Positions 1 to 64,000 of a DNA stretch of 64,000 nucleotides are shown piece by piece. Made by a program: the position numbers and the translations under genes. The notes under the pieces were generated by a model. The model had not been told where the DNA came from. It searched no databases and worked only from the letters and a program-made list of their open reading frames with translations. Numbering within the stretch: the stretch's first letter is position 1; each line of letters begins with the position of its first letter. Origin of the DNA: Planotetraspora phitsanulokensis (GTDB taxonomy: Bacteria > Actinomycetota > Actinomycetes > Streptosporangiales > Streptosporangiaceae); NCBI RefSeq assembly GCF_016863295.1, contig NZ_BOOP01000008.1, forward strand, positions 186,001-250,000, given 5' to 3'.

Positions 1-704
1 GTGAAGAACACCACGAGTCCCCGCCGGTGCGGCGGTCCCGGGATGACGACGGGGGCGGGCCCGGCGTAGTGCTCGGTCGCGCCGTAGTTGCGCGCCACAT
101 GCTCACGCAACTCCAGGTCGATCTCGGCGTCCTCGCGGGGCGCGAGCGGCACGGCGACCACGGTCGATCCGGCCAGCCGCTCCGAGGCCTTGAGCGCCGC
201 GCGCACCACCGAGGGGCCGCTCTCGCCGAACACCAGCGGCATCAGCACGATGGTGGCCTCCAGCTCCTCGGCCGTCGCGGCCACGTCGTCGAGGACGGTG
301 GAGTCGAGCGGCCCCCGCATGGTCACGGCGAGGATCTCCCCGTCCGGGAGGTCCTTGCGGACCTCGTCGGGGGTACGGCGTAGCCGGGCGAACGGGCCGT
401 AGGCGGGTGCGTCGAGTGCCGCCACCGGGCCGGCCGCGTGGTGGCCGTCCCGCTCCTCGACGGTCAGCGTGGCCACGGCCGCGCCCTCTGGATCCTTGAG
501 CGTCACCCGGGCGCCGGGAGGGATGTCGTCGGGAAGGGCGAGTGTGATCGGGTCCGGCCAGGGCGTCCCGTCGGACAGCCGGCCGTTCTCGGCCACCGCG
601 TTCGCGTCGGCCGAGGTCAGGAAGCCGGTCAGCGGCGCGAACGCCCCGGAGAGCAGCAACTCCAGGTCCGCCAGCTCCCGCGCGTCGGGAGTCCACTCAG
701 TCAT
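1..704 (-). CDS. Adenylyl-sulfate kinase / ATP-sulfurylase-like protein, N-terminal part (runs off left edge)
   Basis: The reading frame opens at an ATG at 704 and has no stop before the window edge, so about 234 N-terminal residues are visible. Near the N-terminus it reads LSGAFAPLTGFLTSADANAV followed by RLSDGTPWPDPITLALP, the signature of the PUA-like N-terminal domain of ATP sulfurylases. In actinomycetes this domain also precedes an APS kinase domain in a two-domain adenylyl-sulfate kinase. Either way the role would be sulfate activation (sulfate to APS to PAPS). The catalytic domain lies outside the window, so I cannot choose between the two. It is divergent from the sigma factor gene to its right. 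Confidence 0.72.
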   Translation of the reverse strand, partial: MTEWTPDARELADLELLLSGAFAPLTGFLTSADANAVAENGRLSDGTPWPDPITLALPDDIPPGARVTLKDPEGAAVATLTVEERDGHHAAGPVAALDAPAYGPFARLRRTPDEVRKDLPDGEILAVTMRGPLDSTVLDDVAATAEELEATIVLMPLVFGESGPSVVRAALKASERLAGSTVVAVPLAPREDAEIDLELREHVARNYGATEHYAGPAPVVIPGPPHRRGLVVFF

Positions 705-822
705 TCGTCTCTTCCGATCGATTCGGTCGGCAACGCTCTTCGTGTCGCTTGGTGTCGTTCGGACGCATAGCGGGAGGGTGCGCAAGGCGTCTAGAAGCCG
801 ACAGTATTCCTTGGAGGTGATT

Positions 823-1344
823 GTGGACGCCGCAGACGAACGACGTTTCCGCGAGTTCGTGTCGGCACGGTCGCCGGCGCTGATGAAGCTGGCGTTCCTT
901 CTGACCGGAGGCGACCAGCACACCGCCGAGGATCTCGTGCAGACCGCCCTCGCGAAGGCGGTCGTGAAATGGCAGCGCATCGAGGACCCCGAGGCGTACG
1001 TCAAGCAGATCATGTACCGCCAGCGGATCAGCTGGTGGCGCCTGGCCTCGAGGCAGCGGGAGACGACGATGGCCAGGCTGCCCGAGGCGGCGGCGGCCGA
1101 CGGCACGAGCGGGGCCGAGCTCCGGCTCGTGCTGCGCCACGCGCTCGCCCGGCTCACGCCCCGGCAGCGGGCCGTGCTCGTCCTCCGGTACGCCGAGGAC
1201 CTGCCCGAGGAGACCGTGGCCCGGCTTCTCGGGTGCTCCGTCGGCACGGTCCGCAGCACGGCGCACCGGGCGCTCGCTCGGCTGCGCGTGACCGCGCCGG
1301 AACTCGCCGATTTCCGACTCTCCGTCAGCGAGGTGACCTCATGA
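823..1344 (+). CDS. SigE-family (ECF-type) RNA polymerase sigma factor
   Basis: A 173-residue ECF-type sigma factor. Region 2 is visible as LMKLAFLLTGGDQHTAEDLVQ followed by ALAKAVVKW, and region 4 as LTPRQRAVLVLRYAEDLPEE, then VARLLGCSVGTVRSTAHRAL, a clear helix-turn-helix. I chose the GTG at 823 because the GGAGG at 813-817 sits 5 bases upstream; an in-frame GTG at 817 overlaps that GGAGG. The stop overlaps the start of the next gene (ATGA), so the pair is translationally coupled and the neighbour may act as its regulator. A longer open frame begins at 469 but its extra N-terminus is antisense to the sulfate gene. Confidence 0.88.
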   Translation: MDAADERRFREFVSARSPALMKLAFLLTGGDQHTAEDLVQTALAKAVVKWQRIEDPEAYVKQIMYRQRISWWRLASRQRETTMARLPEAAAADGTSGAELRLVLRHALARLTPRQRAVLVLRYAEDLPEETVARLLGCSVGTVRSTAHRALARLRVTAPELADFRLSVSEVTS

Positions 1345-2618
1345 CGCCGCGAATCCTCAAGGAGACCATGGACGAATGGTCCCGTGAGGCGCACGTCCCC
1401 GCGGACCTGGCCGACCGGGCGCTTCGCCGGCGCGGCCGACGGCGACTCGGCACGGCGGCGATCGCCGCCCTCGCGACGGCCGCTGTGGTCACGTCGGTCG
1501 CCCTCGTCGTTCCCCGGTTCGGCCCGCACCGCCCCGTCGCCACGCCTACACGGCACGAGGTGATCCACCTGGCTCCGGCACACCGGCCTCCCGCCAAGGT
1601 CACCAGCGGGGACGACACCGACGGCAGCGTCCTGAAGGACACGGTGAACTCCCCGCCCAAGAAGATGGTCGCAGCCGGGCGCGTGGCGCTCTCGGCCTAC
1701 TGGACCGGCACATACCGCACTACCCCTAACGGCCCCGATACGCGTGGCGGCACCTGGTACCTCCTCGACCCGGTCACCCGGACGTACCAGAAGACCCCGT
1801 GGGCGCACCTCGACGTCGCGCCGGGGCTGCGGTACGCAGCGGTGCTGGAGAAGACCCTTCCCACGAGCAGGATCGGCGTCTTCGACATGGAGACCCGCAG
1901 GGTGCTCGCCTGGATCCCGGTCGACCGCCCCGTCGGCGGGGTCGCCTGGTCGCCGGACGGCACCAGGCTGGTCGCCACGACCTATGACGGGGATCCCGAC
2001 CTGCCTGAATCTTCCGCACAGTGCCCGACGGGCGGTGGGAACCAGGTCCCGAGATCGGACAGCCGCCCCCCGAGCGCGAGTCGGATCCACACCAGCCGCA
2101 CCGGGTTCTACGTCATCGACGTGGCGACCGCGACCGCGGGTGACTTCCACGCCGTCGATCCCTGCTCGGCCTCGTCCTCGAGATCGCGCCGCGACTTCGC
2201 CTGGAGCCGGGACGGCAGCCTCTTGTACGAGCTGGGCGGCACCGTGGAGGGGCCCGAGCTCTTCTACGACCTGGACGGCAGGCCGCACGACCCCGTCGTC
2301 GATCACGCCGGGCAGCGACAGTCACAGGTCGGCGTGTCGCCGGACGGGAAGCTGCTCGTGGGGGAGCAGGGCCTGCTGACGTCGGTCACCGAACTCTCGA
2401 CCGGGAAGGTCGTCGGACACCAGCAGGTCCTCCAGTTGCTGGCCTGGGCGGACAACGACCATCTCATCGGGCAGGGTTGCGCGGGCGGGTGCGGCGACGA
2501 GTTCGACGACGGGCTGGTCCTGGTGAGCGTGGACGGCAGGCGGGCCGTCCAGCTGTGGCGCCACCGCTGGGACCCGCGGTCCCAGATGGCGTGGCAGTCG
2601 GTCCTCACCCTCCGCTAG
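1341..2618 (+). CDS. Membrane-anchored beta-propeller (TolB/WD40-like) protein, possible anti-sigma partner
   Basis: A 425-residue protein whose ATG overlaps the sigma factor stop codon. The N-terminus is a short cytoplasmic segment (about 35 residues, basic RRRGRRR), then one membrane helix (about residues 36-57), then a linker and a large outer domain. That domain carries repeated propeller blades, seen as WSPDGTRLVATTYDG, AWSRDGSLLYELGG and GVSPDGKLLVGEQG. Propeller membrane proteins next to SigE-family sigma factors are common in actinomycetes and are often suspected sensors. No zinc anti-sigma motif (HxxxCxxC) is visible, so an anti-sigma role is only inferred from the coupling. Confidence 0.75.
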   Translation: MTPRILKETMDEWSREAHVPADLADRALRRRGRRRLGTAAIAALATAAVVTSVALVVPRFGPHRPVATPTRHEVIHLAPAHRPPAKVTSGDDTDGSVLKDTVNSPPKKMVAAGRVALSAYWTGTYRTTPNGPDTRGGTWYLLDPVTRTYQKTPWAHLDVAPGLRYAAVLEKTLPTSRIGVFDMETRRVLAWIPVDRPVGGVAWSPDGTRLVATTYDGDPDLPESSAQCPTGGGNQVPRSDSRPPSASRIHTSRTGFYVIDVATATAGDFHAVDPCSASSSRSRRDFAWSRDGSLLYELGGTVEGPELFYDLDGRPHDPVVDHAGQRQSQVGVSPDGKLLVGEQGLLTSVTELSTGKVVGHQQVLQLLAWADNDHLIGQGCAGGCGDEFDDGLVLVSVDGRRAVQLWRHRWDPRSQMAWQSVLTLR

Positions 2619-3346
2619 ATGAGGCGGGCGAAATGGTTCTGCGGCTTGCGGATGACCATGCACACCTCGTCGTTCGTGCCGGAGAGGCGGTCGCCGGACA
2701 GTGCGGCGACCGCCCCGCAGACCAGTTTGACGAGCCCGGCCTGCGGCCCGCGCAGGGCCGGCCCGGTCGCGCCGGAGTAGTCCTCGGCGATCATCAGGCC
2801 GCGCATCAGGCAGTACGCCTCGATGCCCTCGCGGGAGGCGATCGGCTCGTAGATCGCCGGCAGTGGGCCCACCGTCCCGGCGGGCATGAGCTTCTTCCAC
2901 AACGCCCGGCGCAGCCAGGAGGGCATGATCCGGTCGCAGAAGCCGTACGCCGACCGGCGGTCCCTGAGTTTGATCAGCAGGAGGCCGCCTGGCCGGAGCC
3001 CTCCGGCCAGGCGGTCGAGCACCAGCTCGGCGTTGTGGATGCGTTCCAGCAGGAACGACACGTAGACCACGTCGAAGGAGCGCGGCGGGACGGGCACCTT
3101 GCGCATGTCGTCGAGGTACCAGGCGTCGAGGTCCTGGCGTGAGTCGATGTGGGCACGCAGAGGCGGCAGGTCCTCGTCCATGCCGGTGATCTGGAGGTCC
3201 GATCGGCCGACCTCCAGCGTGCCGCCCCGCCCGCACCCGGCGAGCAGGATGTCGAGGCGCCGTCCCAGCTGCTCGGTCCACTGCTCGCGGACTCGCTGGC
3301 TGAAAACGTCATCCTCGCCCACGGGCGACCACTGAACCTCAGACAT
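2615..3346 (-). CDS. SAM-dependent methyltransferase
   Basis: A 243-residue class I methyltransferase-like protein. Motif I is LDILLAGCGRGGTLEVG (about residues 31-47), the acidic motif II region is ITGMDED, and a post-motif FDVVYVSFLLERI precedes LRPGGLLLIKLRDRR. The ATG at 3346 starts MSEVQWSPVGEDD; the open frame extends far upstream antisense to mfd, but this start fits the family length. It converges with the propeller gene, overlapping its stop by 4 bases. The substrate cannot be told from sequence. Confidence 0.72.
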   Translation of the reverse strand: MSEVQWSPVGEDDVFSQRVREQWTEQLGRRLDILLAGCGRGGTLEVGRSDLQITGMDEDLPPLRAHIDSRQDLDAWYLDDMRKVPVPPRSFDVVYVSFLLERIHNAELVLDRLAGGLRPGGLLLIKLRDRRSAYGFCDRIMPSWLRRALWKKLMPAGTVGPLPAIYEPIASREGIEAYCLMRGLMIAEDYSGATGPALRGPQAGLVKLVCGAVAALSGDRLSGTNDEVCMVIRKPQNHFARLI

Positions 3347-3517
3347 GCAACAGAGCGTAACCACCCAAGTGCGATGAGTGGAGCATTTGCGAGGCCGGGT
3401 TTCGGCGGCTGCGGGGCTCCTGCCCGTTGCGGGGGCTGACGGGCGTAGCCTGGGTACCCCCGGTCCATATCTGGCTCGGGCCATTTCGCTTGCCGTCGTG
3501 GGGCTCTGAAGGCACAA

Positions 3518-6500
3518 ATGTCTCTTTCCGGACTGCTCGACCTTGTCGCCGCCGAACCGAAGCTGGCCGCCGTTCTCGAAGGGGCCGAAGGCTCCGCCGA
3601 TCCCGGCGCCGATCTGATCGCGCCGTCCGCGCTCCGGCCGCTGGCCGTGGCCGCCTTGTCCCGCGTCCGTCCCGTGCTGGCGGTGACCGCCACCGGGCGG
3701 GAGGCGGAGGACCTGGCGGCAGCCCTCACCGGCCTGGTCGACGAGAGCTCGGTGGCGGTCTTCCCCGCGTGGGAGACCCTTCCGCACGAACGGCTCTCGC
3801 CCCGCAGCGACACCGTCGGCCAGCGTCTTGCCGTACTGCGCCGGCTGGCCCATCCGGTAGCCGGCGACCCGAACGCCGGGCCGCTCCGGGTCGTCGTCGC
3901 CCCCATCCGCTCGTTGCTGCAGCCGATCGTGTCCGGCCTCGGCGACCTCGAGCCTGTACGGCTGCGCGCGGGTGACGACGCCGACCTCGACGACGTGGTG
4001 GCGCAGTTGGTCGGCAACGGCTACCACCGGGTCGACATGGTCGAAAAGCGTGGCGAGGTCGCCGTCCGCGGCGGCCTGCTCGACGTCTTCCCGCCGACCG
4101 AGGAGCACCCGCTCCGGCTGGAGTTCTGGGGTGACACGGTCGAGGAGATCCGCTGGTTCAAGGTCGCCGACCAGCGCTCTCTCGAGATCGCCCAGGACGG
4201 CCTGTTCGCCGCGCCCTGCCGTGAACTGCTGCTCACCGACGACGTACGGCTGCGCGCCCGCGAGCTGGGAGACGAGCACCCCGCGCTGAAGGAGGTGCTC
4301 GACCAGCTCGCCGAGGGTGTGCCGGTGGAGGGCATGGAGGCGTTCGCCCCGGTGCTGGCCGGCTCGATGGACCTGCTGCTCGACCACCTGCCCATCCGCT
4401 CGGCCGTGTTCGTCTGCGACCCCGAGCGCATCCGGAGCCGGGCCGTCGAGCTGGTGCGGACCAGCCAGGAGTTCATGGAGGCGTCCTGGATCACCGCCGC
4501 CGCCGGAGGGGAGGCGCCGATCGACCTCGAGGCGGCCGCGTTCCGGACGCTTGAGGACGTTCAAGGCCACGCCCGCGAGCTGGGCCAGGCGTGGTGGAGC
4601 ATCGCGCCCTTCGGCGACGGCGTCGAACTGGACGCGCACGACGTCGAGGCCTATCGCGGCGACACCCAGCGCGCGCTGGCCGACATCAAGGGCTGGCTGG
4701 GCGCGGGCAAGTCGGTCGTGCTGCTCAGCGAGGGCCACGGCCCGGCCGAGCGCATGGTCGAACTGCTCAAGGGCGTCGACGTGGCGGCCAGGCTCGCCCC
4801 CTCACTCGACGCCCCGCCGCCGCCGGACGTCGTCCAGGTCACCACCGGCCGCCTCGACCACGGCTTCGTCATCCCCGGCCTGGCCGTGCTGACCCATCTC
4901 GACCTGGTGGGGCAGAAGGCGTCGACCAAGGACATGCGGCGGCTGCCGTCGCGGCGTCGCAACATGGTGGACCCCCTCCAGCTGAAGGTCGGCGACCACG
5001 TCGTCCACGAGCAGCACGGCGTGGGCCGCTACATCGAGATGGTCCAGCGCACTATCCAGGGGGCGACCCGGGAGTACCTCGTCATCGAGTACGCCAAGGG
5101 CGACCGCCTCTACGTGCCGACCGACCAGCTCGACGAGGTCACGCGCTACGTCGGCGGCGAGGCCCCGACCCTCAACCGCATGGGCGGCGCCGACTGGGCC
5201 AAGGCCAAGACCAAGGCCAGGAAGGCCGTCAGGGAGATCGCGGGCGAGCTGATCCGGCTCTACTCGGCCCGGATGGCGTCCCCCGGCCACGCCTTCGCGG
5301 CCGACAGCCCCTGGCAGCGTGAGATGGAGGACGCCTTCCCGTACGCCGAGACCGGCGACCAGCTGGAGGCGATCGACGAGGTCAAGCGCGACATGGAGCG
5401 GCCGGTCCCGATGGACCGCCTGATCTGCGGCGACGTGGGGTACGGCAAGACCGAGATCGCGGTGCGGGCCGCGTTCAAGGCGGTGCAGGACGGCAAGCAG
5501 GTCGCGGTGCTCGTGCCGACCACGCTGCTCGTCCAGCAGCACCTGTCGACGTTCGGCGAGCGGTTCGCCAGCTTCCCCGTCGCGATCAAGCCGATGTCGC
5601 GCTTCCAGACCGACGGCGAGGTCAAGGAGACGATCGAGGGGGTCAGGAGCGGCGCCGTCGACGTCGTGATCGGCACCCACCGGCTGCTGTCGCCCGAGGT
5701 CAGGTTCAAGGACCTCGGCCTGATCATCGTGGACGAGGAGCAGCGGTTCGGCGTGGAGCACAAGGAGGCCATGAAGCACCTGCGCACCCAGGTCGACGTG
5801 CTCGCCATGTCGGCCACGCCGATCCCGCGCACGCTGGAGATGGGATTGACCGGCATCCGCGAGATGTCGACGATCCTCACCCCGCCAGAGGAGCGCCACC
5901 CGATCCTCACGTTCGTCGGACCGTACGACGAGAAGCAGATCGCGGCGGCGATCAGGCGCGAGCTGATGCGCGACGGCCAGACCTTCTTCGTGCACAACCG
6001 GGTGCGCAGCATCGACAGGGTGGCCGCGCGGCTCCACGAGCTGGTCCCCGAGGCGCGGATCGCCGTGGCGCACGGCCAGATGAACGAGCACCAGCTCGAA
6101 AAGATCATGGTGGACTTCTGGGAGCGCAACTTCGACGTGCTCGTGTGCACCACGATCGTCGAGTCGGGGCTCGACGTGCCCAACGCCAACACGCTCATCG
6201 TGGACCGCGCCGACAACTACGGCCTGTCGCAGCTGCACCAGCTCCGCGGCCGCGTGGGCCGGGGGCGCGAGCGCGGCTACGCCTACTTCCTGTATCCGCC
6301 GGAGTCCCCGCTGACCGAGACCGCCCACGAGCGGCTGGCCACGATCGCGCAGCACACCGAGATGGGCGCGGGCATGTACGTCGCGATGAAGGACCTGGAG
6401 ATCCGCGGCGCCGGAAACATCCTTGGGGCCGAGCAGTCGGGGTTCATCGCCGGCGTCGGCTTCGACCTGTACGTGCGGATGATGGCCGAGGCCGTGCAGG

Positions 6501-7015
6501 AGCAGAAGTCGAAGCTCTCCGGTGAGGCCGAGGCCGAGGAGCGGCCGGACGTCAAGGTCGAGCTGCCGATCAACGGGCACGTGCCGCACGGCTACGTGAC
6601 GTCGGAGCGGCTGCGGCTCGAGGCCTACAAGCGCATCGCCGCGATCGCCTCGGAGGACGACATCGCCGCCGTCCGCGACGAGCTGACCGACCGGTACGGC
6701 AGGCCGCCGCAGGAGGTGGACAACCTCCTGGAGGTTGCGCGGTTCCGGATCAAGGCCCGCAAGGCCGGGCTGACGGACGTCACCCTGCAGGGCCAGCAGA
6801 TCAAGTTCGCCCCCGTGGTCCTGCGGGACTCCCAGCAGGTGCGGCTGCAGCGGCTGTACCCGCGGTCGATCGTCAAGCAGGCCACCGAGGTGCTGCTGGT
6901 GCCGGTGCCGAAGACCAAGCCCATCGGCGGCCAGCCCCTGCGGGACCTGGAGCTGCTGAAATGGTGCGGAGACCTGGTCGACGCCATGTTCCTCGAACCC
7001 GTGCGGGTACAGTGA
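3518..7015 (+). CDS. mfd: Transcription-repair coupling factor Mfd
   Basis: An 1165-residue Mfd, full length for the family. It displaces RNA polymerase stalled at DNA lesions and recruits UvrA. The UvrB-homology module is at the N-terminus (LAVTATGREAEDLAAAL, VFPAWETLPHERLSPRSD). The RNA polymerase-interacting CarD-like domain starts near residue 485 (GDHVVHEQHGVGRYIEM). The RecG-like translocase follows, with Walker A GDVGYGKTE near residue 637 and the DEEQ box in IIVDEEQRFG near 738, then the RRGRVGR-type motif VI (LRGRVGRGRERGY). The TRCF C-terminal domain closes the protein. A GAAGG ribosome site at 3508-3512 supports the ATG at 3518. It heads the conserved mfd-mazG-eno block. Confidence 0.97.
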   Translation: MSLSGLLDLVAAEPKLAAVLEGAEGSADPGADLIAPSALRPLAVAALSRVRPVLAVTATGREAEDLAAALTGLVDESSVAVFPAWETLPHERLSPRSDTVGQRLAVLRRLAHPVAGDPNAGPLRVVVAPIRSLLQPIVSGLGDLEPVRLRAGDDADLDDVVAQLVGNGYHRVDMVEKRGEVAVRGGLLDVFPPTEEHPLRLEFWGDTVEEIRWFKVADQRSLEIAQDGLFAAPCRELLLTDDVRLRARELGDEHPALKEVLDQLAEGVPVEGMEAFAPVLAGSMDLLLDHLPIRSAVFVCDPERIRSRAVELVRTSQEFMEASWITAAAGGEAPIDLEAAAFRTLEDVQGHARELGQAWWSIAPFGDGVELDAHDVEAYRGDTQRALADIKGWLGAGKSVVLLSEGHGPAERMVELLKGVDVAARLAPSLDAPPPPDVVQVTTGRLDHGFVIPGLAVLTHLDLVGQKASTKDMRRLPSRRRNMVDPLQLKVGDHVVHEQHGVGRYIEMVQRTIQGATREYLVIEYAKGDRLYVPTDQLDEVTRYVGGEAPTLNRMGGADWAKAKTKARKAVREIAGELIRLYSARMASPGHAFAADSPWQREMEDAFPYAETGDQLEAIDEVKRDMERPVPMDRLICGDVGYGKTEIAVRAAFKAVQDGKQVAVLVPTTLLVQQHLSTFGERFASFPVAIKPMSRFQTDGEVKETIEGVRSGAVDVVIGTHRLLSPEVRFKDLGLIIVDEEQRFGVEHKEAMKHLRTQVDVLAMSATPIPRTLEMGLTGIREMSTILTPPEERHPILTFVGPYDEKQIAAAIRRELMRDGQTFFVHNRVRSIDRVAARLHELVPEARIAVAHGQMNEHQLEKIMVDFWERNFDVLVCTTIVESGLDVPNANTLIVDRADNYGLSQLHQLRGRVGRGRERGYAYFLYPPESPLTETAHERLATIAQHTEMGAGMYVAMKDLEIRGAGNILGAEQSGFIAGVGFDLYVRMMAEAVQEQKSKLSGEAEAEERPDVKVELPINGHVPHGYVTSERLRLEAYKRIAAIASEDDIAAVRDELTDRYGRPPQEVDNLLEVARFRIKARKAGLTDVTLQGQQIKFAPVVLRDSQQVRLQRLYPRSIVKQATEVLLVPVPKTKPIGGQPLRDLELLKWCGDLVDAMFLEPVRVQ

Positions 7016-7110
7016 CCGCGGATTGGCGGTCTCACGGCGCTCGCGCGAGATCGCGCAAAAGACAGAGAACCGGCACAATTGCCTGGCCGGTGTCCTCAGG
7101 AGGATCGTTC

Positions 7111-7776
7111 GTGAAGTCATTTCAAGTGCGCGTCGCCGTGGTCGTCGCGGCGGCTGGTGTGGCGTTGAGCGCGTGTGGCCCCGTCCAGGCCGGCGCCGCG
7201 GCCATCGTGGGCAAGGAACGCATCTCCACCAGCGACTTGGACACCAAGATCCAGGAATTCCGCAAGGACCTGGCGGCGAACAAGATCACCGAGGAGCAGC
7301 TCGGCCTGAGGATCCCGCTGTCCCAGCTGATCCTGCTCAGGCTGGCCAACAGCAAGCAGTACGTTCAGCTCGGCAGCCAGCAGGGCATCACCGTCACCCA
7401 GCGGGACATCGACGACATCGTCGCGGCGCAGGGCGGTCAGACGCAGATCGACACCGCGCTGCTGCAGAGCGGGGTTCCGCTGTCCGTCGGCCGTGAGTTC
7501 ATCAGCTCGGTGATCATCCAGCAGAAGCTGATCGACGGCATGGGCGCGGGTCAGGACCAGCAGAGCCAGCAGCTCGCCCTGCAGAAGCTGACCCAGGAGA
7601 TCGACACCAAGGTCCCGGTGCGCTTCAACCCGCGGTACGGCAAGTTCGACCCCCAGCAGGGGTTCGTGCCGGACGAGCGGTTCGGCAGGGTGCCCGCTCC
7701 CGCCCCCGCGCAGGCGGCCGCCGGCGACCCCGCCGCGCCCCCCGCAGGCGACCCCGCCGCGCCCCCCGCAGGCTGA
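7111..7776 (+). CDS. SurA_N-like lipoprotein (foldase N-domain without PPIase domain)
   Basis: A 221-residue secreted lipoprotein. It starts at a GTG with AGGAGG at 7098-7103. The signal peptide ends in the lipobox LSAC (Cys near residue 22). The body is a SurA/PrsA N-terminal-like helical chaperone domain (ISTSDLDTKIQEF, LRIPLSQLILLRL, GITVTQRDIDDIVAAQGG). No parvulin rotamase domain follows. The C-terminus is a low-complexity Ala/Pro tail with the unit GDPAAPP repeated. Its place between mfd and mazG matches other actinomycetes. It probably assists folding or quality control of exported proteins, but no enzyme activity is visible. Confidence 0.8.
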   Translation: MKSFQVRVAVVVAAAGVALSACGPVQAGAAAIVGKERISTSDLDTKIQEFRKDLAANKITEEQLGLRIPLSQLILLRLANSKQYVQLGSQQGITVTQRDIDDIVAAQGGQTQIDTALLQSGVPLSVGREFISSVIIQQKLIDGMGAGQDQQSQQLALQKLTQEIDTKVPVRFNPRYGKFDPQQGFVPDERFGRVPAPAPAQAAAGDPAAPPAGDPAAPPAG

Positions 7777-7786
7777 CAAGCAACCG

Positions 7787-7914
7787 CGTGATCATGCACA
7801 GGTTCGAGGAGAGTGGCCCCCACCTGCCCCGACGTGTTTGGTGATCATGCACGAGTTCGCGGACGGCCCTCCCCGCCGGCCAGAGGCGAATCCACGAACC
7901 TGTGCATGATCACG
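7787..7914 (+). repeat. Three-copy GTGATCATGCAC element with inverted arms upstream of mazG
   Basis: Three copies of an element sharing GTGATCATGCAC lie in this intergenic region. Copy A (7787-7806) reads CGTGATCATGCACAGGTTCG. Copy C (7895-7914) is its exact reverse complement over 20 bases. Copy B (7841-7863) is in the same direction as A and differs only after the core. B and C can pair over 23 positions with two mismatches and one G-T pair, closing a 28-base loop. The layout resembles a dispersed palindromic repeat or a regulatory hairpin. It is non-coding; mazG starts downstream at 7950. Confidence 0.75.
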
Positions 7915-7949
7915 GCGCAAGGGGGGTGGGGGAGAGGGAGGCTGAGGGT

Positions 7950-8906
7950 ATGGCGTTGGTCGTTGTCACCACTTCTCCGCGAGTGGCTCCGGGGCTGCTG
8001 ACCGGGCAGGCCTGGACGGCACTGCGTTCGGGGCGCGTGCTCACCGGCTCCGCCGGCCATCCCGTGCTCCCCTATCTGGAGGACGCGGGGATCCACGTCG
8101 AGGTCGTGACCCCCGATCCGGTCGCGCTCGCCGCCGAGGGCCGTACGGGCACGGTCGTCTGGCTCGCCGCGCAGGACGGCGACGAGGACCTGATGCGCGC
8201 CGTCGGTCACGCCGCCGTCGCCATGGAGGACCCGCCCGTCATCGAGGTGATCCCCGGCTCGTACGACCTCCCGGGTGCCCGGTTGCTCGACCTCGTCCAG
8301 GTCATGGACCGGCTCCGCCGCGAATGCCCGTGGGATCGCAAGCAGACCCACGAGTCGCTCGTGCCCTACCTCGTCGAGGAGGCCTACGAGGTCCTGGAGA
8401 CGATCGACCAGGGGGACTTCACGGCGCTCAGGGAAGAGCTCGGCGACCTGCTGCTCCAGGTCATGTTCCATTCCCGCCTCGCGCAGGAGCGGGGGCGGGA
8501 GGGCGGCTTCGACATCGACGACGTCGCGATGGGAATCGTCGAGAAGCTGGTCCGCCGCCACCCGCACGTGTTCGCCGACACCACTGTCTCCGGCGCCGGA
8601 GAGGTGAGCGACAACTGGGAGACGATCAAGGCGGCCGAGCGCGCGGCCAAGGGTGAGACCGACTCTGTGCTCAGCGGCGTGCCCATGGGGCAGCCCGCGC
8701 TCTCCCTCGCCGCCCAGATGCTCCGCCGGGCCGGGCGGGCCGGCGTCCCCGCCTCGCTCGCCGACGACCTGCCCGCCACCGTGGGCGCGCGCCTGTTCGA
8801 GCTCGTACGGCTCGCGCAGGACGAGGGGCTCGACCCAGAGGCCGAACTGAGGGCCGTGACGCGCGAGTACCGCCGGCGGATCGAGGAGTGGGAGAGCGAA
8901 TCCTGA
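7950..8906 (+). CDS. mazG: Nucleoside triphosphate pyrophosphohydrolase MazG
   Basis: A 318-residue MazG that hydrolyses NTPs or dNTPs to monophosphates, cleaning damaged or excess nucleotides. The first 110 residues are the tetrapyrrole-methylase-like domain often found in long actinobacterial MazG proteins. The MazG core starts at ECPWDRKQTHESL (about residue 124) and carries the metal-binding helices VEEAYEVLE and REELGDLLLQV (about 161). I chose the ATG at 7950, preceded by a purine-rich GGGAGG; an upstream in-frame ATG at 7902 would place coding sequence inside the inverted repeat. Neighbours and order match the mycobacterial mfd-mazG-eno region. Confidence 0.93.
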   Translation: MALVVVTTSPRVAPGLLTGQAWTALRSGRVLTGSAGHPVLPYLEDAGIHVEVVTPDPVALAAEGRTGTVVWLAAQDGDEDLMRAVGHAAVAMEDPPVIEVIPGSYDLPGARLLDLVQVMDRLRRECPWDRKQTHESLVPYLVEEAYEVLETIDQGDFTALREELGDLLLQVMFHSRLAQERGREGGFDIDDVAMGIVEKLVRRHPHVFADTTVSGAGEVSDNWETIKAAERAAKGETDSVLSGVPMGQPALSLAAQMLRRAGRAGVPASLADDLPATVGARLFELVRLAQDEGLDPEAELRAVTREYRRRIEEWESES

Positions 8907-8927
8907 CAGATGAGACACGCCGGAAGA

Positions 8928-8947
8928 ACGGCCTGCCCCCGGGCCGT
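8928..8947 (+). terminator. Short stem-loop between mazG and eno
   Basis: ACGGCC and GGCCGT form a 6 bp stem around an 8-base C-rich loop, 21 bases after the mazG stop. There is no T run. It is a weak candidate for a terminator separating mazG from the eno promoter region, which holds a possible -10 TAGGCT near 8969. Confidence 0.35.
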
Positions 8948-9002
8948 GCGGAGTGGTAGGGACCGGTAGGCTCAGCAGGCAAACTGCCCGCGACTTTGCT
9001 AG

Positions 9003-10292
<1,290 letters not shown>

Positions 10293-10351
10293 TCCGCGGG
10301 GGCGCAGCAAGCCGTACGGAACCGGAGACGGAAACCGGAAGGGGTGTCGCG

Positions 10352-10768
10352 TTGGCCAAGCGACCGCAGCTCACCGGGCGCGCGGCGATCCTCGCCGTGG
10401 TCGTGTGCGCGATCTCGATGAGCCTCGCCTACCCCATCCGGGAGTACGTCGCGCAGCGGCGGCAGATCGCGCAGCTCGAACAGCAGCAGACCCAGGCGCT
10501 CAAGAACCTGCAGAAGCTCGAGGAGCGCCGCAGGCAGCTGGAGGACCCGGAGTACATCAAGCGCCAGGCCAAGGAGCGGCTCCACTACTGCGAGCCCGGC
10601 GCCAAGTGCTTCGTGGTCCTCGACGCGGGCGACGGCAAGGCGGCCGCGAAGGCGGGGGCCAAGCCGAAGGAGAGGCCCCCGTGGTATCTCACCCTGTGGC
10701 AGTCGGTCGAAGTCGCGGACAGCGGCCGCGACGCCGTGCAGGCGGGTGTGGAGGCGGGCCAGGAGTGA
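10352..10768 (+). CDS. FtsB/DivIC-family septum formation initiator
   Basis: A 138-residue bitopic membrane protein with a TTG start preceded by a GGAAGGGG run. One membrane helix spans about residues 11-28 (AILAVVVCAISMSLAYPI) and is followed by a leucine/glutamine-rich coiled coil (QIAQLEQQQTQALKNLQKLE) and the family motif DPEYIKRQAKERLHYCEPGA. FtsB/DivIC proteins join FtsL and FtsQ in the divisome. Its position after eno is the usual one in actinobacteria. The Cys pair near residues 79 and 84 is unusual beside the generic family. Confidence 0.85.
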   Translation: MAKRPQLTGRAAILAVVVCAISMSLAYPIREYVAQRRQIAQLEQQQTQALKNLQKLEERRRQLEDPEYIKRQAKERLHYCEPGAKCFVVLDAGDGKAAAKAGAKPKERPPWYLTLWQSVEVADSGRDAVQAGVEAGQE

Positions 10769-10785
10769 CGGCGAGGAGTTCGACA

Positions 10786-11298
10786 GTGGTGGATCAGGCC
10801 GATCTGGCCGCGGTGGAGGCCCAGCTCGGGCGTTCGCCGCGCGGAGTCCGGGCCGTGGCGCACAGGTGCCCCTGTGGCCGGCCTGACGTGCTGGAGACGG
10901 CCCCGCGCCTGCCCGACGGATCGCCGTTCCCCACGCTGTTCTATCTGACCTGTCCCAAGGCGGCGTCGGCCATCGGCACGCTGGAGTCGTCGGGCCTGAT
11001 GAAGCTCATGCAGGCCAGGCTGGCGGACGATCCCGAGCTGGCCGCGGCGTACCTGGCGGCCCACGAGGACTACCTCGCCCGGCGCGATCAGGCCGCGAGC
11101 GAGGACGGCCTGGAGCCGCTTCCCCGTGACATGCAGACCGCCGGCGGCATGCCCGGCCGGGTCAAGTGCCTGCACGCGCTGGTCGCCCACGAACTGGCCG
11201 TCCCGGGAGCCAACCCGCTCGGCAGGGAGGCCCTCGACGCTCTGCCCGAATGGTGGGCCGAAGGGCCCTGCGTCGAAGCCGAAGGGGAGCAGGCATGA
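10786..11298 (+). CDS. DUF501 domain protein
   Basis: A 170-residue protein of the DUF501 family, conserved in actinobacteria between the ftsB-like gene and ppx. Recognisable parts are VEAQLGRSPRGVRAVAHRCPC near the start, PDGSPFPTLFYLTCP, and GGMPGRVKCLHALVAHELA in the second half. The paired Cys and His residues may bind metal, but the function is unknown. I prefer the GTG at 10786 because GAGGAG at 10773-10778 is 7 bases upstream; a GTG at 10765 overlapping the previous stop is possible. The stop overlaps the ppx start (ATGA). Confidence 0.82.
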   Translation: MVDQADLAAVEAQLGRSPRGVRAVAHRCPCGRPDVLETAPRLPDGSPFPTLFYLTCPKAASAIGTLESSGLMKLMQARLADDPELAAAYLAAHEDYLARRDQAASEDGLEPLPRDMQTAGGMPGRVKCLHALVAHELAVPGANPLGREALDALPEWWAEGPCVEAEGEQA

Positions 11299-12221
11299 GG
11301 GTCGCGGCCGTCGACTGCGGCACGAACTCGGTCCGCCTTCTCATCGCGGACGTCTCGCCGGAGACGGGCGAACTGACCGACGTCGAGCGGCGGATGGAGA
11401 TCGTCCGGCTGGGCCAGGGCGTCGACCGCACCGGACGGCTCGCGCCCGAGGCCCTGGAGCGCACGTTCACGGCGATGCGGAGCTACGCCAAGCTCATCGC
11501 CGAGCACGCCGGGCCGTCGGCATGGATGCCGGTCCGGGTCGTGGCCACGTCCGCGACCAGGGACGCGTCCAACCGGAGCGAGTTCGTGGCCGGGGTCGCC
11601 GAGATCTTCGGCGTTGAACCCGAGGTGGTGACGGGCGAGGAGGAGGCCGGGCTCTCCTTCACCGGCGCCACGAGAGGTCACGACACCGGTGAGCCTCCGT
11701 ACCTCGTGGTGGACATCGGCGGCGGGTCGACCGAGTTCGTGGTCGGGTCCGGCGCCGTCGAGGGTGCGCTGTCGGTGGACATCGGCTGCGTACGGCTGAC
11801 CGAACGGCACCTCAAGGGGGATCCGCCGCAGCCGGAGACGGTGGAGGCGTCGATCGCGGACATCGAGGCGGCCATGGACCGGGTCGAGGCCGTCGTGCCG
11901 GTCAGGGACGCGCGGACCCTGGTCGGGCTCGCGGGTTCGGTCACCACGGTCGCGGGGATCGCCCTCGGCCTGCCCGCCTACGACCCCGCGAGGATCCACC
12001 ACTCCCGCATCCCCGCCGCTCAGGTCCACGAGGTCTCCGCCCGGTTGCTGGAGATGACCCGGGACGAGCGCGCGGCCATCCCGGTCATGCACCCGGGCAG
12101 GGTGGACGTCATCGGCGCGGGCGCGCTGATCCTCGACCGCATCGTCCGGCGGTACGGCTTCGCCGAGGTGGTCGTCAGCGAGCACGACATCCTCGACGGG
12201 ATCGCCTGGTCCCTCGTCTGA
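11295..12221 (+). CDS. ppx: Exopolyphosphatase (Ppx/GppA family)
   Basis: A 308-residue Ppx/GppA phosphatase of the short actinobacterial type that acts on polyphosphate or pppGpp. The ASKHA-fold motifs are AAVDCGTNSVRLLIADV at the N-terminus, SATRDASNRSEF, the catalytic Glu region TGEEEAGLSFTGAT (about residues 112-125), and the phosphate loop VVDIGGGSTEFV (about 137-148). The ATG overlaps the DUF501 stop by 4 bases, so the two are translationally coupled. M. tuberculosis has the same order. Confidence 0.93.
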   Translation: MRVAAVDCGTNSVRLLIADVSPETGELTDVERRMEIVRLGQGVDRTGRLAPEALERTFTAMRSYAKLIAEHAGPSAWMPVRVVATSATRDASNRSEFVAGVAEIFGVEPEVVTGEEEAGLSFTGATRGHDTGEPPYLVVDIGGGSTEFVVGSGAVEGALSVDIGCVRLTERHLKGDPPQPETVEASIADIEAAMDRVEAVVPVRDARTLVGLAGSVTTVAGIALGLPAYDPARIHHSRIPAAQVHEVSARLLEMTRDERAAIPVMHPGRVDVIGAGALILDRIVRRYGFAEVVVSEHDILDGIAWSLV

Positions 12222-12252
12222 CCTGCGCGTCTGCAGACGCGTCGTGAAGATC

Positions 12253-12282
12253 TTGCCGCTATTACGCAATGCGTAGTACTGT
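12253..12282 (+). promoter_or_regulatory. Promoter of the padR gene with palindromic operator in the spacer
   Basis: TTGCCG (12253-12258) and TACTGT (12277-12282) form -35 and -10 boxes 18 bases apart. The perfect palindrome TACGCAATGCGTA (12263-12275) fills the spacer. The expected transcription start is at or next to the GTG at 12290, so the mRNA is probably leaderless, and no Shine-Dalgarno sequence is present. The palindrome is the natural operator for the PadR protein encoded just downstream. Confidence 0.7.
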
Positions 12283-12289
12283 GCGTCGC

Positions 12290-12616
12290 GTGGACAGCAG
12301 CCAGCTCCTCAAGGGAGTCCTCGATGTCGCCGTCCTCGCGGTGCTCGCCAAGCGGGACAGCTACGGCTATGACGTCGTGCGCAGTCTGCGCGAGGCCGGC
12401 CTGGAGGACGTGGGCGACGCCTCGGTGTACGGCACGCTGCGCCGGCTCTTCAAGGCCGGGGCGCTCAATTCCTACGTGGTCGCCTCCGACGAGGGCCCGC
12501 ACCGCAAGTACTACGGCCTGAACGATGTGGGCAGATCGCTGCTCACCTCGTCGTCCGCGGCGTGGACCTCGTTCGCCGCCACCATGAACGGCCTGCTCAA
12601 GGAGGTTGCCCCATGA
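12290..12616 (+). CDS. PadR-family transcriptional regulator
   Basis: A 108-residue PadR winged-helix repressor. The body reads LLKGVLDVAVLAVLAKRDSY then GYDVVRSLREAGL, the winged helix DASVYGTLRRLFKAGAL, and the wing DEGPHRKYYGLNDVGR. I chose the GTG at 12290, which sits about 7 bases after a good -10 box; an ATG at 12269 lies inside the operator palindrome and is unlikely. The stop overlaps the next ATG (ATGA). PadR genes coupled to HAAS/DUF1700 membrane genes are common and often respond to envelope conditions. Confidence 0.9.
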   Translation: MDSSQLLKGVLDVAVLAVLAKRDSYGYDVVRSLREAGLEDVGDASVYGTLRRLFKAGALNSYVVASDEGPHRKYYGLNDVGRSLLTSSSAAWTSFAATMNGLLKEVAP

Positions 12617-13671
12617 CCGTCCCCCCGCTGACTCCGGCCGCTTACGCACAGGCGGTGCGCGAGGCGCTCGCCGACCTGCCCGTCGCCGAGCGGGAGGAGA
12701 TGCTCGAGGACCTCGACGACCATCTCGCGGAGGTGGCCGCCGAGCCCGGCATGACCCTGGAGGACCACCTCGGCTCCCCCGAGGCGTACGCCGCGGAGTT
12801 GCGGGCCGCCTACGGGGGCAGGCCCGCCCGACCGCGCCGACGTCTCGGCGCCCAGGTGCGCACCAGGGCCACCGGCCTCCTCGGTACGGCCCACGCCCGC
12901 CTGCTGCAGCTGCCGCCGTATCGGCAGGCGGCGGCCTTCGCGCCCGAGTTACGGCCTGCCTGGTGGGTCCTGCGCGGCTACGCGGCCGCGCTGCTCATCC
13001 TGTCCGGGATCGGGCCGCGCCGGCTGGTTCCCGGAGACGTGGTGGCGTGGGTGTTCACCCTCGCTCTGGTCTGGGCGTCCGTCTGGGCCGGGCGACGGAC
13101 CGTGCCCGGCGTCGCCGGATGGGGAAGGGCTGCGCTGATCGCGGCCAACGCCGTCGCCGCGATCGTGGTGCTGGCCAGCCTGGCCGATCCGCCGATGCAG
13201 AGCTCGGGGGAGGTCGCCTTCGACTACGGCGTGCCTCGTCCGTACGACGTGCGGGTCGAGGATGTCGCCACTCTCGGCGGCGGCGACGTCTACAACATCA
13301 TTCCCTACGACAAGGACGGCGCGCCTCTGCACGATGTGCGGCTGTACGACCAGGACGGCAGGCCGATCACCACCGACCCGGAGTCGTACGGCCGGTCGAT
13401 CGCGGTCCCCTGCGGGGGTGAGCCGCCCATGCGCAACGCCTATCCGCTGCCGCTCACGCCGGAGTCGCCGGACGGGCTGGTCGGCGAGAAGACCCCGGCG
13501 TGCGTCATGCCGACGCCGACGCCGTCGGCTGCCGTCACGCCGTCGCCGGACGGTTCCCCTTCGGCGGACGCGACCGGTGCTCCGTCGGCGGACGCCACAC
13601 CGTCCCCGGGAGCCACGCCGTCTCCCTCTGTGTCGCCCTCCGCGTCACCCTCGAAGGCGGACGGGAAGTGA
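12613..13671 (+). CDS. HAAS/DUF1700-domain membrane protein with Ser/Thr/Pro-rich tail
   Basis: A 352-residue protein coupled to padR by an ATGA overlap. The N-terminal HAAS helical domain reads YAQAVREALADLPVAEREEM then LEDLDDHLAEV. Four hydrophobic segments follow between about residues 115 and 200. An outer domain then leads to a Pro/Ser/Ala-rich tail of about 60 residues. HAAS domains are thought to be the sensor partner of PadR regulators. Codon 113 (12949-12951) is a rare TTA. The 3' end overlaps the convergent P450 gene by 27 bases. Confidence 0.75.
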   Translation: MTVPPLTPAAYAQAVREALADLPVAEREEMLEDLDDHLAEVAAEPGMTLEDHLGSPEAYAAELRAAYGGRPARPRRRLGAQVRTRATGLLGTAHARLLQLPPYRQAAAFAPELRPAWWVLRGYAAALLILSGIGPRRLVPGDVVAWVFTLALVWASVWAGRRTVPGVAGWGRAALIAANAVAAIVVLASLADPPMQSSGEVAFDYGVPRPYDVRVEDVATLGGGDVYNIIPYDKDGAPLHDVRLYDQDGRPITTDPESYGRSIAVPCGGEPPMRNAYPLPLTPESPDGLVGEKTPACVMPTPTPSAAVTPSPDGSPSADATGAPSADATPSPGATPSPSVSPSASPSKADGK

Positions 13672-14868
13672 GAACAGGCCCCGCATGATGGTGCTCGGCC
13701 ACCAGGTCAGCCCATCCAGGTCGGCAGCGGGGGCGAGATCGGGGAACCGGCGGAGCACGGTGCCGATGGCCACCTCCGCCTCGACCTTCGCGAGGGCCGC
13801 GCCGACGCAGTAGTGCGGTCCGCGTCCGAACGCGAGATGCGGTTCGCCGATCCTGCCGGGGGAGAAGGCGTCGGGGTCGGGGAACACGGAAGGGTCCCGG
13901 TTGGCCGCGAGCAGGGACACCAGGATCGGCTCTCCGGGGAGCATCTCCTGCCCGCCGATGACGACGGGTTCGGTGGGGAAGCGCCAGGTGGCGTTTCGCA
14001 CCGGCCCGTCGTAGCGGAGCATCTCGTCGACGACGTCGGGGAGCAGGGAGGGGTCGGCGCGGAGCGCGGCGAGCTGGTCCGGGTGGCGTAAGAGCGCGAA
14101 AAGCCCGTTGCCGATCAGCGCGACCGTCGTCTCGTGGCCCGCGATGAGCAGCAGGAACGCCGTCGACGTCAGCTCGTCGGCATCGATCTCGCCCCTGTTG
14201 GAGCGCCGGACGAGCTCCGTCAGCAGGTCGTCGCCCGGCCGGGTGCGCTTGAGCGTGACGAGGTCGCTCAGGAACTTCTCCAGCCCGTCGGTGGCACGGG
14301 AGATCTCTTCGATCTCGGACGCCGCCGCCGAGTCGATCACCGACGCGAGGTGGTGGAAGGCCTCGCGGTCCTCCTCGGGGACGCCGAGCAGGTCGCAGAT
14401 GATCGTGATCGGCAGCGGGTAGGCGAGGTCGGCGACCAGGTCGGCCTCCTCGCCGTCCAGGCGGTCGAGCAGGTCGTCGGTCACCTCCTGCGCGCGGGAT
14501 CGCAGGCCCTCCATGCGCCGGGGGGTGAAGGTGGCACTGACCAGCCGCCGGAGCCGGGAGTGGTCCTCGCCGTCCACGTTGATCATGTGCCGTGCGAGGG
14601 AGGGGCGGTGGTCCAGCGGCAGCCCGAGGCTCGCCGCGCGCCATTCGGGCGAGCCCGACGCCGGGTCCTTGGACAGGGACGGGTGGGTGAGCGCCGCCAC
14701 GGCGTCCTCGTAACGGGTGACCAGCCAGGCCTCGCATCCCGGCAGCGGGACTTTGGTGACGGGGGAGTTGCGCCGCAGCCAGGCGAACGCGGGATAGGGA
14801 TCGGCGTCGAAGGCGGGGCCGAACAGCGGGGGGAACGAGTCGGTAGACACGGCCGAGTACGTACCCAT
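13645..14868 (-). CDS. Cytochrome P450
   Basis: A 407-residue soluble bacterial P450. The heme-thiolate loop is FGRGPHYCVG with Cys near residue 354. The I-helix oxygen-activation motif is AGHETT (243-248) and the K-helix ExxR is in DEMLRYDGPVR. The N-terminal half carries EDHSRLRRLVSATFTPRRME, typical of CYP105/107-like enzymes. No ferredoxin or reductase gene is adjacent, and the substrate is unknown. The start at 14868 lacks a clear ribosome site; a GTG seven codons in is an alternative. Confidence 0.93.
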   Translation of the reverse strand: MGTYSAVSTDSFPPLFGPAFDADPYPAFAWLRRNSPVTKVPLPGCEAWLVTRYEDAVAALTHPSLSKDPASGSPEWRAASLGLPLDHRPSLARHMINVDGEDHSRLRRLVSATFTPRRMEGLRSRAQEVTDDLLDRLDGEEADLVADLAYPLPITIICDLLGVPEEDREAFHHLASVIDSAAASEIEEISRATDGLEKFLSDLVTLKRTRPGDDLLTELVRRSNRGEIDADELTSTAFLLLIAGHETTVALIGNGLFALLRHPDQLAALRADPSLLPDVVDEMLRYDGPVRNATWRFPTEPVVIGGQEMLPGEPILVSLLAANRDPSVFPDPDAFSPGRIGEPHLAFGRGPHYCVGAALAKVEAEVAIGTVLRRFPDLAPAADLDGLTWWPSTIMRGLFSLPVRLRG

Positions 14869-14964
14869 CTGGCGTACCGGGGAAAGTCGTGAAGAAAGGG
14901 CGATTCCCGGTGATCAGCGAGACCGCGGCGACGTCGCCGGTGCTCGGCTGGCACGATCGGACTC

Positions 14965-15801
14965 ATGAGTCGTGTACCTCCCGGAACCGGTTGGCCGGAC
15001 GATCCCGCCCGGCCCGACACCCCTGTCGCGCACGATCCTCTGGAGGTCGCCGCGCTGGCGGCGGACAGCGGGACCCTGGCGGAGCTGACCGCCCGGCAGT
15101 CGGTGTGCCGGGCCTGCCCGCGACTGGTGGAGTGGCGGGAGTCCGTCGCCGACGTCAAGCGTCGGGCCTTCGCGGAGGAGACCTACTGGGGCCGTCCCGT
15201 CGCCGGATGGGGAGACGACCGGCCGCACACCCTCATCGTGGGACTGGCGCCCGCCGCGCACGGCGGGAACCGCACCGGCCGGATCTTCACGGGCGATCGC
15301 AGCGGCGACTGGCTCTTCGCGTCGCTGTACCGCACCGGCCTCGCCGTACAGGAGACCAGCGTCCGCGCAGGCGATGGCCAGCGGCTGGTCGGCGCGAGGA
15401 TGATGGCGGCGGTCCGGTGCGCGCCGCCCGCCAACAAGCCGACGACCGAGGAGCGCGACTCGTGCTTCCCGTGGCTCACCCGCGAGCTCGCCCTGGTGGC
15501 CGAGTCCACCCGCGTCGTCGTGGCGCTCGGAGGCTTCGCCTGGCAGGCGGTGTGGCCGGCGTTGCGCGCGGCCGGGTTCACGCTGCCCTCACGGCGGCCG
15601 CCCTTCGGCCACGGGGTTGAGGTCCCCCTGTCGTACGGCAAGGCGCCCGTGACGCTGCTTGGCTGCTATCACCCGAGTCAGCAGAACACGTTCACGGGGC
15701 GGGTCACCGCGCCGATGCTGGACGCGGTGTTCGCCCGGGCGGTGGAGCTGGCGGCAGCCGCAGGTCAGGTCCCCGCTCACACCGCCGACGACCGCTTGTG
15801 A
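14965..15801 (+). CDS. Family 5 uracil-DNA glycosylase (UdgB-like)
   Basis: A 278-residue iron-sulfur uracil-DNA glycosylase that starts base excision repair. The active-site motif [19 protein letters not shown] (about residues 92-110) has the Ala in place of the catalytic Asp that marks family 5 rather than family 4. The second motif is CYHPSQQN (about 232-239). Cysteines in [18 protein letters not shown] and CYHP are placed to hold the 4Fe-4S cluster. Its stop codon lies inside the first Rex-type box of the ndh leader. Confidence 0.9.
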
Positions 15802-15830
15802 ATGCTTTCACGAATGTGAAGTCGGTCACG
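15796..15830 (+). promoter_or_regulatory. Two adjacent Rex-type operators (distal pair) upstream of ndh
   Basis: Site 1 (15796-15813) reads TTGTGAATGCTTTCACGA, matching the Rex consensus TTGTGAANNNNTTCACAA at all but one arm position. Site 1b (15815-15830) reads TGTGAAGTCGGTCACG, two mismatches from the 16-base core. Site 1 overlaps the stop codon of the glycosylase gene. Rex is the NADH/NAD+-responsive repressor of respiratory genes. Confidence 0.75.
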
Positions 15831-15917
15831 AAGGAAAATTCTCTCGATCTTCGCTTTGAAAGAAGTCGCTGACCAGGCTGTTTCGGAAATTTGTGGAGTT
15901 GTTTCGCTCTGAGCGGA

Positions 15918-15964
15918 TTGGTGTGATGTCATCTCGTGACGTAACCTTGTGAATGCTTTCACAA
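15918..15964 (+). promoter_or_regulatory. ndh promoter with perfect Rex operator
   Basis: TTGGTG (15918-15923) and TAACCT (15942-15947) are a plausible -35/-10 pair 18 bases apart. Starting on the last base of the -10 box, 15947-15964 reads TTGTGAATGCTTTCACAA, a perfect palindrome identical to the Rex operator consensus. A repressor bound here would cover the transcription start. This predicts derepression of ndh when NADH rises. The distal pair of sites is about 150 bases upstream. Confidence 0.8.
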
Positions 15965-15992
15965 GCAATCGAGGCACGAAGGGCGATCCCTG

Positions 15993-17321
15993 GTGAACGG
16001 CAAGTCGAAGCACATTGTCATCGTCGGCGGTGGATACGTGGGCCTCTACACCAGCCTGCGCCTCCAGCGCACGCTCCGTCGTGAGCTGCGGGACGGGAGC
16101 GTGCGTATCACGCTCATCGATCCGCAGTCCTACATGACCTACCAGCCGTTCCTCCCGGAGGCCGCGGCCGGCAACATCTCTCCCCGCCACGTGGTGGCCC
16201 CGCTGCGCCGGGTGCTTCCCAAGGTCAGGATCCTCAACGGCAAGGTCTCCAAGGTCCACCACGAGGCCAGGACCGTGACCTTCGAGCCCGCCGTCGGCCA
16301 GGCGCGGGAGATCGAGTACGACATCATCGTCATGGCCGCGGGCTCCATCTCGCGCACGCTGCCGATTCCCGGCCTGGCGGACGCCGCGATCGGCTTCAAG
16401 ACCGTCGGTGAGGCCATCGCGCTGCGCAACCGCGTGCTGGCCCTGCTCGACCGGGCCGAGTCGAGCGAGGACGAGGAGGTGCGCCGCCGCGCGCTGACCT
16501 TCGTCGTGGTCGGCGGCGGCTTCGCGGGCATCGAGGCGCTGGCCGAGCTCGAGGACATGACCGAGGACGCGATCAAGTACTACCCGAGCATCCAGCAGAA
16601 GGACCTCCGCTGGGTCCTCATCGAGGCGAGCGACCGCATCCTGCCCGAGGTCGGCCCCGAGATGGGCGAGTGGACGGCGGAGGAGCTCCGCGCGCGCGGC
16701 ATCGAGCTCAAGATGAAGACCCTCCTCAAGTCCTGCGAGGGCGGCCTGGTCAAGACCTCGGACGGGGACGTCTTCGAGTCCGCCACGATCGTCTGGACGG
16801 CCGGCGTCAAGCCGAGCCCGGTCGTCAACTCCGGCGACCTGCCGCTCGACGAGCGCGGCCGGATCATGACCACGACCCGCCTGACGGTGACCGGGGTCAA
16901 GGACGCCTTCGCGGCCGGTGACGTCGCCGGTGTGCCCGACATGACCAACCCGGGCAAGTACTGCGCGCCCAACGCCCAGCACGCCGTCCGCCAGTCCAAG
17001 GTCCTGGGCGACAACATCACGGCCTACCTGCGCGGGGGGAAGCTGAAGGACTACCGGCACAAGTACGCCGGATCGGTCGCCGGCCTGGGGCTCCACAAGG
17101 GCGTCGCGAACGTCTACGGGGTCAAGCTCCGCGGGATCCCGGCGTGGTTCATGCACAGGACGTATCATCTGTCGCGGGTGCCTACGGTGAACCGCAAGGT
17201 CCGCGTGGTGGCCGACTGGACGTTGTCGTTGTTCTTCAAGAGGGAGACGGTCTCGCTCGGCGAGCTCGAGCACCCCCGCGACGTGTTCAGGGCCGCCGCC
17301 AAGAGCGGTCCCGCACGGTAG
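15993..17321 (+). CDS. ndh: Type II NADH dehydrogenase (NADH:quinone oxidoreductase)
   Basis: A 442-residue NDH-2 that passes electrons from NADH to menaquinone without pumping protons. The FAD-binding Rossmann motif IVIVGGGYVGLYTSLRL is at the N-terminus, and the NADH-binding motif VVVGGGFAGIEALAELEDM is near residue 170. TIVWTAGVKPSPVVN and AFAAGDVAGVPDM are the conserved C-terminal FAD motifs. The C-terminal amphipathic region (PAWFMHRTYHLSRVPTVNRK) fits membrane attachment. The GTG at 15993 is preceded by a weak GAAGGG. Three Rex-type boxes upstream indicate redox control. Confidence 0.93.
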   Translation: MNGKSKHIVIVGGGYVGLYTSLRLQRTLRRELRDGSVRITLIDPQSYMTYQPFLPEAAAGNISPRHVVAPLRRVLPKVRILNGKVSKVHHEARTVTFEPAVGQAREIEYDIIVMAAGSISRTLPIPGLADAAIGFKTVGEAIALRNRVLALLDRAESSEDEEVRRRALTFVVVGGGFAGIEALAELEDMTEDAIKYYPSIQQKDLRWVLIEASDRILPEVGPEMGEWTAEELRARGIELKMKTLLKSCEGGLVKTSDGDVFESATIVWTAGVKPSPVVNSGDLPLDERGRIMTTTRLTVTGVKDAFAAGDVAGVPDMTNPGKYCAPNAQHAVRQSKVLGDNITAYLRGGKLKDYRHKYAGSVAGLGLHKGVANVYGVKLRGIPAWFMHRTYHLSRVPTVNRKVRVVADWTLSLFFKRETVSLGELEHPRDVFRAAAKSGPAR

Positions 17322-17333
17322 ATGCGTCACCGT

Positions 17334-17366
17334 ACGGCACGTGTTCCGTCGCGGGGCACGTGCCGT
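17334..17366 (+). terminator. Stem-loop after ndh
   Basis: ACGGCACGTG (17334-17343) and CACGTGCCGT (17357-17366) form a perfect 10 bp stem with a 13-base loop, starting 12 bases after the ndh stop. There is no T run, as is usual in this GC range. It probably ends ndh transcription. Confidence 0.6.
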
Positions 17367-17447
17367 CCGGCGCCCGGAGCACGATGCCGGCCACCCCTTC
17401 CGTCGGCGGTGCGGTCAGACGTGACTGCGACGGAGGGTGGGACGAAG

Positions 17448-18011
17448 GTGGGGCTCTACGCTGTAACGGTGATCGGGAGGGACAGCCCGGGCGCGGTCGC
17501 CGAGGTCACGCGAGCGGTCGCCGGTGGCGGCGCCATCGGTGACTCCTCGATGAGCCTGCTCGACGGCTATCTCACGATGACGCTCGTCGTCTCCGCCGGC
17601 CTGTCCGGCGACGTCCTCGGTGAGAACCTGACCCGCGGCATCCCCGGCCTGGCCGTCGCCGTGACGGATCTCGCCCGGCCACCGGTCACCCCGCCCACCG
17701 TGGCAGCCTCAGAAGGCGCACCGGCCTCACCCGGCTCTGGGGAGATCATGGACGCCGACCGGCTCGGCTACGCCCTCACCCTGCACGGCCCCTCCGGCAC
17801 CGACGCCCTTTCCGTGACCACCGGCCTGCTCGCCGAGGCGGGCTGCTCGGTCACCTCGATGACCACCAGGGTCGCCGGGAACCTGTTCGTCCTGGTCGCG
17901 GACGTCGAACTGCCCGCCCAGGCCGATGTGGCCTCGCTCATGCGCGCGATGGCCGCCGCCCTGGACGGATTCCGGATCGCCTTCCGGCCGGCCGACCCGG
18001 CGGTGATGTGA
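17448..18011 (+). CDS. Two-ACT-domain protein (GcvR-like)
   Basis: A 187-residue protein with two ACT domains. The first opens with LYAVTVIGRDSPGAVAEVTR and the second with YALTLHGPSGTDALSVTTG, joined by a Pro/Ala linker at about residues 78-103. ACT domains bind amino acids; tandem forms resemble the glycine cleavage repressor GcvR. I chose the GTG at 17448, but a GTG at 17421 is also in frame and neither has a well-spaced ribosome site. The stop overlaps the next ATG by one base (TGATG), so it is coupled to the deformylase-like gene. Confidence 0.72.
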   Translation: MGLYAVTVIGRDSPGAVAEVTRAVAGGGAIGDSSMSLLDGYLTMTLVVSAGLSGDVLGENLTRGIPGLAVAVTDLARPPVTPPTVAASEGAPASPGSGEIMDADRLGYALTLHGPSGTDALSVTTGLLAEAGCSVTSMTTRVAGNLFVLVADVELPAQADVASLMRAMAAALDGFRIAFRPADPAVM

Positions 18012-18544
18012 TGGAAGACGACAGCCGTACCTGTCTGATCGAGGGGGTGGTCACCGCGCCGCACAGCCTGCTCGTGACACCGGCGGCTTCGGTGGACCCG
18101 GCCGACGCCGTGGTGCCCGCCGTCGTGCGCCACCTCGTGGGGGCCATGCGGAGCATGCCGGGGTGCCGGGGCCTGACGGCTCCCCAGCTCGGCGTCGGAT
18201 GGCGGCTGATGTGCCTCGACGTCTCCGGCCATCCCTCGACCCGGTCGTGTTCGGGAGAACTGGTCATCGCCAACCCGGAGATCGTGGAGGCTGCCGACTG
18301 GGACGTGGCCCGCGAGGGCTGCGTGTCGGTGCCCGGTCTGGCCGCGGAGGTCGCCCGGGCCACCCAGATCACGGTCCAGGGCGTACGGCCGGGCACGGGC
18401 GAGCCGATGACGTTCCACGCCGACGCCTTCGAGGCCCGCTGCGTCCAGCATCAGATCGACCATCTGGACGGTCTGCTCTTCCTGGACCGGGTCGCCGGGA
18501 CGAGGGCCGTTCATGCTGTCCGGAAAGGGGGACAAGCGGCGTAA
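18011..18544 (+). CDS. Peptide deformylase-like protein with catalytic Glu replaced by Gln
   Basis: A 177-residue protein with all three peptide deformylase motifs in order. Motif 1 is GLTAPQLGVG (residues 54-63, normally GLAAPQ). Motif 2 is EGCVSVPG (102-109), with the metal-binding Cys kept. Motif 3 is QHQIDHLDG (146-154), where the family has HEIDH. The two His ligands remain, but the catalytic Glu is Gln at residue 148. Loss of this Glu abolishes or strongly lowers activity in studied deformylases, so it may act weakly, differently, or as a binding protein. It is coupled to the ACT protein and lies 46 bases from the tRNA. Confidence 0.82.
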   Translation: MEDDSRTCLIEGVVTAPHSLLVTPAASVDPADAVVPAVVRHLVGAMRSMPGCRGLTAPQLGVGWRLMCLDVSGHPSTRSCSGELVIANPEIVEAADWDVAREGCVSVPGLAAEVARATQITVQGVRPGTGEPMTFHADAFEARCVQHQIDHLDGLLFLDRVAGTRAVHAVRKGGQAA

Positions 18545-18555
18545 GGGCTAACCGG

Positions 18556-18584
18556 TTACAGATGAGTGATCCGTGGCATATGAT
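18556..18584 (+). promoter_or_regulatory. Promoter of the tRNA gene
   Basis: TTACAG (18556-18561) and TATGAT (18579-18584) are 17 bases apart and match the housekeeping consensus well. The tRNA begins 6 bases after the -10 box, so transcription would start at or very near the mature 5' end. It indicates that the tRNA is expressed on its own. Confidence 0.65.
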
Positions 18585-18590
18585 CGCGGC

Positions 18591-18663
18591 GCCCCCGTAG
18601 CCCAACGGCAGAGGCAAGCCCCTTAAAAGGGCTGCGTTGTGGGTTCGAGTCCCACCGGGGGCA
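18591..18663 (+). tRNA. Class I tRNA with anticodon UAA (nominal Leu, noncanonical)
   Basis: This 73-base gene folds as a full cloverleaf. The acceptor stem GCCCCCG/CGGGGGC has 7 pairs, and the D arm has three G-C pairs and a GG in the loop. The anticodon stem AGCCC/GGGCT encloses the loop CTTAAAA, giving anticodon UAA. The T arm GTGGG/CCCAC holds the standard loop TTCGAGT. The discriminator is A and CCA is not encoded. The anticodon would read UUA (Leu), yet the variable region is only 5 bases (GCGTT), whereas bacterial tRNA-Leu has a long variable arm. The charged amino acid is therefore uncertain. It has its own promoter and a terminator-like stem. Confidence 0.85.
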
Positions 18664-18685
18664 CAGACTCTGCCAAGCATGAGCA

Positions 18686-18717
18686 AGCCCGTGGCCAGTG
18701 AAGACCGGTCGCGGGCT
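18686..18717 (+). terminator. Stem-loop after the tRNA
   Basis: AGCCCGTGGCC (18686-18696) can pair with GGTCGCGGGCT (18707-18717) over 11 positions, including two G-T pairs, around a 10-base loop. It lies 22 bases after the tRNA and before the convergent epimerase-like gene, where a terminator is expected. Confidence 0.45.
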
Positions 18718-18742
18718 GATTCATGCGTGGCCGGGCTCGTGC

Positions 18743-19609
18743 TCAGGCGAAGTCCTCGGCATGGTCACGGACCCAATCGCCGAACGTGCGTGCGGGCCTG
18801 CCGGTGACCTTCTCCGCGGTGGGCACCGGACCGGACGCCACAGGCTCGGTCTTCCCGGCCTGCGAGCGCTCGGCCTGCTCACGCGCGTACTTCTCGAAGC
18901 CGGTGAGGAAACCGGCGTTCGCCGCCGCGAAGCCGCCTTGGGCCAGGTACATCTCCCGGGCCTGGGCCGGGGTCACGACCTCGAGCCGGACGTCCTGGCC
19001 TATGGCCTCGGCGATGGCGCGGACCTGGTCGCGCCGGCTGATGAATTCGGGGCCGTTCACGGTGTAGGCGGCGCTCTGGTGCCCGTCCTCCAGGAGGGCG
19101 GCCGTGGCGACGTCGGCGATGTCCCGCTCGTGCACCGGGTGCCAGGACAGGTCGGGGAACGGATCGCGGACGACTCGCTCCGCCCGGATGGACGGTCCCC
19201 ACAGCCACAGCTTGTTCAGCATGAACTCGCCGGGCCGTACGTGGGTCCACTCCATGCCGGAGGCCTCCACGGCTCGTTCCACGGGCAGATGAACGCCGGT
19301 GTCGCGGCCGGCGGTCACCGCGCCCGACGACATGACGACCACACGGCGGACCCCTGCCTCCTCGGCCAGGTCGGCCACCTCGGACGCGGTCGCGGCGAAG
19401 GGGAACAGATGCATCCTTTCCACGCCCACCAGCGCCTGACGCAGGCTTTCCGGCCGCGACAGGTCACCCTCGACCACTTCGACGTCCTGGGGGAGGGAGG
19501 CCTGGCTGGGGTTCCTGCACAGTGCCCGTACGGCGGCTCCCGCCTCGAGGAGTCGCTCCACGACGATCCGGCCCACGTTTCCGGTCGCGCCGGTAACCAG
19601 AATTCGCAT
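18743..19609 (-). CDS. NAD(P)H-binding NmrA/SDR-type protein
   Basis: A 288-residue atypical short-chain dehydrogenase. The N-terminal dinucleotide motif is ILVTGATGNVGRIVVERLLE, followed by EGDLSRPESL and VVVMSSGAV, as in NmrA-like and quinone-oxidoreductase-2-like proteins. The usual YxxxK catalytic pair is not obvious. The C-terminal part contains HPVHERDIADVATAALL. It is divergent from the RHH/Clp-N gene across a 62-base gap holding a perfect palindrome, so the two may share control. The substrate is unknown. Confidence 0.78.
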   Translation of the reverse strand: MRILVTGATGNVGRIVVERLLEAGAAVRALCRNPSQASLPQDVEVVEGDLSRPESLRQALVGVERMHLFPFAATASEVADLAEEAGVRRVVVMSSGAVTAGRDTGVHLPVERAVEASGMEWTHVRPGEFMLNKLWLWGPSIRAERVVRDPFPDLSWHPVHERDIADVATAALLEDGHQSAAYTVNGPEFISRRDQVRAIAEAIGQDVRLEVVTPAQAREMYLAQGGFAAANAGFLTGFEKYAREQAERSQAGKTEPVASGPVPTAEKVTGRPARTFGDWVRDHAEDFA

Positions 19610-19643
19610 CTCTCCATGATCGGCTGCAGCAGGGGCTAGCCAT

Positions 19644-19662
19644 ATAACCCCTTAGGGGTTAT
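19644..19662. promoter_or_regulatory. Perfect 19-base palindrome between divergent genes
   Basis: ATAACCCCTTAGGGGTTAT has two 9-base arms around one T. It lies 9 bases before the ATG of the RHH/Clp-N gene, overlaps its likely -10 region (TATACA, 19660-19665), and is 35 bases from the start of the divergent NmrA-type gene. It is a strong operator candidate for the RHH domain encoded downstream. Confidence 0.75.
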
Positions 19663-19671
19663 ACAAGGGGT

Positions 19672-20499
19672 ATGCCGAAAATCAACGTGTACCTGCCCGA
19701 CGAGCTGGCCGAGGCGGTCAAGGAGGCGGGCCTGCCGGTCTCCGCCGTCTGCCAGCGGGCACTGGAACAGGCCGTACGCCGCGTGACCGCCATCAGGGAG
19801 GCCGTCGTGGGAGAGTTGGAGCTCGACGATCCCGCAGGCAGGCTGGCGCACTTCACCGCGCGCACCCGGGCCGTCTTCAAGCTCGCGCTGGAGAAGGCGC
19901 GAGAGCGGGGAGCCGCCGCCATCGGGACGGAGGACCTGCTCGCCGCAATGCTCGCCGAGGGGACCAACCTGGCTCTCCACGTTCTCCGCGCCATGGAGAT
20001 CGAACCGGAGATGGTCGCGCGTGACCTCGCCCGGCGGCTTCCAGAAGGGCACGAGGCCACCGGGGACGGCGTCCGCCGGTTCAGCGGCCCCGCGGCCAAC
20101 GCGCTCGAGTTCGCCGTCACGGAGGCGCAGACACTCGGTCACAACTACATCGGCTGCGAGCACCTGCTGCTCGGGCTCGTGGCCGAGCCCGACGGCACGG
20201 CCGGGCAGGTCCTCCGTGCGAGCGGCGCCGAGCCCCGGCTCACCCGCCGTGCCGTCGTCGCCGCCCTCGCCGGGTACGTCCACCTCCGGGCCGAGGCGCA
20301 GGGCCGGGCACAGGACCAGGCGCAGGGTCAGCCGCAAGGCGGGGAGGCGGCGGGTCAGCCGGCCCCGGTGGCGGGCGCGCTGACGCAGGAGGGCATGGTC
20401 GCGCGGATCGGCGAGCTCGTCCGTCTCGAGCTGAGGCCACTGGCCGAGCGCATCGAACGGCTCGAGCGGCACGCGGGCATCACCGGACCGGCCGCCTGA
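19672..20499 (+). CDS. Ribbon-helix-helix / Clp N-domain fusion protein
   Basis: A 275-residue protein of unusual build. Residues 1-45 look like a ribbon-helix-helix DNA-binding domain (MPKINVYLPDELAEAVKEAG). Two Clp N-terminal repeats follow, at about 60-110 (ARERGAAAIGTEDLLAAMLAE) and 125-180 (LGHNYIGCEHLLLGLV). Clp N domains bind substrates or adaptors of ClpC/ClpA unfoldases. A Gln/Ala-rich linker and a C-terminal coiled-coil segment (RLELRPLAERIERLERHAG) end the protein. No ATPase domain is present. The mRNA is probably leaderless. It is followed one base later by the asparaginase-fold gene. Confidence 0.8.
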   Translation: MPKINVYLPDELAEAVKEAGLPVSAVCQRALEQAVRRVTAIREAVVGELELDDPAGRLAHFTARTRAVFKLALEKARERGAAAIGTEDLLAAMLAEGTNLALHVLRAMEIEPEMVARDLARRLPEGHEATGDGVRRFSGPAANALEFAVTEAQTLGHNYIGCEHLLLGLVAEPDGTAGQVLRASGAEPRLTRRAVVAALAGYVHLRAEAQGRAQDQAQGQPQGGEAAGQPAPVAGALTQEGMVARIGELVRLELRPLAERIERLERHAGITGPAA

Positions 20500-20500
20500 C

Positions 20501-21478
20501 ATGGCACGTGTGTTGCTGCTCGCGACGGGCGACATGATCGCCTACTCGTCGGGCCCGGGCCGTCCTGGCGTGGTGTCCGGAGCGGATCTGCTGCGGACCG
20601 TGCCCGCCCGCGTGCGGCCCGCCGAGGTCGAGGTCGAGGTCGAGGACTTCATGGCCCCGCCCAGCTGGGACATGTCGCCCTCGATCATGCTCGCCCTGGC
20701 CCGGCGGGTCCGGTCGGCCATCCTGGATGAGGAGTTCGACGGCGTCGTGGTCACGCACGGCGTCGACACGATGGAGGACACCGCCTACCTCACCGATCTC
20801 CTCGCGGGACCCGCCTCACGCCGGGGCGCGATCGTGCTGACCGGAGCCGTGCGCCCTCTCGACGACCCGTCCACCGACGGGCCGGGCAATCTCGCAGCCG
20901 CTTTGGCGGCCGCCGCGGACCCGGCACTGCGCGGGGCAGGGGCGGTCGTCTGCCTCGACGACCGGCTGCACGCGGCGCGATGGGTCACCATGATCGACGC
21001 CGCCGGTCGTCCGGCGTTCACCTCCGCGCCGTCCTCTCCCGTGTTCCGCGTGGAGGAGAGCCGGATCCGGCCGCTCGCCACGCCTCCGCCGAGGCCGCCC
21101 GACCCGGAGGGGGAGCCCGAATCGCACGTCCCTTTGATCAAGACTTATCCGGACATCGAGCCGGCGCTGCTCACGGCCGTCGTCGACGCGGGCGCGCGCG
21201 GGATCGTGCTGGAGGGCACCGGCGCGGGAAACGTCCCGGTCACGTTGTTCACCGCGATCGCCGAGCTGTCGGAGTGGGACATCCCGGTGGTCGTCGCGTC
21301 ACGGTGTCACACGTCCGGCGCGCCGCTCGACACCCTGCCGTTCGGACTGGGGCTGGCCGCGAAAGCGGGTGCGATCGGTGCCCGGGGACTCGCCCCCGTC
21401 AAGGCGCGCGCCGCTCTGATGGTGGCTCTGGGATCGGGCGGCCGGGACGCCGTGCGCGAGTGGTTCGCCAGGGTGTGA
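20501..21478 (+). CDS. Asparaginase-fold protein lacking both catalytic threonines
   Basis: A 325-residue protein with the type I/II asparaginase fold. The N-terminal motif, normally ATGGTIA, reads ATGDMIA (residues 8-14), so the nucleophilic Thr is Met12. The second motif, normally THGTDTMEET, reads THGVDTMEDT (85-94), so the second catalytic Thr is Val88, while Asp89 is kept. LTGAVRPLDDPSTDGPGNL and VLEGTGAGNVP are standard fold motifs. Both nucleophile positions are changed, so ordinary asparaginase activity is unlikely; it may bind amino acids or act on another substrate. It follows the RHH/Clp-N gene with one base between and is probably co-transcribed. Confidence 0.8.
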   Translation: MARVLLLATGDMIAYSSGPGRPGVVSGADLLRTVPARVRPAEVEVEVEDFMAPPSWDMSPSIMLALARRVRSAILDEEFDGVVVTHGVDTMEDTAYLTDLLAGPASRRGAIVLTGAVRPLDDPSTDGPGNLAAALAAAADPALRGAGAVVCLDDRLHAARWVTMIDAAGRPAFTSAPSSPVFRVEESRIRPLATPPPRPPDPEGEPESHVPLIKTYPDIEPALLTAVVDAGARGIVLEGTGAGNVPVTLFTAIAELSEWDIPVVVASRCHTSGAPLDTLPFGLGLAAKAGAIGARGLAPVKARAALMVALGSGGRDAVREWFARV

Positions 21479-22954
21479 CCCGTCGGGCCCGGCGGCGCGT
21501 GCGGAGATCGTCGCGTGGATCGGTTCGCCGGTCGCGGTGGGCGGCTTCGCCGGCGGCAACCGGAGGACGAAGCGCGCGCCGCCCGCGGGCGCGTCCGTCA
21601 CCCGCAGCGTGCCCCCGTGCGCGGTCGCGATCTCATGCGCGATGGCGAGCCCCAGGCCGGAGCCTCCGTGGTCGCGGCTGCGGGCGCTGTCCAGCCGGGT
21701 GAAGCGCTCGAAGATCCGCTCCCGCTCCGTGGGCGGGATCCCGTTGCCGTCGTCGCTGACGGACAGTTCGGCGCCGGCGCCGCCCCGCCGCACCTCGACC
21801 TGTACGGCGTGTACGGCATGCCGTTGCGCGTTGTCGAGCAGGTTGGCGACCAACCGGCTGAGCTGAGCCGGCACGCCGTCGACCATCACGCCCCGTTCGA
21901 GCCGCAGATCCACGGCGACGCGCCCGGGCCGGTGGGCGACCTGGTCCTCGACGATCGAGGCCAGATCGACGGGCCGCTGCTCCTCCGGCGCGTTCGCCCC
22001 GAGCTTCGCGAGCAGCAGGAGGTCGGAGATGATCATCTGGAGCCGGTCGACATCGGTCAGCGTCCGCCGGAGCACGTCGGGCAGGTCGGTCTGGCCCGGA
22101 TGCAGCTGAGCCTCCTCGAGTTCCGCCCGCAGTCCCGCGAGCGGGGTGCGCAGCTCGTGCGCGGCGTCGGCCGCGAACTGCCGCTGCCGCAGCAGAGCGT
22201 TCTCGGTCGCGTGGTTGGCCTCCTCGATACGCGCCAGCGTGTTGTTCACGGTCCTGGCCAGGCGGCCGATCTCGTCGTACACCGAGGGCTCGGCGACCCT
22301 GCTGCCGACATGCCGCACGTTGATCGAGGCCAGTTGGGCGCGGATGTTCTCGACCGGCCGGAGCGTGCGACCGGCGACCTTCCAGGTGCCCCAGCCCGTG
22401 AGCAGGACGAGGCCGAACACCTCCACCGCGAACAGCCAGTCGAACGGCCCGCCTGTCAGCAGCCCCGCGGTCGGCCTGCCCGCGTAGACCACGGGCGAGT
22501 TCTCCGCCTCCGACACGCGCAGCGCGGAGAGCCTGACGCAGTTTCCGTCGCCGTGGGTCGGGCAGGACCGCACGTCCATCTGCGGACGACCGGGATGCGG
22601 CCGGATGCCGCTCATCGGCGGCAGGCCGCGGGCCTCCGGCGACGCCGCGATGACCTGACGGTCCGGTGTCACGACCTGGACCAATGTGATGCCGGGAACG
22701 CGCGGAATGATCGGGTCGCCCAGCCGTCCGGCACGGACGGCCTCGGCCGTCGCGGTGGACTGGTGGCGCGCGTCGAGCCAGACGGTGTCCCTGAAGGCAT
22801 GCTGGGCCAGCGAACCCGCCAGCAATCCCGTGGGCGCCAACAGCACCAACGCCAGGATGGTGACCAGAACGGTTATCCGGCCGCGGATCGACCGGGGGCG
22901 CAGTCGCGCCAGAGGTGACCGTTCAGCTTCGTATAAAGAAACAGAGCTGTGCAC
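21299..22954 (-). CDS. Sensor histidine kinase (orphan)
   Basis: A 551-residue membrane histidine kinase. Membrane helices are at about 29-50 and 172-190, flanking an outer sensor domain of about 120 residues. A HAMP domain follows, then the H-box AADAAHELRTPLAGL with the phospho-acceptor His near 266. The ATP-binding boxes are LVANLLDNAQRHA, VSDDGNGIPPTERERIFERF and GGSGLGLAIAHEI. The GTG at 22954 has GAGGAGG 5 bases upstream. No response regulator is adjacent. The last 60 codons or so run antisense into the asparaginase-fold gene (180-base overlap), so the C-terminal tail is low complexity. Confidence 0.88.
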   Translation of the reverse strand: MHSSVSLYEAERSPLARLRPRSIRGRITVLVTILALVLLAPTGLLAGSLAQHAFRDTVWLDARHQSTATAEAVRAGRLGDPIIPRVPGITLVQVVTPDRQVIAASPEARGLPPMSGIRPHPGRPQMDVRSCPTHGDGNCVRLSALRVSEAENSPVVYAGRPTAGLLTGGPFDWLFAVEVFGLVLLTGWGTWKVAGRTLRPVENIRAQLASINVRHVGSRVAEPSVYDEIGRLARTVNNTLARIEEANHATENALLRQRQFAADAAHELRTPLAGLRAELEEAQLHPGQTDLPDVLRRTLTDVDRLQMIISDLLLLAKLGANAPEEQRPVDLASIVEDQVAHRPGRVAVDLRLERGVMVDGVPAQLSRLVANLLDNAQRHAVHAVQVEVRRGGAGAELSVSDDGNGIPPTERERIFERFTRLDSARSRDHGGSGLGLAIAHEIATAHGGTLRVTDAPAGGARFVLRLPPAKPPTATGEPIHATISARAAGPDGSHPGEPLAHGVPAARSQSHHQSGARLDGGESPGTDRTRFRGQPQSERQGVERRAGRVTP

Positions 22955-23422
22955 CGCGTCCTCCTCACACGTGTGCGCGTCCCCTCGAGATGTCCGGGGT
23001 CGCTCAGGTGGTGAGGGTTGTCGGCCGTGGGCCCGACTCGGCCGATCGCGCGGGCGATCGGATCGCGCTCCGTGGCCATGGATCCGTTTTCGGGACGAGC
23101 CCGATGCACAACACCGTACACCCAAACTTGAAGCACTTAATTAAAAGAACCATCCCAGTTTGTTGGCGCGCCCATGCCCGGCGAGGCTTCCCGGGTAACC
23201 CGAGGGTTCATATGGCGCGATGGACGAACACGCGGTGATTCGCCTGGGGCGATGAAAAGGTCGCGCAGATTCGCCCGGCGTGGCGGGGAACTCGCGCCGG
23301 GGGCTGATCGTTGCAGACGTTGGCGGAGCGTCGAGTCCCTTGTGGGCACGGCGCTTCGTGGGCACCATCCCGAATAAGCCGCGCAAAGAGGCTGAGCAGC
23401 GAGTCGCGTCCCGGAGGCAGCG
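22955..23422. other. 468-base intergenic region, divergent promoters
   Basis: I see no gene here. The middle (about 23130-23160) is an AT-rich island with TTAATTAA, unusual for this sequence, and probably holds the kinase promoter. CGGGTAACCCG at about 23192 is a small palindrome. The right end provides GGAGG before the Bax-inhibitor gene. Short open frames across it have no ribosome sites or recognisable domains. Confidence 0.5.
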
Positions 23423-24208
23423 ATGGAGAGCAGAAACCCGATATTCAGCCGGCGTGGGTCGACCGGTCAGCAGCAGTGGACCACGGCGACCCCGAGCGTG
23501 CAGCAGCTCGACGCCATGTACGGCGCGCCGTCGTACGCTCCGCCGACGTCGCGTTCGATGACCATCGACGACGTCGTGGTGCGCGGCTTCATGACGCTCG
23601 GCTCGCTGGTCGTCGCGGCGGCTGTGTCGTGGTACCTGAACTTCGGCCCCGGGATCGCCATCCCGGCGATGCTGGTCGGCCTGGTCCTCGGCCTGGTCGT
23701 CTCGTTCAAGCAGAGCACCAACCCCGCGCTCATCCTCGGCTACGCGGTCTGCTACGGCATCGCGATCGGCTGGATCAGCCACGCCTACGAGGACCGTTTC
23801 AACGGCATCGTCCTTCAGGCCGTGCTCGGCACCATGGTGGCCTTCGGAGGCACACTGGCCGTCTACGCCCTGAAGATCTTCCGGCCCACGCCCAAGTTCA
23901 CCAAGTTCGTCATCGCGGCCGGTTTCGCGTTCGTGGGCCTCGCCCTGCTGAACCTGGTCGCGGGCTTCTTCGTGGACGGGGGCCTGGGCCTTCGCACCGA
24001 CAGCCCGATCGGCTGGCTCTTCAGCATCGCCGCGATCCTGCTCGGCTGCTTCTTCCTGCTCCTCGACTTCGACCAGATCGAGAGCGGCGTCCGGGCCGGC
24101 CTCCCCGAGCGGTACTCCTGGCTGATGGCCTTCGGCCTCACGCTGAGCCTCGTCTGGCTCTACCTGGAGATTCTTCGCTTCATCAGCTATTTCACAAACA
24201 ACGACTAG
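23423..24208 (+). CDS. Bax inhibitor-1/YccA family membrane protein
   Basis: A 261-residue multi-pass membrane protein. The first 50 residues are a cytoplasmic Gln/Ser/Pro-rich segment with SRSMTIDDVVVRGFMTLGSL leading into the first helix, as in actinobacterial Bax1-I proteins. Seven hydrophobic segments follow, ending with LLLDFDQIESGVRAGLPERY and a last helix. The conserved acidic residues of this last stretch are those linked to pH-dependent calcium leak in BsYetJ. The ATG is preceded by GGAGG. A strong terminator follows 12 bases after the stop. Confidence 0.9.
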   Translation: MESRNPIFSRRGSTGQQQWTTATPSVQQLDAMYGAPSYAPPTSRSMTIDDVVVRGFMTLGSLVVAAAVSWYLNFGPGIAIPAMLVGLVLGLVVSFKQSTNPALILGYAVCYGIAIGWISHAYEDRFNGIVLQAVLGTMVAFGGTLAVYALKIFRPTPKFTKFVIAAGFAFVGLALLNLVAGFFVDGGLGLRTDSPIGWLFSIAAILLGCFFLLLDFDQIESGVRAGLPERYSWLMAFGLTLSLVWLYLEILRFISYFTNND

Positions 24209-24220
24209 CCTGGCATGAGA

Positions 24221-24254
24221 AAAGGGCGCTCTTCTTTCCCGAAGAGCGCCCTTT
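24221..24254 (+). terminator. Strong stem-loop terminator
   Basis: AAAGGGCGCTCTTC and GAAGAGCGCCCTTT form a perfect 14 bp stem with the 6-base loop TTTCCC, followed by CCTTGT. It is the clearest intrinsic terminator in the window and ends the Bax-inhibitor transcript. Confidence 0.85.
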
Positions 24255-24396
24255 CCTTGTCCGATACCAGCGTGCGCCGTCACGGTGCAAAACTTTCGAT
24301 CAACAATCTGTAACAAGTTGATGTCTACGGGGGGGTTGTCAAGCACGGGCTGGTGATGCACTGTGACACAAAGCAGCCCGATCCGTGGAGGTGCCC

Positions 24397-24615
24397 ATGT
24401 CGTTGAACCACTCACCGGAGACACAGACAAAGCTGATCGCACGCGTCCCCTCCATCACCGGACGCGAACTCCCCGAGTGGTTCCAAGCCATCGACAACGG
24501 TCCGTCGTTCCTCAGATGTGATGAGCGGGCCGCCTGGCTCGCCTCCGAACACGGGCTGAGCCACGGCTACGCCGCAGCGATCGTCCTGGAGCACGAGCGC
24601 CGGCGTCGCTTCTAG
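24397..24615 (+). CDS. DUF4287-like small protein
   Basis: A 72-residue protein of the DUF4287 type. It opens MSLNHSPETQTKLIARVP and contains TGRELPEWFQAIDNGPSF and the closing motif LASEHGLSHGYAAAIVLEH, which marks this family. The ATG at 24397 has GGAGG at 24387-24391, 5 bases upstream; an in-frame GTG at 24385 lies before that site. The function is unknown. Confidence 0.8.
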   Translation: MSLNHSPETQTKLIARVPSITGRELPEWFQAIDNGPSFLRCDERAAWLASEHGLSHGYAAAIVLEHERRRRF

Positions 24616-24674
24616 GAAGCAGCCGAACCGATCCTTGCGCCCGCACCGACCGGTGTGGGCGCATCATTGTCCTC

Positions 24675-25085
24675 ATGGATCTCGATGAGGCACGCGCGTT
24701 CGTGAAGGACAACCACCGCGCGGTCATGCTCACCTGGCACGCCGACGGCCGCCCCCAGACCTCACCGGTCACCGTGGGGCTCGACGAGGACGGGTACCTC
24801 GTCGTCAGCAGCCGCGAAACCGCGGTGAAAACCCGCAACTCCCGCAAGAATCCCCAGGTCCTCCTCACGGTGATGAGTGACGCCTTCTACGGCCCCTGGG
24901 TCCAGATCGAGGGAACCGCGACGGTCGTGCCGCTGCCGGAGGCCATGGACGGCCTCGTCGCCTACTACCGGGGCATCAGCGGCGAGCATCCGGACTGGGA
25001 CGACTACCGCGACGCGATGGTGCGGGAACGGCGGGTCCTCATCCGGATCGAGCCCACCAAGGCCGGCCCCGACCACCACGGCTGA
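24675..25085 (+). CDS. PPOX-class (F420/FMN-dependent) split-barrel oxidoreductase
   Basis: A 136-residue split beta-barrel flavin/F420-binding protein. The pattern VMLTWHADGRPQTSPVTVGL followed by YLVVSSRETAVKTRNSRKNP is typical of actinobacterial PPOX-class F420-dependent enzymes. The tail VRERRVLIRIEPTKA also fits. It would reduce a small molecule with F420H2 or bind FMN; the substrate cannot be told. The ATG has no ribosome site, so the mRNA may be leaderless. Confidence 0.82.
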   Translation: MDLDEARAFVKDNHRAVMLTWHADGRPQTSPVTVGLDEDGYLVVSSRETAVKTRNSRKNPQVLLTVMSDAFYGPWVQIEGTATVVPLPEAMDGLVAYYRGISGEHPDWDDYRDAMVRERRVLIRIEPTKAGPDHHG

Positions 25086-25201
25086 GCCGCGGTTTCGCGG
25101 GGGATCCCGGAAGGCTCCGGGATCCCCACAGCGGCTCCGGCCGACCTCACGGCGTCTTCGACCGGCCGCAGGCCGGCGGCGCTGAGGTCGTCCAGGTCTT
25201 C

Positions 25202-26422
25202 CTAGGCCAGACGCTCCAGGACCATCGCCATGCCCTGGCCGCCGCCGACGCACATCGTCTCGAGGCCGAGCGACTTGTCGTGGAAGCGCAGGCTGTTGAT
25301 GAGCGTCGAGGTGATGCGCGCACCGGTCATGCCGAAGGGGTGACCCACGGCGATCGCGCCGCCGTTCACGTTGAGCCGGTCGAGCTCGATGCCCAGCTCC
25401 TGGTAGGAGGGGATCACCTGGGCGGCGAAGGCCTCGTTGATCTCCACGAGGTCGATGTCGCCGATGGCCATCCCCGCGCGGCCGAGGGCCTGCCGGGAGG
25501 CCTCGACCGGCCCGAGCCCCATGATCTCCGGCGACAGCCCGGTCACGCCGGTCGAGACGATCCGCGCCAGCGGCGTGATCCCCAGCTCGGCCGCCTTGGT
25601 GTCGCTCATCACGATCACCGCGGCCGCGCCGTCGTTGAGGGGGCAGCAGTTGCCCGCCGTCACCGTGCCGTCGGGCCGGAAGACCGGCTTGAGCTGCGAG
25701 ACGGCCTCGTAGGTCGTGCCCGCACGCGGGCCGTCGTCCTTGCTCACCACGGTGCCGTCGGGCAGGGTGACCGGGGTGATGTCGCTCTCCCAGAACCCGT
25801 TGGCGAGGGCCTTCTCCGCCAGGTTCTGCGACCGCACGCCGAACTCGTCCTGTTCGCGACGGGAGATGCCCCGCAGCCCCGCGACGTTCTCCGCGGTCTG
25901 GCCCATCGCGATGTAGACGTCCGGGATCGCGCCGTCCTCGCGGGGGTCGTGCCAGACCGGGCCGCCGCCCTCGGCGGCCGTGTCCGTGCGGGCCTTGCCG
26001 TCCAGGAAGAGGGGGTTCGTGGTGCCGGGGAGGGAGTCCGAGCTGCCCGAGGCGAACCGGGAGACCGTCTCGACGCCGGCGGAGATGAAGACGTCGCCCT
26101 CGCCGGCCTTGATGGCGTGGAACGCCATCCGGGTGGTCTGCAGCGACGACGAGCAGTAGCGGGTGACCGTGGTGCCGGGCACGCCGTCGAGGCCGAGGAG
26201 CACCGAGACCACCCGGCCCATGTTGAAGCCCTGCTCGCCGCCGGGCAGGCCGCAGCCCAGCATGAGGTCGTCCACGTCGTTCGGGTCGAGCTGCGGCACC
26301 TTGGCGAGGGCGGCCTTGACGATCTGAACCGTCAGGTCGTCGGGCCGGATGTCCTTCAAAGATCCCTTGAAGGCGCGGCCGATCGGTGACCGCGCGGTTG
26401 CCACGATGACTGCCTCAGGCAT
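25202..26422 (-). CDS. Acetyl-CoA C-acyltransferase (thiolase, FadA3-like)
   Basis: A 406-residue thiolase for fatty acid beta-oxidation or acetoacetyl-CoA metabolism. The nucleophilic Cys is in VTRYCSSSLQTT (about residue 90). The second active-site motifs are EINEAFAAQVIPS, NGGAIAVGHPFGMTGAR with the catalytic His, and MCVGGGQGMAMVLE with the general-base Cys. Its position before an SGNH hydrolase and cbs matches fadA3 (Rv1074c) in M. tuberculosis. Confidence 0.93.
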   Translation of the reverse strand: MPEAVIVATARSPIGRAFKGSLKDIRPDDLTVQIVKAALAKVPQLDPNDVDDLMLGCGLPGGEQGFNMGRVVSVLLGLDGVPGTTVTRYCSSSLQTTRMAFHAIKAGEGDVFISAGVETVSRFASGSSDSLPGTTNPLFLDGKARTDTAAEGGGPVWHDPREDGAIPDVYIAMGQTAENVAGLRGISRREQDEFGVRSQNLAEKALANGFWESDITPVTLPDGTVVSKDDGPRAGTTYEAVSQLKPVFRPDGTVTAGNCCPLNDGAAAVIVMSDTKAAELGITPLARIVSTGVTGLSPEIMGLGPVEASRQALGRAGMAIGDIDLVEINEAFAAQVIPSYQELGIELDRLNVNGGAIAVGHPFGMTGARITSTLINSLRFHDKSLGLETMCVGGGQGMAMVLERLA

Positions 26423-26572
26423 GTGACTCTCCCTGTTTCTCCGGCCACCGCACTCAGCGTTCGGGCGGCCCTCCTCCGCAGGAGGTTACCTCCCGGTACG
26501 GCTTCCGCCACGCCCTGGGGCCACGCGAACAGAACTTTGTACCGGAGGAGCGAGACGTGCCGTGGACACTGG

Positions 26573-27943
26573 TCATCCGTACATGCCGGGAGTGGTCGCG
26601 GTGCCGTCGTTGACCGCGTGCAGGGCGCCCTTCTCGTCGCGCCACAGGCGCCAGCCGTCCTGGCCGCCGGTGAACCACGCGGGCGGCGCCGAGGACGAGG
26701 AGGTCCGCTTGCCGGTGGCCAGGTCGAACTCGCAGAGGGCGGCGATCGCGTAGAACCCCGGCGTCACACCCGGAAGGGGCAGCGGGCGGGGATCGGTGGC
26801 GCAGAACGACCATCCGGTCGTGCCCTTCACCGGGCTCGCCTCACCCGACTTCAGGTCGAAGGCCGAGCCGGCCGCGTCGTGCTTGAGGAAGCCGAGCTTG
26901 TCCATGGACGGCGGGAACGCGAGCCACCAGCCGGAGCCGGGCACCTGCGTCGGCGTGATCTGCCCCAGCACACGTCCCGTCTCCCCGTCGAGCCGGGCGA
27001 AGCCGCCGTACTGGCCCTGCTCGTCCACCGGCCTGACCACGGGTGCGAACGCCGGATTGCCGCTGGGATAGACACGGACCACCGAGGGCCGCATCCAGTC
27101 GACGACGCCGTCGTCCAGACGCACGGAGAACAGGCCGAACGTCGAGGTCTGCTTGGTCCGGGGGTTGGTGTACGGCGCGACGTAGCCGACGAGCTTGTCG
27201 CCGGTCGCGCCGAACGACCAGCCGCCGGACAGGTCGACTCCCTCACCGAGGGCCTGCTCGATCGGGAGTTGCCAGACGACCTTGCCCGTCTTCAGCGAGT
27301 GCGCCTCCAGCACGGGGTGGGAGGCGAGCCGCAACAGCACGACGTTGGTCGCGTCCGACCACTCGACCTCGGCGATGCCGGGGAGTTGCCACTGGGTCCT
27401 GCCGGTCTGCGGATCAAGGACCACAACCCGTGCCGTCTTCAGTGAGGTGTTCTCCGACAGGCAGACGTACGGCCCGCAGCGCTGCGGGCCGAAGGTCGAC
27501 TCGATGGGGCGGGCCCACTTCTGCTTTCCGGTTTTGGCGTCCCTGGCCACCACGGTCGCCTTGATCCGGGTGGTCTTGGGGGCGGTGCCCGCGGGGTCGA
27601 CGGCCACGACGACGGCCTGGCCCCGGCCGATCTCCACCGTCGCCGGCGCCTGAACGCCCATGCCGGGCAGGCGGCCGGCCATGGTCGCCGGCGCGGCCCA
27701 GAGCTTCTTCCCCGTGGCCAGGTCGAGGGCGACGGTCTCGAGGGCTCCGTTGGTCCGCATCGAGGTGGTCGCCGCCACGCCCGCCCCCGTGGTGGCGCGG
27801 CTGACGGCGTTGATCTGGACGTTGGACCAGGCCTTCGCCGGGCCTTCGGCGGTGTCGCCACTGGAACAGGAGGTCAGGGCCCCGCCGGCCAGGAGGGTGG
27901 CTGCAGCGAGGGCAAGAGGAGATTTCACGTGAGGCCGGGTCAT
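26573..27943 (-). CDS. PQQ-like beta-propeller lipoprotein
   Basis: A 456-residue exported lipoprotein. The signal peptide ends in the lipobox LTSC near residue 26. The rest is a beta-propeller of PQQ/quinoprotein-like blades, visible as repeated DLATGKKLW, DAKTGKQKW, DPQTGRTQW and LKTGKVVW units with Trp at blade ends. No PQQ-binding catalytic residues or heme motif are evident, so it is more likely a scaffold or binding protein, as in BamB-like proteins. The ATG at 27943 has GGAG upstream; the open frame extends further but lacks a signal peptide there. Confidence 0.82.
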   Translation of the reverse strand: MTRPHVKSPLALAAATLLAGGALTSCSSGDTAEGPAKAWSNVQINAVSRATTGAGVAATTSMRTNGALETVALDLATGKKLWAAPATMAGRLPGMGVQAPATVEIGRGQAVVVAVDPAGTAPKTTRIKATVVARDAKTGKQKWARPIESTFGPQRCGPYVCLSENTSLKTARVVVLDPQTGRTQWQLPGIAEVEWSDATNVVLLRLASHPVLEAHSLKTGKVVWQLPIEQALGEGVDLSGGWSFGATGDKLVGYVAPYTNPRTKQTSTFGLFSVRLDDGVVDWMRPSVVRVYPSGNPAFAPVVRPVDEQGQYGGFARLDGETGRVLGQITPTQVPGSGWWLAFPPSMDKLGFLKHDAAGSAFDLKSGEASPVKGTTGWSFCATDPRPLPLPGVTPGFYAIAALCEFDLATGKRTSSSSAPPAWFTGGQDGWRLWRDEKGALHAVNDGTATTPGMYG

Positions 27944-27990
27944 GTCACTCCTACAGGGGGTGATGGCCTGGCCGCGCGGGGTAACCGACT

Positions 27991-28986
27991 CTAGCCGCTC
28001 GTCATCGGCCCAGGTTTCCGGCGAAGCAGTGCGGCCCATCGTCCGTGGGGGCCGACCGCCCGGCCGGCCACATGGGTCGCGGTGACCTCGGTGCCGGGTT
28101 CCTCCACGGCCATTGCCGCCAGAAGGTATTGCGATCCTTCGACGCGGATGGGTTCTGGCCCGGGCCACAACCCCAACGCGGCGCATGCAGACGGTAGCAC
28201 TGCGTACGCGGCTTGTGAGTAACCTCGGGCAGATGGATGAAAACGATCTGGTCCGAACATCTCTGCCGGGTTGGTCTCGAATTCCGGTCCGAGCAGGTCC
28301 GCGAAGGCCACCGTCCTGCCGCCGGCCTCGACGACGGCGACCGTCTGGGCGGCCGCGAGCTGCCGCGACCACCGGCGGGTGACCCACCGGAGCGGCTGTG
28401 CGATGGGCCGGACGGTCCCCAGGTCGGGGCAGGTGCCCACGACGACCTCCGCGCCGGCGTCGCTGAGGCGGCGCACCGCCTTCTGCAGGTGCCGTACGGC
28501 ACGGGCCGGGAGGGTGGCGGTGGTGACGTCGTTGGCGCCGACGAAGACGATCGCGATCTCGGGCCGCGTCTCGAGCGCCCGGTCGACCTGGACGCCCAGA
28601 TCGGCCGACGCCGCGCCCGACAGCCCGAGGACGCTCAGCCGTACCGGCCGCTCGGCGACGGCGGCGATGCCGCGCGCGATGATTACGGCCGGGGTGTCGG
28701 CGGGATCGGTCATGCCGAGGCCGACCGACGTCGAGTCCCCGAGGACGGCCATCCGGATGGGCTCGCCGGGGTAGGTGCCGCCGTAGAGCCCGTCGGACTC
28801 GGGCCCGTTGAGGCCGTGCGGCTGCCCGACGATACGGCGGGCCACCGCGGCCTCGGCGATGAGCAGGCCGTAGGTGATCGCTCCCAGCGCCGTCAGGCCG
28901 CCTCCGCCCAGCGCGGCGGCCGTGGCGATGCGTCGCGCGGTTCGCGCCGCGCCGGTCGTCCAGATCACCCGCTCACCCCACGTCAC
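27991..28986 (-). CDS. SGNH/GDSL-family hydrolase
   Basis: A 331-residue esterase-like protein. Block I is MAVLGDSTSVGLGM with the catalytic Ser (about residue 84), block III is IVFVGANDVTTAT, and block V is DRFHPSARGYSQAA with the catalytic His. An N-terminal hydrophobic stretch (about 22-45) may be a signal anchor. It corresponds to Rv1075c by position, next to cbs and divergent from it. It probably cleaves an ester on the cell surface. Confidence 0.87.
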   Translation of the reverse strand: MTWGERVIWTTGAARTARRIATAAALGGGGLTALGAITYGLLIAEAAVARRIVGQPHGLNGPESDGLYGGTYPGEPIRMAVLGDSTSVGLGMTDPADTPAVIIARGIAAVAERPVRLSVLGLSGAASADLGVQVDRALETRPEIAIVFVGANDVTTATLPARAVRHLQKAVRRLSDAGAEVVVGTCPDLGTVRPIAQPLRWVTRRWSRQLAAAQTVAVVEAGGRTVAFADLLGPEFETNPAEMFGPDRFHPSARGYSQAAYAVLPSACAALGLWPGPEPIRVEGSQYLLAAMAVEEPGTEVTATHVAGRAVGPHGRWAALLRRKPGPMTSG

Positions 28987-29090
28987 GGTACGGTTTGGAA
29001 TTGAAAACTAGCCGAATCCCGGCCACCCCCTCGGGACCCCGGCTCCTGGCAAGCTGACAAAGCTTCGGTAAAACCAAGGCGGTCATAGCG

Positions 29091-30461
29091 GTGCGGGTAC
29101 ACGACTCGCTGGTCGAGCTGATGGGGAACACCCCTCTCGTCCGGTTGCGCAAGGTGACGGCAGGAGCGCCGGCACAGGTCCTGGCCAAGGTGGAGTATTT
29201 CAACCCCGGCGGCTCGGTGAAGGACCGGATCGCCGTGCGGATGATCGAGGCCGCCGAACGGAGCGGCGCGCTCAAACCCGGCGGCACGATCGTGGAGCCC
29301 ACCTCGGGCAACACCGGCGTCGGGCTGGCCATCGTGGCCCAGGAAAGGGGATACCGCTGCCTGTTCGTCTGCCCGGACAAGGTGGCCCAGGACAAGATCG
29401 CCGTGCTCAGGGCGTACGGCGCGGAGGTCGTGGTGTGCCCGACCGCCGTCTCTCCCGACCACCCGGACTCCTACTACTCGGTGTCCGACCGGCTGGCCCG
29501 TGAGACGCCGAACGCGTGGAAGCCCGACCAGTACTCGAACCCGGAGAACCCGGCGAGCCACTACCACTCGACCGGCCCGGAGATCTGGGAGCAGACCGAG
29601 GGGAGGATCACCCACTTCGTCGCGGGAGTGGGCACCGGCGGGACGATCAGCGGGACCGGGAAGTACCTCAAGGAGGTCTCCGGCGGCCGCGTCAAGATCA
29701 TCGGCGCCGACCCCGAGGGCTCGGTGTACTCCGGCGGCAGCGGCCGTCCGTACCTGGTCGAGGGCGTCGGCGAGGACATCTGGCCGATCACCTACGACAC
29801 CACGATCTGCGACGAGGTCATCGCGGTCTCGGACAAGGACTCGTTCAACATGACCCGCCGGCTCGCCCGCGAGGAGGCCCTGCTCGTCGGGGGTTCGTGC
29901 GGCATGGCCGTGGTCGCGGCCATCAAGGTGGCCCGGTCGGCGGGACCGGACGACGTGGTCGTCGTGCTGCTGCCCGACGGCGGCCGCGGCTACCTGTCTA
30001 AGATCTTCAACGACGAGTGGATGGCCGACTACGGGTTCCTCACGACGCCGAGCGAGGAGGGCCTGGTGGCCGACGTCCTCGGCAGGAAGACCGCGGGCCT
30101 GCCCGAGTTCGTGCACGTCCACCCGCACGAGACGGTCGGCACGGCGATCTCCATCATGCGCGAGTACAACGTGTCGCAGCTCCCGGTCATGAAGGAGGAG
30201 CCGCCGGTCATGGCGGCCGAGGTCGTGGGCTCGATCGTCGAGCGCGACCTGCTGGAGGGCCTGTACCGCGGCAAGGTGCGCTCCGAGGACCCGATCGAGG
30301 GACACATGTCGGCGGCCCTGCCCATGATCGGTTCGGGCGAGTCGGTGGCCCGCGCTGTCGAGGCCCTCGAGAAGGCCGACGCCGCGGTGGTCCTCGGCGA
30401 CGGCAAGCCCGTCGGGCTGCTCACCCGGCAGGATCTCCTGGCGTTCCTGGCCGGGCGGTAG
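29091..30461 (+). CDS. cbs: Cystathionine beta-synthase
   Basis: A 456-residue PLP enzyme that condenses serine with homocysteine in reverse transsulfuration. The N-terminal catalytic part has LMGNTPLVRLRKV, the PLP lysine in GGSVKDRIAVRM (about residue 44), PTSGNTGVGLAIVAQERGY and the phosphate loop GVGTGGTISGTGKYL. Two CBS domains fill residues 335-456 and may bind an adenosyl regulator. The start is a GTG. metB follows 25 bases later, so serine-to-cysteine flow is encoded as a unit. Confidence 0.94.
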   Translation: MRVHDSLVELMGNTPLVRLRKVTAGAPAQVLAKVEYFNPGGSVKDRIAVRMIEAAERSGALKPGGTIVEPTSGNTGVGLAIVAQERGYRCLFVCPDKVAQDKIAVLRAYGAEVVVCPTAVSPDHPDSYYSVSDRLARETPNAWKPDQYSNPENPASHYHSTGPEIWEQTEGRITHFVAGVGTGGTISGTGKYLKEVSGGRVKIIGADPEGSVYSGGSGRPYLVEGVGEDIWPITYDTTICDEVIAVSDKDSFNMTRRLAREEALLVGGSCGMAVVAAIKVARSAGPDDVVVVLLPDGGRGYLSKIFNDEWMADYGFLTTPSEEGLVADVLGRKTAGLPEFVHVHPHETVGTAISIMREYNVSQLPVMKEEPPVMAAEVVGSIVERDLLEGLYRGKVRSEDPIEGHMSAALPMIGSGESVARAVEALEKADAAVVLGDGKPVGLLTRQDLLAFLAGR

Positions 30462-30486
30462 CCGGGCAGCGACTACGCTCGACGGC

Positions 30487-31626
30487 ATGAACGAAGGCTT
30501 CGAGACTCTGGCCGTCCACGCAGGCCAGGAGGCTGATCCGTACACAGGTGCGGTCGTGCCGCCGATCTACGCCGTGTCCACCTACAAGCAGGACGGCGTC
30601 GGCGGGTTGCGGGCCGGCTACGAGTACAGCCGGTCCGCGAACCCGACCAGGACCGCGCTTGAGGAAGCGCTCGCCGCCGTCGAGGGGGGCGCACGGGCTC
30701 TGGCGTTCGCCTCGGGCCTGGCCGCCGAGGACACGCTGATCCGGACGATCTGCGAGCCCGGCGATCACGTGCTGATCCCCGATGACGCGTACGGCGGCAC
30801 CTACCGGCTCTTCTCCAAGGTCCTGTCGCGGTGGGGGCTGAGCTTCGACCCGGTGCCGCTGAGTGACCTGGACGCCGTCCGCGCCGCCGTGCGGCCGCAG
30901 ACCAAGGCGATCTGGGTGGAGACGCCCACCAACCCGCTGCTCGGCATCGCCGACATCTCGGCGCTGGCGCAGATCGCCCACGAGTCGGGCGCGGTGCTGC
31001 TGGTGGACAACACCTTCGCCTCGCCGTACCTGCAGCAACCGCTGGCGCTCGGCGCGGACGTGGTGGTCCACTCGACCACCAAGTACGTCGGCGGCCACTC
31101 GGACGTCGTCGGCGGGGCCCTCATCGCCCGTTCCGCTGAGGTCGGGGAGCGGCTCGCCTTCCACCAGAACGCGATCGGAGGGGTGGCCGGGCCGTTCGAC
31201 GCGTGGCTGACCCTCCGGGGTCTCAAGACGCTCGGCGTCCGGATGGACCGGCACTGCGACAACGCCGAGCGCGTGGTCGACCTGCTGCTGTCGCACCGCA
31301 AGGTCACCGAGGTGCTCTACCCCGGCCTTCCCGGGCACCCGGGACACGAGATCGCGGCCAAGCAGATGCGGCGGTTCGGCGGGATGGTCTCCTTCCGGGT
31401 GGCCGGCGGCGAGGAGGAGGCCGTCGAGATCTGCGGCCGCACCCGGCTGTTCACCCTCGGAGAGTCGCTCGGCGGGGTCGAGTCGCTGATCGAGCACCCC
31501 GGCCGGATGACGCACGCCTCGGCGGCGGGCTCGCCGCTCGAGGTTCCCAGCGACCTGATCCGGCTGTCGGTCGGCATCGAGACGGTCGACGACCTCCTCG
31601 CCGACCTGACGGAGGCGCTTTCCTGA
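30487..31626 (+). CDS. metB: Cystathionine gamma-synthase/lyase
   Basis: A 379-residue Cys/Met-metabolism PLP enzyme. The PLP lysine is K199 in VVHSTTKYVGGHSD. PPIYAVSTYKQ, YEYSRSANPTRTALEEALA and ETPTNPLLGI are family motifs. The C-terminus carries SLGGVESLIEHPGRMTHAS. Sequence alone does not separate gamma-synthase from gamma-lyase; following cbs, a lyase completing reverse transsulfuration to cysteine is as likely as the annotated synthase. Confidence 0.92.
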   Translation: MNEGFETLAVHAGQEADPYTGAVVPPIYAVSTYKQDGVGGLRAGYEYSRSANPTRTALEEALAAVEGGARALAFASGLAAEDTLIRTICEPGDHVLIPDDAYGGTYRLFSKVLSRWGLSFDPVPLSDLDAVRAAVRPQTKAIWVETPTNPLLGIADISALAQIAHESGAVLLVDNTFASPYLQQPLALGADVVVHSTTKYVGGHSDVVGGALIARSAEVGERLAFHQNAIGGVAGPFDAWLTLRGLKTLGVRMDRHCDNAERVVDLLLSHRKVTEVLYPGLPGHPGHEIAAKQMRRFGGMVSFRVAGGEEEAVEICGRTRLFTLGESLGGVESLIEHPGRMTHASAAGSPLEVPSDLIRLSVGIETVDDLLADLTEALS

Positions 31627-31650
31627 CGAGTGCGGCGGCCCGGTCCCCGA

Positions 31651-32880
31651 TCAGCACGCCACCGCCGTCTCGGCGTCGGCGGGCCTCGCGGGCCGGGCCA
31701 GCCACCTCTCGCTGATCAGGGCCGCGAGCGCCACGGACGTCAGGAGGGCGCCGGTGAGCGCCACGCTGCGCGTCCCTACCCCGTCGATCAGGACTCCCCC
31801 GAGCAGCGAGCCGGAGGCGATCCCGACGTTGAAGGCCGAACTGATGCCCGCGGAGGCGATATCGGTGCTGCCCGGGGCCACCTGGAGAGTGCGGTTCTGG
31901 ATGGCCGTCGCCAGTGCGCTGAACGACAGGCCGGTCAGGCACAGTGCCACGGCGGCAGGCGGCCGGGCGGTGCCCAGGGCGTACAGGCCGAACAGGGCGC
32001 CGGTGATCACTATGAGCGGCACGATCAGCGCGGCCCGCGGGCGCCGGTCGAGATATGCCCCGACCACGATCGTGCCGACGACTCCGGCGACGCCTGAGGC
32101 GAACAGCAGCGAGCCCAGTGCCTGCGGGGCGAATCCGCTGACCTCCTCCAGATACGGCGTGATGTAGGTGTAGGCCGTCAGGAACCCGGTGACGCCGATC
32201 ACCGTGGCGGTGACGAGGAGCGCGTATCTCCTGGCGTCCGGCGCCGTGCCGCGGGGCGGCTCGGCGTTCGCGGCGGTGACGGAGGGCAGCAGCGCGATCA
32301 GCGCGGCACAGGTGGCCAGGGCCAGGACGGCCGTCACGACGAACGAGACCCGCCATCCCGCCTGCTGGCCGAGCCAGGTCCCGGCGGGGACGCCCAAGAC
32401 GGGGGCGATGGAGTTGCCGATCGCGAGGCGGGCGACCACACGTCCCTGCTCTCGCGGAGGGAACAGCGCGATCGCGGTCGTGGCGACGACCGACCAGAAG
32501 AGCGCCTGCGTGAGGGCGGTCAGCAGGCGGGCCGCCAGCAGCACCGGATAGCTCGGCGCGACGGCGGTGAGCAGGGTGCCGACGGTGAGCGTGCCGAGGG
32601 TCACGGCGAGGAGTGTTCGCCGCGGAACTCGCAACGCGAGCCGGGTGAGCGGGATCGAGGCCAGGACGACGACGGCGGCGTAGCCCGTGACGATCAGGCC
32701 CATCTCCGACGGTGTCCGGTGGAGGTCGGCCGCCATCACTGTGAGCAGGCCGATCGGGAGAAGCTCGACGGTGATGTAGGTGAAAGTGGCGACACCCAGG
32801 GCCACCAGCGCCCAGATCGCCCGGTTCCGGGTCGTCGGCGCGTGGTCCGGGGTCACGCTCGCCGCCTTTCTGTCGTGCAC
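31651..32880 (-). CDS. MFS transporter (DHA1 drug:proton antiporter type)
   Basis: A 409-residue membrane protein with twelve predicted helices. The first helix region has TYITVELLPIGLLTVMAADL, typical of the AraJ/sugar-efflux/DHA1 class. The loop motif between helices 2 and 3 is TRLALRVPRRTLLAVT. The substrate is unknown. It converges with metB and is followed by a small membrane-protein gene on the same strand to its left end upstream. Confidence 0.88.
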   Translation of the reverse strand: MHDRKAASVTPDHAPTTRNRAIWALVALGVATFTYITVELLPIGLLTVMAADLHRTPSEMGLIVTGYAAVVVLASIPLTRLALRVPRRTLLAVTLGTLTVGTLLTAVAPSYPVLLAARLLTALTQALFWSVVATTAIALFPPREQGRVVARLAIGNSIAPVLGVPAGTWLGQQAGWRVSFVVTAVLALATCAALIALLPSVTAANAEPPRGTAPDARRYALLVTATVIGVTGFLTAYTYITPYLEEVSGFAPQALGSLLFASGVAGVVGTIVVGAYLDRRPRAALIVPLIVITGALFGLYALGTARPPAAVALCLTGLSFSALATAIQNRTLQVAPGSTDIASAGISSAFNVGIASGSLLGGVLIDGVGTRSVALTGALLTSVALAALISERWLARPARPADAETAVAC

Positions 32881-32895
32881 GTGAGCGGACGGCCG

Positions 32896-33327
32896 TCAGG
32901 GATTGAAGAAGACCATCAGGAAGAGGATCACGAGCCAGATCAGGGCGGTGAGGCCGGAGAGGGCGGCGATCCGCCCGGTCTGCACCTTGGCGTCATCCGC
33001 CGTGCTCTCCGTGGACAGCGCCTGCATGGCCGACCGCTGGTCGCGATCGATGATCACCAGCAGCACCGCGGCCACGATGAACAACGTCATCGAGACCGAC
33101 AGGTACGGCTTGGCCAGGGCGCTGCGCCCCAGCGCGAGTCCGAAGACGAATACGCCGAGCGTCAGGAGCCCGAAGAGCCGGGTGGACCGGTTGAGGTACT
33201 TCAGGACGTTGACGTCGCGGGCCCGGATGTAGCGGGGCGTCACGCTCGTCACCGCCGTCAGCGGGCCGATCGCGAAGATGGCGAAACCTATGTGCAGCCA
33301 CAGCAGCAGCTTGTCGGGAAACGACAT
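32896..33327 (-). CDS. Small four-helix membrane protein (DUF2269-like)
   Basis: A 143-residue membrane protein with helices at about 8-28, 50-68, 75-93 and 120-141. LLLWLHIGFAIFAIGPLTAV and the following RYIRARDVNVLKYLNRSTRL resemble DUF2269-type membrane proteins, but I am not sure of the family. It lies 15 bases upstream of the transporter in the same direction and could be co-transcribed with it. Confidence 0.68.
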   Translation of the reverse strand: MSFPDKLLLWLHIGFAIFAIGPLTAVTSVTPRYIRARDVNVLKYLNRSTRLFGLLTLGVFVFGLALGRSALAKPYLSVSMTLFIVAAVLLVIIDRDQRSAMQALSTESTADDAKVQTGRIAALSGLTALIWLVILFLMVFFNP

Positions 33328-33379
33328 GTCGCTGAGGCTATCGCCTGGATGATCGGATGGGGAGGAGGCGGCGAGGCGA

Positions 33380-33472
33380 TCATTTGCGGCTGCGGGGACG
33401 GCCGTGGACGCACATCTCGTACATCACGCCCGTGACGATCATCAGGACGACCAGGCCTACGGCGGCGAACAT
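33380..33472 (-). CDS. 30-residue single-pass membrane peptide
   Basis: A short open frame encoding a 30-residue protein: MFAAVGLVVLMIVTGVMYEM then a basic tail with CVHGRPRSRK. It has one hydrophobic helix and a positive cytoplasmic end. The ribosome site GGGGAGGG lies about 5 bases before the ATG and is among the strongest in the window, which is why I believe it is real. It sits between two other small membrane-protein genes on the same strand. No family is recognised. Confidence 0.55.
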   Translation of the reverse strand: MFAAVGLVVLMIVTGVMYEMCVHGRPRSRK

Positions 33473-33555
33473 CTTGCCCTCCCCTCTGTGTGGATTAAGG
33501 AATATCGTCCGGCGATCGCAGCCGGATCGGCAACGGATTATCGGAGGACCCCGTC

Positions 33556-33804
33556 TCATACTCTGTCGGCATGGATTCGGCGGCAGGCCTCGCAGGAATG
33601 GCTCGGATTGGTCACGTAGTGACATGCGCTGTGGTCGATCGACAGTCCGAGAACCCGGCGCGTGCCCGCGGTGATCAGGCCGGGGGCCTGATCGGTGATG
33701 GACTTGCGACGGTCCTCGATGTGAATGCCGACCACGAGGACGCCGAGGACTCCGGCGACCATGCCGACGATGACCAGTGCCAACACGATGACCATTGGTG
33801 TCAT
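33556..33804 (-). CDS. Small membrane protein with C-terminal Cys/His motif
   Basis: An 82-residue protein with an N-terminal membrane helix (MVIVLALVIVGMVAGVLGVL) and a cytoplasmic part. The tail reads DHSACHYVTNPSHSCEACRR, a His/Cys pattern (HxxCH and CxxC) suited to a metal site. I chose the ATG at 33804, preceded by AGAAGGTGG; longer forms starting at 33837 or 33996 lack ribosome sites. No family is recognised. It is the first of three small membrane genes running leftwards. Confidence 0.5.
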   Translation of the reverse strand: MTPMVIVLALVIVGMVAGVLGVLVVGIHIEDRRKSITDQAPGLITAGTRRVLGLSIDHSACHYVTNPSHSCEACRRIHADRV

Positions 33805-33951
33805 GCCCACCTTCTTGTCTGATTCGCGGAAACTCATCCATGGCGTTATCGCCTGGTCTGCGAGCGCCCTAACGATCAGCGATAGGAAGCGATCCAGAAA
33901 GTGATCATCGTTGGTGTCGTGCTTCTTGTCGCACCGATGACCCTGATGATG

Positions 33952-33965
33952 CTCATTGGTATGAG
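33952..33965. promoter_or_regulatory. Small palindrome in the divergent region before the GntR gene
   Basis: CTCATTGGTATGAG has 5-base arms around TGGT, within the 269-base gap (33805-34073) between the small membrane genes and the GntR gene. This gap is relatively AT-rich and also holds TATATA near 34019. It may contain the operator of the GntR protein, but the support is weak. Confidence 0.3.
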
Positions 33966-34073
33966 AGGGATTGGGGGCCATTCCACTCATTGGCATGGGT
34001 TCATCAATATGGGAACCTATATATCCGCGTTGTCGTCACGTGGGGCGTTGTTGGAGCGGAAGGGCCGGATCGA

Positions 34074-34883
34074 ATGGTGGAACCGCTCTACCGCAGGGTC
34101 GCCCACGACCTCCGCGAGCGGATCAGCAAGGGGGAATGGGGGCCGGGGATCCAACTCCCCTCGGAGCCGGAATTGGAGAAGCGGTACGGCTATCTCGCGG
34201 ACCGGACGGGGCAGGACACTCGGCTCTCCCGTAACACCGTCCGCCTCGCCTTGGCCGCTCTCGCCAACGAGGGTCTGATCGAGGCACGGCAGGGGAGAGG
34301 GACGTTCGTCCGGGAGCGGACCTCGTTCACCGTGCTCGCCTCCTCCGAGGAGGGCGGCTCGGGGGAGAGGGACCTGGACGCGTTCGTCGCGGCGGTGACC
34401 GAGTCCGGGCGCCGCCCGCAGCAGGTCGACCTGCGCACGGAGTTCCGTACCGCCTCGGCGGAGGTCGCGGAGCGGCTCCAGATCGACGAGGGCGACGAAG
34501 TCGTCGTGCGGGGGCTGAAACGCCTGATCGACGGGAAACCCTGGTCCATCCAGAACTCGTTCTATCCCGGCGCCATCGCGCAGGGCACCCTGCTCATGTC
34601 TCCGCGGAACATCGAGCACGGCACGATCGCGGAGCTCGGACGCCACGGGCATGTGCAGGTCGGATACCGGGACGAGGTCGTCTGCCGCATGCCCAGACTG
34701 GAGGAGGCGGCCTTCCTCGGAGTCGGGGCCGGAATACCGGTGCTCGAGATGTTCCGCACCGCGTATTCGGCCGAGCAGCCCATCCGGCTCACCATCAACG
34801 TGTACGCGGGAGACAGCACCCAGCTCGCCTATGAGATCGGCAATGTGGATGCTCGAGAGGGAGAGGGCATACCGGACGCCTGA
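34074..34883 (+). CDS. GntR-family (HutC subfamily) regulator with an insertion in the HTH
   Basis: A 269-residue regulator with an N-terminal GntR winged helix (residues 1-85) and a C-terminal UTRA ligand domain. The start MVEPLYRRVAHDLRERI at 34074 has GGAAGGG upstream. In the DNA-binding domain, the usual path from ELEKRYG straight to SRNTVRLAL is interrupted by about 11 extra residues (YLADRTGQDTR). The UTRA domain includes VVRGLKRLIDGKPWSIQNSF and ends with IRLTINVYAGD. UTRA domains bind small sugars or organic acids. The target genes are not evident. Confidence 0.88.
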   Translation: MVEPLYRRVAHDLRERISKGEWGPGIQLPSEPELEKRYGYLADRTGQDTRLSRNTVRLALAALANEGLIEARQGRGTFVRERTSFTVLASSEEGGSGERDLDAFVAAVTESGRRPQQVDLRTEFRTASAEVAERLQIDEGDEVVVRGLKRLIDGKPWSIQNSFYPGAIAQGTLLMSPRNIEHGTIAELGRHGHVQVGYRDEVVCRMPRLEEAAFLGVGAGIPVLEMFRTAYSAEQPIRLTINVYAGDSTQLAYEIGNVDAREGEGIPDA

Positions 34884-34899
34884 TCATGGAGTGCGGCAT

Positions 34900-35529
34900 G
34901 TGTCCATGAGCGCCCGCCTTGCCCGTCCGGGGGACCTGACCGCCATCGTCGGCCTGCGCCGGCATCTGGCCGACTGGCTCGCTCTGCAGGGGAGCAACCA
35001 GTGGCAGAGGGCGTGGCCCGACGAACACGGGCAGATCCGTCGTATCGAGGAGGCGATCGATGATCGTGCGACCTGGGTGGTCTGCGAGGGCGACCGGGTG
35101 ATGGCCACCGTCACCTTCTTCGATTACGACGTCGGGCGTCTATGGGCGGAGATGGGCGGCGGCCGCGAGCCGGCCCTGTACATCCATCGCATGATGGTGC
35201 ACCGGGACTACGCGGGGCTCGGCGTCGGTGCGGACATTCTGGAGGCCGCCCACCTGTACGCGGCCTACCGGGGGCTGGCATGGCTGCGGCTCGACGCCTG
35301 GGCCACGAACGTCAAGCTCCACCGGTATTACGGGCGGCACCACTTCGTCCTCGTGGGGCACGTCCCCGACAGCGTTCTGGAGCGGCCGGACATGACGGGT
35401 TTCCCGTCCTCGGCGCTCTTCCAGCGACGGGTTCGCGCCGTGCCGGGGGAACAGGAGAAAGATTTGCCGTCAGCAGGCGCCGGAGGTGTTCTCCGCAGGG
35501 GAATCCTTCCAGCACGATCTCGGGGGTGA
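34900..35529 (+). CDS. GNAT-family N-acetyltransferase
   Basis: A 209-residue acetyltransferase. The acetyl-CoA-binding segment is LYIHRMMVHRDYAGLGVGAD and the fold continues through WLRLDAWATNVKLHRYYGRH. The GTG at 34900 has GGAG 8 bases upstream; an ATG at 34906 is also possible. It directly follows the GntR gene (16-base gap), so it may be in its operon. The last 40 residues after FQRRVRAV look unlike the family and could reflect a shifted C-terminus. Confidence 0.8.
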   Translation: MSMSARLARPGDLTAIVGLRRHLADWLALQGSNQWQRAWPDEHGQIRRIEEAIDDRATWVVCEGDRVMATVTFFDYDVGRLWAEMGGGREPALYIHRMMVHRDYAGLGVGADILEAAHLYAAYRGLAWLRLDAWATNVKLHRYYGRHHFVLVGHVPDSVLERPDMTGFPSSALFQRRVRAVPGEQEKDLPSAGAGGVLRRGILPARSRG

Positions 35530-35639
35530 CCAGTGAAAGGTTCCCGTAATCGTGAGCGGCGTCCCCTAGGATGCCGATGTCCGGTGTCTGATTGCGCATG
35601 CGGGCCAGGGTGCCCGCAGTCATGGCAAAGGTGCCACAT

Positions 35640-36050
35640 ATGACCAGCTTGCCGGAGCCGTACAGCCAGGAGTGGCTGAGGCTTCCCGTCCCCTACGTCC
35701 GTCAGGTCGCGCAGGCGCTGGGAGAGCGCGTCGCGAGGTGGTGGGACGACCCGTTCGATCCCCGCGACGCCACGATCGTCCTCCTCGACGGCACCGCCCT
35801 TGTCTGGGACGAGGAGAGCGGCTGGCGTCACGGCCGGTTCGTCTCGGGCGAGCAGGGGGTCAGGACCGAGCTCGCGGCCGTCCGCCACCTCGGGGGCGGA
35901 GTGCTGCCGGAGCCCGCCAGGGTCGTGGCGCTGCTCGATGACCCGACCTACGGCAGCGCATGGCGTCCGCAGTACCGGAGCTACAAGCACCTGCACGACG
36001 GCTTCGACAGGGCGCTGGCGAATGTCGCCGACCTCAGCGTGACCGCCTGA
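35640..36050 (+). CDS. DUF6292-like protein
   Basis: A 136-residue soluble protein matching the pattern I associate with DUF6292: LPVPYVRQVAQALGERVARW followed by DPFDPRDATIVLLDGTALVW, then GWRHGRFVSGEQGVRTELA and HLGGGVLPEPARV. Such proteins are frequent in Streptosporangiales and have no known function. The ATG at 35640 has AAAGG 8 bases upstream; ATGs at 35622 and 35592 are in frame. It converges with the VWA gene with a 17-base overlap. Confidence 0.7.
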   Translation: MTSLPEPYSQEWLRLPVPYVRQVAQALGERVARWWDDPFDPRDATIVLLDGTALVWDEESGWRHGRFVSGEQGVRTELAAVRHLGGGVLPEPARVVALLDDPTYGSAWRPQYRSYKHLHDGFDRALANVADLSVTA

Positions 36051-37983
36051 CCTTCAGGAAGTCGCTCACCACGTATTCGCCGAGCCGATCGGCGCTGGGA
36101 GAGAACACCCGACCGCCGTTGCGCCGGGCGACCTCGTTGACGAAGTCCTTCAGCCGCTCGTCCGCGGCGAGCATGAACACGTTGAGCGTCGCCCGCCGCC
36201 TGGTCATCTTGTCGACCTCGGCCAGGGTCAGCTCCAGCGTCTCGGCCGAGGGCGGCCACTCGAAACGTGGAACGCCGCTGCGCATCAGGTGGGCGGTCGG
36301 CTCACCGTCGGTGACCACCAGGACCACGGGCTCGAAATCCGGGTGGCGGTCGAGGTGGCGGCCGGCGATGAGCAGAGCGTGGTGCAGGTTGGTGCCCTGC
36401 ACCATGTCCCACTCCAGCCCGGCCAGTTCGTCGGGCTGCAGCACCCGCGCGTAGTTCGAGAACCCGATGATCTGGACGGCGTCCTGTGGGAACTTCGAGG
36501 CCACCAGGGCCTGGAGGGCCAGCGCCGTCTGCTTGGCCGCCGCCCAGGTGCCCCGCAGGGCCATGGAGTACGACAGGTCGACCAGCAGGCACACGGCGGC
36601 GGCGGTACGCCGTTCGGTCTCCGCCACCTCGAAGTCGTCGACGGTGAGCGTGACCTGCCGGGAGTGCGAGCGGGAGCGGCGCACGCCGTTGACCACGGTG
36701 CGCACGACGTCGATGGGCTGCTCGTCGCCGAAACGCCAGGGCCGGCTCGATCCGGTGAGCTCGCCCGCCTTGCCGGCGTCCCGCTGGTCGTGGTCGCCCC
36801 GACGGCCCGACTCGAGCGACGAGAAGACCCGCCGCAGCGCCGTCTCACCGAGGCGGCGGACGGCCTTGGGCGTCAGCTCCAGCTTGCCGCGATGGCGTCG
36901 CAGGTAACCCTGCTCCTCCAGTTCGCGCTCGACCTGGCGGAGGGCTTCGAGGTCGTCGACGGCGGAGCGGCCGAGAGCGCGCCTGATCGCGTCCTCGTCG
37001 ATGTCGTCGAGCCGCGCGCCCGGATAGTCCTGGCGCAGCGCCGTCTCCAGATCGCTCAGGTCGGCGAGATCCTGGAGAGCGGTCACGGCGTCGCCCATCC
37101 CCATGGGCTCCTCGCCTGAGACCCGCTCGGGCGCGTTCCAGGCGAGGTCGGGGCGGCGGGAGTACAGGGCGTTGCCCAGCCGGCGCATCTGCTCCGACAG
37201 CCCCGCCTGTTCAAGCGTCTGGTCGATCAGCCCGGCGAGCTCCTCACGCTGCTGCGGGGTCAGCGAGGCGAGCAGCCGCTGCGTGGCCGCGGCCCGGCGG
37301 GCCAGGATGTCCACCAACTCGTCCAGGTTCCGCGGATTCTCGGGGAACATGTCCCGATATTTCTGCATGAACTGGTCGAAATCTTGTTGGGTGTGCTCGC
37401 CGCGCGCGTCGCGGTCCAGCATGTCGTTGAGATCCGACATCATCTGCCGGACCCGCTCCATCGCGGCGGGATCGGGGTTGGCCAGCGCGTCCCGCATGCC
37501 GCGGAACTGGCTGTCCAGCACCTCGCGGCGCAGCAGGTCGCGCAGCTCCTCGAACGTCTGACGCGCGGCAGGGGACCGCCAGTCGTACGAACTCAGTTCC
37601 TGGATCGCCCGCGAGGTGTCGGACGGCAGCGCGTCCAGCGCCGCCTCGCGGAACCGCGCGTCGTCCGAGGGGTCGGGGAACAGCTCGGCGCGCTCCTGGC
37701 CGATGGCCTTGTCGAGCAGGGCGCGGGCCCGCTCGAGGGTGCCGTCGAGCCGCGTGTTCTCCCTCAGCTCGCGGCGGCGCTGCCGTACCTGGCGGAGCAG
37801 GTCGTCGAGCCCCCGCCGGTCGGCCGTACCCGGCAGGCCGCGCTTGAGCAGGTCGCGCAGGGCGTCGAGCGGCGTCGAACCCGACAGGATCGCGTCGCCC
37901 ATCTCGTCGAGCGCCCCGCGGACGTCGTACGGCGGAGCCAGTGGATCGGGCCCGTCGTGATACTCCCCGTACCGGTATGCCAC
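36034..37983 (-). CDS. VWA-domain protein partnered with a MoxR-type ATPase
   Basis: A 649-residue protein. The first 440 residues are helical and charged with no known domain. The C-terminal von Willebrand factor A domain starts near residue 460 with the MIDAS metal motif LLVDLSYSMAL (D-x-S-x-S at about 468), and later VQGTNLHHALL and VLVVTDGEPT. It follows the AAA+ ATPase gene on the same strand with a 50-base gap. MoxR/VWA pairs act as chaperones that insert metals or remodel complexes, comparable to the BchI/BchD chelatase logic. The target is unknown. Confidence 0.88.
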   Translation of the reverse strand: MAYRYGEYHDGPDPLAPPYDVRGALDEMGDAILSGSTPLDALRDLLKRGLPGTADRRGLDDLLRQVRQRRRELRENTRLDGTLERARALLDKAIGQERAELFPDPSDDARFREAALDALPSDTSRAIQELSSYDWRSPAARQTFEELRDLLRREVLDSQFRGMRDALANPDPAAMERVRQMMSDLNDMLDRDARGEHTQQDFDQFMQKYRDMFPENPRNLDELVDILARRAAATQRLLASLTPQQREELAGLIDQTLEQAGLSEQMRRLGNALYSRRPDLAWNAPERVSGEEPMGMGDAVTALQDLADLSDLETALRQDYPGARLDDIDEDAIRRALGRSAVDDLEALRQVERELEEQGYLRRHRGKLELTPKAVRRLGETALRRVFSSLESGRRGDHDQRDAGKAGELTGSSRPWRFGDEQPIDVVRTVVNGVRRSRSHSRQVTLTVDDFEVAETERRTAAAVCLLVDLSYSMALRGTWAAAKQTALALQALVASKFPQDAVQIIGFSNYARVLQPDELAGLEWDMVQGTNLHHALLIAGRHLDRHPDFEPVVLVVTDGEPTAHLMRSGVPRFEWPPSAETLELTLAEVDKMTRRRATLNVFMLAADERLKDFVNEVARRNGGRVFSPSADRLGEYVVSDFLKVRRSR

Positions 37984-38034
37984 GAGATCACGCTAACCCG
38001 GCCGGAGCCAGTGCGCACATGTTCCGGCCGTCGC

Positions 38035-39444
38035 TCATGTGCGGTACACCGCCCCGCCCGCCACGTCGTCCTTGGACAGACGCCGCATCAGATAGAGCCC
38101 TTCGAGGGCGAACTCCAGCGCGGCGGCCGCGTGACCGGGAGACTCGTCGCCCTCGCCCAGGCCGAGCCGCGCCATGATCTTCGCGAGGCCGTCGACCTTG
38201 CCGATCCGCCGCAGCAGCTCGGTGGCCGGGACCAGCTCGCCCGACTCGATCTGGACGCCTTCGGAGAACTTGTCGAGCAGGGGGGCGAGGTCGGTCCCGC
38301 CCAGGGAGCCGCGGAACGTCTCGGCCGTCGCCCGGCGCAGCAGGTGGGCGAGCACCTCGACCTCGCGGCCCTCCTCGCTCACCTCGAACTCGACCTTGCC
38401 GCGCAGGGTGGGGACCACTCCGGGCAGGTCGCAGATCCGCGTCACCGGCCGCTCCTCGCCCGTCAGGGCGGCCCGCCGTACGGCGGACGCCGCGGCGGTC
38501 TCGGCGGCGGCGATGGAGAAGCGCGCGGAGACGCCGGAACGGGCGTCGACGGCGGTGGACTCCCTGACCAGCCGGGTGAACCGGGCGATGACCTCGAGCA
38601 GATGGCCGGGAAGGTCGGCGCCGAGCTCCTCGAGAGCGGCCTCCTGGCGGATCAGGACCAGCTCGTCGTCGACGGACAGCGGGTAGTGGGTGCGGATCTC
38701 CGCGCCGAACCGGTCCTTGAGCGGGGTGATGATCCGGCCCCGGTTCGTGTAGTCCTCGGGGTTGGCGCTGGCGATCAGCAGGATGTCCAGGGGGAGGCGC
38801 AGGCTGTAGCCGCGGACCTGGACGTCGCGCTCCTCAAGGACGTTCAGCAGCGAGACCTGGATGCGCTCGGCCAGGTCGGGCAGCTCGTTGACGGAGAAGA
38901 CGCCGCGGTTGGTCCGGGGGACCAGGCCGTAGTGGACGGTCTCGGGGTCGCCCAGCGTGCGCCCTTCGGCGATCTTGATCGGGTCGACGTCGCCGATGAG
39001 GTCGCCGACCGAGGTGTCCGGCGTGGCCAGCTTCTCGCCGTAGCGGTCGTCGCGGTGGCGCCAGGCGACCGGCAGGTCGTCGCCCAGTTCGGCGGCGAGC
39101 CGCAGGCAGCGGACGCAGACCGGCGCGTACGGATGATCGTTGATCTCGCATCCGGCGACAACTGGCGACCACTCGTCGAGAAGCTCGGTGATGGTGCGGA
39201 TGAGCCGGGTCTTGCCCTGGCCGCGCTCACCGAGGAGCACAAGATCGTGCCCGGCGATCAGGGCCCTTTCCAGGTGCGGGAGGACGGATCCGTCGAAGCC
39301 GATGATCCCGGGGAAGCGGGGCTCCCCGGCCCGGAGGCGGGCCAGGAGGTTCTCACGGATCTCGGCCTTGACCGTCCGGTGGACGTGTCCACTCTCGCGC
39401 AGTTCACGCAGAGTGCTGCTGGCAGGCGCGGGCGATTTGTGCAC
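38035..39444 (-). CDS. MoxR/ChlI-like AAA+ ATPase
   Basis: A 469-residue AAA+ ATPase. Walker A is GERGQGKTR (residues 72-80). The Walker B and helix-2 region reads NRGVFSVNELPDLAERIQVS, with the insert VQVRGYSLRLPLDILLIASA typical of magnesium-chelatase-like AAA+ proteins, then sensor-1 NPEDYTNRG. The C-terminal helical region is long. It starts at a GTG and lies upstream of the VWA gene, the usual partner. Cysteines in YAPVCVRCLRL are an extra feature of this subgroup. Confidence 0.88.
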   Translation of the reverse strand: MHKSPAPASSTLRELRESGHVHRTVKAEIRENLLARLRAGEPRFPGIIGFDGSVLPHLERALIAGHDLVLLGERGQGKTRLIRTITELLDEWSPVVAGCEINDHPYAPVCVRCLRLAAELGDDLPVAWRHRDDRYGEKLATPDTSVGDLIGDVDPIKIAEGRTLGDPETVHYGLVPRTNRGVFSVNELPDLAERIQVSLLNVLEERDVQVRGYSLRLPLDILLIASANPEDYTNRGRIITPLKDRFGAEIRTHYPLSVDDELVLIRQEAALEELGADLPGHLLEVIARFTRLVRESTAVDARSGVSARFSIAAAETAAASAVRRAALTGEERPVTRICDLPGVVPTLRGKVEFEVSEEGREVEVLAHLLRRATAETFRGSLGGTDLAPLLDKFSEGVQIESGELVPATELLRRIGKVDGLAKIMARLGLGEGDESPGHAAAALEFALEGLYLMRRLSKDDVAGGAVYRT

Positions 39445-39600
39445 GCTGCCGAGACTACGTCCCCATCAGGGGGTCCGGCATCCCCGTTCGGCGGATCCAA
39501 ATCCCGGATCTTGACCATCGCGTGACGCGTTCCGTGCGTTGTCGTCGCTCTAGTGGGGAGAATCGGGCAAGGGAACCGCTAGCGAACAGGGGGCGAGGCT

Positions 39601-40779
39601 ATGGCGGTACTGACAAGCCGCTTCGCCGATGGTCTCGTCGTGGGCGCCGATCTGGTGGAGGCCGCGGAGGCCGCGATCCGCCAGGCTCTCGCCGGCCTGT
39701 CGGGTCCGCCCGACCTGGTGTGCTTCTTCATCTGCGGAGACGACCCCGAGGAGGTCGGCCGGGCCGGGCGGCGGGCGATGAGCATGGCGCCCGAGGCGCA
39801 TGTCATCGGCTGCAGCGCGACCGGAGTGATCGGAGACGCCAGAGGGGTCGAGCTGACGCCTGCCGTGAGCGCGTGGGCCGCGTCCCTCGGCGAGGCCAAG
39901 ATCACTACGTTCGCCCTGGAGACCCTCCGGACGAGCGACCGGTTCGTGGTCGTCGGCCTGCCCGAGCGCGGTCTCGACGACCGGGTCGCCATCCTGCTCG
40001 CCGATCCGTACAGCTTCCCGACCGACGCGTTCATCGAACACTCGAGCGAGGCGCTCGGCACGCTGCCCATCATCGGCGGGCTCGCCAACGGCATGCAGGG
40101 CCGCGGATCCGTACGGCTGTTCGCTGACGGGGAGGTCTACGAGGAGGGCGCGATCGGCGTGCTGCTCAGCGGCGCCGTGAGCGTGGGAACCGTGGTCAGC
40201 CAGGGATGCCGCCCGATCGGCCCGAGCATGGCCGTCACCCACGCCGAGGAGAACCTGCTGCTCGAGCTCGCCGGCCAGCCCGCGCTCGCCCGGCTGGAGG
40301 ACATCGTCACCGACCTCGACGAGGAGGACCGCGAGCTCGTCGCCTCGGGGTTACAGATCGGCGTCGCGATGGACGAGTACGCCGAGCGGCACGAGCGGGG
40401 CGACTTCCTCATCCGAGGAGTGCTCGGCATCGACCCCGAACGCGAGGCGGTTGCAGTCGGGGACGTCCTGGAGATCGGCAGGACCGTCCGCTTCCAGGTC
40501 AGGGATGCCGAGACCGCGGACGAGGACCTCTACGAGCTGCTCGACGCCCACCTCGAGAAGGTCGGCAGGGTCGACGGCGCGCTGCTGTTCTCCTGCAACG
40601 GACGCGGGTCCGCGATGTTCGGGACACCCGATCATGACGCGCTGGCCGTAAGGGATACGCTCGGTCCGATCGGCGTCGCGGGATTCTTCGCCGCGGGGGA
40701 GGTGGGCCCCGTAAGCGGGCAGAACCACGTCCACGGCTTCACGGCGTCGATCCTGGTGTTCTCCTCCTCTCCCCCGTAG
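39601..40779 (+). CDS. FIST domain sensory protein
   Basis: A 392-residue cytosolic protein with FIST_N (about residues 25-220, including AHVIGCSATGVIGDARGVEL and LPIIGGLANGMQG) and FIST_C (about 225-375, ending in GVAGFFAAGEVGPV then NHVHGFTASILVF). FIST domains bind small ligands, probably amino acids, in signalling proteins; here no kinase or output domain is attached. Codon 251 (40351-40353) is a rare TTA. The next gene, a ROK kinase, starts 10 bases after its stop. Confidence 0.9.
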   Translation: MAVLTSRFADGLVVGADLVEAAEAAIRQALAGLSGPPDLVCFFICGDDPEEVGRAGRRAMSMAPEAHVIGCSATGVIGDARGVELTPAVSAWAASLGEAKITTFALETLRTSDRFVVVGLPERGLDDRVAILLADPYSFPTDAFIEHSSEALGTLPIIGGLANGMQGRGSVRLFADGEVYEEGAIGVLLSGAVSVGTVVSQGCRPIGPSMAVTHAEENLLLELAGQPALARLEDIVTDLDEEDRELVASGLQIGVAMDEYAERHERGDFLIRGVLGIDPEREAVAVGDVLEIGRTVRFQVRDAETADEDLYELLDAHLEKVGRVDGALLFSCNGRGSAMFGTPDHDALAVRDTLGPIGVAGFFAAGEVGPVSGQNHVHGFTASILVFSSSPP

Positions 40780-40789
40780 GAGCGTGACC

Positions 40790-41755
40790 ATGGCGGACCT
40801 GGTGCTGGCCGTCGACATCGGCGGGACGAAGTTCGCCGCGGGACTGGTCGGGCCGGACGGAGCGCTGATCTCCTCCGAACGCGTCGCGACTCCTCCGGGA
40901 GGCGACGCCGAGGCCCTGTGGGAGACGCTGGTCGGCCTCGTCGACGGGATCGGGTCGCCGGAGGACGTCGCCGGCGTCGGCATCGGCTCGGGCGGTCCGA
41001 TGGCCTGGCCGTCCGGTGAGGTCTCGCCGCTGAACATGCCCGGCTGGCGGGGCTTTCCGCTCCGGGAGCGGCTGGCCGGGCGGTTTCCCGGCGTTCCCGT
41101 CCGCATCCACAACGACGCGGTCTGCGTGGCCATCGCCGAGCACTGGCAGGGCGCCGGCCAGGGGTCGGACAACATGCTGGGCATGGTGGTCTCCACCGGC
41201 GTCGGCGGCGGGCTCATCCTCGGCGGCCGCCTGATCGACGGAGGCACGGGGAACGCCGGGCACATCGGGCACGTGGTCGTGGACCCGGAGGGGCCGCCCT
41301 GCCGGTGCGGCGGCAGAGGGTGCCTGGAGGCCGTCGCCCGGGGTCCGGGCCTCGTCGAGTGGGCCCTCTTCCGGGGGTGGACGCCGGGATCCTCGCCGCA
41401 GGGTGAGGGGCTCTACCGGGAGGAGGCCGCCGCGAACGGCCGCCGGCTGGCTCTCGACGCGGCCGCGGGGGACCCGGTCGCCTCCGCCGCGATGGTCCGG
41501 GCCGGACGCGCCGTCGGCGTCGCGATCGCCTCGGCCACCCATCTGTGCGACCTCGACGTCGTGACCATCGGCGGCGGGCTCGCCCAGGCCGGGCCGCTCC
41601 TGTTCGATCCCCTGGAACAGGCGCTCCGCGAGCACGTGCGCCTGGAGTTCTCCTCGAGGGTCCGCGTGGTGCCCGCGATGCTCGGCCAGGACGCCGGGCT
41701 CATCGGCGCCGCCGGATTGATCCTCGCCGCCGATCGTTACTGGGCGCCCCGCTAA
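40790..41755 (+). CDS. ROK-family sugar kinase (glucokinase-like)
   Basis: A 321-residue ROK kinase. The phosphate motif is AVDIGGTKFAAGLV at the N-terminus. IHNDAVCVAIAEHW holds the catalytic Asp, and STGVGGGLILGGRL the ATP site. The zinc motif is CRCGGRGCLEAVA (about residues 170-182). The ATG at 40790 has TAGGAG 7 bases upstream, which overlaps the FIST stop, so the two genes are co-transcribed. Glucose is the likely substrate but other hexoses are possible. Confidence 0.9.
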   Translation: MADLVLAVDIGGTKFAAGLVGPDGALISSERVATPPGGDAEALWETLVGLVDGIGSPEDVAGVGIGSGGPMAWPSGEVSPLNMPGWRGFPLRERLAGRFPGVPVRIHNDAVCVAIAEHWQGAGQGSDNMLGMVVSTGVGGGLILGGRLIDGGTGNAGHIGHVVVDPEGPPCRCGGRGCLEAVARGPGLVEWALFRGWTPGSSPQGEGLYREEAAANGRRLALDAAAGDPVASAAMVRAGRAVGVAIASATHLCDLDVVTIGGGLAQAGPLLFDPLEQALREHVRLEFSSRVRVVPAMLGQDAGLIGAAGLILAADRYWAPR

Positions 41756-41795
41756 CCTGTGTGACGGCCGGTCTGACGGGTGAAGGGTGACTCGC

Positions 41796-42443
41796 ATGAG
41801 TCTCGGGGCGTTGGCGGGAATCACTCTCGTGGCGTTGGGCATGGTCCTGACGCCCGGGCCGAACATGGTCTATCTGGTGTCGCGTTCGATCACCCAGGGA
41901 CGGCGGGCGGGGCTGGTCTCCCTGAGCGGCGTGGCCGTGGGCTTCCTCGCCTACCTGGGGGCCACCTGCCTGGGGTTGACGGCGGTGTTCGCTCTGGTCC
42001 CCGAGGCGTACGTCGCGATCAAGCTCGCAGGCGCCGGCTACCTGCTCTACCTCGCGTGGAAGACCCTCAAGCCGGGCGGCACGTCGATCTTCGAGCCGAA
42101 GGCCCTCAAGCCGGACCCGCCTCGGAAGCTGTTCCTGATGGGGCTGGTCACCAACCTGCTCAACCCGAAGGCCGCCGTGATGTACATGTCCCTGCTGCCG
42201 CAGTTCATCGACCCCTCGGCGGGTCACGTGATGGCGCAGAGCTTCCTGCTGGGGACCGTGCAGATCGTGATCAGCATGGTGGTCAACACGCTCATCGTGC
42301 TGAGCGCGGGCGCCCTCGCGGTGTTCTTCGGCACGCGGCCGACCTGGCTGCGCTTCCAGCGGTACGTAATGGGCACCGTGTTGGGCGCGTTCGCGGTCAA
42401 GCTCGCCGCCGACCGCTCGCGGGCCGTGGTAGCCACGCCGTAA
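41796..42443 (+). CDS. LysE/RhtB-family amino acid exporter
   Basis: A 215-residue membrane protein with six hydrophobic segments. The N-terminal motif MVLTPGPNMVYLVSRSITQG with GRRAGLVSLSGVAVGF is the LysE/RhtB signature, and LFLMGLVTNLLNPKAAVMY the second. The ATG at 41796 has GAAGGG 8 bases upstream. Its neighbour is threonine deaminase, so a role in threonine or homoserine overflow would make sense but is not shown. Confidence 0.9.
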   Translation: MSLGALAGITLVALGMVLTPGPNMVYLVSRSITQGRRAGLVSLSGVAVGFLAYLGATCLGLTAVFALVPEAYVAIKLAGAGYLLYLAWKTLKPGGTSIFEPKALKPDPPRKLFLMGLVTNLLNPKAAVMYMSLLPQFIDPSAGHVMAQSFLLGTVQIVISMVVNTLIVLSAGALAVFFGTRPTWLRFQRYVMGTVLGAFAVKLAADRSRAVVATP

Positions 42444-42470
42444 TCGGCGCCGTACGAGAGGATGGGCGGC

Positions 42471-43685
42471 ATGGCTGTCCCACAGATGACGTTCGACGAC
42501 GTCGTCGCCGCGCGTGATCTCCTTGACGACGTGATCGCGCACACTCCGGTGGTGCACTCCCGTGTCCTGTCGGAGACGGTCGGCGGGCCGGTGTATCTCA
42601 AGTGCGAGAACCTCCAGCGGGCCGGGTCGTTCAAGGTCCGGGGCGCCTACGTGCGCATCGCGCGGCTGACCGACGAGGAGCGGGCGCGCGGGGTCGTGGC
42701 CGCGAGCGCCGGCAACCACGCCCAGGGCGTGGCGCTCGGCTCCGGGCTGCTCGGAGCCAAGGCGACGGTCTACATGCCGGAGGGCGCGCCGCTGCCCAAG
42801 GTCGAGGCCACCCGGGCGTACGGCGCGGACGTCGTCTTCGCCGGGCACACGGTCGACGTGGCGCTGCAGGCGGCGCAGGAGCACGCCGAGAAGACCGGCG
42901 CCCTGTTCATCCACCCGTTCGACCACCCGGACATCGTCGCCGGGCAGGGCACGGTCGGTCTGGAGATCCTGGAGCAACTGCCGGAGGCGGCCACCATCGT
43001 GCTCCCGATCGGCGGCGGCGGTCTGGCCGCCGGAGTGGCGCTCGCGGTGAAGTCGCAGCGGCCGGGGATCAGGGTGGTCGGCGTCCAGGCGGAGCGGGCG
43101 GCCGCCTATCCGGAGTCGCTCGCCGCCGGGCACCCGGTGATGGTCGAGCCCGCGTTCACGATGGCCGACGGGATCGCGGTGGGACGCCCGGGCGAGCTGC
43201 CGTTCGAGCTGATCCACTACCTGGTCGACAGTGTGGTGACGGTCTCAGAGGAGTCCCTGTCGCGGGCCCTGCTGCTGTGCCTCGAGCGCTCGAAGCTGGT
43301 CGTCGAGCCCGCCGGCGTCGCGGGGGTGGCGGCGCTGCTCGACCAGCCGCACGCGTTCGAGCCGCCCGTGGTCGCTGTGCTGTCCGGCGGGAACATCGAC
43401 CCGCTGCTGCTCGCCCGCGTGCTCAGGCACGGTCTGGCGGCGGCCGGGCGTTATCTGGCGTTCCGCGTCCGGCTGACCGACCGTCCCGGCGCCCTCGCGG
43501 CGCTGCTCGGCAGGCTGGCCGACCTGGGCGTCAACGTGCTCGACGTGGTCCACGAGCGGATGGGCACCCGCCTGCACCTGGACGAGGTCGAGGTCCTGCT
43601 GCAACTGGAGACCCGAGGCCCCGCGCACTGCGACGAGGTGCTGAGCGCCCTCCGCCGTGACGGGCTCAAGCTGATCTTCTCCTGA
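42471..43685 (+). CDS. ilvA: Threonine ammonia-lyase (threonine deaminase)
   Basis: A 404-residue PLP enzyme turning threonine into 2-oxobutanoate. The PLP lysine is in AGSFKVRGAYVRI (about residue 50), the substrate loop is ASAGNHAQGVAL, and the phosphate loop LPIGGGGLAAGVALA. A single C-terminal ACT domain (about 325-404) is visible from FRVRLTDRPGALAALLGRLA. The length and single ACT domain fit the catabolic-type or short biosynthetic enzyme. I chose the ATG at 42471 with GAGAGG 8 bases upstream; an ATG at 42462 is in frame. Confidence 0.93.
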   Translation: MAVPQMTFDDVVAARDLLDDVIAHTPVVHSRVLSETVGGPVYLKCENLQRAGSFKVRGAYVRIARLTDEERARGVVAASAGNHAQGVALGSGLLGAKATVYMPEGAPLPKVEATRAYGADVVFAGHTVDVALQAAQEHAEKTGALFIHPFDHPDIVAGQGTVGLEILEQLPEAATIVLPIGGGGLAAGVALAVKSQRPGIRVVGVQAERAAAYPESLAAGHPVMVEPAFTMADGIAVGRPGELPFELIHYLVDSVVTVSEESLSRALLLCLERSKLVVEPAGVAGVAALLDQPHAFEPPVVAVLSGGNIDPLLLARVLRHGLAAAGRYLAFRVRLTDRPGALAALLGRLADLGVNVLDVVHERMGTRLHLDEVEVLLQLETRGPAHCDEVLSALRRDGLKLIFS

Positions 43686-43690
43686 CCCTC

Positions 43691-45160
43691 TCAGGTCACG
43701 GGCGCGGGGCGCCGCGGCTGGAACAGCCACGCGTCGAACAGGCCGGACAGATCCTTGCCGGACGTCTGCTGGGCCAGGGCGATGAACTGCTCGGTGGTGG
43801 CGTTGCCGTACTGGTGGGTGGCGGTCCACTTCTTGATCAGCGTGAAGAAGGCCGAGTCGCCGATCTGCCTGCGCAGCGCGTGCAGCGTCATGGCGCCCCG
43901 CGTGTACACCGAGCCGTTGAACAGGTCGGCGCGCTGGGCCCGCCCCGGAGGGTAGCCCCACATGGGGTCGGCGGTCTTCGCGTAGTAGTTGCGGAAGACC
44001 GTGTCGGCCGTCGACCCGCCCTCATGCTCCGACCACAACCACTCGGCGTACGTGGCGAACCCCTCGTTCAGCCACAGGTCCTTCCAGCGGGTGATGCTCA
44101 CGCTGTCGCCGAACCACTGATGGGCCAGTTCGTGGGCGATGACCCCGGAATCCGGGGTGAACCCGCCGTAGATCGGTTTGGTCTGGTTCTCCAGCGCGTA
44201 CCCGGCGGCGTAGTCGTCCACCACGGCGCCGGTCGAGGAGAACGGGTAGGGACCGAAGACGGTCGACCAGTAGTCGGTGATCTGCCCGGTCCTCGTGTAG
44301 AGCGTGTCCAGCGAGCCGTGGAAGGCGGGGTCGACGGCCGCGTAGATCGGGATGCCGGCGGCGCTCTTCCCGGTGCGCGTCTCGAACCTGCCCGTCGTCA
44401 TCGTCGCGAGGTAGGAGGCCATCGGGTGCCTCTCCTGCCACACGAACGTGGTCCTGCCGTCGTTCGTCGAGGGCGGTGAGGCGAGCTCGCCGTTCGCTAT
44501 CGCGGTGACTCCCGCGGGCACCGTGATCGTGAAGCCGTACGTCGCCTTGTCGGAGGGGTGGTCGTTCGAGGGGTACCAGGTCTTGGCCCCGTTGGGCTCG
44601 CAGGTGACGAACGACCCGTCCTGCGTCGCGATGAACCCGTAGGTCCCCAGGTTGGCGTAGTTGCGGATCGGATCCGGGACCCCGGCGTAGGCGACCGTGA
44701 CCTCGAACTTCGTGTTCCTGGCGATCCGCGTCGCCGGGGAGATCGTCAGCTCGTCGGCTCGCCGGCCGAACCGCGCGGCGGCGCCGTCGACGGTGACCCG
44801 GCTCACCGTGAGTCCGTGCAGGTCGAGATCGAAGGACGTCAGGTCCTGTACGGCCGTCGCCCGCAGGGTCGCGGTGCCGGACAGGCGCCGGGAGGCGGGG
44901 TCGTAGGAGAGGGCCAGATCGTAGTGCTCGGCGTCGTAGCCGCCGTTGCCGTCCTCGGGGAAGTCGGGGTCGCCGATTCCGGCGGCTCCCTGGGTGCCGC
45001 CTCCCGGCCCCCTGCCGCTCACCGCGCCCTCAGAGGCGGAGCACGCCGCGGAGACGCCTGCGAGTGGCAGGGCGAGGGACAGCGCGACCCCCAGTGACAG
45101 TGGTCGCAGGAGCCGTTTGGCGAGGTGGCGCGGCGGGGTCGCCGTGTGATGAGGAGCCAT
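43691..45160 (-). CDS. Exported M1-family metallopeptidase
   Basis: A 489-residue secreted aminopeptidase-like protein. The N-terminus is a signal peptide (LGVALSLALPLAGVSAAC), perhaps a lipoprotein although the residue before the AAC is not Leu. The zinc site is VIAHELAHQWFGDSVS with the distant Glu in WLNEGFATYAEWL. The exopeptidase motif, normally GAMEN, reads GYALENQTK. It is short for the family because it lacks the C-terminal helical domain. The ATG at 45160 has GGTGG upstream; a GTG at 45172 is in frame. Confidence 0.9.
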   Translation of the reverse strand: MAPHHTATPPRHLAKRLLRPLSLGVALSLALPLAGVSAACSASEGAVSGRGPGGGTQGAAGIGDPDFPEDGNGGYDAEHYDLALSYDPASRRLSGTATLRATAVQDLTSFDLDLHGLTVSRVTVDGAAARFGRRADELTISPATRIARNTKFEVTVAYAGVPDPIRNYANLGTYGFIATQDGSFVTCEPNGAKTWYPSNDHPSDKATYGFTITVPAGVTAIANGELASPPSTNDGRTTFVWQERHPMASYLATMTTGRFETRTGKSAAGIPIYAAVDPAFHGSLDTLYTRTGQITDYWSTVFGPYPFSSTGAVVDDYAAGYALENQTKPIYGGFTPDSGVIAHELAHQWFGDSVSITRWKDLWLNEGFATYAEWLWSEHEGGSTADTVFRNYYAKTADPMWGYPPGRAQRADLFNGSVYTRGAMTLHALRRQIGDSAFFTLIKKWTATHQYGNATTEQFIALAQQTSGKDLSGLFDAWLFQPRRPAPVT

Positions 45161-45248
45161 ATGTCGAGCCACCTTACGTGAGGTGGGTTCCCAGGTCAGG
45201 CACCGACTGTCCGGCTGTTTTACCCCGCCGCCCGCTACCGCGTGATCG

Positions 45249-46415
<1,167 letters not shown>

Positions 46416-46448
46416 CCCAATCGCTAATCCCCGACGGAGGTAAACGTT

Positions 46449-46916
46449 GTGACGATTGATCAGCTCGACGTCAGGCTCGTCACGTTGCTGACCGAAGAGC
46501 CGCGGATCGGCGTGCTGGAGTGCTCCCGCCGGCTGAACGTGGCGAGGGGCACCGTGCAGGCGCGGCTCGATCGCCTGGCGGCCAGGGGCGTCATCGTCGG
46601 GCACGGCCCGCAGATCGACCCCGCCGCGCTGGGATACGACGTCACCGCCTTCGTGACGCTGCAGATCCGTCAGGTCAGCGGGCACGTGCCGGTCGCCGAC
46701 CGGCTCGCCCTGGTTCCCGAGGTGCTCGAGGTCCACACCATCACCGGCGGCGGCGACATGCTCTGCCGGGTGGTCGCCCGCAGCAACGCCGATCTCCAGC
46801 GGGTCATCGACCTCATCGTCGACGTCGAGGGCGTCGTGCGGACTTCATCGGTGATCGCTCTCGACACACCTGTCCCTTATCGAACCCTTCCATTGGTCGC
46901 CGCCGCGCGCACATAG
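46449..46916 (+). CDS. Lrp/AsnC-family transcriptional regulator
   Basis: A 155-residue Lrp/AsnC regulator. The helix-turn-helix reads IDQLDVRLVTLLTEEPRIGV with CSRRLNVARGTVQARLDRL, and the C-terminal RAM ligand domain covers DVTAFVTLQIRQVSGH to VEGVVRTSSVIAL. The GTG start follows an AGG-containing site. Divergence from hppD over the operator at 46377-46415 makes it the likely tyrosine-catabolism regulator, by analogy with HpdR-type pairs. Confidence 0.92.
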   Translation: MTIDQLDVRLVTLLTEEPRIGVLECSRRLNVARGTVQARLDRLAARGVIVGHGPQIDPAALGYDVTAFVTLQIRQVSGHVPVADRLALVPEVLEVHTITGGGDMLCRVVARSNADLQRVIDLIVDVEGVVRTSSVIALDTPVPYRTLPLVAAART

Positions 46917-47044
46917 ACCGGAACGCGGGCGGGAAAACCGCGCCGTACGCCAGTATGGGTTTGGGCCGAGCATTGTTATCCATCGTTTACCGTGGATCCA
47001 TTCGCCCAGCTCAGGGGTGTAAGGGGATGTTTTGGGGGTAACGC

Positions 47045-49285
47045 GTGCACGGCGGCGAAGACGGTCGGGGGGACCGTGACAGCCGGAATTGGACCAAGCC
47101 GGTCGAAAGTGGCGAAGGGCCAATACCGCCCAAATCCGGGACCGTTCGGCGGGTCGTGAAGCGGCCACGGAAGCGGTTGCTCCGCATACTTCTCATCGCG
47201 GTGGCGGCGTCGGCCGCCGCGCTGGTCGTCACCGTCGGCGTCGTGTGGGTGCTGACCCCGATTCCGGACACCACCCAGGAACTGGCCACGGCGCAGGGCT
47301 CGGTGATCTACTACCGCGATGGCAGGTCCGTCCTCGCCAACGAGGGCGTCAACCGCAAGAACGTGCCGCTCAGCCAGGTCCCCACAGTCGTGCGCAACGC
47401 GGTCATCGCCGCGGAGAACCGGACGTTCTACCAGGACCAGGGGGTCTCGCTCTCCGGCACCGCGCGCGCCATGTGGTCCACGCTCACCGGCGGCCAGCTC
47501 CAGGGCGGCTCGACGATCACCCAGCAGATGGTCCGCAACTACTACAGCGGCCTCGGTCAGGAACGCTCCATCGGGCGCAAGCTCAAGGAGATCATGATCG
47601 CCCTGAAGGTCGACCAGTCGAAGTCCAAGGACTGGGTGCTCGAGCAGTACCTCAACACGATCTACTTCGGCCGCGGCGCCTACGGCATCCAGGCCGCCTC
47701 GCTGGCGTACTTCAACAAGGACGTGCAGAACCTCACCCCGGCCGAGGGGGCGTACCTGGCGGCCGTGATCCAGCAGCCGAGCCGGTTCGCCGATCCCAAG
47801 GGCGCTGACCTCGAAGCGGCGCGCGCCCGCTGGCGTGCGGTCGTCGACGGCATGGTCGCCACGCGGGCGCTGACCTCCGCCGACGGGGCCGCCCAGGAGT
47901 TCCCCAAGCTGGCCGCGCAGAAGGCCCCGCTGTCACTCGGCGGCCAGAACGGCTACATGCTCGCCCAGGTGCGGGCGGAGCTGAACCGGCTCGGCTACAG
48001 CGACGAGAACATCAACCAGGGTGGTCTCAAGATCACCACGACCTTCGACAAGAAGCTGATGGGCCTCGCGCAGGACTCGGTGAAGGCGGTGCTCCCCAGC
48101 GGCACGCCCAAGAGCGTCCGCACCGGCCTCGCCGCCGTCGACCCGGCGACGGGAGAGGTGGTCGCCTTCTACGGGGGCCGCTACGAGACCAACCAGTACG
48201 ACAACGCCTTCTCCGCGAAGGTCCAGGCGGGCTCGACGTTCAAGCCGTACGCGCTCGCCGCCGCCCTGCAGGCGGGCTACGGCCTCGGCACCCGGGTGTA
48301 CGGCAACTCGCCCCTGCGGATCGACACGGCCGAGATCCCCAACTCCGACAACAGGTCGTACGGCTCGGCCATCACGCTCGTGCAGGCCGCCCAGTACTCC
48401 GTCAACACCGCGTTCGTCGATCTCGGGCGGCTCGTCGGCCTGGACAAGGTCGCGGCGGCGGCGGAGGCCGCGGGGATCCCGGCCGACCAGCTCGTCAAGC
48501 AGAAGGACTTCCCCACCTTCCCGCTCGGCACGGCGTCGGTGAGCGCCGTGCAGCAGGCCTCAGGGTTCGCCACGTTCGCCGCGAAGGGCGTGCACCGCCC
48601 GGCGCACGTGATCCGTGCGATCACCGATGCGAACGGCGTGACCAAGAAGATCACTGTCAACGGGGTGCGGGCGTTCAGCGAGGCCACGGCCGCCGACACG
48701 ACCTACGCGCTGGAGCAGGTCGTGACCGGGGGCACCGGAACCGCCGCCCGCCTCTACGACCGCCCCGTGGCGGGGAAGACGGGGACGACCGACGAGTCGG
48801 CCGCCGTGTGGTTCTCCGGGTACGTCCCCCAGCTGGCCGTGGCCGTCGACATGTTCCGCGACGACAACAAGCCGGTGACCGTGCCCGGCTACGGGGAGTT
48901 GTACGGCGGGACGTTGCCCGCCCAGATCTGGAAGTACTTCATGAGCGCCGCGATGGAGGGCAAGCCGGTCAAGGAGTTCCCCGACCCCGTCTCCTGGGAT
49001 CCCTATTACTACTGGGACGGATACGGCGCCAGCGCGTCGCCCTCGCAGTCGCCCAGCCAGGGCGCCACCCCGACGCCCACCGCGTCGGACACCGGGGCCG
49101 CGACAGCCACCACACCGGATCCCCGCCGCTCCACCGGTTCCAGCGGCCCGCCCGGCAACGGCGACGTCGGCGGAGGCGCCGGAGACGGAGGCATAGGCGT
49201 GCCCGGGGACGACACGCCTCCCGGTGCCGGAACCCCCGGTCAGCCGCCTCGGATGGTGCCGACCGCGCCGCCGGGCACCGGGTGA
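47045..49285 (+). CDS. Class A penicillin-binding protein (bifunctional)
   Basis: A 746-residue peptidoglycan synthase. One membrane helix (about 44-66) follows a short cytoplasmic end. The glycosyltransferase domain has AAENRTFYQDQGVSLSGTAR, where the usual ED is EN but the catalytic Glu is kept, and GGSTITQQMVRNYY. The transpeptidase domain has S-x-x-K in AGSTFKPYALA (about residue 396), S-x-N in QYSVNTAFVDL, and KTG in VAGKTGTTDES (about 577). The tail is Pro/Ser/Thr/Gly-rich and of low complexity. The start is a GTG. Confidence 0.94.
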   Translation: MHGGEDGRGDRDSRNWTKPVESGEGPIPPKSGTVRRVVKRPRKRLLRILLIAVAASAAALVVTVGVVWVLTPIPDTTQELATAQGSVIYYRDGRSVLANEGVNRKNVPLSQVPTVVRNAVIAAENRTFYQDQGVSLSGTARAMWSTLTGGQLQGGSTITQQMVRNYYSGLGQERSIGRKLKEIMIALKVDQSKSKDWVLEQYLNTIYFGRGAYGIQAASLAYFNKDVQNLTPAEGAYLAAVIQQPSRFADPKGADLEAARARWRAVVDGMVATRALTSADGAAQEFPKLAAQKAPLSLGGQNGYMLAQVRAELNRLGYSDENINQGGLKITTTFDKKLMGLAQDSVKAVLPSGTPKSVRTGLAAVDPATGEVVAFYGGRYETNQYDNAFSAKVQAGSTFKPYALAAALQAGYGLGTRVYGNSPLRIDTAEIPNSDNRSYGSAITLVQAAQYSVNTAFVDLGRLVGLDKVAAAAEAAGIPADQLVKQKDFPTFPLGTASVSAVQQASGFATFAAKGVHRPAHVIRAITDANGVTKKITVNGVRAFSEATAADTTYALEQVVTGGTGTAARLYDRPVAGKTGTTDESAAVWFSGYVPQLAVAVDMFRDDNKPVTVPGYGELYGGTLPAQIWKYFMSAAMEGKPVKEFPDPVSWDPYYYWDGYGASASPSQSPSQGATPTPTASDTGAATATTPDPRRSTGSSGPPGNGDVGGGAGDGGIGVPGDDTPPGAGTPGQPPRMVPTAPPGTG

Positions 49286-49292
49286 CGGCCGA

Positions 49293-51317
49293 TCACGCCG
49301 ACAGCTGGGCGCGCAGCTCCGCGGGAGTGGTGACCGGGGCGCGGCAGGCGAAACCGCGGCACACGTAGGCCGCCGGCTCGCCGCCGACCAGTCCGCGGCC
49401 CTCCAGGAGCGGGACATCCGCGGTCCCCCCTGGCCCGAGGGCGACGACCAGTCCCGGCGCGCCCGACATCAGGGCGGCCCGATGGAGCGCCTTGGTACGC
49501 GGATCGTCGGCGGGGCCGACGACGGCCACCTCGACCGGACCGTTCAGCGTGCTCTCCGTCACCGCGAGGCCCCACCCGGCGAACCTGGCGTACTTGGCCG
49601 CCAGCACCGAGACCGCGCCGAGAGCCGCCTCGGCCGCCTCCCTGTGCCGCGCGGACCCGGTGAGCGCGGCGTAGGACAGCAGGGCTCCGGCGGCGGCGAA
49701 CTGACCTGACGGCGTGGCGTTGTCGGTCGGGTCCTGCGGCCGCTGGAACAGTCGTTCGCCGTCGTCGGGCGAGTCGAAGAAGCCGCCCGACCCATCGGGG
49801 AACCGCGTGAGCAGCGTCTCCAGAAGGCCGCCGGCGCGACGGAACCACCGCGTCTCCCCGGTCACGCCGTAGAGCGTGAGGAAGCCCTCAGCCACGTTCG
49901 CATAGTCCTCGAGCACGCCGGCGTTGGCGCCGGCCCGCCCGTCACGTGAGGTCCGGCGCAGTCGTACCGGGCCGGTGTCCGGCGTGGAGCCGGCGGTGGA
50001 GTTCACGGGGGAGTCCGGCGCGGCGTGCAGGTCGTCGAGCAGCACGGCGGCGGCCCGCGCGGCCCCCACCAGGTCGGGACGGTCGAACAGCGCGCCGGCC
50101 TCCGCGAGCGCGGACACGGCCAGGCCGTTCCAGGAGGCGACGACCTTGTCGTCCCGCCCTGGCCGCGTCCGCTTGTCGCGGGCCGTGAGCAGTGCCGTAC
50201 GGACCCGGTCGAACCGGGCGGCGTCGTCGGGATCGGCGAGAAGCTGGAGCACGGACGTGCCGTGTTCGAACGTGCCGGTCACCTCGAAGAGCGAGCTGGC
50301 CCAGGCGCCGTCGTCGTCGCCGAGCACGTCACGGAGCTGCTCGGGGGTCCAGACGTAGAACAGGCCCTCTCCGTGCGTGCCGTCCGGGCCCGCGCTGTCG
50401 GCGTCCAGAGCGGAGGCGAAGCCGCCCTCGGGTGTGCGCATCTCGCGCAGCAGCCAGTCGGCGGTCTCCAGCGCGATCCGCCTGGCGAGCACCGACCCGG
50501 TGGAGCGCCACCAGTGTGTGTAGACCCGCAGCAACAGGGCGTTGTCGTAGAGCATCTTCTCGAAGTGCGGGACGACCCAGCCGGCGTCCACCGAGTAGCG
50601 CGCGAAGCCTCCGGCGAGCTGGTCGTAGACGCCTCCCCTGGCCATGGCGTCCATCGTCTTCTCCGCCATGGCGAGGGCGTCGGTGGTGCCGTGCCTGAGG
50701 AGGAACTCCAGGACCATGGACGGCGGGAACTTGGGCGCGCCGCCGAAGCCGCCCCTGCGCGGGTCGAAGCTCTCGGCGAGGTTGCGGACCGCGGCCTCCA
50801 GCACCGGCGCCGCGGGCGTCGCCCCCGGGGGAAGCCCCGCGCGCTCGTTGAGCGCCGCGACCACCGTCGCACCCTGCGCGACGACGGCCTCCCTGTCCTC
50901 GCGCCAGGCCTGGGAGATGCCCTGGAGAAGCTGCTGGAAGCGCGCCCGGGGGAAGTAGGTGCCCGCGTAGAACGGCGCCCCCTCCGGTGTGGCGAAGACG
51001 GTCATGGGCCAGCCGCCCTGCCCGGTCATCGCCTGTGTGGCCCCCATGTAGACCGCGTCGACGTCCGGCCGCTCCTCGCGGTCGACCTTGATGCTGACGA
51101 ACAGCTCGTTCATCATCCGGGCCGTCGCGGGGTCCTCGAAGGACTCGTGCGCCATGACGTGGCACCAGTGGCAGGCGGAGTAACCGACGCTGATCAACAG
51201 CGGCACGCCGCGTGAGCGGGCCTCGTCGAACGCCTCGTCGCCCCAGGGGAACCAGTCGACCGGGTTGTCGGCGTGCTGCAGCAGGTAAGGCGAGGTCGCG
51301 CCACCAAGCCGGTTCAT
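49293..51317 (-). CDS. Thioredoxin-domain/glycosyl-hydrolase-like protein (YyaL/SPATA20 type)
   Basis: A 674-residue protein with an N-terminal thioredoxin-like domain ([20 protein letters not shown], then [19 protein letters not shown] with the CHWCH motif near 49-53) and a C-terminal alpha/alpha-barrel like that of glycosyl hydrolases. It is the YyaL/SPATA20 family, Rv1084 in M. tuberculosis, which also lies near mca and greA. The function of the family is poorly known. It converges with the penicillin-binding protein gene 7 bases away. Confidence 0.92.
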
Positions 51318-51529
51318 AGATCCAGCCTCTCACACGGAGACGCGCGAGGGCCCCGGGTCTCGGGGAGGTCAGGCCGTCGGCAGGGCCTCCGCCGGAGCGG
51401 GCCGGGCGGCCCGGATCGCCCTCGCGGCCAGGGAAAACAACGAGCAGATCATTCCGTTACTAGGGCAAGGAACCGCCACGAACGCGGCGGGGATGTGTTC
51501 CGGCCCCGTCCAGCGTAGGCTCACGGGGC

Positions 51530-52678
51530 GTGAGCTTGGATCTGGACTTCGCTGTCAGGCATTCGGGACGGCAGGCGGCGGCGCTGACGCGGCGCGACGT
51601 GGCGCGCGTCCTGCTGGCCGTGCCCTCGGGGCAGGCCCTGGTCTCCCTGTCTGACCTGCGCAAGGAACTGCTGGCCGCGGGCAACCCGCTGTCCGTCGTC
51701 TTCTGGGACTCGGCCAGGGCGATCCTGTCCCGCATCGAGTCCGGATCGGCCACGGTGGGAGATGTCCAGCGCTGGCTCGAGTCCAGCGGGACCGAGCCGA
51801 TCCTGCTCACTCGCAGTTACTTCGTGTGGCCGGAGGAGAGCGAGCGCGGCCCCGTCGCCACCGAGATGTACGGGCGCATGGTCGCGTTCCTCGAGGGACT
51901 CGTGGACGCCGGCGAGATCGACCCCGACGCGCTGGCCGCCGGTGACCAGGACGCCCGCCACGCCTTCGAGGAGTTGCAGGAGCGCTGGCTGACCACGCCG
52001 CTGCCCGACGGGCGGATTCCGAACGTCGTGGTCAGCGACGAGCAGGACCAGGAGTTGTTCGCCGCGTGGGACGAGGAGGAGGCCTTCGCGCTCAGCGAGC
52101 TGCGCCGGGTGCTCGGCGACCTGCCGGAACCGCCGCTGCCCGCCCAGGACCTCCGGTCGGCCGCCGGGCGGCTGCGCGTCACACTGACCCAGCAGGGCTA
52201 TCCCGGCAACATCCTGCGGGCGTGCGCCGGGCTCGAGGACGGAATCCTGCCCGAGCGGGACGAGGATCTGTGGCTCGCGGTCGCGGCCGGGATCGCCGCC
52301 CCGATCTCCGACCTCCCCGACGAGGAGGACGCGGCCCGCTTCTTCGACATGGAGGGGGAGCTCAGCCACGAGGACTCGATCCTCGCCTCCCTCTGCGCGA
52401 TCCACCACGCCGACTGGCTGGCGGTGGTGATCACCCTGGCCCGCTACGGCCCGGGCGTGCTCGCTTCGCCGGAGCGGATCGCCCGGTTCATCGCCGACTC
52501 CGAGGACATCGACGTCGAGCCCGACGAACCGGAGGACCTCGAGGCGACCGAGATGCTCTTCACGGCCGTCACGCCGCTGTGGGCGCACCTCGGCATCGTG
52601 GACAAGGCGGAGGTGCTCACGCCGCTGGGCTGGTGGGGACTGCCCAAGGCGCTCGAGCGGGCCTGGTCGGCGGACTGA
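51530..52678 (+). CDS. Conserved acidic protein of unknown function
   Basis: A 382-residue soluble, acidic, mostly helical protein. I do not recognise a domain. It opens MSLDLDFAVRHSGRQAAALT and contains no catalytic motif, signal peptide or membrane segment that I can see. LDHWx-type motifs are absent. It starts at a GTG/ATG region after a gap of 212 bases with little of note and is followed by a tandem repeat and a terminator. The size and lack of cysteines suggest a structural or regulatory protein. Confidence 0.6.
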   Translation: MSLDLDFAVRHSGRQAAALTRRDVARVLLAVPSGQALVSLSDLRKELLAAGNPLSVVFWDSARAILSRIESGSATVGDVQRWLESSGTEPILLTRSYFVWPEESERGPVATEMYGRMVAFLEGLVDAGEIDPDALAAGDQDARHAFEELQERWLTTPLPDGRIPNVVVSDEQDQELFAAWDEEEAFALSELRRVLGDLPEPPLPAQDLRSAAGRLRVTLTQQGYPGNILRACAGLEDGILPERDEDLWLAVAAGIAAPISDLPDEEDAARFFDMEGELSHEDSILASLCAIHHADWLAVVITLARYGPGVLASPERIARFIADSEDIDVEPDEPEDLEATEMLFTAVTPLWAHLGIVDKAEVLTPLGWWGLPKALERAWSAD

Positions 52679-52685
52679 TCAGAGG

Positions 52686-52745
52686 CGTACTGGCAGGCGT
52701 CGAAACGGCCTGAGTCGTACCGGCAGGCGTCGAATCGGCCTGAAT
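52686..52745. repeat. Two tandem 30-base repeats
   Basis: Two copies of a 30-base unit lie head to tail at 52686-52715 and 52716-52745. Each contains GGCAGGCGTCGAA; they differ at three positions. The unit is not coding, since it falls just after the stop of the acidic protein gene and before a terminator. It may be a recent local duplication or the start of a variable-number repeat. Confidence 0.7.
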
Positions 52746-52774
52746 CGAACGGGCGGGGAGATCGACCGAAGGCG

Positions 52775-52799
52775 GGACCGGCCGGAGACCGGCCGGTCC
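52775..52799. terminator. Bidirectional stem-loop between convergent genes
   Basis: GGACCGGCCGG (52775-52785) and CCGGCCGGTCC (52789-52799) form a perfect 11 bp stem with the loop AGA. It lies between genes that converge on it and is a good terminator for both. Confidence 0.75.
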
Positions 52800-52813
52800 G
52801 CAGGCGCGACGCC

Positions 52814-53122
52814 TCAGTCCGCGGACTCGACGGTCGCGCGGTGTTCGTCGTCGACGAGGTCGAGATAGTCGGGGTGGCGCTCGATGTAGCCCGCCACGAA
52901 CGGGCACAGGGGCACGACCTTGAGGCCCGCGTCCCGCGACCGGTCGAGCGCCGTGGAGACGAGCTTGCTGCCCAGCCCCTTGCCCTCGAACTCGTCGCGG
53001 ATCACGGTGTGCGTGAAGACGATCTTGCCTGGCCGTAGCCGATACTCCGCGAATCCGGCGACCTGGCCGTCGACCAGGATCTCGTAGCGCGCCTTCTCCG
53101 CGTCGTCCACGACCTCGGTCAC
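52814..53122 (-). CDS. Small GCN5-related acetyltransferase (Acetyltransf_CG type)
   Basis: A 102-residue protein. The fold is the short YjdJ/At1g77540-like GNAT subgroup: ARYEILVDGQVAGFAEYRLR, FTHTVIRDEFEGKGLGSKLV, and LKVVPLCPFVAGYIERHPDY, where the Cys is characteristic of the group. It starts at a GTG whose last bases overlap the stop of the small membrane-protein gene upstream (GTGA), so the two are coupled. The substrate is unknown. Confidence 0.85.
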   Translation of the reverse strand: MTEVVDDAEKARYEILVDGQVAGFAEYRLRPGKIVFTHTVIRDEFEGKGLGSKLVSTALDRSRDAGLKVVPLCPFVAGYIERHPDYLDLVDDEHRATVESAD

Positions 53123-53292
53123 GCGTCGTCTCCGTTCTTGTGGTTCTCGCCCCTGTCGTCCGGTCCCTGGATCTTGGCGAACTTCCTGTTCATCGACTTG
53201 ATCAGGAAGAACAGGGCGACGCCGATCGCGGCGACGACCATGAAGGCGAGGATCCCGGGGCCGACGTGGGTGTAGTCGGGTGTGACGTTCAC
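53119..53292 (-). CDS. Small single-pass membrane protein (Rv1083-like position)
   Basis: A 57-residue protein starting at GTG 53292. It has a short outer N-terminus (VNVTPDYTHVGPG), one membrane helix (ILAFMVVAAIGVALFFLI) and a basic then acidic cytoplasmic tail (KSMNRKFAKIQGP). It lies 9 bases after mca on the same strand and overlaps the GNAT gene by 4 bases. The mca-small membrane protein-YyaL order matches Rv1082-Rv1083-Rv1084. The function is unknown. Confidence 0.72.
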   Translation of the reverse strand: MNVTPDYTHVGPGILAFMVVAAIGVALFFLIKSMNRKFAKIQGPDDRGENHKNGDDA

Positions 53293-53301
53293 GGGTCCAG
53301 C

Positions 53302-54183
53302 TTACGAGCAGGCGGGGGAGACCCCCGCGTGGATCCCCGTGAACAGGTCGTCCTCGGGCAGCGAGGTGTCGACCAGCGAGCGCGCCAGGTGGTAGTCCTC
53401 GGTCGGCCACGCCTCCTTCTGGATCTCGATCGGGCACACGAACCAGAACCCGTCCGGGTCCACCTGTGTGGCGTGGGCCAGCAGGGCGCGGTCCCGCGTC
53501 TCGAAGTAGTCGGCGCACGGCACCCGGGTCGTGACCTCCCACTTCTGCGGGCGGTCCTCCCAGCGTGAGATCCAGTCGGCGTACGGCGAGCCCATCCCGC
53601 GCTCGTTCATGATCTCGTGCAGTGCCTCGAACCGCTCCTTGGTGAAGCCCATGTGGTAGTAGAGCTTCAGCGGCTGCCAGGGCTCCCCGGTGCCCGGGTA
53701 GCGGTCCGGGTCGCCCGCCGCGTCGAAGGCCTCCACCGACACACGGTTGGTCATGATGTGGTCGGGGTGCGGGTAGCCGCCGTTGTCGTCGTACGTCAAG
53801 ATCACGTGCGGCCGGAACTCGCGGATCGCCGCCACGAGCGGCCGGGAGGCCACCTCGAGCGGCTGAAGGGCGAAGCATCCCTCGGGAAGCGGCTCGCTCT
53901 CGTCTTCGGGGAGGCCCGAGTCGACGAATCCGAGGAAGCTCTGCTCGACGCCGAGGATCTCGCGCGCCGCGGCCATCTCCAGGCGGCGCACCTCGCCCAT
54001 GTTCTCCAGGATCTCCGGGCGCTCCATCTTCGGATTGAGGATCGAGCCCCGTTCGCCGCCCGTGCACGTGATCACGAGGACCTCCACGCCCTCGGCGACG
54101 TAACGAGCCATCGTGGCCGCGCCCTTGCTCGACTCGTCGTCTGGGTGCGCGTGAACGGCCATCAGCCTCAGCGGTGCACTCAC
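53302..54183 (-). CDS. mca: Mycothiol S-conjugate amidase
   Basis: A 293-residue zinc amidase that cleaves mycothiol S-conjugates during detoxification. The zinc motif is LMAVHAHPDDESSKGAATMA at the N-terminus, followed by VLVITCTGGERGSI and the third ligand in DDNGGYPHPDHIMTNR. Its length and proximity to greA and DUF4307 point to Mca rather than MshB. I chose the GTG at 54183 because GAGGAG lies 5 bases upstream; a TTG at 54195 is in frame but falls before that site. Confidence 0.94.
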   Translation of the reverse strand: MSAPLRLMAVHAHPDDESSKGAATMARYVAEGVEVLVITCTGGERGSILNPKMERPEILENMGEVRRLEMAAAREILGVEQSFLGFVDSGLPEDESEPLPEGCFALQPLEVASRPLVAAIREFRPHVILTYDDNGGYPHPDHIMTNRVSVEAFDAAGDPDRYPGTGEPWQPLKLYYHMGFTKERFEALHEIMNERGMGSPYADWISRWEDRPQKWEVTTRVPCADYFETRDRALLAHATQVDPDGFWFVCPIEIQKEAWPTEDYHLARSLVDTSLPEDDLFTGIHAGVSPACS

Positions 54184-54196
54184 GGCTCTCCTCAAG

Positions 54197-54218
54197 TCTC
54201 CTGGTAGCTCCCAGGAGA
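54197..54218 (-). promoter_or_regulatory. Stem-loop just upstream of mca
   Basis: TCTCCTGG and CCAGGAGA form a perfect 8 bp stem with a 6-base loop, ending about 14 bases before the mca start. It includes a second AGGAG and could mask or present the ribosome site in the mca leader. A terminator function is less likely because of its position. Confidence 0.4.
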
Positions 54219-54332
54219 GGTTAGCTTCTATTCGGCGGGGTGCTTCGGATTAGCCGCCCGACCGCGACCCCGGACGACCCTCCGGGGACAATTGATTCGC
54301 ACAACGTCCACAGACCACGGGGAGATTCCGCC

Positions 54333-54770
54333 ATGCCGAGCGACGAGGCCGCGAACGGCCCGGAGGGTCAGGTGCCCGGACCCATCCTCGGCACGCCGGA
54401 CGAGTTCCAGCCCCGCCCGGCCACGCGCCGGAGATTCCTGGCGTACGCCGTCATCGGCGTCTTCGTGGCCCTGATGGCCGGAGGCTGGGGATACGTGATG
54501 GTGGCGTTCAAGGGCAATCCCTCGGTGAGCGCCGAGGTCATCACGTTCGACGCGAGCGCCCCGTCGTCCGCGCGGATCACCTTCTCCGTGCACAAGCCGG
54601 CCGACCGCGAGGCGACCTGCCGTTTGCGCGCGGTCGACACCCAGCACATCGAGGTCGGCAGCCGCGAGATCGACGTTCCGCGCGGCGAATCGGACATCGC
54701 TTTCACCGAGACGTTGAAGACCACTGCCCAGGCCACAGCGGTCCACGTCCAGTACTGCAATCTCGTATAG
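54333..54770 (+). CDS. DUF4307 membrane protein
   Basis: A 145-residue protein with a cytoplasmic N-terminus, one membrane helix (about 36-56, LAYAVIGVFVALMAGGWGYV) and an outer immunoglobulin-like domain (VSAEVITFDASAPSSARITF, ATCRLRAVDTQHIEVG, ending VHVQYCNLV with two Cys). This matches DUF4307, encoded next to greA in many actinobacteria (Rv1081c). The ATG has GGGGAG 8 bases upstream. Its role is unknown. Confidence 0.87.
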   Translation: MPSDEAANGPEGQVPGPILGTPDEFQPRPATRRRFLAYAVIGVFVALMAGGWGYVMVAFKGNPSVSAEVITFDASAPSSARITFSVHKPADREATCRLRAVDTQHIEVGSREIDVPRGESDIAFTETLKTTAQATAVHVQYCNLV

Positions 54771-54845
54771 TGGATTCTTTGGGGAAGCGTTCGAAGGCGT
54801 TAACTTCCTAGCCTTCCGAGTCACTTACAGGAACAAGGAGAACCC

Positions 54846-55346
54846 GTGGCCGTCTCCCAGAACGAAAACGTCACCTGGCTGACGCAGGAGGCGTACGACC
54901 GCCTCAAGGAGGAGTACGAGTACCTTTCTGGCCCGGGTCGCACCGACATCGCCAAGAAGATCGAGGCCGCCCGGGAAGAGGGCGACCTCAAGGAGAACGG
55001 CGGCTACCACGCCGCCAAGGACGAGCAGGGCAAGATGGAGGCCCGAATCTTCCACCTCCGTCAGATCCTCGACAGCGCGAAGGTCGGCGAGGCTCCCCGC
55101 GCCGAAGGTGTCGTCGGTCCCGGGATGACCGTGACGGTGCGTTTCGGCGGGGACGACGAGGAGGTCACCTTCCTCCTGGCCTCCCGTGAGGAGAGCGGCG
55201 CACCCATCGACGTCTACTCGCCGAAGTCCCCCCTCGGGGCCGCCATCAACGGCAAGAAGATCGGCGACAAGGCCACGTACACGCTGCCCAACGGCCGGCA
55301 GAACACCGTGGAGATCCTCGAGGCCGTGCCGTACATCGGCAACTAG
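54846..55346 (+). CDS. greA: Transcription elongation factor GreA
   Basis: A 166-residue Gre factor that stimulates RNA cleavage in backtracked RNA polymerase. The N-terminal coiled coil carries the catalytic acidic tip region REEGDLKENGGYHAAKDEQG, and the C-terminal FKBP-like domain ends in ILEAVPY. The GTG start is preceded by AAGGAG. It lies 75 bases after DUF4307, the usual actinobacterial arrangement. Confidence 0.97.
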   Translation: MAVSQNENVTWLTQEAYDRLKEEYEYLSGPGRTDIAKKIEAAREEGDLKENGGYHAAKDEQGKMEARIFHLRQILDSAKVGEAPRAEGVVGPGMTVTVRFGGDDEEVTFLLASREESGAPIDVYSPKSPLGAAINGKKIGDKATYTLPNGRQNTVEILEAVPYIGN

Positions 55347-55383
55347 GACGACCGGAGCCGCAGGAAAGCGTCTCACCCCATAT

Positions 55384-55422
55384 GCCGGGAGTCTCGCGGT
55401 AAAGGATTGCGAGATTCCCGGC
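55384..55422 (+). terminator. Long stem-loop between greA and the NlpC/P60 gene
   Basis: GCCGGGAGTCTCGC (55384-55397) and GCGAGATTCCCGGC (55409-55422) form a 14 bp stem with one G-T pair and an 11-base loop. It lies 38 bases after greA and 53 bases before the next start. It may end greA transcription or attenuate the downstream gene. Confidence 0.6.
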
Positions 55423-55474
55423 TGTACGGCAGGCTCGGGATGGACCGGGCGTATTTGTCGAAAGGGGTGAGATC

Positions 55475-56737
55475 GTGCTCGATGGACGAGCGCGGCTCAC
55501 CAAGGTCGTATCCGAGGTCCGGCAGGATCTCGCCTTCCGCCCCCGGATGCCCCGGCAGGACCCTCACCGCCGGATCCGCAATCTGCGCAGAACAGTGCCG
55601 TTGATCGCGGCGCTGCTGGCCTCCGTGCTGATCCTGGACGTCGTGGTCCTGGCCGAACTGACCGGCCGGGAGCCGGACAAGGCGGCCTTCCGCGAGCAGG
55701 CGCAGCCGGTGCGGGATCCGGGCGGGTTCGTCGCCGCCTCCGGACCCGCGGTGGCCCCGACGCCCGCGGTCGCCCCGCTCAAGAAGCTGATCCAGGCGCA
55801 ACTGCTCGTGGTCGCCGACCATCCCCTCCCTCCGGAGGACGTGGCGGAGGCGCGCGACCAGAAGGGCGTGACCGGGGTCGAGGTCGTCGACGCCGCCGAG
55901 GTGCGGATGGACGGCAAGCGGGTCCAGACGTTGGGCGTCGAGCCGTCGACGTTCCGGCCGTACGCGCCGAAGTCGACCGCCAGGTCGGACGCGCTGTGGG
56001 CCAACATCGCCGCCGGTGACATGGCCGTGTCGTTCGATCTCGGCAAGGACGGGGGCCTCACGCTCGGCTCCATGGTGGACGGAGGCGGCCGGCAGTTACG
56101 CGTCGGGGCCTACGCGACCGTGGGGATGGGGTCCATCTCGGCCGTCGTGTCCCGGCAGACCGCCAGGTCGCTCGGCATTCCCGCCGGGAACGCCCTCGTC
56201 GTGAGCGCGCCGAAGGCCGACTCGCGGGCCCTGCGGGCCAAGCTGCTGAAGCTCCTGCCGAAGGGCAGCCAGGTGGCGACCATCAACCCGGTGGTCGTCG
56301 AGCGGCGTGGCCGTACGGCGTGGCCGACGACGTCGTTCATGTCCACGGATCAGATCCAGGTCGCGCTCCAGGCGGCCCAGGGCAAGCTCGGCCGGCCGTA
56401 CGTGTGGGGTGCGGAGGGGCCGGACAGCTTCGACTGCTCGGGACTGGTGCAGTGGGCCTTCGCCCAGGCCGGGGTGCGGATGCCTAGGGTCGCGGACCAG
56501 CAGTGGGCGACCGGGCCGCAGGTCCCGCTGTCCCAGGTGAGACCGGGAGACCTGCTCTTCTGGCGCAACGACCCCACGAACCCCGGCTACATCTCGCACG
56601 TGGCGATCTACTGGGGCGACGGCAAGATGCTGGTTGCGCCCCACACCGGGGACGTCGTGAAGTTCCAGGCGGTCTACACGAAGAACCTGGCGGGCGTCGT
56701 CCGGGTGAGCCCGGCGGTCGCCCGGGGCGTGCGCTGA
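55475..56737 (+). CDS. NlpC/P60-family cell-wall hydrolase
   Basis: A 420-residue secreted or membrane-anchored hydrolase. A membrane helix lies near residues 41-60 (VPLIAALLASVLILDVVVLA), followed by a middle domain of about 200 residues I do not recognise. The catalytic domain begins LQAAQGKLGRPYVWGAEGPD, with the active Cys in SFDCSGLVQWAFAQAG and the His in ISHVAIYWGDGKM. It probably cuts the peptidoglycan stem peptide. GTG start with AAAGGGG upstream. Codon 208 (56096-56098) is a rare TTA. Confidence 0.9.
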   Translation: MLDGRARLTKVVSEVRQDLAFRPRMPRQDPHRRIRNLRRTVPLIAALLASVLILDVVVLAELTGREPDKAAFREQAQPVRDPGGFVAASGPAVAPTPAVAPLKKLIQAQLLVVADHPLPPEDVAEARDQKGVTGVEVVDAAEVRMDGKRVQTLGVEPSTFRPYAPKSTARSDALWANIAAGDMAVSFDLGKDGGLTLGSMVDGGGRQLRVGAYATVGMGSISAVVSRQTARSLGIPAGNALVVSAPKADSRALRAKLLKLLPKGSQVATINPVVVERRGRTAWPTTSFMSTDQIQVALQAAQGKLGRPYVWGAEGPDSFDCSGLVQWAFAQAGVRMPRVADQQWATGPQVPLSQVRPGDLLFWRNDPTNPGYISHVAIYWGDGKMLVAPHTGDVVKFQAVYTKNLAGVVRVSPAVARGVR

Positions 56738-56741
56738 CGGC

Positions 56742-57374
56742 TCAGATCGGCAGCCCGGCCTCGAGGTAGCCGATGGCCTCGTCGATGAGGTCGGGCAACG
56801 GCTCGGCGCCGTCCTGCTCGACCCACGAGAAGATCGCGGGCAGCATCGCCCCCATCACGGCGCCCACGAAGGTCCGTACGGCGGGGCTGTCCGGGTCGCG
56901 GTCGGACCGCTCGGCGACGGCCTGCGCGAGACCGTCGATCGTGGTGAACAAGCCCTCCGCGGTCCGCACGCGCACCGCGGGGACGCTGAGCGACAACTTG
57001 GCACGGTAGAGGGCCTGGGCGAGTTCCTCGGGCGCCAGCTCGCTGAACGCCGACCGGAACGCGGCCCGGACCGCCGACAGCGGAGCGAGGTCCGCCGGTT
57101 GCCGCAGGATCGCGGCGACGAGAAGGGGGTCGTAGTCGTCCTGGATGACCACGTCCTCCTTGGTGGGGAAGTAGCGGAAGAACGTGCTCGGCGAGATCTC
57201 GGCGGCCTCCGCGATCTGCTCGACCGTCGTGGCCTCGTAGCCGCGCTCGGCGAACAGTCGCAGGGCCTGCTCCTGGATGGTCCGCCGAGTCTTGGCCTTC
57301 TTGCGCTCACGGAGGCTCGTGGCCACGTGCTCCGAGGGGCCCGGATTACGGTCGGTGCGCGGCGGTGAGCTCAT
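56742..57374 (-). CDS. TetR-family transcriptional regulator
   Basis: A 210-residue TetR regulator. The helix-turn-helix domain (about 30-75) reads ALRLFAERGYEATTVEQIAE and ISPSTFFRYFPTKEDVV; the C-terminal domain is helical. The gene follows the MFS gene on the same strand and overlaps its 3' end by 29 bases, so both are one operon. The operator at 58854-58872 before the MFS gene is its likely target. Confidence 0.9.
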   Translation of the reverse strand: MSSPPRTDRNPGPSEHVATSLRERKKAKTRRTIQEQALRLFAERGYEATTVEQIAEAAEISPSTFFRYFPTKEDVVIQDDYDPLLVAAILRQPADLAPLSAVRAAFRSAFSELAPEELAQALYRAKLSLSVPAVRVRTAEGLFTTIDGLAQAVAERSDRDPDSPAVRTFVGAVMGAMLPAIFSWVEQDGAEPLPDLIDEAIGYLEAGLPI

Positions 57375-58851
57375 GCTCCGATTCTGCCGTCTCGCCGGCC
57401 TTCGGCGTACGGCCCGGCAGGAAGATCGCCATGAGGATCGCGGCGAGAACGGCGGTCAGCCCGCAGGCGAGCAGGACCTGGTCCATCCCGGTGACGAACG
57501 CCTGCCGGGCCGCCTGGAGGAGAGGTCCGTCGCCGGCGGCAAGGGCGCCGATGATCGAGTCCTTCGCCATCTGGGGTGCGTCCTCGGGAAGGCCGTCCAC
57601 GTAGGCCGCCGACAGCAGGCTGCCGAGCACGGCCACGCCCAGCGTGCCGCCGACCTGACGCATGGTCTGCAACGTGGCGGATCCCGAGCCTGAGCGCTCC
57701 TCGGGCAGCGTGGCCAGCACGCCGTCCATGGCGGGCACCATCGCCAGCCCCACGCCGACGCCGATGACGGACAGCCAGAGGGCGACGTACCCGTAGCCCG
57801 TCGTCGCCGTGGTCATCGTGCCGAGGCCGAAGCCCCCGGCCAGCACCAGCAGGCCGGCGGCCATCATCGCCCGGAGCCCGAACCGCCGCATCAGCCGCTC
57901 ACCCGTCAGGCCGCCGGCCATGAGCCCGGCCACCATGGGAAGCACGCGGATTCCGGTGCCGAAGGCGTCGTGCCCGAGGACGGCCTGCAGGTGCTGCGGG
58001 ACGACGAACAGCACGCCCGTCATGCCCAGGCTGATGAAGGTCGCACCGATCGCGCCCCAGACGAACACGCGGTCGCCGAACAGGCCGAGGCCGATCATGG
58101 GTTGGCGGGTGCGGGTCTCCACCAGGACGAACGCCCCGAGAAGCACGATCCCCGCCCCGAGCGCGGCCACCACCCGGCCGTCGCCCCAGCCGTCCGCGGG
58201 CGCCTGGATGATCCCGTACACGAGCGCGCCGAGACCGGTCACCGACAGCAGGCTTCCGGGCACGTCCAGACGGGGGGAGGAGGGATCGCGCGACTCGGGG
58301 AGCAGCATGGCCGCAGCCAGGAAGGCGAGGACCACGACGGGGATGTTGATCAGGAAGATCGAGCCCCACCAGAAGTGGTCGAGCAGGTAACCGCCCACGA
58401 TCGGCCCGAGAGGCAGGCCGAGGGCCATGGCCGCGGTGAAGGCGGCGATGGCCCGGCCGCGCTCCGCCGGCGGGAAGATCACCGGCAGGATCGAGGTGGA
58501 CAGCGGCATGATCACCGCGGCGCCGGCTCCCATGAGCGCCCGCGCGGCGATCAGTGTGCCGATGCCGTCGGCCATCGTCGCGATGACCGAGGCGACGGCG
58601 AAGACGGCGAGGCCTCCCAGGAGCAGACGCTTGCGGCCGAACCGGTCGCCGAACGCGCCCGCCGGGAGCATCAGGGCCGCGAACAACACCATGTACGCGT
58701 CGACGATCCACTGCAGATCGCCGGTGCTCGCGCCGAGGTCGGCGGCGAGGGTGGGGAGGGCCACGTTGAGGACGGTCGCGTCCAACCCGATGACCAGCAC
58801 GCTGAGCACGAGCGCGCCGAGCGCCCACCAACGAGAACTGAGAGTCGACAT
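57346..58851 (-). CDS. MFS efflux transporter (DHA2/EmrB-QacA type)
   Basis: A 501-residue 14-helix drug:proton antiporter. Motif A is GAFGDRFGRKRLLLGGL, motif D1 is LDATVLNVALPTLAADL, and the central helices and C-terminal LPGRT region fit the family. The gene is first in an operon with its TetR regulator. Its promoter has TTGACA and TACTAT with an internal palindrome, and the ATG is at the predicted transcription start. Confidence 0.93.
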   Translation of the reverse strand: MSTLSSRWWALGALVLSVLVIGLDATVLNVALPTLAADLGASTGDLQWIVDAYMVLFAALMLPAGAFGDRFGRKRLLLGGLAVFAVASVIATMADGIGTLIAARALMGAGAAVIMPLSTSILPVIFPPAERGRAIAAFTAAMALGLPLGPIVGGYLLDHFWWGSIFLINIPVVVLAFLAAAMLLPESRDPSSPRLDVPGSLLSVTGLGALVYGIIQAPADGWGDGRVVAALGAGIVLLGAFVLVETRTRQPMIGLGLFGDRVFVWGAIGATFISLGMTGVLFVVPQHLQAVLGHDAFGTGIRVLPMVAGLMAGGLTGERLMRRFGLRAMMAAGLLVLAGGFGLGTMTTATTGYGYVALWLSVIGVGVGLAMVPAMDGVLATLPEERSGSGSATLQTMRQVGGTLGVAVLGSLLSAAYVDGLPEDAPQMAKDSIIGALAAGDGPLLQAARQAFVTGMDQVLLACGLTAVLAAILMAIFLPGRTPKAGETAESEHELTAAHRP

Positions 58852-58853
58852 GA

Positions 58854-58888
58854 TTTGATAGTAGCTATCAAAAACGAGTCACTGTCAA
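58854..58888 (-). promoter_or_regulatory. MFS/tetR promoter with TetR-type operator, leaderless
   Basis: On the minus strand a perfect -35 TTGACA (58883-58888) and -10 TACTAT (58858-58863) are 19 bases apart. The palindrome TTTGATAGTAGCTATCAAA (58854-58872) covers the -10. The predicted start is the A of the ATG at 58851, so the mRNA is leaderless. This is a typical TetR-repressed promoter. Confidence 0.8.
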
Positions 58889-58891
58889 CGC

Positions 58892-58928
58892 TTGGCCGGT
58901 AGCCAGGCAGGTTGTAATCTTCATTACA
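58892..58928 (+). promoter_or_regulatory. Promoter with palindrome TGTAATCTTCATTACA before the RHH-like gene
   Basis: TTGGCC (58892-58897) and TAATCT (58915-58920) are 17 bases apart. The palindrome TGTAATCTTCATTACA (58913-58928) overlaps the -10 and touches the ATG at 58928, which again is at the expected transcription start. Repression by the encoded protein is likely. Confidence 0.65.
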
Positions 58929-59446
58929 TGGATGCAGAAGAACAGCTGCGAGGCTGGTTCGCAGGGCGCCTCCCGGAGGGCTGGTTCTCCGAACGGCCTG
59001 CGATCGTGCTCGACCGTGAGGAGATCACGGTCATCGGCGCCCTTCCGCCGCTCACCGTGACGGAGGGCCTGCCCGACGTGGAGCGGGCGGCGGCGGTCGA
59101 GGGGTACGTCGAGCGGTTTCGCGAGGAGACCCGCGAGCGCCGCATGGAGATCGCCCGTGAGGCGGAGCACCGCTTCCGGAAGAAGGTCTCCTGGGGGGTG
59201 ACGGTCGGCGGCGAGACAGTGATGTTCACCACTCTCTCCGTGCCGGTCATGACCCGCCTGCGCCAGGCCGAACGGCAGGTGCTCGACACACTCGTCGCGG
59301 CGGGAGTGGCGCGCAGTCGCAGTGACGCGCTCGCCTGGTGCGTCAGGCTCGTGGGCAAACACACCGACACCTGGCTCGCTGACCTGCGCGACGCCCTCCA
59401 GCACGTGGACCGCGTCCGTTCCGAAGGCCCCGGTCTGGTGGACTGA
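58928..59446 (+). CDS. Putative RHH-like regulator of unknown family
   Basis: A 172-residue protein. The N-terminal half (MDAEEQLRGWFAGRLPEGWF onward) is unrecognised. The C-terminal half resembles a ribbon-helix-helix: FTTLSVPVMTRLRQAERQVL followed by VAAGVARSRSDALAWCVRLV, the pattern seen in CopG/Arc-type proteins. With the palindrome over its own promoter, an autoregulated DNA-binding protein is the best reading. It is divergent from the MFS/tetR operon. Confidence 0.6.
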   Translation: MDAEEQLRGWFAGRLPEGWFSERPAIVLDREEITVIGALPPLTVTEGLPDVERAAAVEGYVERFREETRERRMEIAREAEHRFRKKVSWGVTVGGETVMFTTLSVPVMTRLRQAERQVLDTLVAAGVARSRSDALAWCVRLVGKHTDTWLADLRDALQHVDRVRSEGPGLVD

Positions 59447-59459
59447 ACCAATTGGCCGA

Positions 59460-59493
59460 ATGGCCTAGACCATTCATATTGGCCTATACCAAT
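59460..59493 (+). promoter_or_regulatory. Two DasR/GntR-like operators upstream of pckG
   Basis: Site 1 (59460-59473) reads ATGGCCTAGACCAT and site 2 (59478-59493) reads ATTGGCCTATACCAAT. Both resemble the DasR consensus TGGTCTAGACCA with one or two changes, and their centres are 19 bases apart, on the same face of the helix. A further CCAATTGG half-type palindrome is at 59448-59455. They lie in the 281-base leader of pckG. Confidence 0.6.
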
Positions 59494-59548
59494 GTGTAAG
59501 ACGCGGGAGGCGGGTAAGGAAAACGGGACGTTTCTTCGGAAGTGGCCC

Positions 59549-59568
59549 GCATGGGTGTGTTCCCATGC
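59549..59568 (+). promoter_or_regulatory. Stem-loop in the pckG leader
   Basis: GCATGGG and CCCATGC form a perfect 7 bp stem around TGTGTT. It lies in the long untranslated leader between the operators and the GTG start at 59728. No known riboswitch motif is evident. Confidence 0.4.
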
Positions 59569-59727
59569 AGCATCACCCCCTCTGCCTGGCACAACGTCGA
59601 GCCGGGCGGAGGAGATGACGAATATCGCGAATTTAACGGCGTGGAAACTCGATGGTCTACGCCAATTGGCTTCGCCGGCTATTCGTCGTTGATGATGATT
59701 TGGCCCCGCGACAAGAGGAGCCATCCC

Positions 59728-61596
59728 GTGTCAGTTTCAGTAGAGGTTTCGAATCCGACCACCCATGCGGAGCTCGCCGCGTGGGTCGCGGAGATCGCCG
59801 AGTTGACCCAGCCCGACCGGATCGAATGGTGCGACGGTTCCGAGGCCGAATGGACCCGCCTCACCAACCTGCTCGTCGAGCAGGGCACCTTCACCCGGCT
59901 CAGCCAACGGATCAACAGCTTCTACGCCGCCTCCGACCCCAGCGACGTGGCCCGGGTCGAGGACCGCACGTTCATCTGCTCGGAGCGTGCCGAGGACGCG
60001 GGACCGACCAACAACTGGATCGCGCCCGACGAGATGCGGCGGACCTTCGCCGGCCTCTTCAGGGGCTGCATGCGCGGCCGGACCATGTACGTCGTGCCGT
60101 TCTGCATGGGACCCCTGGGCGGGAACATCTCGCAACTGGGCGTCGAGATCACCGACTCGCCGTACGTGGTGGTGTCGATGCGGATCATGACGCGGATGGG
60201 TGAGGACGCGCTGCGCCTCATCGAAGAACGCGGAGCGGCGCGACAGGCCCGAGAGAGCGAGGGACGAGCCAACGAGGGTCTGAGCAAGCGCGACCATGGG
60301 CACGACGACTACGTCAAGGCCGTCCACTCCGTGGGCGCGCCGCTGGCGCCGGGGCAGCAGGACGTTCCCTGGCCGTGCAGCCAGACGAAGTACATCAGCC
60401 ACTTCCCCGAGACCCGTGAGATCTGGTCGTACGGTTCCGGGTACGGCGGCAACGCGCTGCTCGGGAAGAAGTGCTACGCGCTGCGCATCGCCAGCGTGAT
60501 GGCCAGGGACGAGGGCTGGCTGGCCGAGCACATGCTCATCCTCAAGCTCACCCCGCCCGAGGGAGAGGCCCGCTACGTGGCCGCGGCGTTCCCCTCGGCC
60601 TGCGGCAAGACCAACCTCGCAATGCTCCGGCCGACGATCCCCGGCTGGAAGGTCGAGACGATCGGCGACGACATCGCCTGGATGCGCTTCGGCCCCGACG
60701 GGCGGCTGTACGCGATCAATCCCGAGGCCGGCTTCTTCGGCGTCGCCCCGGGCACGGGGGAGAGCACGAACGCCAACGCGGTCGAGACCCTCTGGGGCAA
60801 CAGCATCTTCACCAACGTCGCGCTCACCGACGACGGCGACGTCTGGTGGGAGGGCCTCACCGACGAGCCGCCCGCCCACCTCACCGACTGGAAGGGCCGT
60901 TCCTGGACGCCGGACTCCGGCGAGCCCGCCGCGCATCCGAACGCGCGGTTCACCACTCCCGCCGGGCAGTGCCCGACGATCGCGTCCGAATGGCAGGACC
61001 CGGCCGGTGTGCCGATCTCGGCGATCCTGTTCGGCGGCCGCAGGGCCACCGCGGTCCCGCTCGTCACCGAGTCGCTGAGCTGGCAGCACGGGGTCTTCCT
61101 CGGCGCCAACGTGGCATCGGAGAAGACCGCCGCCGCCGAGGGCAAGGTCGGCGAGCTGCGCCGCGACCCCTTCGCCATGTTGCCGTTCTGCGGCTACAAC
61201 ATGGGCGACTACTTCGCCCACTGGCTCAAGGTCGGCGAGGCCGCCGACGCGGCGAAGCTGCCGCGGATCTACTACGTCAACTGGTTCCGCAAGGACGCCG
61301 AGGGCCGGTTCGTGTGGCCGGGCTTCGGTGAGAACAGCCGCGTGCTGAAGTGGATCGTCGACCGCCTGAACGGCCAGGCGGAGGCCGTGCCGTCCCCGAT
61401 CGGGAACCTCCCGGCCGAGCTCGACACCGAGGGTCTGGACATCTCCGAGGAGCACCTGCGGCTCCTGCTGACCGTCGACCCCGAGGTCTGGCGCGAGGAG
61501 GCGTCGCTCATCCCGGCGCACTTCGAGACCTTCGGCGACCACATGCCCGAGCAGTTGTGGGCCGAGTACGACGCCCTGGTGAAACGACTCGGCTGA
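59728..61596 (+). CDS. pckG: Phosphoenolpyruvate carboxykinase (GTP)
   Basis: A 622-residue GTP-dependent PEPCK, the first step of gluconeogenesis from oxaloacetate. The kinase loop is [20 protein letters not shown] (about residue 288), with the active-site Cys and Lys, and other motifs are [39 protein letters not shown] and [19 protein letters not shown] chose the GTG at 59728, with AAGAGGAG 7 bases upstream; the frame is open for 62 more codons but that part is not family-like. Confidence 0.95.
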
Positions 61597-61600
61597 TCCT

Positions 61601-61674
61601 GTACGGCTTGCGCCACGGATGCGAAGATTCTGGGGAATCGAGCGTCCAATCAGTAGACGAGGCGCAAGCCGTAC
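61601..61674. promoter_or_regulatory. Inverted arms flanking the leader of the first TIGR04222 gene
   Basis: GTACGGCTTGCGCC (61601-61614) and GGCGCAAGCCGTAC (61661-61674) are perfect 14-base inverted arms 46 bases apart. Between them lies GCGTCCAATCAG (61642-61653), a likely -10 region of an ECF-type promoter. The left arm starts 4 bases after the pckG stop, so the pair could also serve as a terminator. Confidence 0.6.
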
Positions 61675-61722
61675 TACAGCCGCCGTGGCGTGACGCGCCT
61701 CCTCCTCCCCCAGGAGGTCGAC

Positions 61723-62685
61723 ATGGAGTACGTGCTCCTCGTCGTCGCCGCCGTGATCGCCGGATTCACCTCGTTCGTCGTAGGGACCATGCCGGCCGGC
61801 TCCGGCGAGGGGGACGGCGCCGGAGACTCCGGCAGGGGTGGGCTTGATCCGTACGAGCTGGCCTACCTCGCCGACGGTCCGCACCGCGTGGTCGACACGG
61901 CGATCGTCGTGCTCATGGACAGGGAGCTGATCCGGATCTCGCGGGGAGGCCGCGTCCACTTCGTGTCCGGGGCGGCCCGGGTCTCCGACGACGCCGTCGA
62001 GCAGGCCGTCCTCGCGTCGGTCTCCGGCCGCCCCGGGGTGAGGTCGGCCCAGCTCCGCCGGGATCTTCCGGTGAGCCCTGCGATGACCGGCCTCAAGTCG
62101 CGCCTGGTCGCCAAGGGTCTGCTGCTCTCGGACGGGACTGTGGACAAGCGCCGACTGGAGGCCGGCGTGCTGACGGGGTTCATCGTGTTCGAGTGCCTCG
62201 TCGTCGCGCTTGCGCTACTGGTGCAGGTCATCGGTCTCGTCTCCTGGAGCGTGCCGTCCGTGGCGGCGGTGATCGTGAATGTCCTGGCGGCCCTGTACGG
62301 CATCCGCGTCCGCCGGCGCCACGCGCTCCAGATGACGAGCGTGCTCACCCCGGAAGGACAGCGAGCCGTGCAGGACGCCCGGGCCCGTACGGCGCCCTCC
62401 TCCGCGTCGCGCGAGCCGTCGCAGCGGACGGCGGGACGGCGGGCCCGCGCCGACGTGGCGAGACGCCCCGCCGGCGCCGCCCTGGCGGTCGGCGTGGCGA
62501 TCTACGGGCTGGGGGCGCTGCCGGATCGGGGGATCGCGCAGCAGATCGCGACCGAGGTCGATCGCGATGACGCGCGGGAGAAGGGGCAGGACACCGGCCC
62601 CGCGGCCGGAGGCGGGGGCGCCACGCCGGGGTGCGGCGGCTGCGGCGGCGGGTGCGGGGGAGGCTGCGGCGGATGCGGAGGCTGA
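61723..62685 (+). CDS. TIGR04222 membrane protein with Gly/Cys-rich tail (copy 1)
   Basis: A 320-residue membrane protein. Helix 1 is at about 3-24. The cytosolic TIGR04222 core reads LDPYELAYLADGPHRVVDTA and VVLMDRELIRISRGGRVHFV, with MTGLKSRLVAKGLLL. Two helices follow (about 150-190), then a hydrophobic segment near 255-270. The tail contains TPGCGGCGGGCGGGCGGCGG, five Cys in Gly runs. The ATG has AGGAGG 6 bases upstream. It shares core and start with the next gene, so the two are paralogues. The tail is a plausible substrate for the MNIO enzyme downstream. Confidence 0.85.
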   Translation: MEYVLLVVAAVIAGFTSFVVGTMPAGSGEGDGAGDSGRGGLDPYELAYLADGPHRVVDTAIVVLMDRELIRISRGGRVHFVSGAARVSDDAVEQAVLASVSGRPGVRSAQLRRDLPVSPAMTGLKSRLVAKGLLLSDGTVDKRRLEAGVLTGFIVFECLVVALALLVQVIGLVSWSVPSVAAVIVNVLAALYGIRVRRRHALQMTSVLTPEGQRAVQDARARTAPSSASREPSQRTAGRRARADVARRPAGAALAVGVAIYGLGALPDRGIAQQIATEVDRDDAREKGQDTGPAAGGGGATPGCGGCGGGCGGGCGGCGG

Positions 62686-62763
62686 GATCCCGCCACACGG
62701 CGATCGGGGGCGGCCCGCCGTCGATCCCGCAGGGCGTGTGCGCCCCGCCGCCGATGCCGTACA

Positions 62764-62831
62764 GGCGTGCGCCCCGGGGGGAAACTTCCGGCGATTCCCG
62801 CGCGTCTAATCAGGTGGACGGGGCGCGAGCC
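62764..62831. promoter_or_regulatory. Leader of the second TIGR04222 gene, promoter flanked by inverted arms
   Basis: GGCGTGCGCCCC (62764-62775) and GGGGCGCGAGCC (62820-62831) pair with one mismatch and one G-T. GGAAAC (62780-62785) and CGTCTAA (62803-62809) are 17 bases apart and look like an ECF-type promoter. The placement of the arms relative to CGTC matches the leader of the first copy within one base. Confidence 0.55.
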
Positions 62832-62889
62832 GAACGGCCGGCAGGGCAGTGGTGAAGCGCTTCCTCCTCTCCCCCCAAGGAGGGCGTTC

Positions 62890-63879
62890 ATGGAGTACGC
62901 ACTTCTCGTCGTCGCGATCGTCGTCGCGGTCCTCGCCAGGAACGCGGCGTCGGCCTTCACCCGGGAGCACCGCAGGATCCGGTCGGTCTCCGGCTTCAGC
63001 CGGGACGATCTCACCCACTACGAACTCGCCTATCTCGCGGGCGGCCCGCGTCGTGTGATCAACACGGCGATCGCGCTGCTCGTGGAGCGGGAACTCGTCC
63101 GCGTCGCGCGGGGAGGCCGCGTCACCGTCGTCGCCGGGACCGCTCCGCCCGCGAACGGAGTCGAGCGGGCCGTGCTGGACCTGGCCGCCGTGCCGGGAGG
63201 GCGCTCGGCGTCGGAGATCCGCCACGAGGTCGCCGGCGGCGCGGCGATGACCGACATCAAGCTGCGACTGATCGCCCGAGGGCTTCTCCTCCCGGACGGC
63301 GCGCTCAACGGCCCGAGCGCGATCAACACCAGGTTGGGGTTCCTGGTCGCCCTCGCCTTCGTGGTCACGGCCGTCTCCATCGTGTTTCCGCTCGCGGGCC
63401 TCGTCCCGTGGAACCCGTCCTCCGTCGGTGCGCTGCTCGTGGCAGGCGTCACCGCCGTGTCCGGGCTGCGCGCCCACCGCCGTTACTCGAGGTCGCTGCC
63501 GGGTCTTCTCACCACGAGCGGGCACGAGGCCCTCCAGACCGCGCAGGTGCGGAACGCGCGCACACGGGCCGAGCCGGCCTCCGTCATGGCGGACGGCGCG
63601 CTCTACACCGGCGTGGCGGGCGGCGTCGCCCTCTACGGCCTGGGTGAGATGCCCGATCAGACCGTCGCGACCGAAATCGACCAAGAACGCGATCACGGCG
63701 GAGGAGGTGCCGGCGGCTGCGCGTCGGGGAGTTGCGGAGGCGGCTCCTCGGACTGGGGGACCGGATCCGTCGGGTCCGACCACGGCGGCGGCCATTCGTG
63801 CGGTGGTCATTCCGGCTGCGGGGGCGGTTCGAGTTGCGGCGGAGGAGGGTGCGGCGGTGGCTGCGGAGGCGGAAGCTGA
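62890..63879 (+). CDS. TIGR04222 membrane protein with Gly/Cys-rich tail (copy 2)
   Basis: A 329-residue paralogue of copy 1. It opens MEYALLVVAIVVAVLARNAA and has the core LTHYELAYLAGGPRRVINTA and LLVERELVRVARGGRVTVVA, then the same helix pair. The tail has seven Cys among Gly, Ser and His, in pieces such as GCASGSCGGG, GGGHSCGGHSGCGGG and CGGGGCGGGCGGGS. The ATG has AAGGAGG upstream. The last 23 bases overlap the DUF692 gene, so translation is coupled. Confidence 0.87.
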   Translation: MEYALLVVAIVVAVLARNAASAFTREHRRIRSVSGFSRDDLTHYELAYLAGGPRRVINTAIALLVERELVRVARGGRVTVVAGTAPPANGVERAVLDLAAVPGGRSASEIRHEVAGGAAMTDIKLRLIARGLLLPDGALNGPSAINTRLGFLVALAFVVTAVSIVFPLAGLVPWNPSSVGALLVAGVTAVSGLRAHRRYSRSLPGLLTTSGHEALQTAQVRNARTRAEPASVMADGALYTGVAGGVALYGLGEMPDQTVATEIDQERDHGGGGAGGCASGSCGGGSSDWGTGSVGSDHGGGHSCGGHSGCGGGSSCGGGGCGGGCGGGS

Positions 63880-64000
63880 GCGGGCCGAGCTGGGAGTCGG
63901 CATCGGGTGGCGCTCGGAGATCGACCTGACCGTCGAGCGGATGGACGTCGACTTCGTCGAGGTGATCGCGGAGAACGTCGACCCCGCCCGGCTGCCGGAG
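63857..64000 (+). CDS. DUF692 (MNIO family) protein, N-terminal part (runs off right edge)
   Basis: The frame starts at GTG 63857, with GGAGGAGG 8 bases upstream inside the preceding gene, and continues off the window. The visible 48 residues include AELGVGIGWRSEIDLTVERM and VDFVEVIAENVD, which match the start of the DUF692/MbnB-like fold (an iron-dependent TIM barrel). MNIO enzymes convert peptide Cys or Asn residues to heterocycles and other products. Overlap with a Cys-tailed protein is the typical clue to substrate pairing. Confidence 0.75.
   Translation, partial: MAAEAEAERAELGVGIGWRSEIDLTVERMDVDFVEVIAENVDPARLPE

Follow-up and report, generated by a model that had tools for sequence, protein, structure and literature searches.

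A TIGR04222–MNIO gene run in Planotetraspora phitsanulokensis: membrane-protein tails as candidate substrates of an MNIO enzyme

TglH/TglI and MbnB/MbnC, which belong to the same enzyme family as the MNIO (DUF692) enzyme described here and have the same conserved metal-site positions, act on small peptides and employ other partners. In the bufferin and captophorin systems (BufB and FonBC), an MNIO is likewise accompanied by a DUF2063-type partner and acts on Cys residues, yielding 5-thiooxazole, with copper binding; the precursors carry a Sec signal and the partner is a full DUF2063-RRE protein (PMC13097082). The fontiphorin MNIO converts Lys-Cys sites (Lys-Cys-Gly in the peptide shown) to 5-thiooxazoles, each of which lowers the mass by 4 Da, and copper is bound by the resulting product (PMC13097082). 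Closest to the present locus are the MNIO-TIGR04222 clusters of Antoine et al. (2025; PMC12452194), the only literature found on MNIO enzymes with transmembrane proteins in Actinomycetota. In that paper, Cys-tailed TIGR04222 membrane proteins are proposed as MNIO substrates, the modification itself being left open, and the clusters are described as mostly from Actinomycetota, with a PME-type 2 partner in some and many apparently partner-less.

The present locus belongs to this group, sharing with it an MNIO gene that adjoins a gene for a TIGR04222 protein whose C-terminus is rich in Cys, together with the lack of a signal peptide and of DUF2063 (PMC12452194). The proposal that the tails are substrates is therefore not new, having been in print since 2025. 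The additions made here are a contrast between tail and enzyme that includes a control with Asp/Ser in place of Cys, a short partner that is near-universal in the sample, a kinship with DUF2207 together with the topology, and a promoter motif. Neither a TIGR04222-DUF2207 kinship nor cytosolic tails are stated in the passages of Antoine et al. consulted here (PMC12452194).

The window, that is, the whole stretch of 64,000 nucleotides analyzed, comprises G000:C8:186001-250000 of a genome of 9.17 Mb. A second stretch, L002 (C8:246001-262000), extends it to the right; its coordinates equal window coordinates minus 60000, and the 4000 bases common to both are identical. One run of genes encodes two TIGR04222 proteins with Gly/Ser/Cys tails (T1 and T2), a complete MNIO, and a short DUF2063-like partner (Table 1). 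An earlier note, made from the window alone, had reported two TIGR04222 membrane proteins with five and seven tail Cys residues, differing in Cys and His spacing, the second gene overlapping a DUF692 start by 23 bases. The observation was confirmed: both proteins score well over the NCBIfam TIGR04222 cut-off (43 bits), the T2 stop codon (63877-63879) lies beyond the MNIO GTG codon, and the T1 tail has no His. A transporter, which the note had also suggested looking for to the right, did not appear: between PEPCK and PhoH2, no transporter, exporter, peptidase, or second modification gene was seen.

Table 1. Positions of the features in and around the gene run (window coordinates, or L002 coordinates where so marked).
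Feature	Position	Strand	Evidence or remark
PEPCK (GTP)	59782-61593 (tested)		upstream of T1
T1, TIGR04222 membrane protein, 320 aa, ATG start, 5-Cys C-terminal tail	61723-62685	+	NCBIfam TIGR04222, 108.7 bits
Terminal Cys/Gly run of T1 (18 residues, of which 5 are Cys)	62629-62682	+	codon table
Promoter-like motif GAAAC-N17-CGTCTA, 109 bases before T2 start	62781-62808	+	
T2, TIGR04222 membrane protein, 329 aa, ATG start, tail with 7 Cys and 4 His	62890-63879	+	NCBIfam TIGR04222, 116.5 bits
T2 tail, CASGSCGGG element and terminal SSCGGGGCGGGCGGGS	63700-63876	+	predicted as disordered in the model
MNIO (DUF692) gene, GTG start, 279 aa	63857 to L002:4696 (past the window end)	+	PF05114, E 8.7e-78; TglH 8hci alignment, E 1.2e-30
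Partner frame, DUF2063-like	L002:4674 or 4689 to 5075 (start uncertain)		after MNIO
UppS-like isoprenyl transferase	L002:5088-5891		after partner
PhoH2	L002:6050-7462 (tested)		after UppS-like gene

Where MNIO and TIGR04222 genes share a locus (80 loci), PEPCK was matched in at least 58 and UppS in at least 42, both counts being lower bounds because the fetched stretches were short. No Rfam elements were found in L002:1-6200. An MFS-transporter-like ORF, recognized by eye, lies on the opposite strand (57346-58851), beyond the gene upstream of PEPCK.

Extension to the right showed the DUF692 frame to be a complete MNIO gene, covering positions 1-262 of the 263 in PF05114 with 261.6 bits (cut-off 25). 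The protein also aligns to 3bww and to the MbnB chains 7dz9 and 7tcr, and its closest named relatives are from Planotetraspora species (three at 94–95% identity, two others at 86–87%). The His/Asp residues whose lack would have spoken against the earlier note are in place: H63, H98, E143, D176, N179, H207, D220, H222, and E249 are invariant across 25 aligned relatives and identical in TglH (8hci), and E39 is equally invariant among the relatives but Asp in TglH and MbnB. These invariant positions include the iron ligands. The best NCBIfam model for the enzyme is the bufferin maturase BufB (NF050167), at 186.4 bits; since this is under the cut-off of that model (310 bits), the chemistry may differ. 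Furthermore, in contrast to the bufferins and captophorins, the candidate substrates are large membrane proteins without a signal peptide, and the partner is too short for the second domain of a full DUF2063-RRE protein.

A candidate for the DUF2063-like partner that the note had suggested looking for follows the MNIO gene, its similarity to DUF2063 being remote. A partner frame follows MNIO in 82 of 89 MNIO loci; among the 80 with a TIGR04222 gene it is lacking only in L062, which is cut by a contig end, and the other six partner-less loci are also without TIGR04222. The protein had no match in Pfam or PHROGs, PF09836 (DUF2063, PME-type 1) was unmatched across the whole genome, and an NCBIfam search gave a single off-family match (15.8 bits against a cut-off of 881). 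A model of the orthologue from L174 has four helices (mean pLDDT 88) without a Foldseek match in the PDB, and a PDB sequence search with the partner profile likewise gave nothing. When compared by hhalign with six DUF2063 proteins from bufferin-type loci, the partner profile aligned collinearly over 92 columns with E 2.2e-4, at a probability of only 45%, the best of 20 column-shuffled controls reaching E 0.016. In its shortness it agrees with the PME-type 2 partners of Antoine et al.; the two accounts differ in that a short partner occurs here at 79/80 loci, and in that the tail is argued to be cytosolic here and periplasmic there (PMC12452194).

The explanation preferred here, and considered likely, is an MNIO modification operon in which the candidate substrates, C-terminal tails, would stay tethered to their membrane proteins. 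As judged from sequence comparisons, the TIGR04222 tails are very probably the MNIO substrates. The MNIO, aided by the partner, would oxidize tail Cys residues, mostly in Gly/Ser-Cys-Gly, and the likeliest products would be 5-thiooxazoles (about −4 Da each), as in the nearest characterized MNIOs; thiooxazole formation is given an even chance. The tail would be neither cut off nor exported and probably remains on its protein, the PEPCK-PhoH2 interval being without an exporter or peptidase gene. Whereas the precursor of an MNIO-modified RiPP would be freed from a leader, the candidate substrates here are 320–329 aa membrane proteins. The modified tail may bind a soft metal such as copper, a step for which the chances appear balanced. 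Should modification take place on the attached tails, the chemistry of MNIO enzymes would serve to modify membrane proteins post-translationally and not solely to produce released peptides. Topology would decide the role of the product, with a tail on the inside serving as the cell's own metal buffer or sensor. Given the contrast between Cys and Asp/Ser tails and the DUF2207 kinship, both described below, the questions of modification and topology are directly testable.

The TIGR04222 proteins are predicted to begin with one N-terminal transmembrane (TM) helix and two winged-helix-like segments; a TM hairpin comes next, joined by a basic linker to a short helix, beyond which the tail is disordered. 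In an alignment of 46 members, most show TM1, TM2, and TM3 clearly, and Lys/Arg residues average 16.8 in the winged-helix region, 7.4 in the linker after TM3, and 0.2 in the TM2-TM3 loop. When the TIGR04222 profile (46 rows) was aligned by hhalign to that of DUF2207_C (18 rows), the result was a probability of 94% and E 9.6e-8 over 148 columns, with E 0.44 or more in ten shuffled controls; at the level of single sequences, the DUF2207_C (PF20990) cut-off of 33 bits was not reached (T1 11.1 bits, T2 none listed). By profile comparison, TIGR04222 is thus remotely related to the C-terminal half of DUF2207 (PF09972/PF20990), with which it shares a winged-helix-like part and a TM hairpin but not the large extracellular N-terminal domain. 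DUF2207 proteins have, in a published description, a C-terminus rich in Gly and Ser that Protter places inside (printed as "intercellular," taken here as intracellular; PMC10457818). The T2 model (mean pLDDT 80.5) had no significant fold match in the PDB, and a PDB sequence search with the profile of the T proteins gave weak winged-helix matches (best HosA, E 5.5e-4) beside low-complexity ones.

The same tails might be modified but displayed outside, like an exported bufferin, if the fourth helix is a fourth TM helix; this is the published reading, in which periplasmic tails are predicted from topology (Antoine et al., 2025; PMC12452194). The fourth segment (reference residues 233-252) is indeed hydrophobic, with a median best Kyte-Doolittle value of 1.12 and values of about 2 in single members. 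Against a fourth TM helix, its approximate insertion energy has a median of +3.9 and lies above +1 in all 46 members, whereas TM1-TM3 have medians of −0.7 to +0.7 with 63–78% below +1, on a rough scale by which 22–37% of the TM1-TM3 segments also miss +1. In the T2 model, moreover, the fourth helix spans only 15 residues, and the predicted topology of the DUF2207 kin has the Gly/Ser-rich C-terminus inside. An outside tail is considered possible but somewhat doubtful. Because of the DUF2207 kinship, the distribution of charge and hydrophobicity, and the short fourth helix, the orientation favored for TIGR04222 is one with the N-terminus out and the winged helices and tail in, and a cytosolic tail is held to be rather probable.

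The tails were compared across a first sample of 200 genomes of the order, in which TIGR04222 was found in 145 and PF05114 in 90. A tail was scored where the last 60 residues contained at least 3 Cys and at least 2 Cys-Gly; of 199 TIGR04222 proteins from 142 genomes, 193 were used, after exclusion of six with frames that ran off a contig or fetched stretch. Such a tail was present in 93/101 proteins with MNIO in the same locus, in 8/25 with a non-bufferin MNIO elsewhere in the genome, in 0/5 with only a bufferin-type MNIO, and in 1/62 from genomes without MNIO (L168, not Gly-rich), the last two jointly giving 1/67. Among the eight failures at MNIO loci, L052, L069, and L091 retain 5, 3, and 2 tail Cys, respectively, and at least one Cys-Gly tail occurs at 79/80 MNIO loci with a TIGR04222 gene. 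Per genome, counting closed frames only, a tail was found in 81/83 with a non-bufferin MNIO (the exceptions being G190 and G147), in 1/53 without MNIO, and in 0/3 with the bufferin type only. The background rate was 17 of 1780 among other closed stop-to-stop frames of at least 200 aa (six frames, loci L036-L172).

Within the 93 tails, 400 of 459 Cys residues are followed by Gly, 29 by Ala, and 25 by Ser, and the preceding residue is Gly in 255 and Ser in 158. CxxGxCG occurs in 52/93 and a terminal Cys-Gly run in 90/93, the median number of Cys per protein being 1 in the TIGR04222 domain and 5 in the tail. Composition provides the most telling control. Among tails counted as Gly-rich (a Gly share of 35% or more over the final 40 residues), those at MNIO loci (n = 91) have 3.98 Cys each, with none of the 91 lacking Cys, and those in MNIO-less genomes (n = 29) have 0.10, with 27/29 lacking Cys and containing Asp and Ser instead. 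Gly codons alone therefore do not bring Cys with them. Of these 29 tails, 23 are from one genus (g3), and four of the other six are without Cys. Few lineages stand behind this comparison of Cys and Asp/Ser tails.

Another reading considered is that the Cys tails are left unmodified and serve in metal binding or disulfide formation, with MNIO acting on another, unseen substrate. Cys/Gly/His tails could bind metal as such, the 8/25 proteins mentioned above bear tails away from any MNIO locus, and many TIGR04222 proteins near MNIO in genomes of genus g64 have none. However, nine tails were found away from an MNIO locus, and all but one of them come from genomes that have MNIO at another place, the remaining one not being Gly-rich; MNIO-less kin have Gly-rich tails with Asp/Ser but no Cys, and the 23-base overlap of the T2 and MNIO genes also argues against unmodified tails, a reading that is judged unlikely.

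The claim of the earlier note that the tails are MNIO substrates was partly supported: the tail-enzyme link is seen in the plain cross-genome counts (93/101 versus 1/67) but did not reach significance once kinship was corrected for. Fisher's test gave p 2e-36 for MNIO loci versus genomes with none or only the bufferin type, a statistic that ignores kinship. On the domain tree, independent pairs differing in MNIO linkage (7 supported) gave 3.5 with and 0.5 against the association (median p 0.25), pairs differing in the tail (12) gave 4.4 with and 0.2 against (median p 0.125), and pairs differing in MNIO presence in the genome (3) gave 1 with and 0 against. The kinship-corrected link is not significant, and the kinship test is too small, with few independent changes on the tree.

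In a second sample of 296 genomes of the class, some of them also in the first, 48 further loci were taken up, none of them from Streptosporangiaceae, the family of the window; 47 of these provided the 52 proteins compared. A tail was found in 18/37 from genomes with MNIO and in 1/15 from genomes without, several of the 15 being weak or odd frames (e.g., L367, L368, L371). The lone exception, in the apparently MNIO-less G276, is accompanied by the beginning of an MNIO gene that runs into a contig end (77% identity over residues 12-41, E 4.6e-11). Of the 19 failures in MNIO genomes, g64, a genus resembling Streptomyces, accounts for 17: 16 have no tail, and one, L345, ends in a tail rich in Ser and Cys. 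The many tail-less proteins near MNIO in this genus count against the preferred explanation, as do the 17/25 and 8/101 misses in the first sample. The order in G255 (L351) is MNIO, partner (by eye), a DUF4142 protein, and a tail-less TIGR04222 gene.

G190 (L118) keeps PEPCK, TIGR04222, and UppS (by eye) in order, with another ORF in place of MNIO and partner (best tblastn E 0.09), and its TIGR04222 protein stops exactly where the first Cys of the L081 relative begins; its only PF05114 gene lies elsewhere (L117) and is of the type that has neither TIGR04222 nor partner beside it. A single deletion could account for this joint loss of tail Cys, MNIO, and partner. That the association reflects shared ancestry only, with one TIGR04222 clade happening to have both, agrees with the nonsignificant sign tests and with the weight of genus g3 (30 MNIO-less proteins, besides its Gly-rich Cys-poor tails), but is quite improbable given that further families of the class show the pattern again, their one exception being explained by a contig end, and that G190 has retained PEPCK and UppS but none of the three features in question (tail Cys, MNIO, and partner).

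Building on the preferred explanation, it may tentatively be imagined, with less than even confidence, that a DUF2207-like membrane protein recruited an MNIO, and that the Gly-rich tail on its cytosolic side, which in MNIO-less kin has Asp/Ser, thereby became a row of thiooxazoles, giving a tethered intracellular multi-site metallophore, never cleaved or secreted and switched on by an ECF sigma factor; the partner would have lost the RRE, and the winged helices of the substrate may dock. No extra conservation of the winged helices for docking was seen: nine conserved positions are common to MNIO-less kin and five are not, too little for a claim. Helix 4 as an MNIO-specific leader was ruled out, VALYGLGxxxDxxL-like segments occurring also in Cys-less and unlinked members. 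Phage families gave no match to T2, and plasmid records gave one weak match to its domain.

The motif before T2 resembles ECF sigma promoters in shape. In the genome itself, the strict form has one site, before T2 (one also in the backward control), and a search allowing one mismatch gave 3 sites versus 5 in the control, with no sigma factor or regulon found. Among named relatives, [GT][AGC]AAC-N16-18-CGTC[TA] occurs at 37/87 TIGR04222 starts (−250 to +30 bases; one of 88 was dropped), compared with about 1% of shuffles, 44/2720 random windows, and 0/87 on the opposite strand. Some of these rows (24/50) had served to define the motif; among the previously unseen rows it was found in 13/37.

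The leaders of T1 and T2, the two tailed TIGR04222 membrane proteins, each carry a CCTCCT...AGGAGG element immediately 5′ of the start, present in other Planotetraspora as well, and this element may form a hairpin covering the ribosome-binding site. A separate inverted repeat lies between the PEPCK gene and T1, and an Rfam search returned no match for it; these elements and the genes upstream of PEPCK are listed in the table.

Features around T1 and T2 and upstream of PEPCK (window positions)
Feature	Position	Location	Basis
TetR-like ORF	56742-57374	adjoins candidate MFS ORF	
Candidate MFS transporter ORF	57346-58851	minus strand	resemblance by eye
AbmR-type ATP-binding transcription factor	58928-59443	upstream of PEPCK	NCBIfam, 268 bits
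14-bp inverted repeat, GTACGGCTTGCGCC / GGCGCAAGCCGTAC, 46-base loop	61601-61674	intergenic, PEPCK-T1	
CCTCCT...AGGAGG	61698-61722	T1 leader, immediately 5′ of start	
CCTCCT...AGGAGG	62860-62889	T2 leader, immediately 5′ of start	

At seven loci (L040, L044, L047, L057, L058, L070, and L095), the partner gene is followed by a second, shorter TIGR04222 copy, in which the family match ends ahead of the TM2-TM3 hairpin and the tail contains, in five of the seven, at most one Cys. The genome under study (G000) itself encodes a third TIGR04222 protein (L135, G000:C21:48500-56000), with a 74-residue tail containing no Cys, and L139-L142, the loci read from four further Planotetraspora genomes, have similar tails without Cys.

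Six other PF05114 loci, from five genomes (L117 and L121-L125), contain neither a TIGR04222 gene nor the short partner. At L351, from a Streptomyces-like genome (G255), no Cys-rich frame was found in the fetched stretch, and the order is the MNIO gene directly upstream, then the partner (recognised by eye), a DUF4142 protein, a tail-less TIGR04222 protein, and a gene that resembles a hydrolase by eye. At L116 (G055), the MNIO match is split over two frames, reflecting either a sequencing error or decay, and both TIGR04222 tails are intact.
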